DNA of 64,000 nt, taken from NCBI RefSeq assembly GCF_024494645.1, contig NZ_JANHDJ010000001.1, positions 186,001-250,000 on the forward strand, read 5' to 3'. Source of the DNA: Halohasta litorea. GTDB taxonomy: Archaea; Halobacteriota; Halobacteria; Halobacteriales; Haloferacaceae. Position numbers and translations under genes: made by a program. Of this stretch, positions 1 through 64,000 are shown piece by piece. Position 1 is the first letter of the stretch; the number at the start of each line of letters is the position of its first letter. The notes beneath the pieces were generated by a model that saw nothing but the letters and a program-made list of their open reading frames with translations, was not told where the DNA came from and did no database searches.

Positions 1-1
1 C

Positions 2-211
2 GAAGAGGTCTCGGGGTTCGCCATCGGCCTTGTGCTGGTGATCGACGCCACGGCCCACGCGCTGAGCTACGACGTCGACGGCGAGGGATGGGAACTGATC
101 GAGAGCCGCGAGCTGGCCCACCCGGTCGACGGCGGCGTCCACGTCGACGATATGGATCTCATCGAAGCGTTGCAGTCGACGGCCTCCCAGCATGCTGGCG
201 CGTCGGCGTGA
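2..211 (+). CDS. C-terminal fragment of an unidentified protein
   Basis: An open frame enters from the left edge and ends at TGA 209-211, giving the last 69 residues of a protein. The fragment begins EEVSGFAIGLVLVIDATAHA and is acidic, with a hydrophobic strand followed by a soluble tail (DVDGEGWELIESRELAHPV). It has no motif I recognise. Composition and codon use match the neighbouring haloarchaeal genes, so I take it as the end of a real gene whose start lies outside the window. Function unknown. Confidence 0.55.
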   Translation, partial: EEVSGFAIGLVLVIDATAHALSYDVDGEGWELIESRELAHPVDGGVHVDDMDLIEALQSTASQHAGASA

Positions 212-246
212 CCGGCCGGTCATCGGCGTGACTATCCCGTCGACGA

Positions 247-1017
247 CTACCGGCCGATCGTCCCTTGGCGAGTGATCGGCGCGTCGGGATCGATACAGAA
301 GGCGACCAGAATCGCGTCCTCGGTCGCCGTCACCCGCTGCTCGCCGTCGCCGGTCACCAGCGCGCTTTCGGTGTAGCCGATGGTCGTCTCGTTGTCGGTC
401 GTTACCGCTCCCTCGAAGACGTACAGGTAGGTGTCCCACTCCGACTGGGAGGGGAGCCTGACGGTTTCGCCCTCATCGAGCCAGCAGTCATAAAAGTCGA
501 CCGCGTTGCGGACGGAGAACGGCGCGTCACCGTCTTCGGGGCCGAAGAGATGCCGCCACTCGTTGGGCGTCGGTTCGGGGATCGGCTCGTGTTGGATTTC
601 GGGATCGAGGTCGAGGCTGTGGGGCCGGACGAAGATCTGGAGCATCCGGAGCGGCGGATCGTCGGCCAGCGTTTCTTCACTGTGCCAGAAGCCGCTGCCC
701 GCGCCCATAATCATCAGGTGGTCGGGGTCGGTAACGAGCGTGTTGTCCTGGCGGTCCTCGTGGCGCATCACGCCCTCGGGCACCCAGGAGATGATTTCCT
801 CGTTGCGGTGTTGGTGCATCCGGATCAGCGTGCCGGGGTCCATGAACGACTCGACGACCGTCGACAGCGGGCCGTAGCCGTGGTCGTCGTGGCCTGGGAC
901 CGCGCGACCGGGGAAATTGAAATAAATCCGGAATTTGCCCTGGTTCTGCGAGATATCGGTCCGAGGGCTCGTGTAGAGAGTCGGCTTTTGGGTCGACGCC
1001 GAATCGGTATCGTCCAT
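247..1017 (-). CDS. Pirin family protein (cupin)
   Basis: This 256-residue protein has the pirin N-terminal cupin signature: PGHDDHGYGPLSTVVESF, then MHQHRNEEIISWVPEG and MRHEDR, which supply the metal-binding His/Glu set, followed by MGAGSGFWHSEE. A second, weaker cupin-like half follows (around GETVRLPSQSEWDTYLYVFEG). Pirins bind one Fe(II); some act as quercetinases and others as redox sensors. The ATG at 1017 fits the usual short N-terminus. It is monocistronic, facing the upstream partial gene. The substrate cannot be inferred. Confidence 0.88.
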   Translation of the reverse strand: MDDTDSASTQKPTLYTSPRTDISQNQGKFRIYFNFPGRAVPGHDDHGYGPLSTVVESFMDPGTLIRMHQHRNEEIISWVPEGVMRHEDRQDNTLVTDPDHLMIMGAGSGFWHSEETLADDPPLRMLQIFVRPHSLDLDPEIQHEPIPEPTPNEWRHLFGPEDGDAPFSVRNAVDFYDCWLDEGETVRLPSQSEWDTYLYVFEGAVTTDNETTIGYTESALVTGDGEQRVTATEDAILVAFCIDPDAPITRQGTIGR

Positions 1018-1161
1018 TACTGACCAGTACGACGCCTGATCCTAAGTGGCTTCTGCGCGTTGGTTCTCGCCGTTCAGTTCGCATTCGTCGACTCGCCGTC
1101 TCCATTGAGGCTCTGTTCGATATCGGAGAGAACACGAGTCTTCCATCGGAGCCGAGACGGT

Positions 1162-1467
1162 TCAGGTGGCCTCTTTGATAGCGACGGTCTCCATCGTTCC
1201 ATCCTGTTCTTCGCGCTTTATTTCGAGGCGAATACCTTCCTCCGTACTGCTCCGCTGAATCACGTTGAGTACTTTCGGCGTGGCGTCGGCGTCCAACACT
1301 GTCAGGCGATCATCGTCAGTGACGATTCCGTACCCGCTTTCGACACAGTGGCCCATCAGCGCGCAGTCTCGGGTATGCGTTTCGGCTTTCGAGAGCAGTT
1401 CCTCACGAGGGTTCTTTCGGATACAGCCCAGATCGATGACGTATCCCTCCCGTGTTTCAGTCGACAT
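1162..1467 (-). CDS. Small conserved cysteine-containing protein
   Basis: This 101-residue soluble protein has three cysteines in its N-terminal half (C15, C35, C41) within YVIDLGCIRKNP, HTRDCALMGHC and ESGYGIVTDDDRLTVLD. The pattern resembles small proteins that carry a Cys-x5-Cys element followed by a GYGIVT strand, which suggests metal or redox binding, but I cannot name the family with certainty. It has no signal peptide or membrane segment. It stands alone between the pirin gene and a tandem repeat. Function unknown. Confidence 0.65.
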   Translation of the reverse strand: MSTETREGYVIDLGCIRKNPREELLSKAETHTRDCALMGHCVESGYGIVTDDDRLTVLDADATPKVLNVIQRSSTEEGIRLEIKREEQDGTMETVAIKEAT

Positions 1468-1541
1468 CGTCCTCGCAATGGCTTCCTGTGTCCTTTGGCT
1501 ATGTGGCTCGCTGTCCTGAATTACCGCCCGAAATGAGTGTC

Positions 1542-1665
1542 GATCGAGTGGAGGTCACAGCGAGTGTGTCTCGATCGAGTGGAGGTCACAGCGAGTGTGT
1601 CTCGATCGAGTGGAGGTCACAGCGAGTGTGTCTCGATCGAGTGGAGGTCACAGCGAGTGTGTCTC
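1542..1665. repeat. Four perfect tandem copies of a 31-bp unit
   Basis: The 31-bp unit begins gatcgagtggaggtcacagc and recurs at 1542, 1573, 1604 and 1635 with no mismatch and no spacers, so it is not CRISPR. The last copy overlaps the 3' end of the flavin reductase gene on the minus strand: 18 bp of each unit spell its final codons ETHSL plus the stop. The other three copies therefore extend the gene's tail and 3' untranslated region. Confidence 0.95.
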
Positions 1666-2190
1666 GATCCGCGCATACTCCGCGGCCATCCGGCCGAGTG
1701 TTTCGACGCGGGCCGCCAGATCTGGGTCGACGAACTCGCCGTCCTCGAAGGCGTTGGACGCCCCGCGAATCCCGACCTCGTGTGGGAGACTCCAGCCGTG
1801 GACCGTTCGGATGCCGGTGCGCAGGTGTTCGAGCGTGGGCGCGTACGAGCCGCCGCCAGCGGTCGCCAGCAGTCCGACGGTCGTCCCCTCGAACTCGTCC
1901 TTTCCGAGGTAGTCGAAGGCGTTTTTGAGCGCCGAGGAGATCATGCCGTGATACACTGGCGTCCCCATCAACACCGCATCGGCCTCGCCAACCTCCTGTT
2001 TGAGTTTCGCGGCGTCACCGCGATCCCGGCGGCCCGGATCGAACAGCGGAAGCTCCCACTCCCGAAGGTCGACCAGTTCGGTCTCCGCACCGGCCGCCGC
2101 GGCGGCATCGAGTGCGTGTTCGAGGGCCAGTCGGGTGTAGCTCGTATCCCGAAGGCTTCCACAGAGAGCAACAACGGTCGGAGTTCTCAT
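1648..2190 (-). CDS. NAD(P)H-dependent FMN reductase
   Basis: This flavodoxin-fold oxidoreductase of about 180 residues transfers electrons from NAD(P)H to FMN or quinone/azo-type acceptors. The family signatures are visible: the FMN phosphate loop CGSLRDTSYT near the start and TPVYHGMISSALKNAFDYL in the middle, followed by GLLATAGGGSYAP. I chose the ATG at 2190. A GTG three codons upstream directly abuts a TTATAAG box at 2200-2206 and is a poorer start. The 3' end lies inside the fourth copy of the 31-bp tandem repeat. Physiological acceptor unknown. Confidence 0.88.
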   Translation of the reverse strand: MRTPTVVALCGSLRDTSYTRLALEHALDAAAAAGAETELVDLREWELPLFDPGRRDRGDAAKLKQEVGEADAVLMGTPVYHGMISSALKNAFDYLGKDEFEGTTVGLLATAGGGSYAPTLEHLRTGIRTVHGWSLPHEVGIRGASNAFEDGEFVDPDLAARVETLGRMAAEYARIETHSL

Positions 2191-2267
2191 TACTACCACT
2201 TATAAGCGAACGACGCAGTTCAGTCTTCTGCTGTCAGTCGGCTCCCGGCCCCCGATACGGTTCGTCC

Positions 2268-4604
2268 TTAGCTCGACGCCAACACGACGACCGGGCAGTC
2301 GGCGTTTTGAAACACGTACTCGACGCGGTAGCCGAAAAACGCTCGGCCCGAAAGCGGCCGGAGGTTGCCCCCGAGGACGACCAGATCGTACTCCTCCCGC
2401 CGGGTCAGCGCGACCAGTTCGGCCTCGGGGTCACGGTCGCTGACAATGACGTTCCGCCGGGTGTCCGCGCCGATTCGGCGGCCCAGATTCGCGTCGCCGT
2501 CGACCAGTCGCTCGCCGAGGCCGACCGCCGACTCGACGCCAGGCCGGTCGACGAAGGCGTCGTCGGCCCGCGGGCGCGTGACGACGTGGGTGACGTCACA
2601 GACCGCCTCCCGATCGCGCCCGATGGCGAAGGCGATCTCCGCGGCGTGGCGGGTGTACTGGCTGCCGCCGGTCGGAACGAGGATCCGATCGATCGACAGC
2701 TCGTCGATGGCCGCGTCCGCACCGTACGTCCGGTTCGTGTTCGCAATGAGGACCGTACAGGTCGCATCGCGAATGATCTCGTCGGTCGTCGCCGTAAACA
2801 GGGCGTCGCCGGTCGACGCGTCGTGTTCGGTCGCCCCCAGCGCCAACAGGTCGTAGCCCGCTGCTGCCTCCTCAAGCACGGTCTCCTTGGCGCTCGTCCG
2901 CTCGCGCCGGGTGATCGACCGTCGCTGCGATCGCGGGAGACCGAGCTGTCGCTCCATCAGATCGTGACACCGCCGTTCGTCTTCGCGGGTGGACCGTTGG
3001 TCGTCCTCGTAGTGGGACCGCCGTTCGTTCGTCGAGTGATCGGGTGGCGACGCTCGACCCGCCCCCCGATCGCGGGTCGACCCGCCCGTTCCTGTTACCC
3101 CTCGGAGTGTGTGCCGGACGCGGTCGATCAGTGATCCTGTGCGGCTACTGTGGCCTCCGTCGTCGGCGTTTCGCTGGAGGTACATCGTCGTCACCTCGAT
3201 ATCCTGTTCGCGGGTCAGCGAGCCCACCAGCTGGGCGGCGAACTGCGAGTTCGGCCGACAGCGCGTCGGCAGCAGGACGCGCTGGAGCCGGGCGACGAAG
3301 CTCCGTCGCCGCTGGCGTTCGCCCGCCAGTCGCCGGCGTTCGTCCTCCCTCATCTCGATTCTCGGGATCGACCACCGCATCACCGCCGGAGCCATCAGCG
3401 AGGTGACGATGGCGACCATGACGATGATGCTGTACATCTCGATGGTCAAGATCCCCAGCCCGAGGCCGATGGTGGCGACGATGATCTCCATCGCGCCGCG
3501 GGCGTTCATCCCGCCGCCGATGGTAATTCCCTCCCAGCGGGAGAGCCCCGCCAGCTGGGCCGCGCCGATGATGCCCACGAACTTGCCGAAACAGGCGACC
3601 CCGAGGACGACCAGCCCGACCGCAAACACCGTCGGGTCGAGCAGGGCGGCAACGTTCATTCGCAGTCCGGCGATGGCGAAGAAGATCGGCGCGAAGATCC
3701 CGAGGGTAACGACCTCGAAGGTGTGGCGAAGCGCCTGATCGAAGCGGTTGACCTGGCCGACCAGAATGCCGACGACGAACGCGCCGAGAATGGCTTCGAG
3801 GCCGAGATACTGCGTGATCGCGCCGGCAGAGAGGGCGAGGACCATCAGCAGGGTGAGCATCGCGGTCTCGCCGCCGACGGTGTTGTCGACCCACCGAACC
3901 AGCTCCTGGACGGCGCGCTGGCCCACGGTAAACGCGATCCCGAGGAAGACGATCACCGACAGCACCGTCGTCGCGGCCGCCCCGAGGTCGACGACACCCC
4001 GCTGGGCGAGTCCGGCGACCGTCGCCAGCAGGATCCAGCCGATGGTGTCGTCGACCATTCCCGCCGCGAGAATGAGTTGGCCGATATCCCGCCGGATCAC
4101 GTCGAGTTCGATCAACACCTTGGCGATGACGGGGATCGCCGAGATGCTCATCGCGGTGGCGATAAAGAGGCTAAAAACGAGCCGCCCGTCGGCCGTCGCG
4201 ACGAACTCGGCTGGGAGATACCAGCCCAGCGCGAACCCCGTGGCGAAGGGGACGGTGATCCCGCCCAGCGACAGCAGGAGGGCCGTTCGACCCTTGCTCA
4301 CGACGAGGTCGACGTCAGTTTCGAGGCCGGTGACGATCAACAGCATAATGAGGCCGATCCAGGAGACGATCTCAAGCAGGTGAAACTGGCTCTCGGAGAC
4401 GACAAACAGATCGGCGTAGACGGTCGGCGCGACGACGCCGAGTATCGACGGTCCGAGCACGACACCCGCCAACAGTTCGCCGACGACCGCCGGCTGGCCG
4501 ACTGCACTGACCGCCTCACCCAGAGCTCGGGCGACGAACAGCAACACCGCGAGCTGGGTGACGACCACCAGCAGTTCGTGATGGCCGAGCGGCTCGATGA
4601 CCAT
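2268..4604 (-). CDS. CPA2-type cation/proton antiporter fused to universal stress domains
   Basis: This is a 778-residue membrane protein. The N-terminal ~400 residues form a Kef/CPA2 exchanger with about twelve membrane segments, including the family motif GQPAVVGELLAGVVLGPS at residues 36-53 and a broken-helix region with GGGMNARGAMEIIVATIGL. The C-terminal half is cytoplasmic: a charged linker followed by two universal-stress-like domains, the last (IDRILVPTGGSQYTRHAAEIA to the end) keeping a nucleotide-loop-like glycine pattern (GGNLRPLSGRAFFG). It probably exchanges Na+ or K+ for H+ and is gated by nucleotide binding. Ion specificity is not determinable. Confidence 0.9.
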   Translation of the reverse strand: MVIEPLGHHELLVVVTQLAVLLFVARALGEAVSAVGQPAVVGELLAGVVLGPSILGVVAPTVYADLFVVSESQFHLLEIVSWIGLIMLLIVTGLETDVDLVVSKGRTALLLSLGGITVPFATGFALGWYLPAEFVATADGRLVFSLFIATAMSISAIPVIAKVLIELDVIRRDIGQLILAAGMVDDTIGWILLATVAGLAQRGVVDLGAAATTVLSVIVFLGIAFTVGQRAVQELVRWVDNTVGGETAMLTLLMVLALSAGAITQYLGLEAILGAFVVGILVGQVNRFDQALRHTFEVVTLGIFAPIFFAIAGLRMNVAALLDPTVFAVGLVVLGVACFGKFVGIIGAAQLAGLSRWEGITIGGGMNARGAMEIIVATIGLGLGILTIEMYSIIVMVAIVTSLMAPAVMRWSIPRIEMREDERRRLAGERQRRRSFVARLQRVLLPTRCRPNSQFAAQLVGSLTREQDIEVTTMYLQRNADDGGHSSRTGSLIDRVRHTLRGVTGTGGSTRDRGAGRASPPDHSTNERRSHYEDDQRSTREDERRCHDLMERQLGLPRSQRRSITRRERTSAKETVLEEAAAGYDLLALGATEHDASTGDALFTATTDEIIRDATCTVLIANTNRTYGADAAIDELSIDRILVPTGGSQYTRHAAEIAFAIGRDREAVCDVTHVVTRPRADDAFVDRPGVESAVGLGERLVDGDANLGRRIGADTRRNVIVSDRDPEAELVALTRREEYDLVVLGGNLRPLSGRAFFGYRVEYVFQNADCPVVVLASS

Positions 4605-4810
4605 CTACCTGCTCCTATCGTCACCGGTGGGGGCTCTCGGTCCACGCAGGTGTCGACGCCCCACCGCGAACAACGGATCAGTATTCGAGTGTCGGGTGAC
4701 TCCGCTGGCCGGGTATCGAGGCTGTGGGACGGCTTCCATGCCTTAGTTCTCTACCCGGTCGTACTTTGATGGCCGGACGTGTCAGCGGTACGCAGCGTCA
4801 ACCAGTGCGA

Positions 4811-5551
4811 TCAGTCGTCGACCGTGTAGCCGCTCGGCGAGCCGACCCTGCCGGGCCGTAGCGTCCGAACAACCAGATAGACGAACGGGGTATCGATCAC
4901 CGCGATCAGGAGCTTCAGCAGGTATTGGCCGACGATAAGGCCGACGACGACTGCCGTCGACTCAGGCTGGCCGGTGCCGAGGAGCGAGGGGGCAGCGACG
5001 AACGCGACCGTCACGAAGATCACCGTATCGATGGCCTGGCTGCTTGCCGTCGAGGCGAGGTTGCGGAGCCAGAGGTGTTTCCCGGCGGTGTAGTCCCGAA
5101 TCCAGTGGAAGACGACCACGTCCCAGTTTTGGCTGACGACGTACGCCAGCAGGCTCCCGAGGACGATGTTCGTACTCGGGGCGAGTGCGGCCGCAAACGT
5201 CTCGGCGAACGCCGGATTGGCGGCGGGCGCACGGATCGTCGACCAGACCAACACCAGGACGACGACGTTCAGCGCGAAGCCGACGTTGACCATCACCTGG
5301 GCGGCCCGGCGACCGTAGAGTTCGGCATAGCAGTCCGACGCGAAGAAGGTCAGCGCGTAGGCCAGCGCGGCCCCCGGCAGGATGATCTCCCTCCCGACGG
5401 TCGGCAGCGCCACCGGCAGCGGCAGCGCCAGCAGTTTTGCCGCCGTCAGTTGGGCGGTCACCAGCGCGGTGACAAAGAGGCCGACGAGGGTGATCTGGCC
5501 CACCGCCAGCAGGTCGGTCGATTCGCCCGGCGCGAGCAGGTTACTCGTCAT
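4811..5551 (-). CDS. Queuosine-precursor-type transporter (YhhQ/VUT family)
   Basis: This 246-residue integral membrane protein has about six helices. Diagnostic stretches are TAQLTAAKLLALPLPV, FFASDCYAELYGRR, VVFHWIRDYTAGKHLWLRN and ASTASSQAIDTVIF, which match the YhhQ family that imports 7-deazaguanine precursors. In archaea such precursors feed archaeosine in tRNA. The gene overlaps the upstream ribbon-helix-helix gene by 11 bp, so the two are probably co-transcribed. The family assignment is firm; the exact substrate is inferred. Confidence 0.88.
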   Translation of the reverse strand: MTSNLLAPGESTDLLAVGQITLVGLFVTALVTAQLTAAKLLALPLPVALPTVGREIILPGAALAYALTFFASDCYAELYGRRAAQVMVNVGFALNVVVLVLVWSTIRAPAANPAFAETFAAALAPSTNIVLGSLLAYVVSQNWDVVVFHWIRDYTAGKHLWLRNLASTASSQAIDTVIFVTVAFVAAPSLLGTGQPESTAVVVGLIVGQYLLKLLIAVIDTPFVYLVVRTLRPGRVGSPSGYTVDD

Positions 5552-5714
5552 CGAGCCGACCTCGCCGCGTGTCGATATCGTCCAACTGATCCAGCGTTTT
5601 TCTGATCGATGCCCGGACCGCCTCGCTGCGGTTGACGAACTTCTTGTCTTCGCCGACGTGGCTATCGAGATCCTCCAATAGCTCGTCCGGTACTTCCACG
5701 CTTATTTTGGCCAT
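5541..5714 (-). CDS. Ribbon-helix-helix (CopG-like) regulator
   Basis: This 57-residue protein begins MAKISVEVPDELLEDLDSHV, the beta strand and first helix of a ribbon-helix-helix fold, then FVNRSEAVRASIRKTLDQL. Such proteins dimerise and bind DNA through the N-terminal strand. An upstream in-frame start would add 13 residues without domain character, so I set the start at the ATG at 5714. It lies just upstream of, and overlaps, the YhhQ-type transporter and may regulate it. Target unknown. Confidence 0.85.
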   Translation of the reverse strand: MAKISVEVPDELLEDLDSHVGEDKKFVNRSEAVRASIRKTLDQLDDIDTRRGRLDDE

Positions 5715-5763
5715 ACCGTGATCATATCGAGCGAATACTTGAAAACATCCCATCTCGCCTGTG

Positions 5764-6597
5764 CTACTGCGACGACGCCATCTCGGAGTCCGCGCTGATC
5801 CCGCAGCTCTCGCTGTAGTCGACGCCCTCTATCGACTCGATCGGGTCGTCGCCACAGACCGGACAGTCATCGCGCGACTGGTAGGGCACCCGCTCGAAGG
5901 ACAACTCCATCGCGTCGTAACACAGCATCGTCCCCACGAGCGGCTCGCCTTTATTTAAAAGGAGCTTGACCGCCTCGGTCGCCTGGAGACAGCCGACGGT
6001 TCCCGGCAGGACACCCAAGACGCCGGTTGTCGCACAGTCCGGGACAGTCCCCGGCTCGGGAGCCTCGGGGAACAGACACCGGTAGCACGGCCCCTCGGGA
6101 ACGAGTGTTGTCACCTGGCCCTCGAATTTATAAATAGCGCCGTGGCTGATCGGGATTCCAGCCAGCCGACAGACATCGTTCACGAGATACCGTGTCGCGA
6201 AGTTGTCGGAGGCGTCGACAACCAGATCGTAGCCGTCAATGATCTCCGCGGCGTTCGACGCTGTGAGCCGCGTTTCGTAGGTTTCAACGGTCACGTCGGG
6301 GTTGAGTGTATTTATAAACGACTCGGCACTGTCGACTTTCGGTGTCCCAACATCTCCGTCGCTGTGGATCACCTGCCGCTGGAGGTTCGACCGCTCGACA
6401 GTGTCGTCGTCGACGATGCCAAGCGTGCCGACGCCTGCGGCCGCGAGATACTGGAGTACGGGCGCGCCGAGGCCACCGGCACCGACGACCAACACCTCGC
6501 TGTCGAGCAGTCGGGCCTGCCCCTCGGGACCGATCTCGTCCATGATGATGTGCCGCGAGTAGCGGTCTAACTGGGTCGCATCGAGTGAGAGGCTCAT
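5764..6597 (-). CDS. ubaA: E1-like SAMP-activating adenylyltransferase UbaA
   Basis: This 277-residue ThiF/MoeB/HesA enzyme has the nucleotide loop GAGGLG at 39-44, the arginine-finger region ERSNLQRQ at 68-75, zinc ligands in CYRC (171-174) and CPVC (245-248), and the catalytic cysteine C188 in PDCATTG. In Haloferax volcanii, UbaA adenylates the ubiquitin-like SAMP proteins for protein conjugation, tRNA thiolation and molybdopterin synthesis. Length, motifs and the cysteine position all agree. It is a single gene with its own promoter region. Confidence 0.93.
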   Translation of the reverse strand: MSLSLDATQLDRYSRHIIMDEIGPEGQARLLDSEVLVVGAGGLGAPVLQYLAAAGVGTLGIVDDDTVERSNLQRQVIHSDGDVGTPKVDSAESFINTLNPDVTVETYETRLTASNAAEIIDGYDLVVDASDNFATRYLVNDVCRLAGIPISHGAIYKFEGQVTTLVPEGPCYRCLFPEAPEPGTVPDCATTGVLGVLPGTVGCLQATEAVKLLLNKGEPLVGTMLCYDAMELSFERVPYQSRDDCPVCGDDPIESIEGVDYSESCGISADSEMASSQ

Positions 6598-6654
6598 ACC
6601 TCCCGTTTGACGCCAGCGCGAATAAGAATGTGGTCGACGGGCTCGGTAATCGGA

Positions 6655-8481
6655 CTACTCTACAGTGATCGTCACTGGTTCATCGAGTGCCTCCTCGTCA
6701 TCCGACCCGTCTGCGCCGTTGGATCGACTGTCGAGCGATCCGCCCGACTGTTCGACGCGGAGTGACTGCTCGCTGGGCTCGTCCGACTCACCGAAGTCGT
6801 CCGGCTCGGTGTGGTCGGTCGCTTCGCCGTGATCGACCGCCTCGGTGTCGATGTGGCCCTCGTCGTCGATTTCGAACTCGTCGAGTTGGGCTTCGAGTTC
6901 GCTGGCCTCGTCGGCGAGCCCCGAGACGGTGTCGGCGACCGTCGACAGCGAGGTAGTCTGTTCTTCGGCCGCGGCGGCGGCGTCGGCCGCATCGGCTGCG
7001 GTCGAGTCGCTGATGGCCGCCACGTCGTCGACGATCGCGGCGACGTCCTCGGCGGAGCTCGCCTGCTGGTCAGTCGCATCGCTGATCTCGTAGATGCTGT
7101 CGCTGAGTTCGGTGACGACCTCGGCGATCTCGTCGAACCGGCCCAGCGAGCGTTCGACGGAGTCGGTGCTCTCGCTGACCCGCTGGCTGGCGGCCTCGAC
7201 GTCTTCGATGGTGCGGTCCGACTGGTCCTGGATGTCTTCGAGCCGGTCGGCGATCTCCTCGGCCGACTGGCGGGTCTCGTCGGCGAGGCTTTTGACCTCC
7301 TCGGCGACTACGGCGAACCCTTCGCCGCCGTCGCTGACGCGGGCGGCCTCGATCGAGGCATTGAGCGCCAAGAGGTTGGTCTGTTCGGCGATGTCGCTGA
7401 TCACCGAGACGATCTCGTCGACTTCGTCGATCCGGGCTACGAGCTCCTCGACGGAGTCGGCGGCCTCGGCGATCTCGGATTCGATCGTCGCAAGCTCGGC
7501 GGCGGTCTCGGTCGCCTCCTCCCGGCCCTCGCTGGCGGCCTCGCTGGCGGTAGCGGCAGTCTCGCTGACCTCCTCGGCGGAGGCGGCGATCTCTTCGACG
7601 GTCGCCGACAGCGTGTTGACCTCCGAGACTGCGGTCTGGAGCTGCTCGCGCTGCTCGTCGGCTCCGGCGGCGATCTCGTCGGTCGCGGCGGCGATCTCCG
7701 AGCCCGCCTGATCGAGTTCGGTCGTGCTCTCGTCTACGGCCTCGGTGGACTCTCTGACGGCGGCGGCGAATTCTGTCGTCTCGCCGATGGAGTCCTGGAG
7801 CGTCCGGAGCAGTTCGTTGTACCGGTCGATGACGACGCTGTAACTCTCCTCGCCGTCCTCGACCAGTTCGGGATCGATCGTCGCCGTGAGATCGCCGTCG
7901 ATGGCGGCCGTTGTCGAGGACTCGAAGGCATCGACCAGCCGCTGGAGCTGTGCGGAGCGGGCTTCGATCTCGCGGGTGTGGGTTTCGAGGTTCTCGGCCA
8001 TCCGCTGGAGTGACTGGCCGAAGGGGCCGGGTACCGGCTCGTCGAGGGCGGGGTCGTCGAACTGCTGGTCGGCCAGCGCGTCGGCCTGGGCCGAGACCGT
8101 CGAGAGATACGCCTGGAGATCGGCGAACGAGTCGGCGAGGCCACCGACCTCGTCGTTCTGCTCGACGACGACCGGCTCGGTGTCGACGTGGCCGTCGGCG
8201 ATCTCCCGGGCGGCCGCTTCGATCTCACCGAGTGGCGTGATCAGGTCCCGCTGGATGATCAACAGCGTATTGACGAACGCTACCACCGCACCGAGGAAGA
8301 TGACGCCCTGGATGACCCGCAGTACGGTCCCCGTGAGGACGAACGGGAGGACGAACAGCCCGACAGCGCCACCGAACTGGATGGCGACCGCTGCCAACAT
8401 CTTCCGCCGTACCGAGCCGGTGATGCCGAGGCTGTCCATCATCCCCCACAGGACCGCCTCATAGGAGTCCATGAATGACAT
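6655..8481 (-). CDS. Membrane chemotaxis transducer with HAMP domain and no large sensor loop
   Basis: This is a 608-residue methyl-accepting transducer. Two hydrophobic helices lie at about residues 27-75 with only a few residues between them, then a HAMP region ([20 protein letters not shown]), long coiled coils, and the signalling hairpin with [27 protein letters not shown]. The last ~80 residues are a very acidic tail. With no extracytoplasmic ligand domain it probably senses a membrane or cytoplasmic state, or a partner protein. TATA-like AT stretches at 8491-8500 and 8506-8516 precede it; a second ATG at 8472 is also possible. Confidence 0.9.
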
Positions 8482-8659
8482 ACTGGGTGTATATTTAAAC
8501 TTCAGTTAATTAATTACCGCAGCGATTTTCAGTTGCTGAGAATCTGCCCGTGTGCTCGGTCGGGTTTTCTATCGGCGCACTCCAGCGAGGAGGGTCGCTG
8601 TGGCTGGCTCTGTGACCTGCGTGGACGCAAAAAACGAAAACCGGGAGTCGACCGTCGGG

Positions 8660-9250
8660 TTACTTGCTGCGGTTGCGGTCGCTGTTGACGCTCGGGCGGG
8701 CGTGTTCGGTACCCTTGCCGCGTTTCTGCATGCCGCGACCGTTGTCGCCAGCGTTGGTCAGGCCACGGAAGGCTCGGCCTTTGTGCTGGGATTCACAGAT
8801 CCAGTTGAGATCGTCGTCGTTCTCGATGGCGGGATGCTCGGGATCGACGAGGATCACTTCGTGCCACTTCTGGGAGCCGTCTTCCCCGACCCAGTAGGAG
8901 TTCAGCACGCGAAGGTTGGGGAACTTCCTGGAGGCTCGCTCCTCGGAGATGCGCTGGATCGATTTCCGGCGACCGATGCGGTTGACACCCTGCCGCTTGG
9001 AGCGTCGTCCGGCCTTGTGGCGCTGTTTGCGTGCGTTACCCTTGCGGACGGACACGCGAGCGACGACGATGCCCTGTTTGGCCTTGTAGCCCTGCGAGCG
9101 GGCTTTGTCGAGGCGGGTGGGGCGGTCGACGCGCTCGATTGCGCCCTGGTTCCGCCACTCCTGTTTCCGCTGCCACTGCAGTTCGGCGAGCTTGCCCTCG
9201 CCGGGGTTCTTCCATGCGTCTCGGATGTGCGAGTATGCGCTTTTTGCCAT
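8660..9250 (-). CDS. rpl15e: Large-subunit ribosomal protein L15e
   Basis: This 196-residue basic protein has the typical L15e start (MAKSAYSHIRDAWKNP), then RPTRLDKARSQGYKAKQG, a basic stretch GRRSKRQGVNRIGRRKS, and SYWVGEDGSQKWHEVILVDP. It is an archaeal/eukaryotic-type component of the 50S subunit that binds 23S rRNA. It is full length and single copy here. It is followed in the same direction by the membrane transducer gene, without obvious co-transcription. Confidence 0.97.
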   Translation of the reverse strand: MAKSAYSHIRDAWKNPGEGKLAELQWQRKQEWRNQGAIERVDRPTRLDKARSQGYKAKQGIVVARVSVRKGNARKQRHKAGRRSKRQGVNRIGRRKSIQRISEERASRKFPNLRVLNSYWVGEDGSQKWHEVILVDPEHPAIENDDDLNWICESQHKGRAFRGLTNAGDNGRGMQKRGKGTEHARPSVNSDRNRSK

Positions 9251-9623
9251 TGTTTGTCCTCGGGCGCTTGCGATTCAGTCGGAATCCCGACCACATTTCG
9301 TCCCGGCGAACCGGGTGCCCACTGGTGGCCCGCTGCCAGCGAGTTGGCGTGTCTACTCCTGAGATCCCTTTAACGGCTTCGGACCCGCGTTGGTGAGTGG
9401 TGGTATAACACGGTCGACAGTACGCTTGAGGATTCTCTGCCCGCCGATCGGTCGCCCGAATTTAGGCGGGATATCGGGCCGACGGCTCGCTATACGACCG
9501 ATTCCGCTTCAGTACGGCACTAGGGCCGACGTTCGGTTCGAAGGCTATCGCCGTCAACACGCTCAAATCGTCTTCATGCGTCTCATCGTTGTGCTAATCA
9601 CCTGTCTGACTGGTCGGGAGTTA
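9251..9623. other. 373-bp intergenic stretch without a recognisable gene
   Basis: This stretch lies between the starts of rpl15e and the 3' end of the GNAT gene. I checked both strands. The only frames are short, start in poor context and have no family resemblance, and I see no tRNA-like T-arm. The half nearest rpl15e presumably holds that gene's promoter. Nothing else can be supported. Confidence 0.5.
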
Positions 9624-10157
9624 CTATTCGCCGTCTAGTTGTAACCGCATCTTGACGTGTGGGATGCCAGCCTCCTCGAACGGCTCGCTTACAATAACGT
9701 AGCCTTGTCGACGGTAGAACTCCGCGACGCGCTGCTGGGCGTGGAGGACGCATTCATTGATCCTGTGTTCGCGCGCGATCATCTCACAGCTGTCCATGAG
9801 TCGTTCGCCCCAGCCAGCACCCCGAGCCGAGGCCCTGACGGCGATCCGCTCGCATTTGAGGGCTTGGTCGTCGGTGGGCCGAACCCGTGCGGTTCCGATC
9901 GGCCGCCCCTCGTCGACCAAGAGAACGTGTTCGGCGACTGTCTCGTAGTCGTCCCACTCGATCGCCACGTCGACGCCCTGTTCGACGACGAAGACGGCAT
10001 AGCGGATCGCAGCGATCGTGGCCAACGAGCCGATTGCACCGTCGGTCGGTGTGCCGTCGACCCGTTTTGCGGCCGCGTCGATCCCGCTGTCGGCAACCGT
10101 TTTTGACCGTTCGACCGCATTTGCGGTCGGGTCGGCGATCCGAACGAGTACTGTCAT
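9624..10157 (-). CDS. GNAT family N-acetyltransferase
   Basis: This is a 177-residue protein. After a ~50-residue N-terminal region it shows the GNAT core: IRYAVFVVEQGVDVAIEWDD, then IGTARVRPT, the acetyl-CoA binding loop ERIAVRASARGAGWGERLMD, and ECVLHAQQRVAEFYRRQGY near the end. The layout resembles the ElaA-like branch of small-molecule or protein acetyltransferases. The acceptor substrate is unknown. The ATG at 10157 is the only good start; the unusually long N-terminus lacks recognisable features. Confidence 0.85.
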   Translation of the reverse strand: MTVLVRIADPTANAVERSKTVADSGIDAAAKRVDGTPTDGAIGSLATIAAIRYAVFVVEQGVDVAIEWDDYETVAEHVLLVDEGRPIGTARVRPTDDQALKCERIAVRASARGAGWGERLMDSCEMIAREHRINECVLHAQQRVAEFYRRQGYVIVSEPFEEAGIPHVKMRLQLDGE

Positions 10158-10345
10158 CGCTTTCCGGTCCGTTCGCTGGCGACTCGAAGCTATCTATTGC
10201 CATCGCTCGCAGTCAGTGACACACGGAGGGCGGTTGTGGAGGGCGAGTCGACCATGACTGAACACTCACACTGCAAAATTCGTTCTATGAATCTAACGCT
10301 CATCATCCCTCTCTGCATATAAATGGTATAAAATAGCAGTCGCCC

Positions 10346-12394
10346 TCAGTCGGCGGCGATCTTGTGCGCCGCATACAGCACGCCGCGTTCGTCCATCAGT
10401 GCGACCGTCGCCAGTCGCAGCGCATGGGGCCAGCCGAGTGGCGTCGCGCTGTCGGGCTCGCCGGTGTCGAAGAACTGCTCGGGGAGGTAACTGGTGTCCT
10501 CACACAGCACGCCGCCGGGCAACACGAGTTCAAGTAGTTCCCGCGCTCGCGCGGCGGCCTCGACCGCCCGCTCGTCGTCGTGATCCGCCAGGAGCGCGCC
10601 CAACTGGGCGGCGGCGTTGGCTCCCCAGCCCGTCGAGACGGTCCAGATCTTCTCGTGGTCCTGGTGGGCCTGCCGCCAGCCGTCGCCCTCGTAGCGGAAC
10701 AAGCCTGCAATCTCGCTTTCCTCGGGGTCGTGCCACAGTGCCTTGATAATCGTGTGCGTATGGGAATCGAGTTGGTCGAGCCGGTAGTCGTCGACCTCGT
10801 CGATCTCGTTGTAGGCGCGATGCGCGCCGACGAGCGCGAGCGTCGCCGAGTCGGCCCGCCGATCGAGCCCGCCGCCGCCGTGTTCCCGCAGTGCGAAGAT
10901 GCCGCGGTCGTCGAGCCAGAGGTGGTTGATCGCCTCGTACACTCGATTTGCCTGCTCGTGGGCGTGGTCCGCGATATCGAGATCGGTCGCCGCCAGCGCG
11001 CTGTAGGCCTCCAGGAACGTCGCGGTCGTGTGGGTAAACCGTCCGACTGAATCCTCCCAGGCGTTCTGACAGACCATTGGTCGGCCGTCGGCCTCCAAGG
11101 TCCCGTCGAGGCTTTCGAGGGCGGCGTCGAGGGTCTCGACGACCTGCGCTTCGAGGGCCGCATCCTGGATGCCGGAGGCGTAGTAGTTCGCCAGAAAGGC
11201 GATGACGCTGCCGGTCTGGTCGGCTTGGTAGTCGTCGTCGCTGCCAGCTTCGAGCTTGGCGTTGGCCCAGCCGGGCGCGAGCGCGCCGTTGTGTGGCCAC
11301 ACGCGGTGGGGCCAACTGCCGTCGTCGCGCTGGGTGTCACAGTAGGCCCGGGCGCTCTCGGCGTGCCACTCGCCCAGTCCAAGGTCGAAGTGGTGGTCGG
11401 ATTCGAGGACGAACCGCGAGATCTCGGCGTCGTCGCGGAACCAGGTGTAGCCGTAGCCGCCCGAATAGCGGTAGTAGGGATCGAAGTTCGGCCCGGCGAT
11501 CCGCAGGCCGGTCTCGCCCCGCAGCAGCGACAGCACCCGCACATCCGCACCCACCGACTCCCGGAGTGTCTCCGAGTGGTCCTCGCGGGCCGCGGTCGGC
11601 AGCGCCGCCGTCGCGGCCTCCCTGAACGCGTCGCTGCTATCGAACTCCGCCCGGAGCTCGGCAAGCCGATCGAGGGCCGCCTCGCGGTCGGTTTCGGTTC
11701 GATCGGTCAGCAGCGTGATGAGCGTCGTCGAGCCCCCATGGAGCGGCAGCGAACAGATCAGGTCGCCGCTGAGCCGGTCTTCCGAGTAGCGGTGGTCGCT
11801 GGCCGGACGCGGGTATTCGGTCGGCTCCTCGTCGAGCAAATCCTCGAAGGCAACCGGAATCTGCCCCCGAACGCCCGCAAACCCGGTCGTCGAGCTGACG
11901 AAGTCGTGTTCCCGCTGGTGGTAGACCTCGATCACGTCCTCGTGGTGGAGCTGGCCGACCTGGCTGTCCTGGCCCTCCGGCGCGAGCGAGACGTAGGCGA
12001 TCAGCTCGGTGTGACTCCCGCCGAAGTCGGCCTCGGCGGTGTCGAACCGGGTGAGGTGGGCATCGCCCACCGTCAGATCGAGTTGGGTCACCGGCCCGAA
12101 CGGTGTCCCGTGGGTCGTCTCGACGAGCGTCGTCGCCTCGTGGTACTCTTGGACGGAGTCCATCTCGTCGAACCAGAAGGGTGTCCCGTCGACACGGAGC
12201 CCGAACCGCGACCGCTCGATGCCAGTAAGCCCGGAGAGTGGATAGCCGAAGTCCCGCAGATTGCCCCCGTCGACATGAATCAGTCGACGGCCGTCACCGG
12301 AGAAACGGCCGGAAATCGTCCGCCGTTCGCCCGGAAAACGGGTCGTAGTTCCCGATGATTCTTTAAAATCATCGAGTGCGTCACGTAGTTGCAC
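10346..12394 (-). CDS. Glycoside hydrolase family 15 glucoamylase-like enzyme
   Basis: This 682-residue protein has an N-terminal beta-rich domain (~270 residues) and a C-terminal alpha/alpha barrel. Landmarks are PYYRYSGGYGYTWFRDDAEI, CDTQRDDGSWPHRVWPHNG, ALAPGWANAKLEAGSDDDYQ and, near the end, DHEKIWTVSTGWGANAAAQL. GH15 enzymes release glucose from alpha-glucan or trehalose ends. No secretion signal is visible, so it probably works on imported or internal maltodextrin. The start is GTG at 12394, with a TATA-like GAATTAAG about 27 nt upstream. It is divergent from the GH13 gene. Confidence 0.92.
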   Translation of the reverse strand: MQLRDALDDFKESSGTTTRFPGERRTISGRFSGDGRRLIHVDGGNLRDFGYPLSGLTGIERSRFGLRVDGTPFWFDEMDSVQEYHEATTLVETTHGTPFGPVTQLDLTVGDAHLTRFDTAEADFGGSHTELIAYVSLAPEGQDSQVGQLHHEDVIEVYHQREHDFVSSTTGFAGVRGQIPVAFEDLLDEEPTEYPRPASDHRYSEDRLSGDLICSLPLHGGSTTLITLLTDRTETDREAALDRLAELRAEFDSSDAFREAATAALPTAAREDHSETLRESVGADVRVLSLLRGETGLRIAGPNFDPYYRYSGGYGYTWFRDDAEISRFVLESDHHFDLGLGEWHAESARAYCDTQRDDGSWPHRVWPHNGALAPGWANAKLEAGSDDDYQADQTGSVIAFLANYYASGIQDAALEAQVVETLDAALESLDGTLEADGRPMVCQNAWEDSVGRFTHTTATFLEAYSALAATDLDIADHAHEQANRVYEAINHLWLDDRGIFALREHGGGGLDRRADSATLALVGAHRAYNEIDEVDDYRLDQLDSHTHTIIKALWHDPEESEIAGLFRYEGDGWRQAHQDHEKIWTVSTGWGANAAAQLGALLADHDDERAVEAAARARELLELVLPGGVLCEDTSYLPEQFFDTGEPDSATPLGWPHALRLATVALMDERGVLYAAHKIAAD

Positions 12395-12497
12395 ACCTAT
12401 CTCCCTGTTCTCTGCACTCTTAATTCTTGGTGTATTTTTCCTTCACACGTTTATTCCGACGGCAACAATCAAGACGGTTGGCCACCGGGTGGGAAGT

Positions 12498-14660
12498 ATG
12501 GACGCACCAGGTCCGCCGCGGTTCGTCGCCGTCGGCGAGAGCGTCGACCTCGCCCCAAGATCGCCCGCCCCCGACGCCGACTACCGGTGGACGCTGCTCG
12601 AATCGCCCGCCGACAGCAGTGCCGCCGTCGACACGGGGCCAGTCGTCGAGTTCGCCCCCGACACCCCCGGCCACTACCGGCTCGAACTCCAAACGCCCGA
12701 GGAAACCCACACCCAGACGGTCCGGGCGTATCCCGACGAACGCCACCCCATACGGGTCGAACTCCCCTTTTCGGACCTCTCGGACTCCATCACCGAGGTC
12801 GATTCGATGTCCGTGGTCGGCCCGTTCAACGAACAGGTCGCCGGGCGCACTCGCCCCACGCGCAAAGACGACCGCTTCGTCGCCGACCTCGACCTCCCGC
12901 CGGGGACCCATCCGTACGCGTTCTGTGTGAACGACGATTTCACACAGCAGATCCACGACGCCGTCACCGTCCCCGGTCCGGGCCGCCCCCGGTGTCGGCT
13001 CGACGGCGAGATCCGTGACGACACGCTCGTCGTTACGGCGACCGCCACCGCCGCTCCCGATACTGACCACGCCGACACCGACCTCGACGTCGACTTCGTG
13101 GTCGACGACCGCGACTGGCTGCCCGACTCGGTGGTCGAAATCACCGACCGAGAACTCCGCGTGCCGGTCGAGTCGGTGCCCGACACCCTCCGCATCCATG
13201 CGGTCGCCGTCGGCGAGCGCCGCTCGGTGTCGGATTCGCTCACGATCCACAACGGCGAGTCGATCGCCATCGAGCGGCCGAACGATCCGCCGGAGTGGGC
13301 CGAGTCGCCGACCGTCTACGAGATATTCGTTCGCTCCTTCACGGGTGAGACGCTGCCGACCACCTTCGCCGAGATCGAACGCCGCGTCGAGTACCTCCAG
13401 TCGCTTGCGGTCGACTGTCTGTGGCTCACGCCCGTCCTCGCCAGCCCGACCGACCACGGCTACCACATCACGAACTATTTCGAGACCGCCGACGATCTGG
13501 GGAGCCGCGAGGCCTTCGAATCGCTCGTTGAGACCTGCCACGAGGCAGACATCCGGGTCGTCTTCGATCTCGTCATCAACCACACCTCACGGGACCATTC
13601 GGTCTACCAGCTCCACGCTGGCGGCGTCGACCGCTATGCTGACTACTATAATCGCGTGCCAAAGGCGTGGGACGGCACTGGCGTCGACTGGGCGGGCGAC
13701 GACGCCCCCGAGTTCTATTTCAACTGGCAGCGCATCCCGAACCTCAACTACGGTTCACTGGCGGTACGCCGGTGGATGCTTGACGTGGTCGAAGAGTGGG
13801 CCGACGTGGTCGACGGCTTCCGCTGTGACGTGGCGTGGGGGGTTCCCCACGGTTTCTGGAAGGAAGTCCGCGAATCCGTCCCCGACGATTTCTTGCTCCT
13901 GGATGAGACGATTCCCCGGGACCCCCACTACCACGAGGCGGAGTTCCAGATGCACTACGACACCGCCCTCTACGGCGCACTGCGGGATATCGGCCACGGC
14001 AACGCGCCCGCGGAGAAATTATTTGAAGCATTGGACGACGCCGTCTGGCAGGGGTTCCCCGAGTCGGCGGTCCACCTCCGCTACATCGAGAACCACGACG
14101 AAATGCGGTATTTAAAAGAGTGCGACGAGGCCGCCCTGCGTGCGGCGGCGGCTGCGACGTTCACGTTACCGGGCGCGCCGATGATCTACTACGGCCAGGA
14201 ACGCGGGATGACCGAGCAACGCGGGCCGATGAAGTGGTACGACGGCGACGCCGCGCTCACCGAGTTCCACCGGTCGCTGTCGACGCTCCGCCGCGCGTAT
14301 CCCGTTTTAAAAGCGGGCGGCGTCGAGCGGCTCCCGATCCACGTTGCCGAGCGGCGCGAGTCCGCAGCCGCCGACACCGACACTCCGACGGACGAGCCTA
14401 CCGGCGAAATCGTGGCCGCAAACGGCGGCGGCGAGGCTGCTGGAGCCGATCGCGTCGCCGCCTTTGCCCGCGACGATGGCGACGACCGGCTGCTCGTCGT
14501 GCTCAACTTCGGTGACGAACCGCAGGCGGTCAGTCTGCCCGAAGCCGTGGGATCGACCGACCTCCGGACCGGGAGCCCGCTCCGCAAACGCTACGCAGAG
14601 GACCAACCTGACGACACCTTCCTGCTCGTCGACGACGTGGTGATCTGTCGGTCAGCCTAA
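12498..14660 (+). CDS. Glycoside hydrolase family 13 alpha-amylase-like enzyme
   Basis: This ~720-residue cytoplasmic glucan hydrolase has an N-terminal region with carbohydrate-binding-like beta domains, including a glycogen-binding-type segment (VVGPFNEQVAG...). It then has the (beta/alpha)8 barrel: DLVINHTS, GFRCDVAWG with the nucleophile Asp, LLLDETIP with the acid Glu, and YIENHDEM with the third carboxylate. There is no signal peptide. I prefer the ATG at 12498 to the GTG three codons earlier; GGTGGGA lies just before it. It shares a ~100-bp divergent promoter region with the GH15 gene and precedes the TrmB regulator. Confidence 0.92.
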   Translation: MDAPGPPRFVAVGESVDLAPRSPAPDADYRWTLLESPADSSAAVDTGPVVEFAPDTPGHYRLELQTPEETHTQTVRAYPDERHPIRVELPFSDLSDSITEVDSMSVVGPFNEQVAGRTRPTRKDDRFVADLDLPPGTHPYAFCVNDDFTQQIHDAVTVPGPGRPRCRLDGEIRDDTLVVTATATAAPDTDHADTDLDVDFVVDDRDWLPDSVVEITDRELRVPVESVPDTLRIHAVAVGERRSVSDSLTIHNGESIAIERPNDPPEWAESPTVYEIFVRSFTGETLPTTFAEIERRVEYLQSLAVDCLWLTPVLASPTDHGYHITNYFETADDLGSREAFESLVETCHEADIRVVFDLVINHTSRDHSVYQLHAGGVDRYADYYNRVPKAWDGTGVDWAGDDAPEFYFNWQRIPNLNYGSLAVRRWMLDVVEEWADVVDGFRCDVAWGVPHGFWKEVRESVPDDFLLLDETIPRDPHYHEAEFQMHYDTALYGALRDIGHGNAPAEKLFEALDDAVWQGFPESAVHLRYIENHDEMRYLKECDEAALRAAAAATFTLPGAPMIYYGQERGMTEQRGPMKWYDGDAALTEFHRSLSTLRRAYPVLKAGGVERLPIHVAERRESAAADTDTPTDEPTGEIVAANGGGEAAGADRVAAFARDDGDDRLLVVLNFGDEPQAVSLPEAVGSTDLRTGSPLRKRYAEDQPDDTFLLVDDVVICRSA

Positions 14661-14683
14661 ACGCTGCCCTCGCCCGGTTTCGG

Positions 14684-14715
14684 CCCCTGTTTTAAGTAGT
14701 ATCGCCGAACAGGGG
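14684..14715. promoter_or_regulatory. Inverted repeat spanning the trmB-like promoter
   Basis: A perfect 8-bp inverted repeat, CCCCTGTT (14684-14691) and AACAGGGG (14708-14715), brackets a TATA-like TTTTAAGT box at about 14690-14697. It ends four bases before the ATG of the TrmB-type regulator. This geometry suits an operator that blocks or positions the transcription machinery, most simply autoregulation. The repeat is seen directly; the binding protein is inferred. Confidence 0.55.
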
Positions 14716-14719
14716 GTGT

Positions 14720-15766
14720 ATGGACGACGCCACGCTTCGCGCCCATCTGCGGCGGTTCGGCCTCTCCGAGAAGGAGGTCGATACCTACCTCACGCTCCTG
14801 GAGCATGGCGAAGCCACCGCCAGCACGATCGCCGACGTGGCGGGCGTCTCCAAACGCTACGTCTACAGCGTCAGCGAGACGCTCGAAGACCGGGGGTTCG
14901 TCGAAGTCACCGACCACGTCGTCCCGACGACGATCCGGGCGCTCCCGCCGGACCAGGTCGTCGACGAACTCGTGCGAGACGCCGAGGCGATGCGGCCCGC
15001 TCTCGAATCCCGCCACACCCGCACCGAACCCTCGACCGATAGCTTCGAGATAGTCAAAAGCCGCGTCACCGTTCTCAAACGAGTCCGGTCGTTCATCGAC
15101 GGTGCCGACGAGGAACTCACGCTGTCGGTGCCGCTGGACGTGCTCGACGAGGTCGAAGGGGCCCTCCGGGCCGCACGGGATCGCGGCGTGTTGATCGTCC
15201 TGCTGGTCTCGGGCACCGACGAACTCCCCGCTGAACTGGCCGACCTCGCCAGCGTCACCCGCGTCTGGAGCGAGACGATGCCCACGATGTTGACCGTCGA
15301 CCGCCGGGTCGGCGTCATCGCCCCCATCGAGATGGTTTCGAGTGCCCACAGCGACACCCAGGCGATCGTCTTCGCCCAGCAACACCTCGGCCCGGTCGTC
15401 GTCGCCTCCTTCTTCGGCAACTACTGGCCCGTCGCCCGCGAGGCGGCGGTCGCCGACCCGGTCGAACTCCCCTCCTCCCACGAGAACTTCTGGCACAGCA
15501 TCTTTCAGGCGACCCTCTGGCTCCGGGCCGACGCCGACCTCCGGGCAACCATCGAGGGCCGGACCACCGCGGACAACGAGTACGTCGAACTCGACTGCCG
15601 GGTCGTCGACGTCACCCAAGGCCTCGTCGAGCCGACCAACAACTCCTTTCCGGTCGAACACAGCCTGACCGTCGAAGCCGACGGGGAGAGCTACACCGTC
15701 GGCGGCTACGGCGCGTTCCTGGAGACCATCGAAGCCGACCGGGTTTGGCTCACGCTCGACGACTGA
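14720..15766 (+). CDS. TrmB-type sugar-responsive transcriptional regulator
   Basis: This 348-residue protein has an N-terminal winged helix (LRRFGLSEKEVDTYLTLLEH, then STIADVAGVSKRYVYSVSET), a short coiled coil, and a C-terminal ligand-binding domain with EELTLSVPLDVLDEVEGALR. This is the TrmB arrangement known from archaeal maltose/glucose regulators. It follows the GH13 gene by ~60 bp on the same strand, so it is a natural regulator of the adjacent GH13 and GH15 genes. An inverted repeat covers its promoter. Confidence 0.9.
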   Translation: MDDATLRAHLRRFGLSEKEVDTYLTLLEHGEATASTIADVAGVSKRYVYSVSETLEDRGFVEVTDHVVPTTIRALPPDQVVDELVRDAEAMRPALESRHTRTEPSTDSFEIVKSRVTVLKRVRSFIDGADEELTLSVPLDVLDEVEGALRAARDRGVLIVLLVSGTDELPAELADLASVTRVWSETMPTMLTVDRRVGVIAPIEMVSSAHSDTQAIVFAQQHLGPVVVASFFGNYWPVAREAAVADPVELPSSHENFWHSIFQATLWLRADADLRATIEGRTTADNEYVELDCRVVDVTQGLVEPTNNSFPVEHSLTVEADGESYTVGGYGAFLETIEADRVWLTLDD

Positions 15767-16109
15767 AACGACGGGGAGAGCGCGGTCAGCAAAAACAGTC
15801 GGACTTCATGTGGCCGGTTGGCGCTTCGATACACTGCTCGACCTACAGCCGCGACCATGCCTCGAAATGTCGTTTGAGGCGGCCACGCGATCGATCTGTC
15901 GCCGACGCCGTGGAACACGGTCGTCTGGATGTCCCCGCGACCGTCACCGGCGGCCGGATCGCGCCCTCCATCTCCCGAGGCTGCGTAAACAGGGTCTCGG
16001 CGTGCTGTTCGCTCACCGCCACCGCGCTGATGGCTGCCAGCGGATTCCTCTAACCGCGGACACGGTTGCGAAAGAGAGGCTTATTGATGATTCACGGCGT
16101 GGTCCCAGT
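15767..16109. other. 343-bp intergenic stretch without a supported gene
   Basis: All six frames are interrupted or lack family resemblance. An open frame runs into the binding-protein gene from upstream, but its translation is arginine-rich shadow sequence. Just before the next start, a CTTATT box at 16080-16085 lies about 27 nt from the ATG at 16110 and may be its TATA element. I considered a decayed regulator but cannot support it. Confidence 0.5.
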
Positions 16110-17018
16110 ATGGCAGGCGACCTGCCCATCGACCGCCGCTCAGTGCTGTCGGCCATCGGTGCCGGGATGGCCGGACTCGCTGGTTGTGCTGGCGTCACCG
16201 GGAACGACCCCGAGCGCGTCTCGTTGCTCGCGGCCGGAAGCCTCCACAACGCGCTCGAAAACGGGTTCCAGCCGGACATCGACGGGACTGTCGAGATCGA
16301 GGCCCGCGGCTCGGCGGCAGCCGCCCGGCTCGTCGATGCGGGCCAACGGGACCCCGATATCCTCTCGCTGGCCGACACGGCGCTGTTCGACGGGCCGCTC
16401 GACGCGCCGTGGCTCGCCGAGTTCGCCACCAACTCGCTGGTGGTCGCCTACAACCCCGACACCGAGGGCGGTCAGCGGCTCGCCGATGCCGGGTCGGATG
16501 GCTGGTATCAACCACTGGTCGACGGCGACGTGAGCCTCGGGCGCACCGACCCGGCGCTCGACCCGCTGGGCTACCGGACGCTGTTCATGTTCGATCTCGC
16601 AACCGACTACTACGACACCGACGTCGGCCTCCAGGAGGCGATCCTCAGCCGGGAGCAACGCTACCCCGAAACCCAGCTCGTCAGCCAGTTCGAGACGGGC
16701 TCGATCGACGCCGCGGTGACCTATCGCAACATGGTTGTCAACCGGGACTACGAGTATCTTGAACTCCCGGCTGCAATCGACCTCAGTGACCCGACGCTGG
16801 CCGACCGCTACGCCCGCGCCAGCTACGAACTCCCGAGCGGCACCGTCGTCACCGGCGGGCCGATCAGCTACGGCTCGACGATCCGCCGCCAGTCGCCCAT
16901 GGTCCGCGATGTGTTCGAGGCCCACGTCACCGGCGGCTATCTCTCGGAGTTCGGATTTATTGTCCCCGACGACTATCCCCGATACAGTGACAATGTTCCC
17001 GAGACAGTCACGGACTGA
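16110..17018 (+). CDS. Molybdate/tungstate-type ABC transporter, substrate-binding lipoprotein
   Basis: This 302-residue exported protein starts with a twin-arginine signal (DRRSVLSAIGAGMAGLAGC) whose lipobox cysteine is C26, so it is exported folded and lipid-anchored. The mature part follows the ModA/WtpA pattern: VSLLAAGSLHNALE, ARGSAAAARLVDAGQRDPDI, FATNSLVVAYNP, and TRDPALDPLGYR-like loops. I set the start at 16110 because a longer frame upstream is not protein-like and a TATA-like box fits a leaderless transcript. It overlaps the permease gene by 26 bp. Confidence 0.9.
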   Translation: MAGDLPIDRRSVLSAIGAGMAGLAGCAGVTGNDPERVSLLAAGSLHNALENGFQPDIDGTVEIEARGSAAAARLVDAGQRDPDILSLADTALFDGPLDAPWLAEFATNSLVVAYNPDTEGGQRLADAGSDGWYQPLVDGDVSLGRTDPALDPLGYRTLFMFDLATDYYDTDVGLQEAILSREQRYPETQLVSQFETGSIDAAVTYRNMVVNRDYEYLELPAAIDLSDPTLADRYARASYELPSGTVVTGGPISYGSTIRRQSPMVRDVFEAHVTGGYLSEFGFIVPDDYPRYSDNVPETVTD

Positions 17019-17799
17019 GTCCGTCGGCCGGGTCGACTGGCTCTCGGTGACCTACCTGCTCGGGGTGCTGTTGCTGTGTTACTACCTGCTGCCGTTCGTC
17101 TCGCTTGTCGCCAGCCAGCCCCTCGGCGTCGTCGCCCGTCGACTGACATCGCCGACCGTGCTCTCAGCGGCGGCGACGTCGTTCACCGCGTCGGTGGTGA
17201 GCACCGCTATCGCCACCGGACTCGGCCTCCCGCTGGCCTACTGGCTCGCCCGCGCCGAGGGACCCCGCAAGACGCTCGTAACCGCCATCGTCGTCCTGCC
17301 GCTGGTGCTCCCGCCGATCGTCAGCGGGATGTTGTTGCTCACGGTCGTCGGCCCGGAGACGCTGGTGGGGCGACTGGCGGCCGAAAACGGGATCGCCCTG
17401 ACGCGGTCGACCGCCGGGGTCGTGTTGGCCCAGACGTTCGTCGCCTCGCCGTTCGTCGTCATTACGGCGAAGGCGGCCTTCGAGCGCGTCGATCCGGCGC
17501 TGGAATACGCCTCCCAGTCGCTCGGCAAGAGCCGACTGACAACCGTCCGGCGCATCACACTCCCCATCGCGTGGCCGGGGATTCTCGCGGGGATCACCCT
17601 CGCGTTCGCCCGCGCGATCGGCGAGTTCGGCGCGACGATCATGCTGGCGTACTACCCCCGAACGATGCCGGTCCAGATCTGGATCTCCTTCACTACGCTG
17701 GGTCTCGACAACGCCTTTCCCGTCGCGGTCGTCCTCGTCGGCATCGCTGTCCTCACCCTCGTCGTGCTCAACACCCTCGGCTCGAACCCCTTTGACTAA
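16993..17799 (+). CDS. Molybdate/tungstate-type ABC transporter, permease
   Basis: This 268-residue inner-membrane protein has about six helices. The cytoplasmic coupling (EAA) loop reads LEYASQSLGKSRLTTVRRIT followed by LPIAWPGILAG, as in ModB/WtpB permeases. The start at 16993 lies inside the end of the binding-protein gene, a translational-coupling arrangement, and gives a normal N-terminus leading into the first helix. The stop is 3 nt before the ATPase start. Together the three genes form a complete importer. Confidence 0.92.
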   Translation: MFPRQSRTESVGRVDWLSVTYLLGVLLLCYYLLPFVSLVASQPLGVVARRLTSPTVLSAAATSFTASVVSTAIATGLGLPLAYWLARAEGPRKTLVTAIVVLPLVLPPIVSGMLLLTVVGPETLVGRLAAENGIALTRSTAGVVLAQTFVASPFVVITAKAAFERVDPALEYASQSLGKSRLTTVRRITLPIAWPGILAGITLAFARAIGEFGATIMLAYYPRTMPVQIWISFTTLGLDNAFPVAVVLVGIAVLTLVVLNTLGSNPFD

Positions 17800-17802
17800 C
17801 CC

Positions 17803-18867
17803 ATGCTCGAACTCTCTTCGCTCTCGAAACGCTACGCCGAGTTCGCTTTCGGCCCCCTCGACCTCACGGTCAGAAACGAAGTGCTCTCAGTGCTCGGCCC
17901 CTCGGGCAGCGGGAAGACGACGCTGCTGTCGCTGATCGCGGGCACCGCCGAGCCGGACGGGGGGACGATCTCGCTGAACGGACGGCGGCTCGACGGCCGC
18001 CCGATTGCCGACCGGGAGACGGGTTTGGTCTTCCAAGACGGCGCGCTGTTTCCCCATCTGACCGCCCGCGAGAACATCACCTACGCCGCGACCGATCCCG
18101 ACCGGGTCGACGAACTCGCCGCCACTTTCGAACTCGCCGACCTCCTCGACCGTCGACCGCCGACGCTCTCGGGCGGGGAGCGCCAGCGCGTCGCCCTCGC
18201 CCGCACGTTGGCCGCCGATCCCGCGGCACTGTTGCTCGACGAACCGCTGTCGAGTCTCGACGCGCCGATCCGGCGGCGGCTCCGCGACGAGTTGCACGCG
18301 CTGTTCACCGATCTCGACATTCCAATCGTCTACGTCACCCACGACCAGCGAACCGCGACCGCCCTCGGTGACCGGCTGGCGGTCATTCGGGATGGAACCA
18401 TCGAACAGCTCGGAACTCCCTCGGACGTGGTGTCTCATCCCGAGACGCCGTTCGTCGCCTCGTTCACCGGCACCGAGAACGTCTTCGCGGCGACCGTTAC
18501 CGGCTCGACCGACGGAACGACGGTTCGGATCGGCGAGCTGGCGCTCCGATCGACCGAGACGGCCGAGACGGCGACCGGGTCGACGGTGACCGCCTGCATT
18601 CACCCCGCCCGACTGCAGTTGACTCCCACAGATTCGGGCGATGCGGGAGCCACCAACACGGTCTCGGGTGTGGTCGAGCAGTGGCTCAACGAGGGCACCG
18701 ACTACCGCGTGTCGATCTCGGTCGAGGGGGTTGCCGAATCGCTGACTGCAACCGTTCGGCCTGCGGCTGTCGATGGACTGTCGATCGACCCCGGGTCGCC
18801 CCTTCGGCTGACGATCCCGCCGGATGCCGTTCACCTGATTTCGTCGTCGGCGATCCCTATGGATTAA
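17803..18867 (+). CDS. Molybdate/tungstate-type ABC transporter, ATP-binding protein
   Basis: This 354-residue ABC ATPase has Walker A GPSGSGKTT at 32-40, the signature LSGGERQRVALARTL, Walker B ALLLDEPLSSLD and the His switch YVTHD. After about residue 230 a TOBE-like C-terminal domain follows (VFAATVTGSTDGTTVRIGEL...), which in Mod/Wtp systems can bind oxyanion and regulate transport. It completes the operon with the binding protein and permease. Whether molybdate or tungstate is preferred cannot be read from the sequence. Confidence 0.92.
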   Translation: MLELSSLSKRYAEFAFGPLDLTVRNEVLSVLGPSGSGKTTLLSLIAGTAEPDGGTISLNGRRLDGRPIADRETGLVFQDGALFPHLTARENITYAATDPDRVDELAATFELADLLDRRPPTLSGGERQRVALARTLAADPAALLLDEPLSSLDAPIRRRLRDELHALFTDLDIPIVYVTHDQRTATALGDRLAVIRDGTIEQLGTPSDVVSHPETPFVASFTGTENVFAATVTGSTDGTTVRIGELALRSTETAETATGSTVTACIHPARLQLTPTDSGDAGATNTVSGVVEQWLNEGTDYRVSISVEGVAESLTATVRPAAVDGLSIDPGSPLRLTIPPDAVHLISSSAIPMD

Positions 18868-18893
18868 GCCAATCCGACAGGAAGGGTCGACGA

Positions 18894-20165
18894 ATGGCTC
18901 TCGGTGTCGTCGAGCGGGCGTCGACTCCTCGCCCGGAACTGTTCGCTGTCCTCGTCGGCAACGGACTCCCGCTGATCGGTGTCGTCGCACTCGGTTGGGA
19001 CGCCGCCGCTCTCCTCTTCCTCTACTGGCTTGAACTCGGCGTTCTCAGTCTGTTGGCCGTGGTTCGGGCGCTGTTCGCCGGTCGACCCTCGGAGTTCAAC
19101 GGCGATCCACTGATCCTCGGTGCGCTGGCTCACCGAACGGCGTCGGTTGGGATACCACGAACTGACGTGGCCGTTCGTCTGTCAAGCCTCCTGGTGCTGC
19201 ACGTTGCGGTGCCGGTGCTTGCGGTTCTCTGGTTCCTCGTCGGCGCGTTCACTGTCGGCGTCGTCGGCGATGGGAGCCTCACTGAGGCTACACTGGGGAC
19301 TGTGATGCTGGCCGCAGTCGGCATCCTTCTCAGTGAGACCGCTGAGACGGCCGCCGACTACTTCTATCGGGGAGTGTATCGGGATCACAGCGCCCAGACC
19401 GCGATCCGGGGCGTCCTCGTTCGCGGGATGACACTGTTCGTGGGTGGGCTGTTCACGGTCATGGCCGTCGCGCTCGTCAGCGACTCGATCGCGAGCGACG
19501 TACCCATCTCCGAACTCGACGCGGCGGTGGTCGGCACGCCCCTGCTTGTCGGCATCGTCGGCGTCAAGTTCGGTCTCGATCTGGCGGGCGTCTACGGCGA
19601 CCGCCTCGCGACGTTCGACGAGTCGACAGAAATCCTGTGGGGGTGGGCCTACGAGCCGCCGACCGTCGAGCCGGTCGAGACGACGCTTTCGGGCGCGGTC
19701 GACCGCATCCGACCCGACCGCCGGGGGCGGCTGATCGGCGGGGTAGCGAACCTCTGTCATCGACCGGGTGCGGCGGGGGTCGGCGTCTTCGTGCTGGCCA
19801 TCGCGGGACTGTTCGCGACCGGGCAGGTGTGGGATCTCGCCGCGCTGCTTGTCGGCGTCGCGGTCGTCGTTCCGGGTGGGCTGCTGTCGGTCGACTACTG
19901 GCTCCGCTACGGGGCCGTCGAGTATCGAACCGACGGCGAGGCGATCGTCGCCGTCGACCGGCTGTTCGGCGGTGGGCTGTGGCGCGTCGAACCATGGGAC
20001 GAGACCGATCTCCGGGTCGAACGCGATCGGCTCGACGAATTCCTTGGCACCCACACGGTCGTCGTCGAGTTGGTCGGCGGCGAGACGTTCCGTTTGCCGC
20101 GGCTGGCCCATCCCCAGCCGATTCTCGATACCTTCGACCGGCGAGCCGACTGGCCGGGCGAGTGA
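18894..20165 (+). CDS. DUF6498-like haloarchaeal membrane protein
   Basis: This 423-residue multi-pass membrane protein has about seven to eight hydrophobic segments. The N-terminus ELFAVLVGNGLPLIGVVALGWDAAALLFLYWLELG is characteristic of the family I know as DUF6498. The C-terminal ~100 residues are soluble and beta-rich (YRTDGEAIVAVDRLFGGGLW), resembling a PH-like fold. The start at 18894 is the first one after the ABC ATPase that begins with this family's N-terminus. Function unknown. It is 26 bp downstream of the importer operon, but a functional link is doubtful. Confidence 0.75.
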   Translation: MALGVVERASTPRPELFAVLVGNGLPLIGVVALGWDAAALLFLYWLELGVLSLLAVVRALFAGRPSEFNGDPLILGALAHRTASVGIPRTDVAVRLSSLLVLHVAVPVLAVLWFLVGAFTVGVVGDGSLTEATLGTVMLAAVGILLSETAETAADYFYRGVYRDHSAQTAIRGVLVRGMTLFVGGLFTVMAVALVSDSIASDVPISELDAAVVGTPLLVGIVGVKFGLDLAGVYGDRLATFDESTEILWGWAYEPPTVEPVETTLSGAVDRIRPDRRGRLIGGVANLCHRPGAAGVGVFVLAIAGLFATGQVWDLAALLVGVAVVVPGGLLSVDYWLRYGAVEYRTDGEAIVAVDRLFGGGLWRVEPWDETDLRVERDRLDEFLGTHTVVVELVGGETFRLPRLAHPQPILDTFDRRADWPGE

Positions 20166-20379
20166 TTCGTGGGCGGTCGAATGGGATCGACGCGTCCCGT
20201 CGACTGTCCGCTGTAGTGCCGCTGTCGGGGTCAACATAAGTTCGGAAAGTAGCATCACCTACAAAACACTAGTCAATGATATCATTACGATGTAGCTTAA
20301 TCGAATTTATCCAATTACAAATGAGAGGGCAAATCTGAGCAGAAATATAAGATACTCTATGAATATCTCAGTGAGGCAG

Positions 20380-21213
20380 TTATTCAATTATTGCTACTAT
20401 TCCAGTCAGTAACGTTCCGAAAACAAATCCAGTTCCATGAGCAAATATATTAACGAAACTTCCGGATTGGATCACATCAATTGGAATCAGTGCCCAAACA
20501 AATGCACAGACAATTATTCCGAACCCAAGGATTACCACGATGGGATCATTGTATTCCTCCCTCGTCTTTCTAATTTGACTCCAGCTCCTTATCTCATCAA
20601 ATGAGATATATATTGCACTGATCACACTCAGTCCGAAAATCAGTAGAAGTCCTGTTTGAGCCGATAATGTGCCGTGAAGAACTGAGAGGAAGCCCACTGC
20701 TGCCAATCCAACTCCAACTACTGAATGTATGCCCGGCCAGACACCATATCTTCGTGCGACGTATACGCCTATCCCACCCAGTGTCATCCCAGCCAACCCG
20801 CCGATTATACCTGAGAACCCCTTTGAATCTGCGTCACTTGGGAACAACTCATAATGCTGGTAGAGAATACCGTAATCGATAGCAGTTGTAAGGAATGGAG
20901 TGAGAAGTAATAGGGATACAAAGGTAATCCAAAATACTCTGCGTGCATCAACAAAAACTGTCAATAACCAGTACGCAATGCCGACCGTGAGCGTGTATGC
21001 ACCAAGATTGTAGAGCAAGTGTCCGTTACTTCCATGGGTGTATGCTGCTGTCCACGCTGTTACGATACTAGGATCGTTATAGTAGAAGCACAGACCAGTA
21101 TATATCGAATCAGGTGTTAGAAAGTGCAGTGCAGCGAGAATCGTTGGAATACTAATTAATAGTCCGATATCAGACGATGGGAGTTGTTTTACCAGTTGTT
21201 TAGTCTGACCCAT
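20380..21213 (-). CDS. Divergent rhomboid-like intramembrane protease in a low-GC island
   Basis: This 277-residue protein has about seven hydrophobic helices. Rhomboid hallmarks are recognisable: H60 and N69 in AYTHGSNGHLLYNLG, the serine motif GFSG with S134, and the partner histidine H259 in FAHGTGFVFG. It should cleave membrane proteins within the bilayer. The gene and its flanks are far more AT-rich than the surroundings, which suggests recent acquisition. A CTTAAATA box at 21241-21248 (TATTTAAG on the minus strand) lies about 30 nt upstream of its ATG. The family call rests on motifs only. Confidence 0.72.
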   Translation of the reverse strand: MGQTKQLVKQLPSSDIGLLISIPTILAALHFLTPDSIYTGLCFYYNDPSIVTAWTAAYTHGSNGHLLYNLGAYTLTVGIAYWLLTVFVDARRVFWITFVSLLLLTPFLTTAIDYGILYQHYELFPSDADSKGFSGIIGGLAGMTLGGIGVYVARRYGVWPGIHSVVGVGLAAVGFLSVLHGTLSAQTGLLLIFGLSVISAIYISFDEIRSWSQIRKTREEYNDPIVVILGFGIIVCAFVWALIPIDVIQSGSFVNIFAHGTGFVFGTLLTGIVAIIE

Positions 21214-21391
21214 TTGGATAAATAGTTGTTAATGAATCCACTTAAATAGTCATTTGTGTATCAAATATTCCGTCAATAATTTCACATACCTTTTCAGTGT
21301 TCTCCCTGAATAATTAAGTTATGTCTCTTACTGAAGACAGTGAAACAGCGGTATCTGTACGTAGAACGAATTTCCTATCGCAGAATATGAT

Positions 21392-22306
21392 TTATGAATC
21401 GCTGTAGGACCGAACCGAATCGAGTTCATCGACAGTAATATCCTCCGCAAGCGCCCCAGTATCGACCGAGTCGGGGGTTTCACTCGGATACTTCCGCTTG
21501 AAATAGCCGTAGATGTTTGTTAGATCGCGTTCCAGGAGTTCGTCGCTGTTTTCGTGGTCGGTGGGGACCGCTTGGGGCCAATCGAAGATCGTGATCCCCT
21601 CTTCGTCGATGAAGACGTTGTACTCGCTCATATCGCTGTGGACGTATCCCCGCTGGTAGGCTGCGGCCATCTCTTCGAGGATGAGATCCAGGACACCAAC
21701 CACCTGCTCGGATTCGAGTCGCGCACGCGAGAGCTCCGCGCCGTCGAGTTTCTCCATGACGATCGCGTGGCGGTTCTGGTCGACCGGCCGCGGGACCGAC
21801 ACATCGGGGTACAGCCCTTCGAGCGCCTCGTATTCCTTTTCGGCGGCCTTCCGGGCGGTGTAGAGCCACGAGACGTGGTTGTGATCGGCGGTGTACTCCC
21901 GCTCGCGGTCGACTTCGCGGAAGTTCGTATACCCTTCGCGGTGATATTTCAGCGCCAGCGGCTGGAACGACATCGCTTCGTAGACGTCGCTTTCCTTGCC
22001 GACACCCAGCGGTGCGCCGACGCCGTCGATCGTATCGCGCTCTGAGAAGCTCCGTAAGGCGAGTGCGTCGTATCCCTCGAAGGTGAGCTGGTAGCCCTCG
22101 TACTGGATCGTCTTCCGCTGGATGAGCTCGTGTTGCATACAGCGGTCGATGCGGTACTCTATTTCTTCGCTCGTGAGGCTCGCGTACTTCGGGAGTTTCT
22201 CGCGTTGGACCCACTCCGAGAAGCGCATCCCCTGTTCGATCCCCGACAGCAGATAGAAATCCTCGGGTTCGAGGTCCCGAAAGAACGCCGCGACGTTCTG
22301 AACCAT
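21392..22306 (-). CDS. rio2: RIO-type serine/threonine kinase Rio2
   Basis: This 304-residue kinase begins with a Rio2-specific winged helix (FFRDLEPEDFYLLSGIEQGM, YRIDRCMQHELIQRK). The kinase core follows: the ATP loop GVGKESDVYEA, an ALKYHREGYTNFR strand with the lysine, the catalytic loop YVHSDMSEYNVFID, and the metal-binding FDWPQAV. Rio2 acts in small-subunit ribosome maturation. It is full length. The 3' end lies next to the low-GC island, but its composition is normal. Confidence 0.95.
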   Translation of the reverse strand: MVQNVAAFFRDLEPEDFYLLSGIEQGMRFSEWVQREKLPKYASLTSEEIEYRIDRCMQHELIQRKTIQYEGYQLTFEGYDALALRSFSERDTIDGVGAPLGVGKESDVYEAMSFQPLALKYHREGYTNFREVDREREYTADHNHVSWLYTARKAAEKEYEALEGLYPDVSVPRPVDQNRHAIVMEKLDGAELSRARLESEQVVGVLDLILEEMAAAYQRGYVHSDMSEYNVFIDEEGITIFDWPQAVPTDHENSDELLERDLTNIYGYFKRKYPSETPDSVDTGALAEDITVDELDSVRSYSDS

Positions 22307-22424
22307 ACCCCACGGAGGCCCGCGGACCGTAAAAGCCCGACGAGTCGACCGATTCTCCGCAATAAATCAAATATTGCTATATCGAATTGCTGCTCGCGCG
22401 ATACAGACGGATGAATCGCTGTTT

Positions 22425-22446
22425 GAGTGTCTCCTCGGGGACACTC
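22425..22446. terminator. Hairpin downstream of the HPP-Usp gene
   Basis: GAGTGTC (22425-22431) and GACACTC (22440-22446) form a 7-bp stem with an 8-nt loop, about 60 bp past the end of the broken HPP-Usp gene. No long oligo-T tract follows on that strand, so a terminator role is only possible. It could also be an operator for the rio2 promoter region. Confidence 0.25.
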
Positions 22447-22507
22447 GCTACACGATACGTCTCGGTGTTTTCTCGGCCCGGATGAGGTATCGACAGTCGA
22501 GACCGCG

Positions 22508-23961
22508 CTAGCGTCCCCGGTGGACGATCGCCAGGTCGCAGTCGACGTCGTGAATCCGCTCGAAGGTCGGCGTCGAAAAGAACCGCGAGGCGCGGCTTCG
22601 GTCGGTGCTCGCCCCGACGATGGCCACGTCGTAGTGTGAGGCGTTGACGTGGAGGAACTCTTCGACGGGAGTGTAGCCGATCCGGGTTTCGATCGGGGCG
22701 TCGAACGACTCCACGAGGTTGTCGAGCATGGTTTCGGCCTCCCGTCGCTCGGCGTCGGAGCCGACGCAGCGACAGGCCGAAATCGTCCCGGTCGTCAACA
22801 GTCGGTGGGCGAAATCCAACATCGTGTTGGCCTGCTCGCCCGGCCCGCGAACCATCACCAGCAGCCGGTGCCACTCGGTTCGGCCGGTCGTCGGTCGGAA
22901 GACGACGGTGTCGATCGGGCCATCGAGCAGCGTGGTGACGAACCGGCTCGGAGTGCCGTCGTCGGCCTCGTAGGGACTGACGATCAGATCACAGCCCTCG
23001 GCTTCGGCGGTGTCGAGGTCGTCCTTCCGGCCGAGCCGTCCTCGGCGACGACCGCGAGCTCACAGGGAACGTCGACCGTCGAGACGACCAGCTCCTGGAG
23101 CCGTTCGAGCCGCCGCCGGAGCCGGTCGGTGATCTGGGCTTCTGCCGTTCGGGTTACCGCCTCGTCGTCGACCCCGCCGGTCGTGGCCGCGACCTCCGCT
23201 TCGACTTTGGATTCGGTTTCGGCGATCGTCTCCGGACTCACCGTCTGCATCAGTACCACCTTCCCGACCTCGTGGGCCGCGGCGAGCCGGGCGGCAAACA
23301 GCACCAGGGACTCGGGGTCGTCGCCCCGAATCGGCACGAGCACCTGATCGTCGCCGTGGGTCGACTGAAACAGGTAGCGGGCCCGTTCCTCGTAGAAGTG
23401 TCGACGCCAGAGGACGAACACGCCAGCGACGATGAGACTGGAGACGATGATGCCGCCGACGTAGGTCAGCTGCTCGGAGCCGGTGACCAACACGAGCAGT
23501 GCCGACGAAAACGCCGAGGGCTCTTCGATCGACAGCGCCCACGTCACCACGCCGGTGAGGAAGATGCCGAGGGCGGCGGCCCCGGCGTTGACCCGCAGCT
23601 CGCCGAGCGTTGCGGCGGTCCAGTACTCGCCGGTGAGCGCCAGGACGAGCCAGCCACAGATCGCCCCCGCCGAGATGCCGCCGACGAACCGCCGCGGGGA
23701 GGCGTAGCGACCGCCCGGGTTGGAAAACAGCGTGTAGGCCCCGGCCGCCAGCGGCGGATAGACGAGGAACGACACCACCGGCGAGACGTTGGCGAGCCAC
23801 GTCACGCCGCCGACGAGCAGCGGCACAAACACCAGCGCCGACAGATGAAGCAGGTGTTCGGGATCGGCCAACCAGTGGCGGACCGCCCGGATCTCTCGCC
23901 GCTCGAACTCCCGAAGTCGATCTCGGGCCGAGCGGTACCACCACGACAGTCGGTTACGCAT
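22508..23961 (-). pseudogene. HPP-family membrane protein with universal-stress domains, broken by a frameshift
   Basis: The first part (from 23961) encodes four to five membrane helices with the HPP-family element SFLVYPPLAAGAYTLF and GISAGAICGWLVLALTG, then a universal-stress-like domain (DDQVLVPIRGDDPESLVLFA). The frame stops at 22984. Near 23029-23037 the coding sense moves to another frame, which continues KDDLDTAEAEGCDLIVSPYE, then LLVMVRGPGEQANTMLDFAH, to a stop at 22508. One missing base explains everything. Either the gene is truncated in vivo or the sequence has an indel error. It probably linked a membrane channel-like part to nucleotide sensing. Confidence 0.82.
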
Positions 23962-24204
23962 TATCCTATGGTAGTTGACACGGACGGATGGCTCTTTTTG
24001 TGGGCACCTCCGAGGTATAAGACGGCTGGTTGGGGGGTCGACGCAGGATCATCGGGGGTGTTCCAACTGGTGGCTGTGTGCACGTGAGAGAACGACCATC
24101 GGCACTGTGCCTGGTTCAATGTCTCCCGACTGCTGTGGCGTCTCCCCCGGCCGGTGATCCGGTCCATACGACAGTTTTTCAGTGTGGTCGACCGCCGTTC
24201 AGAT

Positions 24205-25026
24205 ATGCCACAGGAACCGGACGAAAACATCAGTGGTGGTGTCAGTGGTGGCGGCCAACAGGCCGACTTCGACCCCTCGACTGCCGGGACACGTGCCGAA
24301 GCGGTCGTCGACGTACTGGGCGAGTTGTACTGGCAGAAAGCCTACGGCGGCCGTGCGGCCTTCGAGTGTCTGGTGCGGACGATCCTGAGCCAGAACACCA
24401 GCGACAAAGCCAGCCAGCCCGCCCACGACGCCCTTATAAATCGGTACGGTAGCGGAGCCGACGCCGAGGACAGCGACCGGGATCTGGTCGCGGCGCTGGC
24501 CGACGCCGAGCAGTCGCGGCTCGCCGAGACGATCAGCGGCGCGGGCCTGTACAATCAGAAATCCGAGGTCATCATCGACGCCGCCGAAGAGATCCGACGG
24601 GAGTTCGGGGGTGCCGACGAGTTCGATGCGTTCGTCAGGGAGGAGTCGCCGTCAGTTGTTCGCGAGCGACTCCTGGAGATCCACGGCGTCGGCCCGAAAA
24701 CCGCCGACTGTGTGCTGCTGTTCGCGGGCGGCCGCGGCGGTGTGTTTCCGGTCGATACCCACGTCCATCGGATCGCCCGCCGGATGGGGTTGGCCGACCC
24801 CGAAGCCGACCACGAGGCGGTTCGCGCCGCACTCGAAGCCGACGTCCCAGCCGAGAAATGTGGCTTCGGCCACACGGCAATGATCCAGTTCGGTCGGGAG
24901 TACTGTACGGCCCGCAAACCGGCCTGTCTCGACGGACCCGAAGCCTGCCCGCTCTACGATCTGTGTGATCGGGTCGGCGTCGACGAGATCGACGAGTCGG
25001 TGGTCGATCCCGCCGAGACTATTTAA
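24205..25026 (+). CDS. nth: Endonuclease III-like DNA glycosylase
   Basis: This 273-residue enzyme has the HhH-GPD fold: AFECLVRTILSQNTSDKAS, the helix-hairpin-helix LEIHGVGPKTADCVL with the catalytic lysine, and FPVDTHVHRIARRMG with the catalytic aspartate. Four cysteines near the end (CTARKPAC...CPLYDLC) would hold a 4Fe-4S cluster; the middle spacing is six residues rather than the usual two. It excises oxidised pyrimidines and nicks abasic sites. The start at 24205 gives a Gly-rich but plausible N-terminus. It converges with the next gene, 3 nt apart. Confidence 0.88.
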   Translation: MPQEPDENISGGVSGGGQQADFDPSTAGTRAEAVVDVLGELYWQKAYGGRAAFECLVRTILSQNTSDKASQPAHDALINRYGSGADAEDSDRDLVAALADAEQSRLAETISGAGLYNQKSEVIIDAAEEIRREFGGADEFDAFVREESPSVVRERLLEIHGVGPKTADCVLLFAGGRGGVFPVDTHVHRIARRMGLADPEADHEAVRAALEADVPAEKCGFGHTAMIQFGREYCTARKPACLDGPEACPLYDLCDRVGVDEIDESVVDPAETI

Positions 25027-25029
25027 AAG

Positions 25030-25512
25030 CTACCCGGTGAACGAACAGCTCGCATTGCCAACCGGGCCGTCGATCGGCGCGTCGGTGTCCTCGTAGTCGT
25101 AGCCGGGGCCGAACATCGGGAGCTCGAACTGGTAGTCGAAGGCGATCGAAAACGGTCCGAAGGGGTCGTTGAGGAACTCGGTGGCGCTCTCGATGCCCGT
25201 GAAGACGACGCCCGTTTTGAGCTCGATGATCGGCGGCCCGTCGATCGACCCCGCGAGCTCGATACCGATCGCGCCCGGCCCGCCGAGGTTGGTCAGCAAG
25301 GAGAGATGGAGCACCATCCTGATCTCGGGGCCTTCGGTGCCGATGGTAAACTCGTAGCCCTCGCCCGGGAAACAGGCGTTGCCGCCCGGCGTCCCGCCGG
25401 TCGAGCCGTCGGCTGTGGCGGTGGCCGTCTGCGCGCCGACGACTGCCGCCATCGGCGTCGACAGGAAGAGCAGACAGCAAACGACCGCAATGACCGGTGT
25501 CCGCGGGACCAT
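25030..25512 (-). CDS. Haloarchaeal secreted protein of unknown function
   Basis: This 160-residue protein starts with a Sec-type signal peptide (VIAVVCCLLFLSTPMAAVVGAQ). A Thr/Gly-rich linker follows, then a small beta-rich domain with a likely disulphide between a cysteine in NACFPGEGYEF and one in NASCSFTG at the end. The sequence is acidic and hydrophobic in alternation. I believe related proteins exist only in haloarchaea, but I cannot name a function. Confidence 0.65.
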   Translation of the reverse strand: MVPRTPVIAVVCCLLFLSTPMAAVVGAQTATATADGSTGGTPGGNACFPGEGYEFTIGTEGPEIRMVLHLSLLTNLGGPGAIGIELAGSIDGPPIIELKTGVVFTGIESATEFLNDPFGPFSIAFDYQFELPMFGPGYDYEDTDAPIDGPVGNASCSFTG

Positions 25513-25591
25513 ACGGCTAGATTCTCGCGGTAGCGGTTAAACACCACGGTGAACTGACTGGTCGGCGGGCCCGATGGATGGGGCTTGACGG

Positions 25592-25957
25592 CTATTCGAA
25601 AAACTGCTCGACGAGCAGTTCGGCCGACGCGAGGTTCGTCGCCAGCGGGATGTCGTGGACGTCACAGAGCCGGAGCAGCGCGCTGATGTCGGGCTCGTGT
25701 GGCTGTGCGGTCAGCGGGTCCCGCAGGAAAATCACGCCGTCGCACGTGTCTTCGGCGATCTCGCCGCCGATCTGCATATCGCCGCCCAGTGGCCCCGACT
25801 CCTTGCGCTCGATGTCGAGATCGGTCACTTCCATCAGTCGCTTGCCGGTCGTCCCGGTCGCCATCAGGCTGGCCTGCGAGAGCGTCTCCTCGTGGTCGGT
25901 CGCAAACGCCATCAGATCGTCTTTCTTCTTGTCGTGGGCGATCAGTGCGAGTCGCAT
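25592..25957 (-). CDS. mgsA: Methylglyoxal synthase
   Basis: This 121-residue enzyme makes methylglyoxal from dihydroxyacetone phosphate. It has the N-terminal [12 protein letters not shown], the phosphate loop ATGTTGKRL, and the catalytic aspartate D60 in [14 protein letters not shown], then [20 protein letters not shown]. Length and order match bacterial MgsA. It follows the aldo/keto reductase gene by 59 bp on the same strand, and that enzyme could reduce its toxic product. Confidence 0.94.
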
Positions 25958-26016
25958 TCGTCCCCCTCTGGAATCCCCGTCGGCTTAATTCCCCTGTTGG
26001 TGACAGTCACTGCGGG

Positions 26017-27105
26017 CTACTCGAACACCGTGTCGAAGGCGCTGGCCCCGAGCGGGTCGAACGTCCCGGCGGCGACGTTTTCGGCAACGTGGTCGGCCGA
26101 ACGCATCCCGACCAACGAGGTGGTGACTCCCGGCGCGCTCCGGGCGAAGTTGATCGCCCGCTGGGCCGCCGTATCGCCCGACAGCTCGGCGTCGACCGCA
26201 GGTGGGATCGCCGCCGCCAGATCCCCTTGCCCGATCGAGGCGCTTGTGACGACCGACAGCCCCGACTCGTGGGCGTATTCGAGCGCGCTGACCGGTCCCT
26301 CGTCGCTTGGCTGAGACTTGACAGTAAACGCGTCGGCCATCTTGACGTTGAACGGCAGCTGGATCGCGGCCAGTCCGTGATCGTCGACGCCGACGTGTTC
26401 GGCGGCGGCCTCCGCGCGCTCGATCACCGCCGGGAGCGAAAGATACTGCTGGTGGGACTGAGGGACGCGAAACGCCTGCCACGTTGCCAGCCCGTAGACG
26501 CCGATATCGCCCGCCGCCCGGCGGCGCTCTAAGAGCTCGAAGGCCGCTTCGAGCTGGTCGTAGACTGACCCAGGGTCGGCGTCAAGCAGCTGTGTCTCGG
26601 GGTTGTGGAGGTAGTAGCAGTCGATCGTCTCAACGCCGAGGTTCGACAGCGACTGGTCGAGCATCTCGTTTATAAAATTCGGCTCCAGCGAGTGGCTGCC
26701 CCGGACGAGAGAGCCAGGGTCGACCACGCCCGGTTCGACGAACTGCTCGCGGATATACTCGCCGGGGTCGGCGGGTCGCTCGCCGTCGAACGGCAGAAAG
26801 CCGCCCTTCGTCGCCACGACGATCGCCTCGCGGTCGATCTCGGTCCGCTCTAAGACATCGCCGATGACGCGCTCGCTGCGCTGACAGCGGTAGTTGATCG
26901 CGGTGTCGACGTGGTTGATCCCGTTTTCGAGTGCCGTCTCGATGGCCTCGCGGTAGGCCTCGTCGACGCGGTCGGTCGGCTCGCCAAGGTAGCTCCCGAT
27001 ACCGATACTGGAACAGACGCCCGGTGGGAAACGTCGGAAGTAGGTACGGCCGAAACTGTCGCCGAACCGGTCGCGGTAGGCCCACGTTCCGTCTGCGGTT
27101 GCCAT
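26017..27105 (-). CDS. Aldo/keto reductase
   Basis: This 362-residue NAD(P)H-dependent oxidoreductase has a TIM barrel. Visible are GIGSYLGEPTDRVDEAYREA, the catalytic-type stretch INHVDTAINYRCQRSERVIG, IVVATKGGFLPF, TIDCYYLHNPE and, near the end, GVTTSLVGMRSADHVAENV for cofactor binding. It is longer than the ~320 residues common in the family, with an insertion around residues 110-140. Together with methylglyoxal synthase downstream it suggests aldehyde reduction, but the substrate is unproven. Confidence 0.88.
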   Translation of the reverse strand: MATADGTWAYRDRFGDSFGRTYFRRFPPGVCSSIGIGSYLGEPTDRVDEAYREAIETALENGINHVDTAINYRCQRSERVIGDVLERTEIDREAIVVATKGGFLPFDGERPADPGEYIREQFVEPGVVDPGSLVRGSHSLEPNFINEMLDQSLSNLGVETIDCYYLHNPETQLLDADPGSVYDQLEAAFELLERRRAAGDIGVYGLATWQAFRVPQSHQQYLSLPAVIERAEAAAEHVGVDDHGLAAIQLPFNVKMADAFTVKSQPSDEGPVSALEYAHESGLSVVTSASIGQGDLAAAIPPAVDAELSGDTAAQRAINFARSAPGVTTSLVGMRSADHVAENVAAGTFDPLGASAFDTVFE

Positions 27106-27141
27106 AGCTATCGTTGCCGACGCGCTCGAATAAGCGTAGGG

Positions 27142-28323
27142 TTAGACGTCGCCGGACATCGAGGAAAACAGCCGATCGATCAGTGCCTCACGCGGCATGG
27201 TCTCCGAACTCACCGGTTCGCCGCCGTCCGACAGCTGGGGTTGCGGGGCGATCTGGCCGCCACCCATCCGCGCGTGGCCGCCCGCGCTCGCGTTTGAGAT
27301 CCCCTCGGTGACGCTTTCGAGTACCCGGCCCATGTGGACCCGGTCGTCACGAGAGCGCCCCGAGAGGTGGATCGTCCCGTCCTTTTCACCGGCAATAACT
27401 ACTGCTGTTACCCCTTCCAGTCGGATGATCTCGTCGGCAGCCTGCGGGATCGCATCCGCGTTCGAGACCGGGCCGACATCACAGACCGCAAACGAGCCCT
27501 TGATGCGGCGGCCCGCGATCGCCCGGGCCTTGATTTCGAGCACTTCGGCGTCGACCTCCGGGTTGGCGATCCGGTCGAGTTCGTTCTGGTCGACGCCCGG
27601 ATAGAGATACGACGCGGCCTCGAAGTCGACGGCCGCCGCCCCGACTGTGAGGTTCTTTGTATCCGAGAGGATGCCGTACAGCAGGCCGGTGGCGGCCCTC
27701 GACGGCAGGACGTACTTCGAGCCGGTCTCGCTGGCGTGCTGTTCGGCGGGCACCGGCACCGCGCCAATGTCCTCGAAGTATTCGGCGACGATGCTCGAAC
27801 AGGAGCCGTAGTCGGTTCGCACGTCCGTGAACAGCTCGCCGGTCCCCTCGCCGGGATGGTGGTCGACGACCGCCAGCGGGAGGATTCCCTCCGCGCCGGT
27901 AAAGCCGCGCGGCGCGTTGTGATCGACGAGAATCACGGCCTCGGCTGCGAGATCGGTGACGTGTTCGATGCGCTCCAAATCGAGTTCGAGAACGGTCCGA
28001 AACGCGCGGTTCTCCTGGTGTCTGATCTGCCCGGAGTACTGGATCGTGACCTCGGTGTCGAGCTGCTCGGCGAGCGAGGCCACCGCCGTCGCCGAGGCCA
28101 TCGCATCCGGATCCGGGTTCGGATGCATCAACACCGTCACCGCCTCGCGGTCCGCAAGGAGCTGCTTAAACCGCTCGCCGTTGGACTGGCGGAGCCATCG
28201 GTAGACGATTGCAGCCGCTCCCGCCACTCCCGCGATGGCAACGATCGCAACGAACAACTCGGTCCGCGTCCCGACGAGATTCTCGATTAGTGCGAAGATC
28301 CCGCCGACAGCAACCTGCCCCAT
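27142..28323 (-). CDS. DHH-family phosphoesterase (NrnA-like) with N-terminal membrane anchor
   Basis: This 393-residue protein has one N-terminal membrane helix (ELFVAIVAIAGVAGAAAIVY), then the DHH catalytic core: LMHPNPDPDAMASA, ILVDHNAPRG, AVVDHHPGEG and a C-terminal DHHA1 element with GGHARMGGGQI. Such enzymes hydrolyse short oligonucleotides or cyclic dinucleotides with Mn2+. I start at 28323 because the upstream in-frame extension lacks domain character and the anchor follows directly. The membrane anchor points to a site at the inner face of the membrane. Confidence 0.87.
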   Translation of the reverse strand: MGQVAVGGIFALIENLVGTRTELFVAIVAIAGVAGAAAIVYRWLRQSNGERFKQLLADREAVTVLMHPNPDPDAMASATAVASLAEQLDTEVTIQYSGQIRHQENRAFRTVLELDLERIEHVTDLAAEAVILVDHNAPRGFTGAEGILPLAVVDHHPGEGTGELFTDVRTDYGSCSSIVAEYFEDIGAVPVPAEQHASETGSKYVLPSRAATGLLYGILSDTKNLTVGAAAVDFEAASYLYPGVDQNELDRIANPEVDAEVLEIKARAIAGRRIKGSFAVCDVGPVSNADAIPQAADEIIRLEGVTAVVIAGEKDGTIHLSGRSRDDRVHMGRVLESVTEGISNASAGGHARMGGGQIAPQPQLSDGGEPVSSETMPREALIDRLFSSMSGDV

Positions 28324-28494
28324 ATATCGTACGTCTGCATCATTCACTATGAAGGTTGGCAGCGCTCCCGTCGGCTTGGCAAGGACAAAATTAGTCCCCA
28401 TCGGGCGGCTCTCCCGTAGTCTGTTCTTACAACGGGACGATAGCCTCACGCGGTTACGGAGTACGTACCGCTTGAGTACGTCGGTAGGAACCTC

Positions 28495-29403
28495 CTACTT
28501 CGCCGTTCGGTTCCGGTAGGCGTCGACTGCCGCACGGTAGCCCTCACGGAACGTGGGGTATCGGAGCGAGTATCCCAACTCGCGGAGCTTCTCGTTGGAA
28601 CACCGTTTGCTCGTGAGAATCCGTCGACGCGCGGCCGCCGACAGCCCGTCGTCGGTAAGCCGCTCTTGCTTCGTTCGCTTCGGCGGACTGTCGAGGCCGC
28701 ATTCGTCGGCCAGCCAGTCGGCAAACGTCCATTTGTCGACCGGTTCGTCGTCGGTCACGAGCACCGCCTCGTCGCGCGCGCGCTCCTGGAGCAACAGATA
28801 TGCGACCGCCCCCGCGGCGTCCTCGCGGTGAACCATATTTAAGTACCCCTCGGTGACCGGCCCCTCGATGTAGCGCTCCAGTCGGTAGCGGTCCGGGCCG
28901 TAGAGTCCGGAGAACCGGGCGACGGTGCCGTCGATGCCGTACTCGGCGCTCTCCTCGCGGGCGATCCGTTCGGCCTCGACCAGTACCTCGGTCTTCTCGG
29001 TGGTCGGCTCCAGAGGCGTCGACTCGTCGACCCACGCGCCGTCGTGGTCGCCGTAGACGCCCGTACTCGACGTGTAGACGAGCCGATCGGGTGGTGATTC
29101 GCGCTCGCCGTACTCCTCGATGACGTCCGCCAGTGCGTCGACGTAGATCCGGCGGGCCGCCTCGGCGTCCCGGCCACCGGAGGAGGCCGCGAAGACGAGC
29201 CAGTCGCCCGCGGGGAGGGCCTCGACGTCGTCGGGGTCGGTGAGATCTGCCCGATGGGACGCGAAGCCGGCGTCTTCGATGGCCGCACACCCTTCCTCGG
29301 AGCGACGAACGCCGACGACGTCGTGGCCCGCCTCGGTGAGCTGGCGGCCGAGTTCGATCCCGATGTAGCCACAGCCCAGAATGACGACGCGTGCGTCCGC
29401 CAT
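28495..29403 (-). CDS. NAD(P)-dependent epimerase/dehydratase-like SDR
   Basis: This is a 302-residue extended short-chain dehydrogenase. The Rossmann motif VVILGCGYIGIELGRQL is at the N-terminus, with the active-site serine region RLVYTSSTGVYGDHDGAWVD. The usual YxxxK is replaced by a TEKTEVLVEAER stretch, as in the YeeZ-like branch, which may lack normal catalysis. SGLYGPDRYRLER and LNMVHREDAA follow. It abuts the upstream gene (stop next to start), so the two form an operon. Substrate unknown. Confidence 0.85.
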   Translation of the reverse strand: MADARVVILGCGYIGIELGRQLTEAGHDVVGVRRSEEGCAAIEDAGFASHRADLTDPDDVEALPAGDWLVFAASSGGRDAEAARRIYVDALADVIEEYGERESPPDRLVYTSSTGVYGDHDGAWVDESTPLEPTTEKTEVLVEAERIAREESAEYGIDGTVARFSGLYGPDRYRLERYIEGPVTEGYLNMVHREDAAGAVAYLLLQERARDEAVLVTDDEPVDKWTFADWLADECGLDSPPKRTKQERLTDDGLSAAARRRILTSKRCSNEKLRELGYSLRYPTFREGYRAAVDAYRNRTAK

Positions 29404-29832
29404 CTATGCCTCCCGACCGTCGATCACCGACTGGATCGCGGCGAGCTGGGGCAGCGTCATCTCGATACGCCCCTCGATCGCCTGCTGGACCTCCTGGGCC
29501 GTGAGATCGACGTCGATATTGGCGGCGATTGTGTCGACGTCCAACACCGCGGTCGTCATCCCCATCAACAGGTGGTCCCGCAGTTCGAAGACGATGGCAT
29601 CCGCGTCGGGCTCGTCGGGGTCGACCGCCAGGATCGCGGCGGCCTCCTGGACGGTGAGGTCGGCCCCATCGCCCGCGAGGAGGGCCGTAAGGCGGTCGAC
29701 GCCGAGGCCGGTTTCGTCGGCAACCGTCTCGGTGCCGACGGTTTCGACCGTCGACTGGAGGCTGTCCTCATAGGCAGTTTGGAGCGCATCCGGCGAGAGA
29801 TCAGATACCTGCTCGGCAGCGTCGTGTAACAT
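29404..29832 (-). CDS. DUF5791-like haloarchaeal protein
   Basis: This 142-residue soluble, acidic protein is mostly helical: SPDALQTAYEDSLQSTVETV, then VADETGLGVDRLTALLAGDG, and IEGRIEMTLPQLAAIQSVID at the end. I recognise it as the haloarchaeal family catalogued as DUF5791; the role is unknown. The middle resembles a helix-turn-helix-like pair of helices, but I would not call it DNA-binding on this basis. Its stop abuts the start of the SDR gene, indicating a shared transcript. Confidence 0.75.
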   Translation of the reverse strand: MLHDAAEQVSDLSPDALQTAYEDSLQSTVETVGTETVADETGLGVDRLTALLAGDGADLTVQEAAAILAVDPDEPDADAIVFELRDHLLMGMTTAVLDVDTIAANIDVDLTAQEVQQAIEGRIEMTLPQLAAIQSVIDGREA

Positions 29833-29936
29833 ACCGGCTATTACTGTGCTGGAAAGAAAACGATTGTCACTTCACGTGTCTCGGTAGCTGTAACGTGTGG
29901 GTAACATTCAAGCGGTGTGACGAGTCACGTTCTGGT

Positions 29937-31025
29937 ATGAAAACAGTCCTCGTGGGTGTCGGGCAAGCGGGCGGCAAACTCACCACGGCGCTGGCCTCCT
30001 TCGACGAGGAGATGGGGTTCGGCGCGGTGCGGGATGCGCTGGCGGTCAACACCGCTTCCGCGGACCTCCAGTCGGTCCCCTTCGAGACGATGCTGATCGG
30101 CCAAGACCGGGTCAACGGCCACGGGGTCGGCGGCGACAACGAACTCGGCGCGGAGATCATGCAGAACGACATCGATCAGGTGATGACCGCTCTGGGTAAC
30201 CGGATCTCTGCCGAAACGGAGTCGATTTTCGTCGTCGCCGGGCTCGGCGGCGGCACCGGCTCCGGCGGCGCGCCGGTGTTGGCCAAGCGGCTCAGCCGGG
30301 TCTACGACGTTCCGGTCTACGGACTCGGCGTCCTGCCGGGCTCCGACGAGGGCGCGCTGTACCAGGTCAACGCCGGGCGGTCGCTCAAGACGCTCGCTCG
30401 CGAGGCCGACGCGGTGCTGTTGATCGACAACGACGCCTGGAAGGAGTCCGGCGAGTCCATGAGCGAGGGCTACGAGGCGATCAACCAGAATATCGCCAGA
30501 CGCGTGGGGCTGCTGTTGGCCGCGGGCGAGGCGACCGAGGGGGTTGCCGAGAGCGTCGTCGACTCCAGCGAGATCATCAACACGCTCCGGGCAGGTGGCA
30601 TCGCCTCGCTGGGCTACGCCAGCACGCCCGCCGCCGAGGAGGCTGCAGAAAACATCTCCGTCATCACGAGCACGACCCGCAACGCGATGCTGACGGGGTC
30701 GAGCCTGCCGGAGGCGACCGACGCCGAGGCTGCACTGTTGATCGTTGCCGGGCAACCCGAACGTCTCTCCAGGAAGGGCGTCGAGAAGGCGCGCAAATGG
30801 GTCGAGACCGAAACCGAAAGTATGCAGGTCAGAGGCGGGGATTTCCCGATCGACAGCAGCCGACTCGCCTCGCTGGTCCTGTTGGGCGGCGTCGAACGCT
30901 CCGACCGCGTCCAGCGCTTTATGACCCGCGCCGAGCAGGCGGCCGAAGAGGCCGCCGAGATCGACCAGACGGCCCGCGAGGCCGACAAAACGTTCCAGAA
31001 CGACGAACTCGACGGGCTGTTTTAG
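29937..31025 (+). CDS. cetZ: CetZ-family tubulin-like GTPase
   Basis: This 362-residue protein carries the tubulin/FtsZ GTP site: GVGQAGGK at 7-14, NGHGVGGDNELGAE in the T2-T3 region, the signature GGGTGSG at 104-110, and YGLGVLPGSDEGALYQVNAG. CetZ proteins shape haloarchaeal cells and affect motility. The sequence fits CetZ rather than FtsZ; I cannot say which paralogue. The start at 29937 gives the canonical N-terminus MKTVLVGVGQAGG. Its stop TAG abuts the stop of the opposite gene with no gap. Confidence 0.93.
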   Translation: MKTVLVGVGQAGGKLTTALASFDEEMGFGAVRDALAVNTASADLQSVPFETMLIGQDRVNGHGVGGDNELGAEIMQNDIDQVMTALGNRISAETESIFVVAGLGGGTGSGGAPVLAKRLSRVYDVPVYGLGVLPGSDEGALYQVNAGRSLKTLAREADAVLLIDNDAWKESGESMSEGYEAINQNIARRVGLLLAAGEATEGVAESVVDSSEIINTLRAGGIASLGYASTPAAEEAAENISVITSTTRNAMLTGSSLPEATDAEAALLIVAGQPERLSRKGVEKARKWVETETESMQVRGGDFPIDSSRLASLVLLGGVERSDRVQRFMTRAEQAAEEAAEIDQTAREADKTFQNDELDGLF

Positions 31026-32372
31026 CTATTTCCGGAGGCTCGCGCCGTCGAACTCGGTGCGGTCGTACTCGATCTCCATGAGGTCCAGGATCGTCGGTGC
31101 GATGTCGAACAGGTCGGCGTCCTCGATCGAGACGTCGGGATCGTCGACCAGCAACGTCGCGTTGTCGAAGCTGTGCATCCCGTTTCGGGGACCGACGCCG
31201 AAGACCTCGTCGTGGCCCTTGAAGCCGGATTTGAGGTCGAAGCCGTGGTTCGGGATCGCCACCAGATCCGGCGCGATGTCGTCGTGATCGCCGCGGAAGG
31301 CGACCTCCTTCTCGACGACGCGCTCACAGACCGATCGGCCGTCGGGCCCTTCGAGGGCTTCGAGTTCGGCTTTGAGCTCCGCACGAACCTCGTCGTACTC
31401 GTCTTGAGGGACGCTTCCGCGCGGCTCGCGGTCTTCGAGGTTGATATAGAATCGACCGGGGATCAGCGAGTAGGCGCGGGTGTCATCGGAAATATCGCCG
31501 AGTTCGCTGTGGTCGTCGTCCTCGTAGGAGAGCCACCCTTCTTCTTCGAGCCACGCGTTGCAGTGGACCTCGTGGTCAAGGCTGGTGAAGCCGTGGTCCG
31601 AGGCGATCATCAGTGTCACGTCGTCGGGCAACAGATCACGAATCTGGCCGATGTAGTCGTCGAGCTGCTCGTAGAACTCGAAGAAGGCCTCCTTGTTCTC
31701 GCCGTCTTCCTCGTAGTCCTTGAACAGGAAGTGGTTGACCCGGTCGGTGGTCATGAACACCCCAAAGAAGAGGTCCCAGTCGTCGGCCGTGAGGTAGGTC
31801 TCGAAGGTCTCGAACCGCCGCTTCATCGTCTTGTGGGCGTGGTCCATGAACTCCGATTTGTCCTCCTTGTGGCCGAGCTTGGCGTTGACGTCGATCAGGT
31901 AGTCGTTGGCCTCCAGGGTCTCCCGAAGCTCGTCGGGCTGGCTGGCCTTGTCGACGCCCGGCGAGAGGAACCCCGAGACCATCCGCTGGACGTTCCGCTG
32001 GGGCGGGAACGTCACGGGGACGTTGAAGACGCTGGCGTCGCGTCCCTCCTCGGTCACTCGGTCCCAGAGCCGGGTCGCCTGGACGTCCTGGCCCATCGGC
32101 ACGTAGGTGTCGTAGGAGCCGATCTCACGATCCTGGAAGCCGTAGACGCCGGTTTCACCGGGGTTAACCCCCGTGGTGAGGGCGGGCCAACAGGCACTCG
32201 ACTCCGGCGGCACGATGCTGTCGATCGCGCCCGCCGACCCCTCGTCGGCGAGGGCGGCGAAGTTCGGGAACCGATCTTTGTGTTCCGATAGGAGCGTAAA
32301 CGGAACCCCATCAATACCAATAAAGGCGACACGCGGTGCGTCGTCGCCGCGCAACCGATCAAACAGACCCAT
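31026..32372 (-). CDS. Alkaline-phosphatase-superfamily phosphodiesterase-like enzyme
   Basis: This is a 448-residue soluble enzyme with metal and nucleophile motifs of the type I phosphodiesterase/nucleotide pyrophosphatase group: FIGIDGVPFTLLSEH, ESSACWPALTTGVNPGETGV with the likely Thr nucleophile, MIASDHGFTSLDHEVHCNAW, and GMHSFDNATLLVDDPDVSIE. It should hydrolyse phosphodiester or pyrophosphate bonds; the substrate is unknown. There is no signal peptide, so it is cytoplasmic. It is convergent with cetZ without an intergenic gap. Confidence 0.88.
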   Translation of the reverse strand: MGLFDRLRGDDAPRVAFIGIDGVPFTLLSEHKDRFPNFAALADEGSAGAIDSIVPPESSACWPALTTGVNPGETGVYGFQDREIGSYDTYVPMGQDVQATRLWDRVTEEGRDASVFNVPVTFPPQRNVQRMVSGFLSPGVDKASQPDELRETLEANDYLIDVNAKLGHKEDKSEFMDHAHKTMKRRFETFETYLTADDWDLFFGVFMTTDRVNHFLFKDYEEDGENKEAFFEFYEQLDDYIGQIRDLLPDDVTLMIASDHGFTSLDHEVHCNAWLEEEGWLSYEDDDHSELGDISDDTRAYSLIPGRFYINLEDREPRGSVPQDEYDEVRAELKAELEALEGPDGRSVCERVVEKEVAFRGDHDDIAPDLVAIPNHGFDLKSGFKGHDEVFGVGPRNGMHSFDNATLLVDDPDVSIEDADLFDIAPTILDLMEIEYDRTEFDGASLRK

Positions 32373-32519
32373 GGGTTCCGGTACTGGTGAGACCCTTAAG
32401 AACTTTCAGTTTCAGGGCGATTCACGACGGTTCCTATGACGAAACCGGAAGCGACCGGAGTGAGCCGACAGCCGGTTACTGTCGACACACCGAAGTAGGA
32501 CCCACCCCTACCGATAGCC

Positions 32520-32957
32520 GTGCAGGAGTATCAGCGCAAACAACTGCTCGAACGCGTGGGTCGGGACGGGTCGACGGTGGGCGCACAGATCCCTGACGCG
32601 ATCGAGATACAGGGCGAGGAGTTGGATCTCCGAACGTTCGTCTTCGAGATCAAGCGCCGCGAGACGATCCCGCCGGGCGAACGCGAACGCGTCGAGCAAG
32701 CAAAGCGCAACCTCCGCCGCGAACGCGTCGAGCGCCTCGAAGCCATCGAGGACAACGCGGTGAGCTACGAGCGCGGCGAGGAACTCGCCGAGTCGATTAT
32801 CGGCATCGACCGGGCGCTCAACGCCCTCGATCAGTTGGAGCCGGTCGACCTCGAAGCCGAGACCAAGCGCAAAGAAGCGGCCGACCAAAAGCGGTGGACG
32901 ACGTTTCTCAAAAAGGCGCTGGGCCACGAGGATTCGAACAAACGAAACCGGCGGTAG
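32520..32957 (+). CDS. DUF5788-like haloarchaeal protein
   Basis: This 145-residue, highly charged helical protein reads MQEYQRKQLLERVGRDG, IQGEELDLRTFVFEIKRRET, then ERERVEQAKRNLRRERVERL. The start is GTG at 32520. I recognise the family as the one named DUF5788. The long central helix with alternating Arg and Glu suggests a coiled coil. Function unknown. It converges on the zinc-ribbon membrane gene. Confidence 0.78.
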   Translation: MQEYQRKQLLERVGRDGSTVGAQIPDAIEIQGEELDLRTFVFEIKRRETIPPGERERVEQAKRNLRRERVERLEAIEDNAVSYERGEELAESIIGIDRALNALDQLEPVDLEAETKRKEAADQKRWTTFLKKALGHEDSNKRNRR

Positions 32958-32961
32958 TCCC

Positions 32962-33906
32962 TTAGTTCGTCTCGGCCGTCGACAGTTCGGCCTCGCTGTC
33001 CGCCGTATCGAACCCCGCCCCGCCGAACAGATCGTCGGTCGCACACCGCTCGCAGTAGAAGTTGTGATCCCGGTCGTGCGTGCGGAGCGGGACGCCCGCA
33101 ACGACGGTTTCGTCGCGCCGCCGCCGGAGCAGCCCGCTTCGGCCCCGCCTGCCGCAGACGACACAGGGCTCGTCGTACCCCTCGTGTGGGTAGACGACTC
33201 GGTGGTCGACCGTTTTGAGACGGCCGAACTTCGTGAGGCCGTGTCGCCGAGCGAGCCGGCGTCTGACCGGCGGCAAGATACTGAGCCCGCCGAGAGCGAA
33301 CAGGACCCCGAGCACCCCAAGCACGGGAGCCGGTGTGCCGACAGCACCGATAAACAGAAACCAGATCGCCATGAACCCGACGAGACCACCTGCAAGATAT
33401 GACAGCACTGCGTTCGTGGTATCGCTCCCGTTGGCTGTGTTATTGCTTGTCGATCTTTGTCCGGGCGGTCGCGGCTGCCGACCGTCGCCGACCGAGAGGT
33501 ATCGATAGTCGGCGAGCTTCGCGTAGTGATACCAGCCGTAAATGAGGTTGCCGACCCCGCTCGTGATAAACAGCAGCAGGATGTGGATCGGGATCGAACC
33601 GATCTCGCGATCGACGAGCGTGACCCGATCCCCGCGGTCGGTTTTTAGCTCCCATCCGGCTTCGATGTGGTCTCTGACCCGCCGCCGGAACGCCTCGTGC
33701 GATTCGCTCTGCTGTCGGCTGGCCGACGACCGCGCCTGCCCACAGTGCGAACAGAACTCCTCGCCGGGGCCGAGGGTCTCGCCACAGTGCGAACAGAAGA
33801 CGTCGGTGTCGGCCCGCGTGCCGCACTGCGGACAGAAGTTCGCTGCGGGGTCGACGGTCGTGCCACACTGCTGGCAGTCCCGACGCCCCGATTCGGGTGT
33901 ACTCAT
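32962..33906 (-). CDS. Double zinc-ribbon membrane protein
   Basis: This 314-residue protein begins with two zinc ribbons: CQQCGTTVDPAANFCPQCG and CSHCGETLGPGEEFCSHCG. A helical stretch follows, then about three membrane helices (IGSIPIHILLLFITSGVGNL; YLAGGLVGFMAIWFLFIGAVG; VLGVLGVLFALGGLSIL). The cytoplasmic C-terminus holds further CxxC pairs (CVVCGRRGR, CERCATDD). The start at 33906 gives the ribbon at residue 10. Such proteins are common in haloarchaea, without a known role. Confidence 0.8.
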   Translation of the reverse strand: MSTPESGRRDCQQCGTTVDPAANFCPQCGTRADTDVFCSHCGETLGPGEEFCSHCGQARSSASRQQSESHEAFRRRVRDHIEAGWELKTDRGDRVTLVDREIGSIPIHILLLFITSGVGNLIYGWYHYAKLADYRYLSVGDGRQPRPPGQRSTSNNTANGSDTTNAVLSYLAGGLVGFMAIWFLFIGAVGTPAPVLGVLGVLFALGGLSILPPVRRRLARRHGLTKFGRLKTVDHRVVYPHEGYDEPCVVCGRRGRSGLLRRRRDETVVAGVPLRTHDRDHNFYCERCATDDLFGGAGFDTADSEAELSTAETN

Positions 33907-33999
33907 TGGGGGGTCTAGGTGTAGACGCCGTCGAGTATTCAAATTTTGGTCGGCCGACACGACTGGGAGCTAAATAGCCGGATACCGAACCCCTAAGAA

Positions 34000-35766
34000 A
34001 TGAGTTACAACGACGAGATCGCCCGGCTGCTCTCGGAGTTCGCCGACCGACTCGAAGCCGACGGCGTTGAGTACAAGCCGAACGCCTACCGCCGGGCGGC
34101 CGAAAACATCGCTGACCACCCCGAGCCGATCGACCAGCTCGCGATGACTGGCCAGGAGGCTGTCGAGAAGATCGACCGCGTGGGCGATGCGATCGCCTCC
34201 AAAGTCGTCGAGTACGTCGAAACCGGGCGGATCGAAGAGCTCGACGAGCTTCGGGAGTCGATGCCCGTCGATATCGAGGCCCTCACCAGCGTCGAGGGCG
34301 TCGGCCCGAAAACTGTCGGCTCCTTATATACTGAACTCGGCATCACCGATCTCGACGAACTGGAGGCTGCCGCCGAGGCCGGTGAGATTCGGGAGATCAA
34401 GGGGTTCGGCGCGAAAACCGAACAGAACATCCTGGACAACATCCCCTTCGCCCGCCAGAGCCAACAGCGCGAGCGGCTCGGCGACGCCCGGCCGGTCGCC
34501 GATCGTGTCCTGGAGTTCCTGGAGGCGGTCGAGGCCGTCGAGCGGGTCGAAGTCGCGGGCTCGATCCGCCGCTGGAAGGACACCATCGGCGACGTCGACG
34601 TGCTGGCGGCGAGCGCCGACAGCGAGGCCGTCGTCGCGGCGTTCACCGACTGGGACGAGGCCGACGACGTGATCGAGGCCGGAAGCCACAAATCCAGCCT
34701 GCGGGCCGACGACATGCGGGTCGACCTCCGGGTGGTCGTGCCCAGGGAGTTCGGGGCGGCGCTGCAGTACTTCACCGGGAGCAAGGACCACAACGTCCGG
34801 CTCCGAAACGTCGCCATCGACCAGGAGCGCAAGCTCAACGAGTACGGTGTGTTCGACGTCTCGGGGCTCGACGACCCCGAGGAATCGACCGCCGAAGACG
34901 CTCGCCGCGAGGGCGTCCGACTCGGCGGGGCAGCCGAGGAAGAGATGTACGACGCCCTCGGACTCGACTGGATCCCGCCGGAACTCCGCGAGGATACCGG
35001 CGAGATTCAGGCGGCCGCCGACGGTGAGCTACCGGCGCTCCTCGAAGCGTCGGCGATCCGCGGGGACCTCCACACCCACACCGAGTGGTCCGATGGCCGG
35101 TATTCGGTCCAGGAGATGGCCGAGGCCGCGGCCGACCGAGGCTACGGTTTCCACGCAGTCACCGACCACGCCACTGGCGCGGGGATCATCGAGTCGATCG
35201 GCCTCACCGACGCCGATCTCCGCGAGCAGGCCGACGAAATCGCCGCGGTACGGGACGAGGTCGACATCGACCTCCTCCACGGCGTCGAGACCAACATCGA
35301 GGCCGACGGCTCGCTGAGCACCGCCGACGACGTGTTGGCCGATCTTGATGTGGTGGTCGCCTCGCCACACAGCGCGCTCGATCAGGACACCGAGACCGCC
35401 ACCGAGCGGCTCTGTACGGCGATCGAGCATCCCGCCGTCGACATCATCGGCCATCCGACGGGTCGGATGATCAACAACCGCGAGGGGCTGCCGGTAGATT
35501 TCGCCGCGGTCGCCGAGTGTGCCGCCGAGCATGGGACCGCTCTCGAAATCAACGCCAATCCCATGCGGCTCGATCTCCACGGAGAGGCCGTCCGCGCAGT
35601 CGTTGAGGCGGGTGGGACGATCGCAATCAATACTGATGCCCACGGTCCTGGAGCCTTCGACAACGTTCGGTACGGGGTCCAGACCGCCAGACGCGGCTGG
35701 GCAGAAGCAGAGAACGTAATCAATACGTGGGACAGCGACCGGCTCCGGTCATTTATCAGTAGCTAG
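34000..35766 (+). CDS. polX: DNA polymerase X with PHP domain
   Basis: This 588-residue enzyme has an N-terminal helix-hairpin-helix region (LTSVEGVGPKTVGSLYTELG), a Pol beta-type nucleotidyltransferase with VAGSIRRWKDTIGDVDVL (about 185-202) and the third carboxylate MRVDLRVVVP. From about residue 350 a C-terminal PHP phosphoesterase follows (GDLHTHTEWSDGRYSVQEM, HAVTDHATGAG, INTDAHGPGAFDNVRYGV). It probably fills gaps in base-excision repair; the PHP part usually supplies 3' nuclease or phosphatase activity. It is full length. Confidence 0.95.
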   Translation: MSYNDEIARLLSEFADRLEADGVEYKPNAYRRAAENIADHPEPIDQLAMTGQEAVEKIDRVGDAIASKVVEYVETGRIEELDELRESMPVDIEALTSVEGVGPKTVGSLYTELGITDLDELEAAAEAGEIREIKGFGAKTEQNILDNIPFARQSQQRERLGDARPVADRVLEFLEAVEAVERVEVAGSIRRWKDTIGDVDVLAASADSEAVVAAFTDWDEADDVIEAGSHKSSLRADDMRVDLRVVVPREFGAALQYFTGSKDHNVRLRNVAIDQERKLNEYGVFDVSGLDDPEESTAEDARREGVRLGGAAEEEMYDALGLDWIPPELREDTGEIQAAADGELPALLEASAIRGDLHTHTEWSDGRYSVQEMAEAAADRGYGFHAVTDHATGAGIIESIGLTDADLREQADEIAAVRDEVDIDLLHGVETNIEADGSLSTADDVLADLDVVVASPHSALDQDTETATERLCTAIEHPAVDIIGHPTGRMINNREGLPVDFAAVAECAAEHGTALEINANPMRLDLHGEAVRAVVEAGGTIAINTDAHGPGAFDNVRYGVQTARRGWAEAENVINTWDSDRLRSFISS

Positions 35767-35876
35767 CCGAGACTCGTCGGCGTCGACTCCTCCATTTATA
35801 TACTGTTTATAAGAGGCTGCACTCGTTTATAAGTAGTCGGCTGCTACCGTGTTGACCGATCCGGTTGAGGAACGGT

Positions 35877-36794
35877 TCAGCGGGCGTCCCAGTCCTCGCA
35901 GGCGTCCATGTCGTCCATCAGTTCGTCGTGGTGGCCACAGTAGGGCCGGATTCCGGTGTCGGTGCGGACGTATTTGAACTCGACACAGCTGCCGCAGTAG
36001 CGGTCGACCGAGGTGTCGCTGCCGTTTTGGCCCTGTGACTGGCTCGGCGTACCGGGGCCGATCCGGTCGACGCCCGCGTTGTCGGTCGGCTCCGTGCTGC
36101 TGGCCGCCTGCTGGTCGAGCGGCGAGTTGATCGACTCGGCTGCGGCCCCGCCGTCGCTGGTCGTCCCGCCGACGCCGGGCTGGCCCGGATTGGTCTGGGT
36201 TTCGACCTCGCCGTCGGGCGTCGAGCCGAGGAAGCCGATCCCACCGAGGCCGCCGAGTTCCGCGCGTTCGACCTCGACGGTCTCGGTTTTGCCCTGCCGG
36301 GTGACTTCCATCGTCACCGTGCCGCCGGGGTTGTTGCGCGTTTTGAAGTTCGCCACGCCGATGAAGAGACACCAGATGGTCGTCAGCGTGCCGAGGGTGT
36401 AGATGCCCGCGGTCGGCAGCGTGAGGTCGACGCCGGGATTGGCGCAGGTCGTCCCGATCCACTGACAGGGGTAGGCGTGGGCGAAGATCGCAACGCCGAA
36501 GATAGACAGCGAGGCCCCGATCAGCGCGGCCGAGCGGGTCCGACGGCTGGCTGGCAGAATGGTAAATACGCCCAGCGTGAGCGCCGGGAGGCCGACCCCG
36601 CCGAGAATGCCGCCGAGCCACCGCGTCTCGCCGATCGAGTAGCCGCGCGCGGTCAGGAGCCCGGAGCCAGCGACGACGATCCCCGCCAGCAGGAGGACCG
36701 CACCGACGAGAAGGAGGCCGACGCCCAGATAGAGTCGGTGTCGCCCCTGCTGTTCGGCGACCCGCCCCCCATAGGCTTCGGATAGATCGGTCAT
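35877..36794 (-). CDS. Conserved haloarchaeal membrane protein
   Basis: This 305-residue protein has five to six hydrophobic segments in its first half (LYLGVGLLLVGAVLLLAGIV, LGGILGGVGLPALTLGVFTI, AALIGASLSIFGVAIFAHAY). A soluble linker rich in Gly, Thr and Gln follows, then a C-terminal RYCGSCVEFKYVRTDTGIRP and YCGHHDELMDDM motif that may bind a metal. The start at 36794 (MTDLSEAYGG) avoids an upstream ATG with no features. Function unknown. Confidence 0.78.
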   Translation of the reverse strand: MTDLSEAYGGRVAEQQGRHRLYLGVGLLLVGAVLLLAGIVVAGSGLLTARGYSIGETRWLGGILGGVGLPALTLGVFTILPASRRTRSAALIGASLSIFGVAIFAHAYPCQWIGTTCANPGVDLTLPTAGIYTLGTLTTIWCLFIGVANFKTRNNPGGTVTMEVTRQGKTETVEVERAELGGLGGIGFLGSTPDGEVETQTNPGQPGVGGTTSDGGAAAESINSPLDQQAASSTEPTDNAGVDRIGPGTPSQSQGQNGSDTSVDRYCGSCVEFKYVRTDTGIRPYCGHHDELMDDMDACEDWDAR

Positions 36795-36947
36795 GTGGGC
36801 GGCTATGTCGTCGGGATACAAAACAGTATGTCAGACAGTCGCCGAACGGATTGTATCTGTATGATATATCGCAACAACTCAGAGTCGATCACGCGGCGTC
36901 GGGCTCCGTATCGAAAGCATTAGGCTGACCGCACCGAACCTACGGGT

Positions 36948-37232
36948 ATGGCAGACGACGAGGAAGCCGACGCGGAGCCGACAGTTCAGCTCGGTGACGG
37001 CCGTAGCGTCGAGGGCGCACCAGTCGCTCGTGTCGCCGCCCGGCTCACGTGGCCACAGACCCACAGCGACATTGTCGCAAAGGTCGGCGAGACGGAGATC
37101 CGAACGCCCGACGGCCCCGAACCGCTCGAAAGCGTCCTGGAGTCGGTCGACGACACCTACTTCGACCGCCGCCAGACGTTCGTCGAAAGCGTCCTGGACG
37201 TAATCGGCCGCGAACCGGTCGCCACCGAGTAA
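36948..37232 (+). CDS. DUF5789-like small haloarchaeal protein
   Basis: This 94-residue acidic protein contains VQLGDGRSVEGAPVARVAAR, LTWPQTHSDIVAKVGETEIR and DDTYFDRRQTFVESVLDVIG, which match the family I know as DUF5789. It is soluble with no cofactor motif. It shares an upstream region with the divergent membrane gene and precedes the DUF302 gene by 38 bp, so the two may be co-expressed. Function unknown. Confidence 0.78.
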   Translation: MADDEEADAEPTVQLGDGRSVEGAPVARVAARLTWPQTHSDIVAKVGETEIRTPDGPEPLESVLESVDDTYFDRRQTFVESVLDVIGREPVATE

Positions 37233-37270
37233 CCGGCCGCTTTTTGCCGGTGGCTCGCCAACCGATAGCT

Positions 37271-37726
37271 ATGTCGCTCCCATTCGATCCCGCAGCAGTC
37301 GACCCCGATGACTTCGGCGAGAAACAGGCAACCCTCGAAATGGACCACGAGGAGGCCATCGAGTACGTCCGGGCGGTCTGTACCGACGCCGGGTTCGGGG
37401 TTCCGGTGGAGTTTTCGCCCTCCGAGATGCTCAACGAGAAGGTCGACGCCGACCGCGATCCTTACTACGTGTTGGGGGCCTGCAACCCGGCGATCGCCGA
37501 CCGCGCGCTGGATGCCACCGACAAACGGCTCGGCGCACTGATGCCGTGTAACATGATCATCTGGCAGGAGGAGACGGGTGTTCAGCGCGTCTACCACGTC
37601 TCCATTATGAAGATCGCGCGACTGCTCGGAATGGCAGTCGACGACGAGGAGATTGACTCGATCATCGACGACACCGGCGAGATGGTCGCGGCAGTCTTCG
37701 ACGAACTGCACGCGGACACCGAATAG
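37271..37726 (+). CDS. DUF302 domain protein
   Basis: This 151-residue protein has the DUF302 core: TLEMDHEEAIEYVRAVCTDA, GFGVPVEFSPSEMLNEKVDA, then YYVLGACNPAIADRALDATD and LGALMPCNMIIWQEETGVQR. The pattern of a helix followed by VLGACNP and PCN is typical. The role of the family is unknown; redox or sulphur chemistry has been suggested because of the conserved cysteine. The ATG at 37271 gives the standard N-terminus. It ends 16 bp before the convergent ferritin-like gene. Confidence 0.85.
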   Translation: MSLPFDPAAVDPDDFGEKQATLEMDHEEAIEYVRAVCTDAGFGVPVEFSPSEMLNEKVDADRDPYYVLGACNPAIADRALDATDKRLGALMPCNMIIWQEETGVQRVYHVSIMKIARLLGMAVDDEEIDSIIDDTGEMVAAVFDELHADTE

Positions 37727-37742
37727 CCACTCTTCGTGTCGG

Positions 37743-38198
37743 TCAGTCGTTCTGATACTCCTTTTCGAAGCCCCGGAACTCCGTTCGGTGGGCCTCTTCG
37801 TCGGTGAGAATCGTCACCGCGAGGTCTTCGGTTACCGGATCGTTGGCCTCCGTGGCGGCGTCGACGAGCTCTCGATAGGTGGCGATCGCGTCGTCTTCGG
37901 CTTCCAAGACACCCTGAATCACCGACGAGACGTTCGTCGAATCTTCCGGCGGCTGCAGCGAGTCCTGTCGGGCGGTAAACTCCGCGGAGCCGGGCGGCCG
38001 GGCGTCCAGCTGTTTCAGTCGGTTCCCAATCTGTCGGGAGTGGTCGAGTTCCTCCTGGATGTCCTCCAGGAGGCTCCCTTTGATCTCTTCGGCGCGAACC
38101 CCATCCAGCACGATGGCGTTCGTCTGATAGTTCATCACGGTCTCTAGCTCGTCTGTGTAGGCGTTCCGAAGGATGTCGACGACGCGGTCTGAGGTCAT
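37743..38198 (-). CDS. Ferritin-like/DPS-like protein
   Basis: This 151-residue all-helical protein has iron-ligand-like positions: LRNAYTDELETVMNYQTNAI, EDIQEELDHSRQIGNRLKQL, LEAEDDAIATYRELVDAA and TILTDEEAHRTEFRGFEKEY. The E...ExxH pairs in two helix hairpins fit a four-helix diiron site. It probably oxidises or stores iron or protects against peroxide. It is a single gene with the stop facing the DUF302 gene. Confidence 0.85.
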   Translation of the reverse strand: MTSDRVVDILRNAYTDELETVMNYQTNAIVLDGVRAEEIKGSLLEDIQEELDHSRQIGNRLKQLDARPPGSAEFTARQDSLQPPEDSTNVSSVIQGVLEAEDDAIATYRELVDAATEANDPVTEDLAVTILTDEEAHRTEFRGFEKEYQND

Positions 38199-38251
38199 AC
38201 ATCCACGGTCGCCCTATGCGAGAAAACGCTTAGTGGCCGGTTTGTTCGACC

Positions 38252-39514
38252 TTATAAAAACGCGTCCAGCCCGGACTGTCGGCCCGCCGCCAGTGTCGAC
38301 TGCCGTCGAAGTTGGGCCATCGACACCGGGAGCCGGTCGACGATGTTCTTCACCGCGGCGTCGAACGTCTCGCTTTCGCCGTGTTCGCCGTCGAAGGCGT
38401 GGCGGATCGCCTCCCGGACCTGCCAGACGCCGACCGGTCCCCAGTACTCGTCGGAGACGTGGCGCAACACGAGGACCTTGGCCTGTCGACCGATTTCGTC
38501 GAGATGCTCAAGGACGGCCAGCCGGGCGGCGTAGTAGGCCCCGGCGGTCTGGTCGACGTAGCTCGTCCGGCCGGATTTTCCTTCATAGTCGCTGGCGAGC
38601 CAGATTCCCGCTTCCGGGTCGGGGTTCCAGACGCTGCCCGGGGCCTTGAACTCGACGAGCTCGAACTCCCACTGGCCGGGTGCGAGGATTACCCAGAAAC
38701 TGTTGCCCAGATACTCGTTGTGGAACACCTGGACCGTATCAACGCTCGTCGCGGTTCGCTGTTTCCCTCGCAAAAACTGGCCGACCGTGTCGTCGACCGC
38801 GGTGATCGACCACCGCGTCGGGACCAGTCGGCGGTTCTCCTGCTGGCCGAGCGCGCCCGCCGAGAGGATCGTGTTGATCTCGTAGACATCGAAGCCGCGG
38901 TTGTACAGGTAGTTCATCGCGCCGGTCGCCGCCCAGTCGTCGTCCTCTAAGGTCTTTTTAACGGGTCGCGGGACGTGTGGGTTCTCGGTGAGCGTCGCGT
39001 CCTTTGCGGGTGCACGCGGTCCGGTGGGCGTCGAGACGTCGCCCGGCGACAGACCCAGATCCAACTCCGGCGAGCCGTTGAGCCCCACTTCGACGCTGAC
39101 GGGGCGGTCGGCGATCGCTACTTCGCGCTGGACGCCGAGAAAGCCGTTCCACGCGTCGTGGACGTTCGTTTCGACCGGCGTCGACTGGCTCGCATTTAAT
39201 AGGGACGTGCGGCGCTCGAAGACGTCGCTGATCGAGACGCCCTCGGTGTACCACTCGCCGCTGGTGGCGAACTGCGCGGCGTCGGCCTCGTTGCCGACCG
39301 GCGAGAGGAGTCCCGTGGAGACCTCGGGGTAGCCCGCGCGGCCGACGAATATGGAGGGCGAGACGCTGCCGAACTCGTTGTTGTCGGCAATCTCGGCGAA
39401 CTGGTCATCGACGCCATCGAGGCGGTCGAGAATCTCGTAGGATTTGTCCTTCGCGAGGCGGCGGCGCTCGGCACGGTCGCCTGCCTCGTACTCGATGAAC
39501 TCCGAGAGCCGCAT
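38252..39514 (-). CDS. nreA: DNA repair protein NreA
   Basis: This 420-residue archaeal NreA includes SPSIFVGRAGYPEVSTGLLS, DVFERRTSLLNASQSTPVE, QREVAIADRPVSVEVGLNG, GQQENRRLVPTRWSITAVDD and NEYLGNSFWVILAPGQWEFE. It ends in QSGLDAFL at 413-420, which matches a PCNA-interacting motif (Q-x2-L-x2-F-L) at the extreme C-terminus. NreA acts with PCNA in repair of certain DNA lesions. No N-terminal zinc finger is seen here. It is full length. Confidence 0.93.
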   Translation of the reverse strand: MRLSEFIEYEAGDRAERRRLAKDKSYEILDRLDGVDDQFAEIADNNEFGSVSPSIFVGRAGYPEVSTGLLSPVGNEADAAQFATSGEWYTEGVSISDVFERRTSLLNASQSTPVETNVHDAWNGFLGVQREVAIADRPVSVEVGLNGSPELDLGLSPGDVSTPTGPRAPAKDATLTENPHVPRPVKKTLEDDDWAATGAMNYLYNRGFDVYEINTILSAGALGQQENRRLVPTRWSITAVDDTVGQFLRGKQRTATSVDTVQVFHNEYLGNSFWVILAPGQWEFELVEFKAPGSVWNPDPEAGIWLASDYEGKSGRTSYVDQTAGAYYAARLAVLEHLDEIGRQAKVLVLRHVSDEYWGPVGVWQVREAIRHAFDGEHGESETFDAAVKNIVDRLPVSMAQLRRQSTLAAGRQSGLDAFL

Positions 39515-39581
39515 TCAGTCGGAGAGAGGGTACTGGTCGGCTTCAACGTTTGGTCGACCGTCGCGTCGGTTGACAGCTGGC

Positions 39582-40535
39582 CTACTCCGAGAGTCCCATC
39601 GCTTCGATCTGCTCCTGATAGCGGTTGCGGATCGTCACTTCGGTCACTTGGGCCACGTCGGCGACCTCCCGCTGGGTTTTCTTCTGGTTGCAGAGCAGCG
39701 AGGCCGCATAGATCGCCGCCGCGGCGAAGCCAGTGGGCGATTTGCCCGACAAGAGGCCCTGTTCGGCGGTGGTGTCGATGATCTCCTTGGCCTTGGCCTG
39801 GACCTCCTCGCTGAGATCGAGCTGCGAGGAAAACCGCGGGACGTACTTTTTGGGGTCGACCGGCCGCATCTCCAAGCCGAGTTCCTGGGAGATATACCGA
39901 TAGGTCCGGCCGATCTCCTTGCGCTCGACCCGCGAGACCTCGGCGATCTCTTCGAGGCTTCGGGGGATGCCCTCCTTTCGGCAGGCAGCGTAGAGGGCGG
40001 CCGTCGAGACGCCCTCGATGGACCGTCCGCGGATCAGATCCTCGTTGAGCGCCTGCCGATAAATGACCGAGGCGACCTCCCGGACCGCTCGCGGGACGCC
40101 CATCGCGGAGGCCATGCGGTCGACTTCGCTGAGGGCGAACTGTAGGTTTCGCTCACCGGCGTCCTTGGTCCGAATGCGCTCTTGCCACTTCCGGAGGCGG
40201 TGCATCTGACTCCGCTTTTCCGACGAGAGCGATCGGCCGTAGGCGTCCTCGTTTTTCCAGTCGATGGTGGTCGTCAGCCCCTTGTCGTGCATCGTCTTGG
40301 TCGTCGGGGCGCCGACGCGGGATTTGTCCTGCCGCTCCGAGTGGGTAAAGGCCCGCCACTCGGGGCCGCGGTCGATCTGGTCGTCCTCCAGGATGAGGCC
40401 GGTTTCCTCGTGAATGAGTTCGCCGTCCGACGTTCGGACGACGTCTTCGGGGTCGACGTCGTCGAGGTCGATCTCCGCGTCGCCCTCGTCGTGCTGCGTC
40501 TCGCTGTCCGCGCGCTGGCGGGTAGACCGTGTCAT
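39582..40535 (-). CDS. tfb: Transcription initiation factor TFB lacking the zinc-ribbon cysteines
   Basis: This 317-residue TFB has normal B-reader/linker sequence ([33 protein letters not shown]) and two cyclin folds ending [10 protein letters not shown]-like ([20 protein letters not shown]). The N-terminal ribbon, where CxxC...CxxC normally bind zinc, reads [20 protein letters not shown] then [10 protein letters not shown], with no cysteine. Ribbon-RNA polymerase contact may therefore differ. The start at 40535 matches the usual MTRSTRQR. It is divergent from rnhA, sharing ~100 bp of promoter DNA. Confidence 0.93.
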
Positions 40536-40638
40536 CCAGTTCCATACTAATTTGTGGCACGACTGTAAAGCTACTGGGTGCCAGCTGGTCACCGTCGGGG
40601 AACGAACCCCCTTTGAGTATCCCCCGCCGAGGGACCCC

Positions 40639-41229
40639 ATGCCAACGATCGACTGTGATCCCGACCGGGCGGCCGACCGGCTCCGAGAGGCGGGCGTCAA
40701 TATCGAGCCGGGAAACACCGACCACGAGGCGTGGCGCGCCGAACGCGACGGCGCAGTCGCGGTCGCCTACGACGACAAAGTCGTGGTTCAGGGCTCCGAT
40801 CCGAGTTCGCTTACGATGGTGCTCCAGGAGGGCGGCGGCCGGGCCCACGTCTACTTCGACGGCGCCTCCCGCGGCAACCCCGGCCCCGCGGCGGTCGGCT
40901 GGGTAATCGTCACCAGCGACGGGATCGCCGCCGACGGCAATGGGCGGATCGGCGAGACCACGAACAACGACGCCGAGTACCAGGCCCTCATTCGCGCCCT
41001 CGAAGCAGCCCGCGACTACGGGCTCGACGAGGTCGATCTCCGGGGCGACTCTCAACTCATCGTCAAACAGGTCCGCGGCGAGTGGGACGCCAACGAGCCG
41101 ACGCTCCGGGAACGCCGGGCTCGGGTCCGTGAACTCCTGACCGAATTCGATCGCTGGTCGCTCGAACACGTGCCGAGGGAAATAAACAGTCACGCCGACG
41201 AACTGGCAAACGAGGCACTCGATGAGTGA
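40639..41229 (+). CDS. rnhA: Ribonuclease HI
   Basis: This 196-residue enzyme removes RNA from RNA/DNA hybrids. After a haloarchaeal N-terminal extension of ~68 residues, the RNase H core shows [18 protein letters not shown] (D74), [15 protein letters not shown] (E113), [17 protein letters not shown] (D137) and NSHADELAN (D187), the full catalytic set. The start is ATG at 40639. Its stop overlaps the next gene by 8 bp, forming a two-gene operon. Confidence 0.95.
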
Positions 41230-41779
41230 GTTACCACAAGACGCAGTCGAAGCCGCAGAGCGACTGACCAAACTCGCCCGGCAAGTGGGCGACGACAACG
41301 AGGCCGAGGCCTACCGAACGCGGCGCGCCGAGACGCTCGCCGACCACGACTACACTGCTCGCGTCCGCGAGGATGACGACACGCTCGTCCTGTACCCCGA
41401 CGAGTGGCTCGAAGACGGGACAGTTGTCCTCGACCGAATCCAGGATACGGATCGTGCTGTCGAGGTGCCACTGTCGACGACCGGCGGCGAGGGTTCGTGG
41501 GAGGAGATTGAGGCTCACAACGCCGCACTGGTCGAGGCGGTCGCCGCGGAGTACGGCGAGCGCCACGAGAAAAACGCCCGTGCCTTCGCGGATTTCATGG
41601 GGAACCACTATCTCGGGCGGGTCGACGAGGCGACCGACGAACAGATCACGGAGTTCACTACCGAGTACTTCCCGCGGAACGCGTGGCCCGATAAAAAGCA
41701 GCGGGAGATCGTCGAGACCTCCCTCGAATACCTCTCGTCCGTTTCCGAAGCCGACTGCCCAAGTCCGACCTCAGAGTAA
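41222..41779 (+). CDS. rnhA-operon haloarchaeal protein
   Basis: This 185-residue soluble acidic protein starts inside the rnhA stop region (8-bp overlap), indicating coupled translation. Visible stretches are RLTKLARQVGDDNEAEAYRT, DDTLVLYPDEWLEDGTVVLD and HEKNARAFADFMGNHYLGRV, followed by EFTTEYFPRNAWPDKKQREI. I know it as a haloarchaeal family found beside rnhA; its function is not known to me. It has no catalytic motif or membrane segment. Confidence 0.8.
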   Translation: MSELPQDAVEAAERLTKLARQVGDDNEAEAYRTRRAETLADHDYTARVREDDDTLVLYPDEWLEDGTVVLDRIQDTDRAVEVPLSTTGGEGSWEEIEAHNAALVEAVAAEYGERHEKNARAFADFMGNHYLGRVDEATDEQITEFTTEYFPRNAWPDKKQREIVETSLEYLSSVSEADCPSPTSE

Positions 41780-41781
41780 CG

Positions 41782-42141
41782 CTATTTCAGGGCGTCGACG
41801 AGGTCGTAGATGTCCTGTGCGCGGTCGTGGTCGGTCACGAACTTCGAGAGCTTCCACTCGAACTGGCCGAGGATGGCCTCGTAGCCCGTCTCGGTCAGCT
41901 CGTACTGGTTGGTTCGTTTGTCGAGTTCGCTTTTCTCGACGAGATCCATCTCGACCAGGTCGTCGAGGTTGGGGTAGAGTCGGCCGTGGTTGACTTCCGT
42001 CCCGTAGTAGGATTCGAGCTCGCGTTTGATCGCCAGCCCGTAGCGCGGTTCCTCGGCGAGGATCATGAGGATGTTCTGTTGGAACGCGGTCAGATCGCGT
42101 GCCAGGCCCGATTCGTCAGCAACTGATTGTGCCTCTGACAT
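41782..42141 (-). CDS. PadR-family winged-helix regulator
   Basis: This 119-residue DNA-binding protein reads TAFQQNILMILAEEPRYGLA, IKRELESYYGTEVNHGRLYP, NLDDLVEMDLVEKSELDKRT and NQYELTETGYEAILGQFEWK. This is the PadR winged helix with a short C-terminal helix, similar to PhiH1-repressor-like haloarchaeal proteins. It lies 2 bp past the convergent rnhA-operon gene and opposite inorganic pyrophosphatase across ~290 bp. Its target is unknown. Confidence 0.88.
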   Translation of the reverse strand: MSEAQSVADESGLARDLTAFQQNILMILAEEPRYGLAIKRELESYYGTEVNHGRLYPNLDDLVEMDLVEKSELDKRTNQYELTETGYEAILGQFEWKLSKFVTDHDRAQDIYDLVDALK

Positions 42142-42409
42142 AGTTGGCCAAATGTCATCATCCTATTTAACACTTCGCAAATCCGACCTTATTTCGCATA
42201 GATATCAGCCGGATCTAGCGGTATTACCGCTTCAATTACCCGATTGTTGCAGGATTTAAACTTCGTTCCAGAACTTCTCTTCTGAATACATTTCAAATCG
42301 ATAGACGTCGCCCCATGTCGCGCGAGCGCCCCATCATCATCCACCGCCGACAGTTGCTGTATGTATGAGTATACCACACCAACCGACCAGTTCCCGAAAG
42401 GACTTTTGA

Positions 42410-42427
42410 GTAGGTTTCAGAACCTAC
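42410..42427. promoter_or_regulatory. Palindromic hairpin just before the pyrophosphatase start
   Basis: GTAGGTT (42410-42416), loop TCAG, then AACCTAC (42421-42427) form a perfect 7-bp stem ending 7 nt before the ATG at 42435. A TATA-like CTTTTGAG sits around 42402-42409. The symmetric sequence covers the expected transcription start, so it could be an operator or a 5' RNA hairpin. The ligand or factor is unknown. Confidence 0.45.
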
Positions 42428-42434
42428 GCACGTA

Positions 42435-42965
42435 ATGACGAACCTCTGGAAAACGCTTGAAGCGGGACCTGATGCGCCCGAGACCATCTACGCTGTCGTC
42501 GAGTGTCTGAAAGGCGAGCGGAACAAATACGAGTACGACAAGGACATTCCGGCGGTCGTCCTGGACCGAGTGCTCCACTCGAACGTTCACTATCCCTCGG
42601 ACTACGGCTTCATCCCCCAGACGTGGTACGACGACGACGACCCCCTCGACGTTTTGGTGTTAGTCGAGGACCAGACGTTCCCCGGCTGTGTGATCGAAGC
42701 CCGTCCCGTCGCGCTGATGGGGATGGACGACGGCGGCGAGCAGGACGACAAGGTCATCGCCGTCCCCACCGAGGACCCACGCTACGACCACATCCAGGAC
42801 CTCGACGATATCCCCCAGCAGACCCAAGACGAGATCACCGAGTTCTTCAACACTTACAAAAATCTCGAAGAAGGCAAGGGTGCTGAGGTCCTCGACTGGG
42901 AGGACAAGCAGGCTGCGCTCGATGCGATCGAACACAGCCAAGAGCTCTACGACGAGACGTTCTAA
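42435..42965 (+). CDS. ppa: Inorganic pyrophosphatase
   Basis: This 176-residue family I enzyme splits pyrophosphate to drive biosynthesis. Visible are VVECLKGERNKYEYDKDIPA, VLHSNVHYPSDYGFIPQTWY, DDDDPLDVLVLVEDQTFPGC, and DDKVIAVPTEDPRYDHIQDL, which hold the metal-binding Asp residues and the substrate-binding Lys/Tyr/Arg. Length and order match archaeal PPases. A palindrome overlaps its promoter. Confidence 0.96.
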   Translation: MTNLWKTLEAGPDAPETIYAVVECLKGERNKYEYDKDIPAVVLDRVLHSNVHYPSDYGFIPQTWYDDDDPLDVLVLVEDQTFPGCVIEARPVALMGMDDGGEQDDKVIAVPTEDPRYDHIQDLDDIPQQTQDEITEFFNTYKNLEEGKGAEVLDWEDKQAALDAIEHSQELYDETF

Positions 42966-43104
42966 CGCCCGACGAAATCTCCTGTTTTCGCAGCATACGT
43001 CCACATTGGTAGCCATAGATGTGCCACACGCATACTCCGTCCAGTCGGAATGTGGTATGCGCATGGGTAATTATTTGGGCGTGAAGCCCGAATTCCTACC
43101 CGTG

Positions 43105-43251
43105 ATGGCAGCAACAGAATCCACCTTCGGGATGCGGCATCCAACGGTCGTCCCGACGAACTTCGAGCCGACCGCCGAATCGGCCGCCGACGAGGAGTCG
43201 GCTGACGATGAGGCGGCTGGCAACACATCGTCCGCCACTGACAGCGAGTGA
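43105..43251 (+). CDS. Possible small acidic protein
   Basis: This 48-residue frame, MAATESTFGMRHPTVVPTNF then a Ser/Ala/Glu/Asp-rich acidic tail, starts about 30 nt after an AT-rich TTATTT box at 43071-43076, as expected for a leaderless haloarchaeal transcript. It has no recognisable domain. A longer reading upstream would include the box and is less likely. It sits between pyrophosphatase and the rhomboid gene. Real expression is uncertain. Confidence 0.4.
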   Translation: MAATESTFGMRHPTVVPTNFEPTAESAADEESADDEAAGNTSSATDSE

Positions 43252-43309
43252 ACGCTGTGGGTACAGCGGAGCCAAACGCATTTCATCCCGCCACTGTTAG
43301 GAATAGCTA

Positions 43310-44236
43310 ATGGCGAAATGCGACGCGTGTGGCTCCCACGAAAACATGCCGTATCAATGTCGGCGCTGCGGCCAGACGTTCTGTGCGGCCCATCGGCTCC
43401 CCGAGAACCACGACTGTCCGGGGCTCGACGAGTGGAACGACCCCGGCGGCGTCTTCGATAGCGGCTTCGACGATTCGGTCGAGAGCGGCGGCCGCACGTC
43501 GAAAGCCAAAGGAATGGTCGACAAACTGACCGGCACGGGTGGACCACTGAGCTACTTCCGCGGCAACATGGCCTACACCATGCTGGCGGCCATGTGGATC
43601 ACGTTCATCCTCCAATGGCTCGTCATCCTCCTCGGCGGCGGCGGACTCCACCAGACGCTGTTCGTCCTGCGGCCCGCCTTCCCCGAGTACGTCTGGACGT
43701 GGGTCACCTCGGTGTTCGCCCACTCGCCGACGAACTTCCTCCACATCGTGTTCAACAGCATGGTGATCTTCTTCTTCGGCCCGCTGGTCGAACGCTACGT
43801 CGGCTCGAAGAAGTTTGCGCTCCTCTTTGTCGTCAGTGGCGTCCTCGCCGGGGTGAGCCAGACACTCCTCACCATCTTCGAGACGACGGTCACCCCAACA
43901 ACGCCGGGCGTGCTCGGAGCCAGCGGCGCGGCGCTGGCGATCATGGGTGTGCTAACGATTCTGAACCCCAAGCTCAAGGTCCTGATCTACTTCATCATCC
44001 CAGCCCCGATCTGGCTGCTCACCCTCGGGACCGCCGCGGTCAGCGTCTTCTTCATCGGGACCGGCCAGGCTGGCGGCGCGGGAATCGCCCATGGCGCACA
44101 CCTCGTCGGCCTCGCCATCGGCCTCGCCTACGGCGAGTACGTCAAACGCACTCAGAACATCCGCACCCAGAACCGCTTCCGGCTCGGCGGCGGCCCGGGC
44201 GGCGGCATGGGCGGCCCCGGCCGCGGTCGGTTCTGA
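43310..44236 (+). CDS. Rhomboid protease with AN1-like zinc finger
   Basis: This is a 308-residue membrane protein. Residues 4-36 form an AN1-type zinc finger (CDACGSHENMPYQCRRCGQT, FCAAHRLPENHDC). A linker of ~45 residues leads to six helices with the rhomboid motifs VFAHSPTNFLHIVFNS, the serine GASG (S205) and the histidine in AHLVGLAIG (H264). The C-terminal tail is Gly-rich. It matches the haloarchaeal RhoII type, which carries an AN1 finger and is linked to surface glycoprotein processing. The second rhomboid in this window lacks the finger. Confidence 0.92.
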   Translation: MAKCDACGSHENMPYQCRRCGQTFCAAHRLPENHDCPGLDEWNDPGGVFDSGFDDSVESGGRTSKAKGMVDKLTGTGGPLSYFRGNMAYTMLAAMWITFILQWLVILLGGGGLHQTLFVLRPAFPEYVWTWVTSVFAHSPTNFLHIVFNSMVIFFFGPLVERYVGSKKFALLFVVSGVLAGVSQTLLTIFETTVTPTTPGVLGASGAALAIMGVLTILNPKLKVLIYFIIPAPIWLLTLGTAAVSVFFIGTGQAGGAGIAHGAHLVGLAIGLAYGEYVKRTQNIRTQNRFRLGGGPGGGMGGPGRGRF

Positions 44237-44239
44237 TCG

Positions 44240-45064
44240 ATGGAGCCGGTTCGCCCCGATTTCGTCCCGGATCCTTCGCTCTCCCGCACCGAGATGGAGG
44301 CCCTCCAGCGGTCGGTCGCTGCTGACGCCGAGTTCGCTGATCGCCTCCCGTTCGATCCCGCCACTGTCAGCCAGACGACGGGACCGGCCGACACGACTGG
44401 ATCGGCGCAGTCGACGCTGACCGGCGAGCGTCCGATGACGACCGCCCACGAGCCCCCGGTTGTCGCGGGCATCGACCAATCATTTATAAACGATACCGCG
44501 ATCAGTGCGATCGTCGCCCTCCAGGACGGCGAAGTGATCGAACGCACCCACGCGGTCACCGAGCTGTCGGTCCCGTACATCCCTGGCCTGCTCTCCTTTC
44601 GGGAGGGCGAGGCGATCGTCGAGGCGTTCGCAACGCTCGACTGCGAGCCGGATCTCGCCTGTTTCGACGGCAGCGGCCGGATCCATTTCCGGCAGGCGGG
44701 GCTGGCGACCCACATGGGTGTTGTCTTCGATCTCCCGGCAATCGGCATCGCCAAGAACCTGCTGTGTGGCGAGCCCCGCGAGTCGGTCGACGACAGAGCC
44801 GAGGGGTGGCGCACGCCGATCGAATCGACTGACGCGGTCGACTGTCCATCGGGGACGACGATCGGCTACGCCTACCAGTCGAGACAGTACGATTCCGGCA
44901 ATCGGTATATCAACCCGCTCTATGTGAGTCCTGGACACCGCGTGAGCGCCGAGACCGCCGTCGACCTCGTGGCCGCCTTCGGTGGCGGCTACAAACTCCC
45001 CGAACCGACGCGGCTGGCCGACAGCTATGCCGATGAGGTGAAGTCGTCGGTCGTCGATGACTAA
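44240..45064 (+). CDS. nfi: Endonuclease V
   Basis: This 274-residue enzyme cleaves beside deaminated adenine (inosine). Motifs: VVAGIDQSFINDTAISAIVA with the first metal-binding Asp, VPYIPGLLSFREGEAI with the Glu, ACFDGSGRIHFRQAGLATHM with the second Asp, and AIGIAKNLLCGEP. About 75 poorly conserved residues precede the core, longer than bacterial Nfi. It follows the rhomboid gene by only 3 bp, so they may be co-transcribed without being functionally related. Confidence 0.93.
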   Translation: MEPVRPDFVPDPSLSRTEMEALQRSVAADAEFADRLPFDPATVSQTTGPADTTGSAQSTLTGERPMTTAHEPPVVAGIDQSFINDTAISAIVALQDGEVIERTHAVTELSVPYIPGLLSFREGEAIVEAFATLDCEPDLACFDGSGRIHFRQAGLATHMGVVFDLPAIGIAKNLLCGEPRESVDDRAEGWRTPIESTDAVDCPSGTTIGYAYQSRQYDSGNRYINPLYVSPGHRVSAETAVDLVAAFGGGYKLPEPTRLADSYADEVKSSVVDD

Positions 45065-45171
45065 TGGGTATAAATAGCATATAAATATCCGTAGTCGGTG
45101 AATATTCTGAGCGGGATGGTATCGCCCGGAAGATGCCGCATAATTATCACCCACCGGCCAGAAGAGAGCAT

Positions 45172-45996
45172 GTGCAACCGAAGACGGTACTCATTACTGG
45201 CTGTTCGTCCGGCATCGGACGGGCCACTGCCCTCGCATTTGCCGACGAGGGGTGGACGGTGTATGCGACCGCCCGCGATCCGGCCGACATCGAGACGCTC
45301 GGCGAGGCTGGCTGCAAGACCGACCGCCTCGACGTGACCGACCAGGACGACATCGACCGCGTGGTCGATCGGATTCTCGACGAGGAGGGAGCAATCGGCT
45401 GTCTGGTCAACAACGCTGGCTTCGGCCAGTTCGGCCCCCTCGAGGACGTCCCGATCGAACAGGTCGAAAAACAGTACGAAGTCAACGTCTACGGCCCCCA
45501 TCGACTGATTCGGGCCGTATTGCCGCATATGCGCCGGGAGGAAGACGGAACGATCATCAACGTCTCCTCTGTCGCCGGACGCGTGGCCTTCCCCGGCGGC
45601 GGCACCTACTGCGGCTCGAAGTTCGCCCTCGAAGCGATGTCCGATGCACTTCGGGCGGAGGTCGAACAGTTCGGCATCGACGTCGTCGTGGTCGAACCGG
45701 GCCCGGTCCAGACCAACTTCAGCGACCGTGCCGCAGACGAGACCAACGGCAACGACCGCAGCGCGGCCTACGACGACTTCTATAGCCTGTTCGACGACAC
45801 AGAAGCCATCGGCGGCGACGGTCCCGGCTCGGTCCCACCGCAGCGGGTGGCCGGAGACATCGTCAACGCCGCCAGCGCCACCAAACCGGTCGCCCGCGTC
45901 CCAGTCGGCACTGTCGCCCGCGTCAGCGTCCTCGCGCGGTTCATCCCCGACACGCTCCGCGACCAGCTCTGGTCGCTGGTCCGCCGGTTCACGTAG
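45172..45996 (+). CDS. Short-chain dehydrogenase/reductase
   Basis: This classical SDR of about 274 residues has the NAD(P) motif TVLITGCSSGIGRATALAFA at its N-terminus, CLVNNAGFGQFGPLEDVP, NVSSVAGRVAFPGGGTYCGS with the serine and the YxxxK of the active site (YCGSKFALE), and VVVVEPGPVQTNF. I prefer GTG at 45172: a TAATTAT box (45141-45147) lies about 28 nt upstream, while an upstream ATG would sit in front of that box. Substrate unknown. Confidence 0.88.
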   Translation: MQPKTVLITGCSSGIGRATALAFADEGWTVYATARDPADIETLGEAGCKTDRLDVTDQDDIDRVVDRILDEEGAIGCLVNNAGFGQFGPLEDVPIEQVEKQYEVNVYGPHRLIRAVLPHMRREEDGTIINVSSVAGRVAFPGGGTYCGSKFALEAMSDALRAEVEQFGIDVVVVEPGPVQTNFSDRAADETNGNDRSAAYDDFYSLFDDTEAIGGDGPGSVPPQRVAGDIVNAASATKPVARVPVGTVARVSVLARFIPDTLRDQLWSLVRRFT

Positions 45997-46006
45997 CGGT
46001 TCCTTT

Positions 46007-47179
46007 TTACGCTAAACAGGCGGCAACAATCCGGAGGGCTGCCTCGCCGCGAACCTCGTCGGCCAACAGCGGCACCCGTTTGACCTCACGGTTGCGGAAC
46101 AGGTCGGTCGACTTCGAGAGCGCGTTCTGCTGGACCTGCCACCGTCGCTGACAGAACTCACAGTCCTCCAGGTTCGGCGTGACGATCCACTCAGGGTCGA
46201 CCTCGCGGTCGGTGATGTCGGCGAGGTCCTCCATTACGCGATTGACCACCAGTGTCTGGACCGGAATCTCGAAGGCCCCCAGCTGGTCGACCAGCCGCTC
46301 GGATTCGACGACGCTCATCTCCTCGGGGATCATCACCACACGGAAGTCCGTCTGGTCGGGGTCACGAAGCACACCCCGGAGGCGTTCGATTCGCTCCCGG
46401 AGCTGGTCCAGATCTGCCGAGGGGTCTGCCTCGTCGCTCCCACCGCCGAACATCCCCTTGAGGCCATCGAACATCCCCTGCATTCGCTGGCGCATCTTCA
46501 TCACGCGGCCGACCATCGAATCCATCAGTTCGGGGAGCTCCAGGAGTCGAAGGGTGTGGCCGGTCGGCGCGGTGTCGACGATCACCCGATCGAAGCGTGG
46601 ATCGTCGAGATACTCCAACAGTTGGCGCATCGCCACCGCCTCGTCCGCGCCGGGCATCGAGCCACCCATCCCCATCATCCCAGCCAGTCCGCCCATGCCG
46701 TCGTCGCCCTCATCGCCGCCGAGCATATCGCCCATCGGGCCGAGTCCCTCGCCCATCTCGCCCATGCCGCCGAGGGGGTCCTCGTCGGTTCCGAACATCC
46801 CCTCTCCCATCGCCTCGTCGGGGTCGATCTCGGCGGCCCACAGCGGGATCTCCTCGCGAATCCGGGTCGGCGTCGGGGGGATCGCCGTTTCGAGGGTATC
46901 CGACAGCGAGTGGGCCGGATCGGTAGAGACGACGAGCGTCGCGGCCCCACCGGCGGCACTCGACAGCCCGGTTGCAGCGGCCATCGTCGTCTTGCCGACG
47001 CCGCCTTTGCCGCCGTACAGCACGTACTCGGGGGCGTCGACGCCCGCGGGCAGGTCGGTCTCGGTCGCCGTGACCTCGACCGGCTGTGGCCCCTCGGTCG
47101 CGTGGTCAGCCTCCGACTCCCCGCCGCTCGGCTCCTCGCCTTCGACCTCGTCGACGGCCTCGACATCGATCTCGCTCAT
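46007..47179 (-). CDS. ArsA/Get3-like ATPase
   Basis: This is a 390-residue P-loop ATPase. GGKGGVGKTTMAAATG lies at 56-71 after an acidic N-terminal tail, STDPAHSLSDTLE is the switch region, VDTAPTGHTLRLLELPELM the switch II part, and NLEDCEFCQRRWQVQQNALS carries a CxxC as in Get3. An unusual Gly/Met-rich insert (about 120-175: FGTDEDPLGGMGEMGEGLGP, then GGLAGMMGMGGSMPG) sits where Get3 binds hydrophobic tails. It may deliver tail-anchored membrane proteins; arsenite export is less likely, as no ars gene is nearby. Confidence 0.9.
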   Translation of the reverse strand: MSEIDVEAVDEVEGEEPSGGESEADHATEGPQPVEVTATETDLPAGVDAPEYVLYGGKGGVGKTTMAAATGLSSAAGGAATLVVSTDPAHSLSDTLETAIPPTPTRIREEIPLWAAEIDPDEAMGEGMFGTDEDPLGGMGEMGEGLGPMGDMLGGDEGDDGMGGLAGMMGMGGSMPGADEAVAMRQLLEYLDDPRFDRVIVDTAPTGHTLRLLELPELMDSMVGRVMKMRQRMQGMFDGLKGMFGGGSDEADPSADLDQLRERIERLRGVLRDPDQTDFRVVMIPEEMSVVESERLVDQLGAFEIPVQTLVVNRVMEDLADITDREVDPEWIVTPNLEDCEFCQRRWQVQQNALSKSTDLFRNREVKRVPLLADEVRGEAALRIVAACLA

Positions 47180-47229
47180 ACGGGAGGGGAGACCGCCGGG
47201 GCTTGTGTAGCCGTCGGTCGACTACCGCC

Positions 47230-48336
47230 TTACCGCCCGTCGAAGTAGTCGGCCAGCCGCTCGGCGGCCTCGGTAACACGGGGCGTCACGAGCGCAAAGC
47301 GGAGCCACTCCTTGCGGGTGGTCCCGAACGTCGCGCCCGGCATCCCCGCCACCCCCGCCTCGTCGATCAGCGTCTTCACGTTGCCCATCGTGCCCGGAAA
47401 GCCGTCGAACCGTGCCAGCACGTAAAACGCCCCGTCGGGACTCGTGTACTCCGCTCCGGCCTCGTCGAGCGCCGCGGTGAAGGCGTCGGCGCGCTCGGCG
47501 AGTCGATCCCGTGCCTCCCGGTAGTAGTCGGGACCTGTCTCCCGGTAGGCGGTGTATACCGCCTGCTGGGCGGGCCGGCTCCCGGTCACGTTGACCAGCA
47601 TATGGCGGGTTTTGGCCGCCTCAACGAGCTGCGGCGGGAAGATGGCGTACCCCACACGAAAGCCAGTGATCGCCATCGACTTCGAGACGCCGCTGGTGAC
47701 GATCACGTTGTCGGCGTCGAGCGAGAGCGCGCTTTCGAAAGTCCCTGAAAAGTCGAAGTGGTCGTAGACTTCGTCGACGACGACCAGCGCGTCGTGGTCG
47801 GCTGCCGTTTCGACGACTGCCCGGACTGCGTCGATGTCGTAGACTGCGCCGGTGGGGTTGTTTGGCGTGTTGAGGACGACCAGCGCGGTGTCGGGGCCGA
47901 TAGCTTCGCAGGTGGCCGCAACGTCGAGGCTGCCGTCGCGGGCCGCACCGACTAGTCGCGTCTCGCCGTCGAGCATCGATACTTTGCCCGGATAGTAAGG
48001 ATAGACAGGATCGATGAGGACGACTTCGTCGCCAGCCCCGCCTTCGAGCGCGCGGGCCATCCCGAGGTAGTTGGCCTCGCCGGTGCCGTTGGTGACAATG
48101 ACGCGGTCGGGGTCGACGTTGCGGCGCTGGGCGATCTCCTCCCGCAAGGGTCCGAGCCCGTCGCTCGGCGGATACTGGAACTCCTCGGCGTCGGCTTCGG
48201 CGTACTCGCCGAGTCCCTCGCGGATGGCTTCGGGCGGCTCCCAGTCGGGGTTGCCGCTGACCATGTCGATCACGTCGCCGTCGGCCGCCGCCGCGTACTG
48301 CATCACGTGGAAGAACTGCGGCGTCTCGTAGTTCAT
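47230..48336 (-). CDS. PLP-dependent aminotransferase (class I/II)
   Basis: This 368-residue fold-type I enzyme has the cofactor-binding VIVTNGTGEANYLGMARAL, LVVLNTPNNPTGAVYDID, the PLP lysine in IVTSGVSKSMAITGFRVGYA, and the C-terminal arginine region WLRFALVTP. It moves an amino group between an amino acid and a 2-oxoacid; the acceptor specificity cannot be told. It follows the ArsA-like gene's promoter side on the same strand by ~50 bp. Confidence 0.9.
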   Translation of the reverse strand: MNYETPQFFHVMQYAAAADGDVIDMVSGNPDWEPPEAIREGLGEYAEADAEEFQYPPSDGLGPLREEIAQRRNVDPDRVIVTNGTGEANYLGMARALEGGAGDEVVLIDPVYPYYPGKVSMLDGETRLVGAARDGSLDVAATCEAIGPDTALVVLNTPNNPTGAVYDIDAVRAVVETAADHDALVVVDEVYDHFDFSGTFESALSLDADNVIVTSGVSKSMAITGFRVGYAIFPPQLVEAAKTRHMLVNVTGSRPAQQAVYTAYRETGPDYYREARDRLAERADAFTAALDEAGAEYTSPDGAFYVLARFDGFPGTMGNVKTLIDEAGVAGMPGATFGTTRKEWLRFALVTPRVTEAAERLADYFDGR

Positions 48337-48436
48337 ACCGGTCCCTTTGACGCCGCCGCCCTCTTTCTTTCGCCATCGCTGTCAGTCTCCAGTCGGAAAC
48401 ATACACATAGCTGGATGGATACTCACGGCATAGAGA

Positions 48437-48928
48437 ATGAACAAACGTGGGCACGTGATGAACGCGGTGTTGTTGAGTATCGGGCTCGGAGCCGTCCTTC
48501 AGCCGACCTGGGATGTGGCGACCGCCGAGATGATCGTCAAGCTCTCGGTGCCGGTCACTCTCGGCGCGCTGATGCCGGACGTCGACACCGCCTTCGGGAA
48601 ACACCGGAAGACGTTCCACAACCTCCCGATGTTGGCGATCTTCATGGCGTGGCCGCTCTACTTCGAGAACCTCCAGTACGTCTGGATCGGCGTGGCAACC
48701 CACTACATCCTGGATGTCGTCGGCAGCACCCGCGGGATCGCGCTGTGGTATCCCCTCCTGAGCCAGGAGTACAACCTCCCGGTCGGGATTCCGGTCTCCA
48801 GCAGCAAATCCGACCTTGTGACGGTGCTAGTCACCGGTGTGGAGATCGCCGCCTTTGCGGGTATTCTCTACTACGTCTGGCCGGAGGCAATCGTCTACGG
48901 GGAGCAGATCGCCACGATGCTGCCGTAG
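48437..48928 (+). CDS. YdjM-like membrane metal-dependent hydrolase
   Basis: This 163-residue inner-membrane protein has four or five helices. Family motifs are KRGHVMNAVLLSIGLG near the start, GALMPDVDTAFGKHRKTFHN and IGVATHYILDVVGSTRGIAL, whose Asp and His residues are the presumed metal ligands. Homologues are called membrane-bound metal-dependent hydrolases (LexA-regulated YdjM in bacteria). Activity unknown. Confidence 0.82.
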   Translation: MNKRGHVMNAVLLSIGLGAVLQPTWDVATAEMIVKLSVPVTLGALMPDVDTAFGKHRKTFHNLPMLAIFMAWPLYFENLQYVWIGVATHYILDVVGSTRGIALWYPLLSQEYNLPVGIPVSSSKSDLVTVLVTGVEIAAFAGILYYVWPEAIVYGEQIATMLP

Positions 48929-48956
48929 CCGCCGTATCCCCGTTTATAATCGCTGC

Positions 48957-50042
48957 CTACTTTTCAGACGCCTCGGATTCTGCAGCGAGCGACTCCTCGA
49001 CCGCCGATTCGAGCGGGTCGACCAACTCCTCGACGACCGTGTAGGGGTCCGTTTCGCGTCGAGCGACCTGCGAGGCGACGGCCTCGATCCCGCCGCGGCG
49101 GTCGAGCACCCCCTCTGCGAGTTCGCCGAGGTCGGTCCGGAGGAGCCGCCGAATCTCGGTTTCGGCCTGCCGTCGACGCCGCCCCGCTGCTTCGCCGGAG
49201 TCGACGAGATACTGCTGGTGGTCGTCGAGTGCCGCCCGGAGGTCGTCGACGCCCTCGCCGGTGGTGGCGACGGTTTCGATCACCGGCGGCGTCCAGCCGC
49301 TGTCGTCGCCCGTGTCGCCGTCTTCGGGGTCGGGCTCCGCCGCGCTGGGTCCGTGGTGGCCGGTCGACAGTCCGGCGGTCGGCGAGGCATCCATGTGGAT
49401 CATCGTTTCGAGATCGGCGACCGTCCCGGCGGTCTCGTCCTTGTCGGCCTTATTAACGACGAACAGATCCCCGATTTCGAGGATGCCTGCTTTTAAAAGC
49501 TGGATGTCGTCGCCGGAGCCGGGCTGGACGACGACGGCGACCGTTTCGGCTGTTTCGACGATGTCGACCTCGTTTTGGCCCGCGCCGACGGTCTCGACGA
49601 TGATCCGGTCTTTGCCGAAGGCATCGAGGGCTTTGACCGCGTCGGCGGTCGCCATCGAGAGCCCGCCGAGACGGCCGCGAGCGCTCATCGAGCGGACGAA
49701 CACGTCCATGTCGCCTGCGGTCGAGCCCATCCGAATCCGGTCGCCGAGCACCGAGCCACCCGTATACGGCGAGGAGGGGTCGACCGCGATCACCCCGACG
49801 GTCTCTCCGGCCTCGCGGTACTGTTTGGTGAGCGAATCGACCAGCGTCGACTTGCCGGTGCCGGGGCTCCCCGTCACGCCGACCACCGACGCGCTCCCGG
49901 TTTCGGCGTGGAGCGCAGCCAGCAGCTCCCGATAGCCGGGCGTTCGGTTCTCTATTTTGGTGATGACGCGGGCCAAGGCGGCGTGATCGCCCTCCAGGAG
50001 CGACTCGTACAGGCGGGCGTTCGCCTCACTGAGATCCGCCAT
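48957..50042 (-). CDS. meaB: Methylmalonyl-CoA mutase-associated GTPase MeaB
   Basis: This 361-residue G3E-type GTPase protects and reloads B12 on methylmalonyl-CoA mutase. The P-loop GVTGSPGTGKSTLVDSL is followed by IAVDPSSPYTGGSVLGDRIR, DVFVRSMSARGRLGGLS, IIVETVGAGQNEVDIV and the base motif VVNKADKDE. The ATG at 50042 begins 2 nt past the stop of the mutase B12 subunit; a GTG at 50048 would overlap it. Same strand and spacing indicate one operon. Confidence 0.94.
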   Translation of the reverse strand: MADLSEANARLYESLLEGDHAALARVITKIENRTPGYRELLAALHAETGSASVVGVTGSPGTGKSTLVDSLTKQYREAGETVGVIAVDPSSPYTGGSVLGDRIRMGSTAGDMDVFVRSMSARGRLGGLSMATADAVKALDAFGKDRIIVETVGAGQNEVDIVETAETVAVVVQPGSGDDIQLLKAGILEIGDLFVVNKADKDETAGTVADLETMIHMDASPTAGLSTGHHGPSAAEPDPEDGDTGDDSGWTPPVIETVATTGEGVDDLRAALDDHQQYLVDSGEAAGRRRRQAETEIRRLLRTDLGELAEGVLDRRGGIEAVASQVARRETDPYTVVEELVDPLESAVEESLAAESEASEK

Positions 50043-50044
50043 GG

Positions 50045-50461
50045 TCACTCGCTGCCCGCGTGTTCGCGGACGAATTCGACGGTCGCCTCGATCGACGTCC
50101 CCGGCCCGAAGATCGCATCGACGCCCGCTTCTTCCAGTTGGGGCTTGTCCTCTTCGGGGATGATCCCACCGACGAGGATGAGGGTGTCCTCGAAGGCGTC
50201 GTACGACTGCAGCCCCTCGATCACTTTGGGGATCAGCGTGTTGTGGGCCCCCGAGAGGATTGAGATGCCGAGGACGTCGACGTCCTCCTGGACGGCGGCC
50301 TGAACGATCTCCTCGGGTGCGCGGTGGAGTCCCGAGTAGATGACCTCGAAGCCCGCGTCCCGGAACGCACGGGCGATGACGTGGGCCCCGCGATCGTGGC
50401 CGTCGAGGCCGACTTTTGCCACGAGACACCGGGTGGCCCGTTGTGCGTGATCCGTGCTCAT
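50045..50461 (-). CDS. mcmA2: Methylmalonyl-CoA mutase B12-binding subunit
   Basis: This 138-residue cobalamin domain has the B12 motif VGLDGHDRGAHVIARAFRDA with the coordinating His, then VDVLGISILSGAH and ILVGGIIPEEDK. It is the small subunit of archaeal split methylmalonyl-CoA mutase, converting methylmalonyl-CoA and succinyl-CoA. The start at 50461 gives MSTDHAQRATRC; a longer frame adds 14 residues without homology. The catalytic large subunit is not in this window. Confidence 0.9.
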   Translation of the reverse strand: MSTDHAQRATRCLVAKVGLDGHDRGAHVIARAFRDAGFEVIYSGLHRAPEEIVQAAVQEDVDVLGISILSGAHNTLIPKVIEGLQSYDAFEDTLILVGGIIPEEDKPQLEEAGVDAIFGPGTSIEATVEFVREHAGSE

Positions 50462-50503
50462 ATCACAATCATTGTGCGAGGTGGATTTGAGAGTACCGGA
50501 CAA

Positions 50504-51208
50504 CTACAGGAGTCCACCGGCCGACCCCGTGCAGAACTTCTGGGTGGCGTAGACGCGATTATCGTCGGTGACGATCACGCCGACCCCGCTTTCGGCAAAC
50601 GACTCCCGGAGGATGTTCTCGCGGTGGCCCGGCGAGGCCATCCACCGGTCGACCAGATGGGCGGCTACCGCTTCCTCGTCCTCAGCGACGATCGTCTCGC
50701 CGTCGACCGCGACTGGCTCGTCGATCCAGGATTGAGCGACGTTCTCGCCGCCTGCGCGACAGCCTGCTGCCGAGAGCCGATCGGCCGGTGTCACGCCGTC
50801 GGGGCTCTCGTGGCCGACGTAGCCGTCGGCGACCATATCCGCGCTGTGGTTGCGCGCCACCCGTTGGAGGTCGTCGTCGGTCGACAGCCGGTCGAGCCCG
50901 TCGGCGGCGCGTTCGGCGTTGACCTCCTCGTGGATCAGCCGCTCGATGGCCTGCTCGTCGGCGACGGTCGCGTTCTGGGTGACCGGCTGGCCGTCGAACT
51001 CGCCAGTGGAGCCGCCGACCGTCTCGGAGATCGACTCCGTGATCTCGTCGGTCGACGCACCGATGAGGGGAACCGGTTGGCCGCCGAGATCGTCGGCCAG
51101 CGGTCCCATCCCGGCAAAGCCGCCGGTTGCGACGAGGCCGATGATAACGAGGTAGAAAACGAGTAGTCGAAGGGCGATCCGAATCGGGACTGCGATCAGC
51201 CGGAACAT
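50504..51208 (-). CDS. CAP-domain (SCP/PR1-like) protein with N-terminal membrane anchor
   Basis: This 234-residue protein starts with a hydrophobic anchor (ALRLLVFYLVIIGLVATGGF), a linker, and then the CAP fold: ERLIHEEVNAERAADGLDRL, ARNHSADMVADGYVGHESPD, GENVAQSWIDEP, and VDRWMASPGHRENILRESFA. CAP domains occur in secreted proteins with varied binding or protease-like roles. It should face outside. Start at 51208, just before the anchor. Confidence 0.88.
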   Translation of the reverse strand: MFRLIAVPIRIALRLLVFYLVIIGLVATGGFAGMGPLADDLGGQPVPLIGASTDEITESISETVGGSTGEFDGQPVTQNATVADEQAIERLIHEEVNAERAADGLDRLSTDDDLQRVARNHSADMVADGYVGHESPDGVTPADRLSAAGCRAGGENVAQSWIDEPVAVDGETIVAEDEEAVAAHLVDRWMASPGHRENILRESFAESGVGVIVTDDNRVYATQKFCTGSAGGLL

Positions 51209-51461
51209 TACGTGAGCGTCCGGCCTCGCTGTGTGTCTCTCATTGGCGGGCACTTCTCCTGGAGGGCCATCGCGAATACGATACGATGGACTTGGTCGGC
51301 GTACCGTATTACTCTAATTCAGCGATCGTGAGACGTCTCTCGCAGTGACTTTCACATCGATCCAGATTACCACGGCCGCACCGCTCGGGAGTCGGAAATC
51401 CGCAGAAACGGATTGCGTCGATACCGCGACGCGTCGTTATCGCACAGTGGTCAACCCAGCC

Positions 51462-51656
51462 TTAAAGGCGGGTGACGTTGGCCGCTCGTGGACCCTTCGG
51501 GGACTGCTCGATGTCGAACTCGACGTCCTGACCCTCTTCGAGGTCCGGGCCGCCAACGTCTTCCATGTGGAAGAAGACGTCGTCGTCAGCATCGTCAGTG
51601 TCGATAAATCCGTAGCCGCCTGTGTCGTTGAAGAAATCAACGGTTCCTTGCGCCAT
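51462..51656 (-). CDS. cspA: Cold-shock domain protein
   Basis: This 64-residue single-domain protein reads AQGTVDFFNDTGGYGFIDTD then DDVFFHMEDVGG, the two RNA-binding motifs of a cold-shock fold, and GQDVEFDIEQSPKGPRAANV at the end. It likely binds RNA or single-stranded DNA and acts as an RNA chaperone. The N-terminal lysine usual in bacterial homologues is replaced by acidic residues, as in other haloarchaea. A TTTATCC box lies about 30 nt upstream of the start. Confidence 0.95.
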   Translation of the reverse strand: MAQGTVDFFNDTGGYGFIDTDDADDDVFFHMEDVGGPDLEEGQDVEFDIEQSPKGPRAANVTRL

Positions 51657-51716
51657 TGCATCTGAACCATAGTACCCCAGATGGATAAACCCCCCGTGAG
51701 ACGCGATACCTCGGAC

Positions 51717-51959
51717 CTACCGCTTCCAAGCCAGTTCGAGTTCGATCTTCTCGTAGTCCCCGCGGAGCCGTGAGGAGCGTTCGACGACGTCGACCGACAG
51801 CCCAACGTCCTCCTCGGGTGGCGTGAGGTCGACCGTCTTGTTGCCGACCGGAATGCTCACGCTCTCCTCGCCGTTGCCGAAGGCCGCCGCCAGCGTCTGG
51901 AGGTAGTTTTCGATCTCTTCGCGCGAACGCCGCTCGTCCGCTGTCGTCCGCTGTACCAT
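51717..51959 (-). CDS. Amphi-Trp domain protein
   Basis: This 80-residue protein has REEIENYLQTLAAAFGNGEE, SVSIPVGNKTVDLTPPEED, and YEKIELELAWKR at the end, the layout of the short amphi-Trp family (helix, two strands, and a C-terminal conserved Trp). The function of the domain is poorly known. The start at 51959 is the first ATG that matches the family's beginning. It is a separate transcript from the cold-shock gene. Confidence 0.8.
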   Translation of the reverse strand: MVQRTTADERRSREEIENYLQTLAAAFGNGEESVSIPVGNKTVDLTPPEEDVGLSVDVVERSSRLRGDYEKIELELAWKR

Positions 51960-52044
51960 ACCATCTGGTAGGTATGCCTCTCCTAAAACAATTCTTACAC
52001 TTTTGGTGAGTGTCGGTCGGCTGTAACCAACCGGCGGCGCTCGG

Positions 52045-53058
52045 CTACAGGTGGACGCGTTTGATGTCAGCGTGGCCCGCGCGTCGGACGACCGCCCGAA
52101 CCACGTCTTTCGCATACGAGAGGTTGTCCGAGTCGCCGTCCAGGACGACCAGTTTGGCGTCCCGGCCCTCCTCGATGACGCCGCAGTTCAGCCCGGCGAT
52201 CTTCGCGCCGTTTCGCGTCGCCATACGGAGGATCGTTTCGGCGGGCAGATCGGTCAGCTTGGCGGCGAACTCCATCTCACGGAACATCGAGGGGCTGTTG
52301 GTCATCACGTTGTCGGTGCCCAGCGCGACGGTGGTCCGCTCGGTGAGTTGGCGAATGGGCGGCACCCCGACGTTCGTGACGAGGTTCGACCGCGGACAGA
52401 CGACTGCCGGAACCTCGTTGTCCTCGATCCGATCGAGATGCAGTTCCTCGACGTGGACCAGATGGACCAGGAAGTCCGGGTCGAGATCCAAAGCGGGGTG
52501 GATGTCGGCGGCGTCCCGCTCGCCCGCGTGGATGCCGAACAGTTTGCCCGCCCGGCGGGTCGCGTTGCGGAGCTGATCGAAATCGCCGTCTCGCGCGCCG
52601 GAGGCTCCGAACCCGTCGCTTTCGTGCATCGCGGCTTCGGTCTCGCGGCCGAGAATCACGGGGTCGACCGCGCGACGCGCCAGGGCGTCCTGGAGCATCG
52701 CAACGCCCTCGACGCCACCCTCGCGGAACTCGATGAAGCTCGCCGTGCCGGTTTCCTCCATCTGTGTCACCGTCCGGGCCATGGCGTCTACCTTCGTCTC
52801 GCGGTCGGTATTGCGGAGCAAGCGGTGTTTGAGCCCGTCCGGCGGCGCGACCAGTTCGTCCAACGAGAGGCCACCACCGGCCTCCTTGGCGATCGAGTCG
52901 CCGATATGGGTGTGGGCGTTGACGAATGCCGGAATGACGATCGAATCCGACCCCGTGTCGGCCTCTTCGATGGCCTGAATCTCGCCGTCCTCGACCACGA
53001 CCCGGCCCTCCACCGGCTCGAACTCCGGCCCGACGAGAATGGTCCCCTCCACGTTCAT
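52045..53058 (-). CDS. Amidohydrolase family protein
   Basis: This 337-residue metal-dependent hydrolase begins with strands typical of the composite beta domain (GTILVGPEFEPVEGRVVVED), then the HxH metal site AFVNAHTHIGDS (H49, H51), KLFGIHAGERDA, VHLVHVEELHLDRIE, VPAVVCPRSN and LGTDNVMTNSPSMFREME with the last Asp. It is related to deaminases such as MTA/SAH or chlorohydrolase-like enzymes. The substrate is not identifiable. Single gene. Confidence 0.88.
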   Translation of the reverse strand: MNVEGTILVGPEFEPVEGRVVVEDGEIQAIEEADTGSDSIVIPAFVNAHTHIGDSIAKEAGGGLSLDELVAPPDGLKHRLLRNTDRETKVDAMARTVTQMEETGTASFIEFREGGVEGVAMLQDALARRAVDPVILGRETEAAMHESDGFGASGARDGDFDQLRNATRRAGKLFGIHAGERDAADIHPALDLDPDFLVHLVHVEELHLDRIEDNEVPAVVCPRSNLVTNVGVPPIRQLTERTTVALGTDNVMTNSPSMFREMEFAAKLTDLPAETILRMATRNGAKIAGLNCGVIEEGRDAKLVVLDGDSDNLSYAKDVVRAVVRRAGHADIKRVHL

Positions 53059-53106
53059 ACGGATGGCTTCGAGTGGGGCGGCTTGAAACCCCCGAACCGT
53101 CCCGCG

Positions 53107-54330
53107 CTACTCGAACTCGTCGAGCCTCGCATAGAGCCCCTGGCGGGTCTCCCGAATCCGCCCGTCGGGGAGTTCGAGGCCGAGTTCGTCGGCCGCCAGC
53201 CGACCCACCCGGTCGGTCGCCTCCGGACGCGTATAGACGCCGAGCCGCCACTGGCCCCGCTGGGCGGTCCGTAAGGCACTGACTAACGGCGACTGGTCGC
53301 CCAGTTTGCGGATCTCGCCGCCGACGACCACGCGGCTGGTCGACTCCCGCATCGTCGGCTCGTCGGGGATTTCGACGATCACATCGGTGGCTGGAATGTC
53401 CGCACGGTCGGCGATTGTCGACTCCAGCTCACGGATCTCCCTATGCTCGGCTTCCAGCAACGAATCGGGGACGTCCTGGAGTTCGGCCCAGACCGCCCGT
53501 TTCAGTAGGCGGCGGCTCCCGTAGCGCTCGGCGAACCCTTCGGTCTCTGGTGTCTGTCGGAGGGCGACGAGCAGGTCGTGGTCATCCATCCGGCGCAGGC
53601 GGTGGGCGTCGATGGCCGTTTCGTCCAGGAGCCGCTCGCTCGCCCGCCGCAACATCGCCTTGCTGATCCGGGCAACGGGGTGCATATAGACGGTCGGGTT
53701 CATCAGGGCGCGGGCGAGCAGTAGGCTCTCGGCGGTCTGGACGTTGCCCGCGTCCAAGACGAGCTCGCCATCGACGAAGGTCAGCTCGCGGATCAGTCGC
53801 TCGGTGTCGATGGTGCCGTAGGGGACGCCGGTATGGTGGGCGTCCCGCACCAGGTAGTCCATCCGGTCGACGTCGAGTTCGCCCGAGACGAGCTGGCCGA
53901 ACTGGCCCTCACCCGCGACGAGACCAGCGATGTGGGTGGGGTCGAGGTCATAATCGCGGAGGATCTCGCCGACCTCGGCGGAGTCTAGGAGTTCCTCGAC
54001 GTCGTCGTGGTATTTGCCCGTGTGGCGGTGGGTGAGTTCCTCGATGTTGTGGCTAAAGGGGCCGTGGCCGACGTCGTGGAGGAGGGCTGCGGCGCGGATG
54101 CGTTCGGCCTGGGTGCCTTCGATGCCGAGTTCGCCCAGCGCGCGGTTGGCGATGTGGTAGACGCCGAGGCTGTGTTCGAAGCGGGTGTGGTTCGCCGAGG
54201 GGTAGACGAGTTGGACCGTGCCCAACTGCTTGATGTGGCGGAGCCGCTGGACCGTGGGGGTGTCAAGCAAGGCCTCGGCGACGCCCTCGATCTCGATGTG
54301 GTCGTGGACGCTATCCTTAATGGTGGCCAT
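53107..54330 (-). CDS. HD-domain phosphohydrolase (dNTPase-like)
   Basis: This 407-residue protein starts with the family's PTVQRLRHIKQLGTVQLVYP and SANHTRFEHSLGVYHIANRA. The HD pair is in AALLHDVGHGPFSHNIEELT (H85, D86), and LDVDRMDYLVRDAHHTGVPY supplies the later Asp. This matches the deoxyguanosine-triphosphate triphosphohydrolase-like HD proteins of archaea (SAMHD1 branch). It may control nucleotide pools. It lies beside the inserted cassette, on the side where pccA would otherwise be its neighbour. Confidence 0.88.
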   Translation of the reverse strand: MATIKDSVHDHIEIEGVAEALLDTPTVQRLRHIKQLGTVQLVYPSANHTRFEHSLGVYHIANRALGELGIEGTQAERIRAAALLHDVGHGPFSHNIEELTHRHTGKYHDDVEELLDSAEVGEILRDYDLDPTHIAGLVAGEGQFGQLVSGELDVDRMDYLVRDAHHTGVPYGTIDTERLIRELTFVDGELVLDAGNVQTAESLLLARALMNPTVYMHPVARISKAMLRRASERLLDETAIDAHRLRRMDDHDLLVALRQTPETEGFAERYGSRRLLKRAVWAELQDVPDSLLEAEHREIRELESTIADRADIPATDVIVEIPDEPTMRESTSRVVVGGEIRKLGDQSPLVSALRTAQRGQWRLGVYTRPEATDRVGRLAADELGLELPDGRIRETRQGLYARLDEFE

Positions 54331-54380
54331 AGGCCCGATTTCACGGCCAGCCTGAAAAACAGTACTGCGAGTGAGGGAGG

Positions 54381-54402
54381 CTACTCCAGGACGACCAGCA
54401 CG
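54381..54402. repeat. Distal 22-bp direct repeat (copy of the pccA 3' end)
   Basis: Positions 54381-54402 (ctactccaggacgaccagca then cg) are identical to 55543-55564. On the minus strand they read the last codons of pccA, VLVVLE plus stop. No further biotin-carrier sequence precedes this copy; it adjoins the 3' end of the winged-helix gene. About 21 bp beyond it on the minus strand comes a T5 run (54355-54359), resembling a terminator that would have suited pccA before separation. Confidence 0.95.
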
Positions 54403-54414
54403 CCAGCCCGCTAC

Positions 54415-54825
54415 CTATTCTGCCGAACTATCGTACATCCCCTCGAATGACTGCTCTCCGCGGATTAACTCGTCGACACCCTCCGAAAGCGTGACCTCAC
54501 CGAAAACTGTCGGCCGATAATACGTATATAGGCCGTCCTGTCCTCGGTCGGTGCGTTTTCGCTTCTCGACGAGACTGACGTCGACGAGTTTGTTGAGGTG
54601 GTAATGAAGTGTACTGTCGTCGATTTCCATTGCGTCGGCGAGTTCAGTCGGACTCATCTCATCACCATGCACGAGCCGATAGAGGATTTCGTAGCGAGTC
54701 CGGTGGCCAACAGCCGCGTGCATATCGAGATACTCCGAGAGGCTGAGAATACTCTCTTCCGGAAGGAGGTCTTCCGGATCGGCCGGGAGATCCGCCTTGG
54801 CTGTGTGTGTTCGCTTTGTCGACAT
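54415..54825 (-). CDS. Winged helix-turn-helix regulator (ArsR-like)
   Basis: This 136-residue protein has an acidic N-terminal segment, then the DNA-binding domain: YLDMHAAVGHRTRYEILYRL, HGDEMSPTELADAMEIDDST, LHYHLNKLVDVSLVEKRKRT, and a wing with GLYTYYRPTVFGEVTLSE. No metal-binding cysteines are seen. The start at 54825 is preceded by a TATA-like CGTTTAG (54850-54856, antisense). It is divergent from the NDT/TIR-like gene across ~100 bp and likely controls it. It is part of the direct-repeat-bounded cassette. Confidence 0.86.
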   Translation of the reverse strand: MSTKRTHTAKADLPADPEDLLPEESILSLSEYLDMHAAVGHRTRYEILYRLVHGDEMSPTELADAMEIDDSTLHYHLNKLVDVSLVEKRKRTDRGQDGLYTYYRPTVFGEVTLSEGVDELIRGEQSFEGMYDSSAE

Positions 54826-54894
54826 GGATACACGACGATACGGGGAACACACGTTTAGTCTTTGTCAAGCCAACATCTCCCAAAAACAAGTTCC

Positions 54895-54903
54895 TTTATA
54901 TAC
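54895..54903 (+). promoter_or_regulatory. TATA box of the cassette effector gene
   Basis: TTTATATAC at 54895-54903 is centred about 29 nt before the ATG at 54928, the spacing expected for a leaderless haloarchaeal transcript starting at or next to that ATG. This fixes the start of the gene and rules out the upstream in-frame start. Confidence 0.65.
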
Positions 54904-54927
54904 TACCCGCTGAATACGCACGTATCA

Positions 54928-55542
54928 ATGGATATTACGCGAGAGTTGATTTTCAAGCGACTTGGAGACGTGAAATACGACCGATTTCTATTCTATCTGA
55001 TGGGGCCATACAAATCGTTCAATCTCAACTATATCCTCAGCGAAGAGGAGCGAGAACAGATCAGTATCGAGGAGCTACCGGGACCGTTGCGTCGACTGTT
55101 CCAGAACACGGCGGAGATCAATGAGGCTCAGGCGTTCTTGCGGCGGATACAGGGCAAACTCCGGACCGATCCCGGAGTCAATGCGTTTCTGGCTCTTGAT
55201 GTGGATGTCGACACCGACGACATCGATGCAGTGACACAGAGCATCGAGTACACACGGCACAGCAACGCAACTGCGTTCGTGGTTCCGTATCTCGGACACA
55301 ACTTCGGTGTCGGCGAAGAAGCCGGAAGCGTCCTCGAAACGCTCTCGGAGACGCACACCGAGCGACTGGTGTTTGTCCACGAGGCGGACGTAACAAGTGC
55401 CATGATCCAATCTGCGCCTGTTCGCTGGGATCTTCGGATCGAGACGTATGAGTCCGAGGAAGAACTCGTCGATACGCTCCGCCGGTTCGCTGCAGGGATC
55501 ATGCACCGCGAACGTCGGGGTGACCTCAATCAGCTGGACTAA
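54928..55542 (+). CDS. Haloarchaeal protein resembling nucleoside deoxyribosyltransferase/TIR-like folds
   Basis: This 204-residue soluble protein belongs, I think, to a haloarchaea-restricted family (DUF7509). Near the N-terminus it has DRFLFYLMGPYKSFNLNYIL, like the first strand and YLAGP loop of nucleoside deoxyribosyltransferases. Later ATAFVVPYLGHNFGVGEEAG (115-133) resembles the loop bearing the catalytic Glu (here E130) of those enzymes and of TIR NADases, followed by ERLVFVHEADVT. A nucleotide or NAD-glycosyl-type activity, perhaps in defence, is inferred only. The stop abuts the pccA stop. Confidence 0.78.
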   Translation: MDITRELIFKRLGDVKYDRFLFYLMGPYKSFNLNYILSEEEREQISIEELPGPLRRLFQNTAEINEAQAFLRRIQGKLRTDPGVNAFLALDVDVDTDDIDAVTQSIEYTRHSNATAFVVPYLGHNFGVGEEAGSVLETLSETHTERLVFVHEADVTSAMIQSAPVRWDLRIETYESEEELVDTLRRFAAGIMHRERRGDLNQLD

Positions 55543-55564
55543 CTACTCCAGGACGACCAGCACG
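55543..55564. repeat. Proximal 22-bp direct repeat (true pccA 3' end)
   Basis: This is the natural end of pccA: the minus strand reads VLVVLE and the TAG stop at 55543-55545. It is identical to the 54381-54402 copy. Identity begins precisely at the base following the stop of the NDT/TIR-like gene, so the cassette boundary and the gene end coincide. Confidence 0.95.
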
Positions 55565-57363
55565 TCGCCCATATCCACGCTGTCGCCCTCGCCGACCATC
55601 ACCTGCGTGACGGTGCCGCCGCGTTCGGTCACGACGTCGTTTTCCATCTTCATCGCCTCCAGGACGCAGACCACATCGTCGGGGTCGATCTCGTCGCCGA
55701 CCTCGACTTCGACCGAGAGAATCGTCCCCTGCATCTCTGCGGCGACGGTGTCGCCGCCCTCGACGGCCGCCCCGCCCTCGTCGTCGTCCTGCTGGGCCTG
55801 CGGCGGTCGGGCCATCTCGCCGCTGTTGCTGGGATTCCCCGACTCGACGGCAATGGGTGGCGCGCCGCGCTCTTCGAGGGAGACGTCGAACCGCTTGCCG
55901 TTGACCTCGACTGTGAAGTCGCGCTCGGTCGACTCCGCATCGTCGTCGCCGTTCTCGCTGCCGTCGTCGGTCGGCCCCCACTGGGCGACCGCCTCCTCGA
56001 TCCGGCTGTGATCTAAGACCTCGTCGAGATAGTTGGTCGTGTGTTCTCCCTTTGAAAAGGCCTCGTCGGTCAGCATCAGCCGGTGGAACGGGATAATAGT
56101 GTGAAAACCGTCGATCTCGAACTCCGCCAGCGCCCGCTCCGAGCGGGTAAGACACTCCTCCCGGTCGCTGGCCTCGACGATGAGTTTGGCGATCATCGAG
56201 TCGTAGTCGCCGCCGATCTCGTCGCCCTGCCGGATCGCGTCGTCGATCCGGACCCCGATCCCGCCCGCCGGGTCGTAGGTCTCGAGCCTGCCGGATGCGG
56301 GCTCGAAGTTCGCCGCGGGGTTCTCGGCGTTGATCCGGAACTCCATGGCGTGGCCCTCGATCTCGACGTCCTCTTGGGCGAAGCTCAACTCTTCGCCTGC
56401 GGCGATCCGGATCTGCCATTTGACGATGTCGAGGCCGGTGATCTGTTCGGTCACCGTGTGTTCGACCTGAATCCGGGTGTTGACCTCCATAAAGAAGAAC
56501 TCGCCGTCCTCGACGAGGAACTCGACAGTCCCGGCGTTGGTGTAGCCCGCGGCGTCGACGCCGCGTTTGGCGGCCTCGCCGATCTGCTCGCGGAGGTCCT
56601 CGTCGAGGGCGGGGGAGGGGGCCTCCTCGATGACCTTCTGGTGGCGGCGCTGCAGCGAGCAGTCGCGCTCGCCGAGGTGGCGAACGTTGCCGTGGTGGTC
56701 GGCGATGATCTGGACCTCGATGTGGCGGGGGGCTTCGAGGTACTTTTCGACGTAGACTGAATCGTTATCGAAGTAGGCCTCGCCCTCTCGTTGGGCGGTC
56801 TCGAACTGTGATTCAACTTCATCCTCGCTGTGGACGACCTTCAGGCCGCGACCGCCGCCGCCGCCCTCGGCCTTGACGGCGACCGGATAGCCGTAGTCGT
56901 CGGCGACTTCCGTAATCTCGTCGACCGAGGTGACCGGCTCGGTCGTCCCGGGGACCACCGGTACGTCGGCGTCCTGCATCAGCGAGCGAGCCTTGGTCTT
57001 CTCGCCGAGGGCCTCCATCGCGTCGGCGTCGGGACCGATCCACGTAAAACCGCGATCGTCGACTTTGGCCGCGAACTCGGCGTTTTCGGCCAGAAAGCCG
57101 TAGCCGGGGTGGATGGCGTCGGCCCCGGCCTTTTCGGCGGCATCGAGGACCGCCTCGTAGTCGAGATAGGAGTCGGCGGCGCGTGCGGGGCCGATGTTGT
57201 AGGCCTCGTCGGCCTGCCGGACGTGGCCGGAATGTTTGTCGGCCTCGCTGTAGACAGCCACCGTCCGGACTCCCAACTCCTCGCAGGCGCGCATCACGCG
57301 AACCGCGATCTCCCCGCGGTTGGCGACCAGAACCTTGCTGAACATAGGGGGCTGTTTGCTCAT
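55543..57363 (-). CDS. pccA: Propionyl/acetyl-CoA carboxylase, biotin carboxylase and biotin carrier subunit
   Basis: This 606-residue protein has a biotin carboxylase domain ([40 protein letters not shown], the ATP loop [30 protein letters not shown]) followed by an acidic linker. A C-terminal biotinyl domain has the modified lysine K572 in [11 protein letters not shown]. It carboxylates biotin for transfer by the PccB subunit. AGGTGG just before the ATG at 57363 and a TATATAG box ~45 nt upstream support that start; ATG 57345 is the alternative. Its 3' end is duplicated. Confidence 0.94.
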
Positions 57364-57499
57364 CAGCCACCTGATTCTATCGGTCGACGGAGGCCCGATA
57401 GCGGCTATATACTCACGAATACTGATAGCTACTGGCGCGATTGCTTCCAGCCGTCCTGGAGATCGGAACAGTCACGTATGGCGACTCGACCTGCCCCAT

Positions 57500-57712
57500 A
57501 TGAAGCTCACAGGCAAGCAGATACAGTGGACCGCAATCGTCCTCGGAGCAACGTGCTACTTCTTTTTGGGTGCGCTCACCGAGATCAGCCTCCCGGTTCA
57601 GTTCGGGGCGTTCATCGGTGTCGCGGTCGTCCTCCCGGCGGTCGTGACGCGGTCGGTCTCGCTCCAGCAGCCGCCGGTCGACGATGGCGATGACGACGAG
57701 TACCGCTTTTAA
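57500..57712 (+). CDS. Small membrane protein
   Basis: This 70-residue protein reads MKLTGKQIQWTAIVLGATCY, then FFLGALTEISLPVQFGAFIG and VAVVLPAVVTRSVS, i.e. two short membrane helices, and ends in an acidic tail. The start at 57500 gives a compact protein; upstream readings are not protein-like. It sits alone between pccA and the soluble transducer, with its end 2 bp before the opposite gene. Function unknown. Confidence 0.7.
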   Translation: MKLTGKQIQWTAIVLGATCYFFLGALTEISLPVQFGAFIGVAVVLPAVVTRSVSLQQPPVDDGDDDEYRF

Positions 57713-57714
57713 AT

Positions 57715-58611
57715 TTATTCGACCTGCTGGCGGAGCTGTTCGATGCGCTGGACCTGCGAACTCACCGAGTCGGTGATCCGGTTGGCGGCGGTGTCGATCT
57801 CGTCGGCGTTGGTCGCCGTCTGATCGACCATCGAGGCGACCGTGGTGGCGCTTTTGGCCTGCTCGTCGGTCGCCGCGGCGACCTCGTCGACGCCCGCGGT
57901 GACCTCGCCGACGGCGTCGGTGATCTCGTCGAGACTCGACTGGGCGGTGTTGGCCCGCTGCATCCCGGTTTCGACCTCAGAGACGCTCGTTTCGAGCCGC
58001 CGGACGGCGCGTTCGGCGTCGTCGGTGATTCGCTCGACGGTGCTGTCGATCCCGGTTGCCTGCTCGCGGGACTCCTGGGCGAGGCTCTTGATCTCGTCGG
58101 CGACGACCGCGAAGCCCGCACCCTCCTCGCCGACTCGGGCGGCTTCGATCGAGGCATTGAGCGCCAGCAGGTTGGTCTGGTCGGCGATCTCGTCGATCAC
58201 GTCGGCCAGCTCGGTGATCTCCTCGACGCCCTCCCGGATGGTTCGCAGCTCCTGCATCGCCTCTTCGGTCGAGTCCTGGATCTCCTCCATGGCCTCGACC
58301 ACCGCTTCGGTCGCGTCCTCGCCCTCGCTGGCGCGGTCGTCGGCCTGCTCGGCGGCGATGGCGACCTCTTCAGAAGAGGAGGCGATCTCCTCGACGGCCG
58401 CGCTCAGATCGGCGACCTCCGCCGAGACCTCCCGCATTCCGTTGGACTGCTCGTGGGCCCGGTCGGCAATCGTCTCGATCCCCTCGGAGATTTCTGCGGA
58501 GGTATCATACAGGGACGCGAGCGATGACGCCACATCCGAGTCTTCGACGGTATCTAAATCCTCTTCGAGATCATCGATAGAATCCGCGACCGCCCCATTG
58601 TTTGCTGTCAT
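57715..58611 (-). CDS. Soluble chemotaxis-type transducer
   Basis: This 298-residue protein without membrane segments consists of an acidic N-terminal coiled coil (ADSIDDLEEDLDTVEDSDVA) and a methyl-accepting signalling domain with [20 protein letters not shown] and SIEAARVGEEGAGFAVVADE. It has no HAMP and no known sensor domain, so it probably senses through partner proteins or the cytoplasm. The start at 58611 avoids an upstream in-frame ATG. Haloarchaea have several such soluble transducers. Confidence 0.88.
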   Translation of the reverse strand: MTANNGAVADSIDDLEEDLDTVEDSDVASSLASLYDTSAEISEGIETIADRAHEQSNGMREVSAEVADLSAAVEEIASSSEEVAIAAEQADDRASEGEDATEAVVEAMEEIQDSTEEAMQELRTIREGVEEITELADVIDEIADQTNLLALNASIEAARVGEEGAGFAVVADEIKSLAQESREQATGIDSTVERITDDAERAVRRLETSVSEVETGMQRANTAQSSLDEITDAVGEVTAGVDEVAAATDEQAKSATTVASMVDQTATNADEIDTAANRITDSVSSQVQRIEQLRQQVE

Positions 58612-58807
58612 GGGTTCGTTTCGGAGAGCAGAATCATATAACACCCGGACGGATTATCAGGCCTGATACTCGATGGTCGCTCGAAGCCGTCGCGCTGTGG
58701 CCGTTGACTGGACCGGTTGATTTGGCGGAGAATCTAGACACTCTTTCCACACACTTCGGTCGGATCTTGAGAATATCATATGAGGGTTCGACCGCGACGG
58801 AGCCTGT

Positions 58808-59074
58808 ATGGCAGCACTCACCCTGTACGACCGCCCCGACTGCCCGTACTCGAAACGCGTCCGTCGTGTGCTCGATGTCCTGGAGGTCGACTACGAGGAA
58901 ATCATCGTCCCCGAAGCGCGGAGCGACCGGGACGAACTCGACGCACTGACCGGCCAGCGTGGCGTACCCGTGGTGGTCGACGACGATCATCCCGACGGCT
59001 GGGTCGCCGACAGCAGCGAGATCGCGGAGTATTTAAAAACTAACTACGACCAGCGTGCGGCCACTGCCGAATGA
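58808..59074 (+). CDS. Glutaredoxin-like protein (CPYS)
   Basis: This 88-residue thioredoxin-fold protein reads AALTLYDRPDCPYSKRVRRV (active-site C12-PYS), EIIVPEARSDRDELDALTGQ, then RGVPVVVDDDHPDGWVADSS with the cis-proline. The single catalytic cysteine suggests a monothiol or GST-N-like glutaredoxin. It overlaps the next gene by 4 bp (ATGA), so they are translationally coupled. Confidence 0.88.
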   Translation: MAALTLYDRPDCPYSKRVRRVLDVLEVDYEEIIVPEARSDRDELDALTGQRGVPVVVDDDHPDGWVADSSEIAEYLKTNYDQRAATAE

Positions 59075-59430
59075 CCAGCCAGCACGCCCTCGTTGTCCAC
59101 ATCACAAGCGACACGGCCAGCGACTGGCAGATGGCCCTGCGGAACCTCCAGAACCTCGTCCGGGATAGCTCGGTGTCGACGCCGCCCGAGGAGATGCAGG
59201 TCGTGATCAACGGCCCTGCGGTGCGGTTTCTGTTGGACTCCTCGCCCGATGCACCCAAAATAACGAAGATGCTGACCGCTGGCGTCACGGTGAGTGTCTG
59301 TTCGAACTCGCTGTCGTTGTTCGATCACGATCCGAGTTCGGTCACCGAAGGTGTGACAATCGTTACTTCCGGAGTCGCCGAGGTCGTCCGCGCCCAACAG
59401 CAGGGCAAGAACTATCTACAACTCCCCTGA
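59071..59430 (+). CDS. DsrE-family-like protein
   Basis: This 119-residue protein begins HALVVHITSDTASDWQMALR and has MQVVINGPAVRFLLDSSPDA, then MLTAGVTVSVCSNSLSLFDH, the strand/helix and Cys-containing loop of DsrE/YchN-like folds involved in sulphur transfer or sensing. Coupled to the glutaredoxin gene by a 4-bp overlap, it suggests a small redox/sulphur unit. Convergent with pccX, 1 bp apart. Confidence 0.75.
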   Translation: MTSQHALVVHITSDTASDWQMALRNLQNLVRDSSVSTPPEEMQVVINGPAVRFLLDSSPDAPKITKMLTAGVTVSVCSNSLSLFDHDPSSVTEGVTIVTSGVAEVVRAQQQGKNYLQLP

Positions 59431-59431
59431 C

Positions 59432-59770
59432 TCAGAACCGATCAGCGCGGTCGGCTGCGGTCCAGCCGTCTTTTGGACTGTTGTTCGGCGGTCGACCGGC
59501 GGGCTCGCCGATGGCTTCGAGCCGCCCGGCGAACGCCCAGCTCCGGCGGCTCTCGCCGTCGGCGTCTTCGGTGGCCGCCGCAGCAGCCGCGGCTGCTGCC
59601 TGTCGGTCCCGAAGGTGGGCCGCGATGGCGACCGCGATGGCGGCGGCCTCCTCGGTGTCGGCGTCGGCCAGCCCACCGAGGTCGTCGGCCGAGACGGACG
59701 GCGAGTCGTTGTCGCCCGCTGCGGCGGCGGTCGCGGCGGACTCGTCGAGGGCGGCTGAATCGGTGGCCAT
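59432..59770 (-). CDS. pccX: Small third subunit of propionyl-CoA carboxylase (PccX-like)
   Basis: This 112-residue acidic protein has an Ala-rich centre ([20 protein letters not shown] and then nine Ala in a row) and ends [12 protein letters not shown] followed by [14 protein letters not shown]. This C-terminus is typical of haloarchaeal acc-operon proteins; in Haloferax mediterranei PccX is needed for carboxylase activity. It begins 1 bp after the pccB stop on the same strand, hence one operon. The identity rests on the end motif and position. Confidence 0.85.
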
Positions 59771-59771
59771 G

Positions 59772-61322
59772 TTAGATCGGGATGTTACCGTGTTTCTTCG
59801 AGGGTTTCTCCTCGCGTTTCGACAGCAGCATATCGAGGTCGGAAATCAGCCGCTGGCGTGTCTCGCCGGGCTCGATCACGTCGTCGATGAAGCCGCGATC
59901 GGCGGCCGTGTAGGGGTTGGCGAACTCCTCGCGGTACTCGTCGATGAGTTCCTGGCGGCGGGCTTCGGGGTCGTCGGCCTCCGACAGTTCCTTCCGGTAG
60001 AGGATGTTCACTGCGCCTTTCGGCCCCATCACCGCGATTTCGGCGGTCGGCCACGCGTAGTTGACGTCGCCGCCGATGTGTTTCGAGGCCATCACGCAGT
60101 AGGCCCCGCCGTAGGCTTTGCGCGTGATGACCGTCAGCAGCGGGACGGTTGCCTCGGAGTACGCATACAGGAGTTTGGCTCCGTGGCGAATGATCCCACC
60201 GTGTTCCTGGTCGGTACCGGGCATGAAGCCGGGGACGTCCTCGAAGGTGACGATGGGGATATTAAAGGCATCACAGAACCGGACGAACCGCGCGCCCTTC
60301 TCGCTGGCCTCGATATCGAGCGTGCCCGCGTTGACGCGGGGTTGGTTGGCGACGATGCCGACCGAATGCCCATCGAGGCGGCCAAATCCGACGACGATGT
60401 TTTTGGCGTAGCTCTCGTGGACCTCGAAAAACGAGCCCTCGTCGACGACCTCATCGATGACGTTGGTCGCGTCGTAGGGCTTTTTCGGTGCTTTGGGGAC
60501 GATATCGGCCAGCTCGTCGGTCCGGCGGTCGGGGTCGTCCCACGGGTCGATTCGCGGCGGGTCCTCGACGTTGTTCTGCGGCAGATACGAAAGGAGCAGG
60601 GCGATCTGGTCGAGGGCTTCCTCCTCGCTGTCGACGGCGAAGTGGGCCGCTCCCGACGTGGAGGCGTGGGTCACAGCGCCGCCGAGCTCGTCGAAGCTCA
60701 CCTGTTCGCCGGTGACGGTCTCGACGACATCCGGCCCCGTGATGAACATGTGGCTCGTGTCTTTGACCATGAAGACGAAATCGGTGATCGCAGGCGAGTA
60801 GACTGCGCCGCCAGCACAGGGGCCCATAATGCCTGAAATCTGTGGGATGACGCCGCTGGCGTCGGTGTTGCGCTGGAAGATCTCGCCGAAGCCCCCCAGC
60901 GAGCCGACGCCCTCCTGGATACGCGCCCCCGCGGAGTCGTTGAGACCGACGACGGGTGCGCCGACTTCCATCGCTTTATCCATCACTTTGCAGATCTTCT
61001 CGGCGAAGACCTCGCCGAGCGAGCCGCCGAAGACGGTAAAATCGTGGGCGAACACGAAGACAGTCCGTCCGTTGACCTCGCCGTAGCCGGTGACCACACC
61101 GTCGGTGGCGATCTGTTTTTCCTCCATCCCGAAGGTGTGGTTCCGGTGGGTCCGGAACTGGTCGAACTCGTGGAACGTGCCGTCGTCGAGGAAGTAGTCG
61201 ATCCGCTCGCGGGCGGTCATCTTTCCCTTGTCGTGTTGCTTGGCAATGCGGTCGTCGCCGCCACCCTTGGCGGCGGCCTCCCGCTTTGCTCGAAGCTCCT
61301 CGATACGGTCGTCCATCGTCAT
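59772..61322 (-). CDS. pccB: Propionyl/acetyl-CoA carboxylase, carboxyltransferase subunit
   Basis: This 516-residue carboxyltransferase beta subunit has motifs [60 protein letters not shown] and [20 protein letters not shown], plus the C-terminal [20 protein letters not shown]. It transfers the carboxyl group from biotin (on PccA) to propionyl- or acetyl-CoA. It is full length. It forms an operon with pccX and works with pccA, which is about 2 kb downstream on the same strand. Confidence 0.95.
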
Positions 61323-61440
61323 TTCGGACCACCAGTCATTGGTTCTAATCGACTACCAGCGGCATCAAAAGGGTTCCGCAACATCCTACCCGACCGTTTC
61401 CGCGGCCGACTGATCAGGCCGCGAACTACCCAGGCTGCCC

Positions 61441-63246
61441 TCAGGCCGCCTGTAGATGGACCGCCACCCGCAGCCCGCCGCCGTCGGAATCGCCCAACTC
61501 GATGTGGCCGCCGTAGCTCTCGGCGATCTGGTCGACGAGATACAGTCCGAGCCCGGTCCCCGCGGATTCGCCCTCCGAGACGCCCTCTTCGAGCAGTCTG
61601 GCGGCCGTCTCGGTCGGTAGTCCGTCGCCGTCGTCGGCGACGACGACCACGTACTCCTCGCCGTCGCGGCGGCAGTCGACGCTGATGGTGTCGGCGTTGG
61701 AGTGTTTCAGGGCGTTGGTGATCAGGTTCCCGAACAGCGCTTCGAGCAGCGGGCCGCCCTGGACCGACCCCTCGCAGCCGTTGTAGCTGAGGTCGACGCC
61801 CTCGGCGGCGGCCTGGGGGGCGTAGCTGTCGACGACATCGTCGAGGATCTCCTGGAGGTTACAGACGCCGACCTCCTCTTGGGCCAACTCGCTCAGCGTG
61901 GTGATCTGTTCGATCAGTTCGAGGGAGCCCGACAGCGCCCGCGTGGCCGTTTCGAGGTGGGCCATCGTTTCGGGCGGACAGTCACTGTCCTCGACGAGGC
62001 CGAGATAGCCGTCGGCGGTGTGGATCTTGTTTTTCACGTCGTGACGCAGCAGCGACGAGAGGAACGACTCGCGTTCCTCCATCCGCTTGTGCTGGGTGAT
62101 GTCCTTCGAGATGACGACCACGCCGAGCTGCTCGCCGGTCGCGGGGTCGGAAACCGGGCTGTAGGTCCGGTAGGACCACCGGTCTTCGGTCTCGAAGGCG
62201 TACTCCTCGGTTTTCGGCGCGCCGCTTGCGGGGACCTCCTGGAGGATCTCGTCGATCCGCTCGGCGTCCGACTCCGGGTGAATCGAGGCGTAGGTTCGAC
62301 CGACGACGGCGTCCTCTGCGGCCCGCTGGATCTTCCCGTCGGCCGCCAACCGAGTGAGGTGTTCGCCGTTGGCGAAGACGTACTTCCCGTCGGGGTCGAG
62401 CATATAAATCGAGTCGTCGGAGGCCTCGACGGCGGTGGCGTACTCCTGGAGGGTGGCCTTCCGCTCGCGGGAGCCGGTGATATCGAGGATCATCGACATC
62501 ACCTCCCTGACCTCGTTGTCGGCGTTCCGGAGCGGCGTGTTGTACCAGTGACAGACGACCCGCTGGCCGTCTTTGGTGACGTTCGTTACCACCTGCTCGG
62601 TCGGCTCGCCGTCGGTCAACAGCGGCCGGGCGAGCGCTGCAAGGGTGTCGGCTTCCTCGCTCGACAGCACCAACTCGTCGAGCTGTGTGCCGCGGGCTTC
62701 GGTGGCCGACCAGCCGAACAGCGCCTCGGCCCGGTCGTTCCAGTCGACGACCCGCCGCTCGGTGTCCCAGATGACGAACGCCAGCGGCGCGTTCTCGTAG
62801 ACGCCCGCGTACTTCGCCTTGTTCTCCTGGAGGCTCGTTTTGGCGTTGGCGTGTTCGATCTCCTGGACCACCGCGTCGGCCAACACGGTGTACTGAGTGG
62901 TGGGATCACCGCCTTTCTGGAGGTAGCGATCCGCACCGAAGTTCAGTGCCTCGCTGGCGACCTCCTCGCGGCCCTTTCCGGTGAACATGATCACCGGCAG
63001 CTCGTGGCCTTCGATCTCCCGAATCCGTTCGAGCAGTTCCAACCCCGTCAGCTCGGGCATCTGGTGGTCGGAGATAACCGCATCGTACGTGGTGGTTCGA
63101 ATCCGCTCGACTGCGGCCGTCGGGTCGCTTGTCGTCTCGACGGTCAGCCGGTCGTCCTCGCGTGGGAGAAACTCCTCGGAGAGCTCCAACAGTTGTGGAT
63201 CGTCGTCGACATGCAACACCACGAATTCATCAGCGGGCCGACTCAT
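61441..63246 (-). CDS. Receiver-PAS-PAS histidine kinase
   Basis: This is a 601-residue cytoplasmic hybrid. Residues 1-125 form a receiver domain with phospho-acceptor D60 in AVISDHQMPELTG. Two PAS domains follow (ENAPLAFVIWDTERRVVDWN with a C-terminal PAC; SIYMLDPDGKYVFANGEHL). The transmitter has the H box LLRHDVKNKIHTADGYL with H402, N box GNLITNALKHS, and G boxes DDGDGLP and GTGLGL. This receiver-first layout is common in haloarchaea. Signal and partner regulator are unknown. Confidence 0.93.
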   Translation of the reverse strand: MSRPADEFVVLHVDDDPQLLELSEEFLPREDDRLTVETTSDPTAAVERIRTTTYDAVISDHQMPELTGLELLERIREIEGHELPVIMFTGKGREEVASEALNFGADRYLQKGGDPTTQYTVLADAVVQEIEHANAKTSLQENKAKYAGVYENAPLAFVIWDTERRVVDWNDRAEALFGWSATEARGTQLDELVLSSEEADTLAALARPLLTDGEPTEQVVTNVTKDGQRVVCHWYNTPLRNADNEVREVMSMILDITGSRERKATLQEYATAVEASDDSIYMLDPDGKYVFANGEHLTRLAADGKIQRAAEDAVVGRTYASIHPESDAERIDEILQEVPASGAPKTEEYAFETEDRWSYRTYSPVSDPATGEQLGVVVISKDITQHKRMEERESFLSSLLRHDVKNKIHTADGYLGLVEDSDCPPETMAHLETATRALSGSLELIEQITTLSELAQEEVGVCNLQEILDDVVDSYAPQAAAEGVDLSYNGCEGSVQGGPLLEALFGNLITNALKHSNADTISVDCRRDGEEYVVVVADDGDGLPTETAARLLEEGVSEGESAGTGLGLYLVDQIAESYGGHIELGDSDGGGLRVAVHLQAA

Positions 63247-63330
63247 TCTCTTCCGTAAGATACGGGCTACTATATGTAAGCGTTTCTGAATTCATAGGTT
63301 CACTGACGTACGCTACGGAACAGCTCTCAG

Positions 63331-63364
63331 TTCTCCATACTTCTCAATTCTCTATACTTCTCAG
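63331..63364. repeat. Two adjacent 17-bp direct repeats upstream of the symporter gene
   Basis: TTCTCCATACTTCTCAA (63331-63347) and TTCTCTATACTTCTCAG (63348-63364) are adjacent and differ at two bases. They lie ~50 bp before the TATA box of the symporter and between two divergent genes, so they could bind a regulator. No factor is identified. Confidence 0.5.
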
Positions 63365-63410
63365 TGTCGACATTGTTTCACGGCTGAACTTGTATCCGAT
63401 ATCAAATACG

Positions 63411-63419
63411 TTTATATAA
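63411..63419 (+). promoter_or_regulatory. TATA box of the symporter gene
   Basis: TTTATATAA at 63411-63419 is centred about 25 nt before the ATG at 63440, fitting a leaderless transcript that begins at the start codon. The box is a good match to haloarchaeal consensus in an AT-rich stretch. Confidence 0.7.
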
Positions 63420-63439
63420 CTGAAAACCAGTCGGTCGGT

Positions 63440-64000
63440 ATGAGTGTCCGTGAAACGTGGGCGACACGCATCGGCTTCATTCTTGTAGCGACCGGGAGCG
63501 CAGTCGGCCTCGGGAACATCTGGCGGTTCCCGTTTCTGACGGCCGAATCCGGCGGTGCGGCGTTTCTGATCGCCTATCTGATTTTGATCGTCAGTGTCGG
63601 GCTGCCGCTCATTCTGGCGGAGTTCGTCATCGGCCGCCGGACCAAACGCAACGTCGTCGGCGCGTTCGACGAACTCGGCCGGTCGAACTGGAAGATCGTC
63701 GGCGGGATCGGCGCGCTGGCGGGCTTTGTCATCCTCTCGTACTACAGCGTCGTCGGGGGCTGGGTGATCCAGTACATCATCGCCTCGATCACTGGGGCCT
63801 ACACATCCGATCCGGCGGCCTACTTCGAGACCGCCTCGGTCGGGACCAACGCCGTCGTCTTCGATGCGCTGTTTATGGGATTCGTCGCCGGAATCGTCGC
63901 CCTCGGTATTCGGAACGGGCTCGAACGCGCCGCCAAATTCATGGTGCCGAGTGTTGTCGTCCTGTTGATCGTGCTGTCGGTCTACGGTGCGACCCTCGAT
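63440..64000 (+). CDS. Neurotransmitter:sodium symporter family transporter, 5' part
   Basis: The first 187 residues of a multi-pass transporter are present; the gene continues past the window. The N-terminal signature ATGSAVGLGNIWRFPFLTAE is the Na+-binding unwound helix 1 region of the family, followed by SGGAAFLIAYLILIVSVGLP and LAEFVIGRRTKRN. Bacterial and archaeal members import amino acids or related solutes with Na+. Start by ATG 63440 with a TATA box ~25 nt upstream. Substrate unknown. Confidence 0.9.
   Translation, partial: MSVRETWATRIGFILVATGSAVGLGNIWRFPFLTAESGGAAFLIAYLILIVSVGLPLILAEFVIGRRTKRNVVGAFDELGRSNWKIVGGIGALAGFVILSYYSVVGGWVIQYIIASITGAYTSDPAAYFETASVGTNAVVFDALFMGFVAGIVALGIRNGLERAAKFMVPSVVVLLIVLSVYGATLD

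What the first reader, a model, noticed from the sequence alone, without database searches (positions are those of the whole stretch)
54928..55542. Cassette effector candidate with deoxyribosyltransferase/TIR-like motifs
The protein starts with YLMGPYKSF, like the substrate loop of nucleoside deoxyribosyltransferases, and carries NFGVGEEAG with a Glu where those enzymes and TIR NADases place their catalytic residue. Paired with a divergent winged-helix regulator on a cassette-like segment, this suggests a regulated nucleotide- or NAD-cleaving effector, for example in antiviral defence. Function is inferred; the fold similarity is my reading of motifs.
Basis: inference. Interest (0 to 1): 0.6.

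Follow-up and report, generated by a model that had tools for sequence, protein, structure and literature searches.

The report
Mobile two-gene cassette with nucleotide-cleaving-like enzyme
In a salt-loving archaeon, a small two-gene cassette (a repressor and a protein resembling nucleotide-cleaving enzymes) has jumped in beside a metabolic gene; the same pair recurs across about half of related species, and its job is still unknown.

Summary
The ORF is real and exact (54928-55542, ATG to TAA). It belongs to a known Pfam family of unknown function, DUF7509 (E 9e-90), found in 213 of 392 Halobacteria genomes. A profile of 27 diverse members matches a nucleoside-deoxyribosyltransferase profile through its Rcl/DNPH1 branch (hhalign score 36.6; unrelated profiles, shuffles and reversals at most about 25). 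The catalytic-type Glu is E131 (63 of 63), not E130 (29 of 63). Ser157 matches the phosphate-binding Ser of DNPH1, but the DNPH1 acid Asp80 is replaced by Ser105. TIR reaches only background; SLOG gives nothing. Structure prediction failed (pLDDT 49).

All 167 homologous loci carry the divergent winged-helix gene. The shared promoter holds a conserved 17-bp operator-like site that occurs once in this genome. Two congeneric genomes show the empty site: the insert is 1140 bp, low GC, flanked by an exact 22-bp duplication ending at the stop codon of a biotin-carboxylase gene. A few other copies sit at 3' ends of other genes.

Best reading: a mobile, self-repressed module encoding a Rcl-like nucleotide N-glycosidase. 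A defence role is possible; no defence-island enrichment was found.

The parts
54928..55542 (+). DUF7509 protein (204 aa), the putative Rcl/DNPH1-like effector enzyme
   Evidence: PF24349 E 8.8e-90; 213/392 Halobacteria genomes; remote match to the NDT/Rcl profile
54415..54825 (-). divergent ArsR-like winged-helix regulator (136 aa from ATG at 54825)
   Evidence: HTH_20 E 2.8e-14; present and divergent in 167/167 DUF7509 loci examined
54855..54871 (+). conserved putative operator TTAGNNNTTNTCAAGCC between the two genes
   Evidence: 65 non-redundant intergenic regions, 1.2-1.9 bits in most core columns; one exact copy in the genome; in relatives 10 of 11 exact sites lie at a DUF7509 locus
54895..54902 (+). 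TATA-box-like TTTATATA about 26 bp upstream of the DUF7509 ATG (conserved; suggests a nearly leaderless mRNA)
   Evidence: conservation; promoter role inferred
54381..54402 (.). left copy of the exact 22-bp direct repeat CTACTCCAGGACGACCAGCACG
   Evidence: matches the empty-site sequence
55543..55564 (.). right copy of the repeat = last 22 bp of the biotin-carboxylase gene, starting at its stop codon
54403..55542 (.). inserted segment (1140 bp, GC 0.54) absent from this site in G149 and G068 of the same genus
54994..55011 (+). YLMGPY motif (residues 23-28), equivalent of the NDT Y-x-A-G-P / DNPH1 Y24 loop
   Evidence: M25, G26, P27, Y28 nearly invariant; hhalign sub-alignment FYLMGPYKS ~ IYLAGPLFS
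55306..55326 (+). GVGEEAG motif (residues 127-133); E131 = putative nucleophilic Glu
   Evidence: E131 63/63, G127 63/63, E130 only 29/63; aligned to GVGYELG of Rcl
55396..55407 (+). SAMI motif (residues 157-160); S157 = putative phosphate-binding Ser, like S128' of DNPH1
   Evidence: S157 62/62; aligned to SAM(I/V)RG; role of S128 from PMC10603095
55543..57363 (-). flanking target gene, biotin carboxylase / BCCP subunit (insertion exactly after its stop codon)
   Evidence: Pfam hits; empty site
53107..54330 (-). flanking HD-domain gene on the other side of the insertion
   Evidence: adjacent to the carboxylase gene in same-genus genomes

Best explanation
This is a mobile, self-contained two-gene module: a winged-helix repressor that most likely binds its own divergent promoter, and a diverged member of the nucleoside-deoxyribosyltransferase superfamily closest to Rcl/DNPH1. 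Shown: ORF, family, invariant residues, strict pairing, dedicated conserved promoter element, insertion next to the carboxylase stop codon with a 22-bp duplication. Inferred: the DUF7509 protein binds a 5'-phosphorylated nucleotide (S157, G-P loop) and breaks its N-glycosidic bond with E131 as nucleophile. DNPH1's acid Asp80 is a Ser here and the invariant D91 sits where DNPH1 has E55-H56, so the substrate or leaving group probably differs (for example a modified dNMP, or NAD). The repressor keeps the enzyme off until a signal, perhaps a virus or a nucleotide imbalance, releases it. An inducible nucleotide-cleaving defence or addiction effector is the role I think most likely (about 0.35 for the role alone; about 0.7 for the superfamily; about 0.9 for the mobile regulated pair). 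The role is the weakest step.
For: Family PF24349. M25, P27, Y28, F87, A89, D91, Q104, S105, G127, E131, G133, S157 invariant over members down to 22 % identity (counts). hhalign of the diverse profile against NDT+Rcl: score 36.6, 134 columns; Rcl alone 34.0; nulls (64 unrelated profiles, 150 block shuffles, reversal) at most 25.1. Yardstick: NDT against LOG/SLOG scores 36.5 with the same method; receiver-domain control against DUF7509 14.8. The comparison sequences are true Rcl (E 2e-38 to PDB 2khz). Divergent regulator 167/167. Operator-like site: one exact copy in the own genome; in relatives one per positive genome, 10 of 11 at the module. Empty site and 22-bp duplication. Atypical GC3. 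The window's protein is 81 % identical to members in another family (L008, L032) but 77 % to the same-genus copy (L010), while the carboxylase is 91 % identical in that genome: horizontal transfer.
Against: The NDT relation is remote: no PF05014 hit at E 10, no credible hit in PDB sequences; it disappears if Rcl is taken out of the NDT profile (17.6). The AlphaFold models have pLDDT 37 and 49 and Foldseek gave nothing usable. The acid Asp is missing. No defence-gene enrichment nearby, no PADLOC family, no copies in phage or viral collections. No activity, binding or infection data.
Confidence: 0.45

Rival explanations
1. Nucleotide-pool sanitation: the enzyme removes a damaged or modified nucleotide, as DNPH1 removes hmdUMP, and the repressor senses that nucleotide. 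The module spreads because it is useful under stress, not as defence.
For: Closest branch is Rcl/DNPH1, a sanitiser (PMC10603095). No defence-island enrichment.
Against: Patchy and often plasmid-borne, inserted at different sites, unusual for housekeeping; Asp80 and His56 of DNPH1 not kept.
Confidence: 0.22
2. DUF7509 is not an enzyme but a nucleotide-binding sensor that modulates the winged-helix protein; the pair is a signalling switch.
For: Strict one-to-one pairing and a private operator-like site; the acid Asp is lost.
Against: A full set of polar invariants typical of an active site, including E131 63/63 and D91 60/60; with no other exact site in the genome a pure sensor would have nothing further to switch.
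Confidence: 0.13
3. The resemblance to NDT/Rcl is convergent or chance; DUF7509 is an unrelated alpha/beta fold and the motif reading misleads.
For: Probability only 54-67 %; NDT without Rcl and SLOG score like background, TIR at the top of the null; no fold confirmation.
Against: The alignment is collinear over 134 columns with Glu and SAMI in register, above all nulls, and equal to the NDT-SLOG yardstick.
Confidence: 0.22
4. On mobility: the cassette is not itself a mobile unit but the leftover of a larger integrated element whose integrase was lost.
For: Repeats at 3' ends of protein-coding genes, ending at the stop codon, look like att sites of integrases.
Against: The same two genes alone would have to remain at different target genes (biotin carboxylase here; an IF-2-like gene in L038/L013; a phosphoglycerate-dehydrogenase-like gene in L039).
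Confidence: 0.25

Closest known systems
Pfam PF24349 DUF7509
   Same: Full-length member, E 8.8e-90
   Different: Nothing; the Pfam entry assigns no function and no paper in the library names it
DNPH1 / Rcl (2'-deoxynucleoside 5'-phosphate N-hydrolase; PF05014 Nuc_deoxyrib_tr)
   Same: Order of motifs Y-x-x-G, GVGxExG with Glu, SAxI with Ser; profile score above null
   Different: 204 aa against about 150, with an extra segment between strand 1 and the long helix; Asp80 replaced by Ser105; E55-H56 region replaced by L90-D91; below any sequence-search threshold
TIR NADases
   Same: Glu after a hydrophobic strand; short match in register
   Different: hhalign score 22.2, at the level of the null maximum
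Insertion of R-M systems with long, variable target duplication (Nobusato 2000, cited in PMC3031569)
   Same: Small module without a recombinase of its own, flanked by direct repeats of target sequence with variable length (22, 45, 58, 62 bp)
   Different: Repeats here end at the stop codon of a conserved gene; no R-M genes; archaeal
Toxin-antitoxin type two-gene modules
   Same: Two genes, apparently autoregulated, patchy, often on plasmids
   Different: Genes are divergent, no antitoxin shown; toxicity untested

Membership tests
PF24349 DUF7509 | HMM score above gathering cut-off (27 bits) over the domain | tested here: met
   300.2 bits, residues 5-204 to profile 1-206
NDT superfamily, Rcl/DNPH1 branch | Profile similarity above background | tested here: met
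   36.6 and 34.0 against null maximum 25.1; remote, probability 54-67 %
NDT superfamily, Rcl/DNPH1 branch | Recognised by the family's own HMM (PF05014) | tested here: not met
   PF05014 is not among the families matched by any of 27 members at E 10
NDT superfamily, Rcl/DNPH1 branch | Catalytic Glu in G-V/T-x-x-E-x-G | tested here: met
   E131 invariant, 63/63
NDT superfamily, Rcl/DNPH1 branch | Acid Asp (DNPH1 D80) | tested here: not met
   Aligned position is S105 (61 of 62 Ser)
NDT superfamily, Rcl/DNPH1 branch | Phosphate-binding Ser of the SAMIRG stretch (DNPH1 S128') | tested here: met
   S157 62/62 in SA-x-I; role
NDT superfamily, Rcl/DNPH1 branch | Five-strand Rossmann-like fold | tested here: inconclusive
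   Model pLDDT 49, pTM 0.51, no significant Foldseek hit
NDT superfamily, Rcl/DNPH1 branch | N-glycosidase activity | not testable with these tools
   needs an assay
TIR domain | Profile similarity | tested here: not met
   22.2 (diverse TIR_2) and 14.1, within or at the top of the null
SLOG / LOG | Profile similarity | tested here: not met
   13.7
Known anti-phage defence families | PADLOC HMM hit | tested here: not met
   none for DUF7509
Defence-island gene | Neighbours enriched in defence genes | tested here: not met
   about 6 of 140 neighbour proteins against about 8 of 125 random-region proteins, IS605-type hits left out
Insertion with target duplication | Empty site in a relative equals locus minus insert minus one repeat copy | tested here: met
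   G149 and G068
Toxin-antitoxin module | Toxicity of one gene relieved by the other | not testable with these tools
   needs expression

The most novel reading that the evidence does not exclude
A class of minimal integrative cassettes of haloarchaea: two genes, no recombinase, entering at the 3' ends of conserved protein-coding genes while restoring their stop codons, and spreading a new branch of nucleotide N-glycosidases that acts as an inducible antiviral effector.
Probability: 0.2. Interest if true: 0.75.

Novelty: new variant of a known kind. Interest (0 to 1): 0.5.

Why it matters
It gives a testable function and an active-site map to a family of unknown function present in about half of sampled Halobacteria genomes, shows that it moves as a fixed regulator-enzyme pair, and points to Rcl-like nucleotide cleavage in haloarchaeal stress or virus response. 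How a 1.1-kb cassette without a recombinase inserts exactly at a stop codon is an open question that sister strains can answer.

Tried and rejected
Single-sequence AlphaFold (pLDDT 37) and an alignment of 50 close homologues (pLDDT 49): too poor; Foldseek on the second gave no hit with E below 0.3. Sequence profiles against PDB: only chance hits. The first, shallow homologue profile gave weak, split matches to NDT; only the diverse one joined them. E130 as catalytic residue: rejected (29/63). TIR and SLOG: not supported by the same profile method. Defence island: tested against random regions, no enrichment. Cas12f hits near some loci go with the IS605 OrfB transposase family and were not counted as defence. 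L029's 166-bp flanking repeat is a native repeat array, not a duplication; L005's and L020's repeats do not end at a gene end and are not used; L079's 376-525-bp repeat is unexplained. The 11th operator hit in relatives (G024, L252) has no module and is chance. No Rfam family in the cassette. No copies in phage records or IMG/VR. Empty sites for L038 and L079 could not be sought.

Full report
What was checked. The ORF is at the stated coordinates: ATG 54928, TAA 55540-55542, 204 residues. It is a full-length member of Pfam PF24349, DUF7509, a family without assigned function (8.8e-90); no paper in the library names it. Its neighbour, read divergently, is an ArsR-like winged-helix protein (HTH_20), best started at ATG 54825.

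Distribution. DUF7509 is in 213 of 392 sampled Halobacteria genomes, 66 of 86 genera, patchily, and in 34 haloarchaeal plasmid records; it was not found in phage records or IMG/VR. In every one of 167 loci examined, including distant plasmid-borne members about 33 % identical to the window's, the winged-helix gene lies next to it in divergent orientation. This is a fixed two-gene module. The loci were selected for DUF7509 only, so the pairing is an independent result.

Is it NDT-like? Close homologues alone gave fragments: GVGEEAG against LGVGYELG, YLMGPYKS against YLAGPLFS, and SAMI...Y against the Rcl C-terminus. With 27 diverse members (22-71 % identity) most pieces join: hhalign score 36.6, probability 67 %, 134 columns, against a combined NDT/Rcl profile, and 34.0 against Rcl alone. 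Under the same procedure 64 unrelated profiles, 150 block shuffles and the reversed profile reach at most 25.1. NDT against LOG/SLOG, an accepted distant relation (own knowledge), scores 36.5, and receiver domains against DUF7509 14.8. The signal depends on the Rcl branch: NDT without Rcl scores 17.6; TIR scores 22.2; SLOG 13.7. The sequences used as Rcl are indeed Rcl (PDB 2khz, 4fyh, 8os9). I therefore hold that DUF7509 resembles Rcl/DNPH1 beyond chance and is probably homologous, but it fails the family's own HMM, and the fold could not be confirmed.

Active site by analogy. In DNPH1, E104 is the nucleophile, D80 the acid, Y24 completes the triad, S98 and S128' of the other subunit hold the phosphate, and E55 and H56 act on water and base (PMC10603095). 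In DUF7509 the aligned positions are E131 (63/63), S105 (Ser in 61/62), Y/F23, N/T125, S157 (62/62) and L90-D91 (D91 60/60). The missing acid and the invariant D91 suggest a different leaving group or a shifted acid; this is inference.

Regulation. The 102-bp region between the genes contains TTAGNNNTTNTCAAGCC, AAAAC and a TATA box, strongly conserved in 65 non-redundant loci. The exact 17-mer pattern occurs once in the own genome, here; in 40 relatives it occurs once in each of 11 genomes, ten of them at this module, the eleventh being chance. In the exact search of relatives the reversed pattern occurs in four genomes, once each, so the background is low but not zero. The simplest reading is an operator used only by this module; binding is not shown, and part of the element may be promoter.

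Mobility. In two genomes of the same genus the biotin-carboxylase stop codon is about 55 bp from the HD-domain gene. The window equals that site plus 1140 bp plus a second copy of 22 bp beginning exactly at the carboxylase stop codon. The insert has GC 0.54 and its genes GC3 0.62-0.65 against 0.86-0.87 in both flanking genes, and the encoded protein is closer to members from another family than to the copy in the same genus. Of 113 non-redundant flanks, further clear repeats are at L038/L013 (58-64 bp, 3' end of an IF-2-like gene by my reading of its sequence), L039 (45 bp, 3' end of a phosphoglycerate-dehydrogenase-like gene by my reading) and L023/L017 (58-62 bp). In L038, L013 and L039, as here, the repeat ends at the stop codon. 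Mismatched left/right pairs reach a local alignment score of 22 in 1000 trials, and at most a 15-bp exact match in 600 trials. Long, variable target duplications are described for R-M systems (PMC3031569 citing Nobusato 2000). Most loci show no repeat, so insertion of this kind is occasional or the marks decay.

Defence? Neighbours of 54 loci gave about 6 PADLOC-type proteins of 140 sampled (IS605 left out), random regions about 8 of 125. There is no positive evidence for defence beyond the module's life-style (mobile, self-repressed, patchy). I keep an inducible effector as the likeliest role at modest confidence, with nucleotide-pool sanitation close behind.

Noticed in passing
window 20251-21500: Stretch of low GC (0.36-0.47) with a 282-aa open frame on the minus strand (20383-21228, GC 0.43) in a 0.64-GC window; looks like another recent acquisition.
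   Followed up: no
L202 (G606), between the HD-domain and carboxylase genes: The same intergenic site holds about 200 bp of extra DNA in a third same-genus genome, so this spot may accept insertions repeatedly.
   Followed up: no
L079 (Halomicroarcula rubra), flanks of the module: Direct repeat of 376-525 bp on both sides of the module, containing a hairpin-like tgccccgcg...cgcggggca; perhaps a duplicated element end.
   Followed up: no
L154-L168: A conserved haloarchaeal family hit only weakly by PF05014 looks TIR-like (NSDVVVAVLT...WINQEIGYA) and links NDT and TIR profiles (that NDT profile already held some of these sequences, so the value there is inflated; an independent TIR_2 profile matches NDT at 96.6 %).
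   Followed up: partly
L013 (G140): Copy of the module with an in-frame TAG near the start of DUF7509, inserted at the same IF-2-like gene end as L038; probably a decayed copy.
   Followed up: partly
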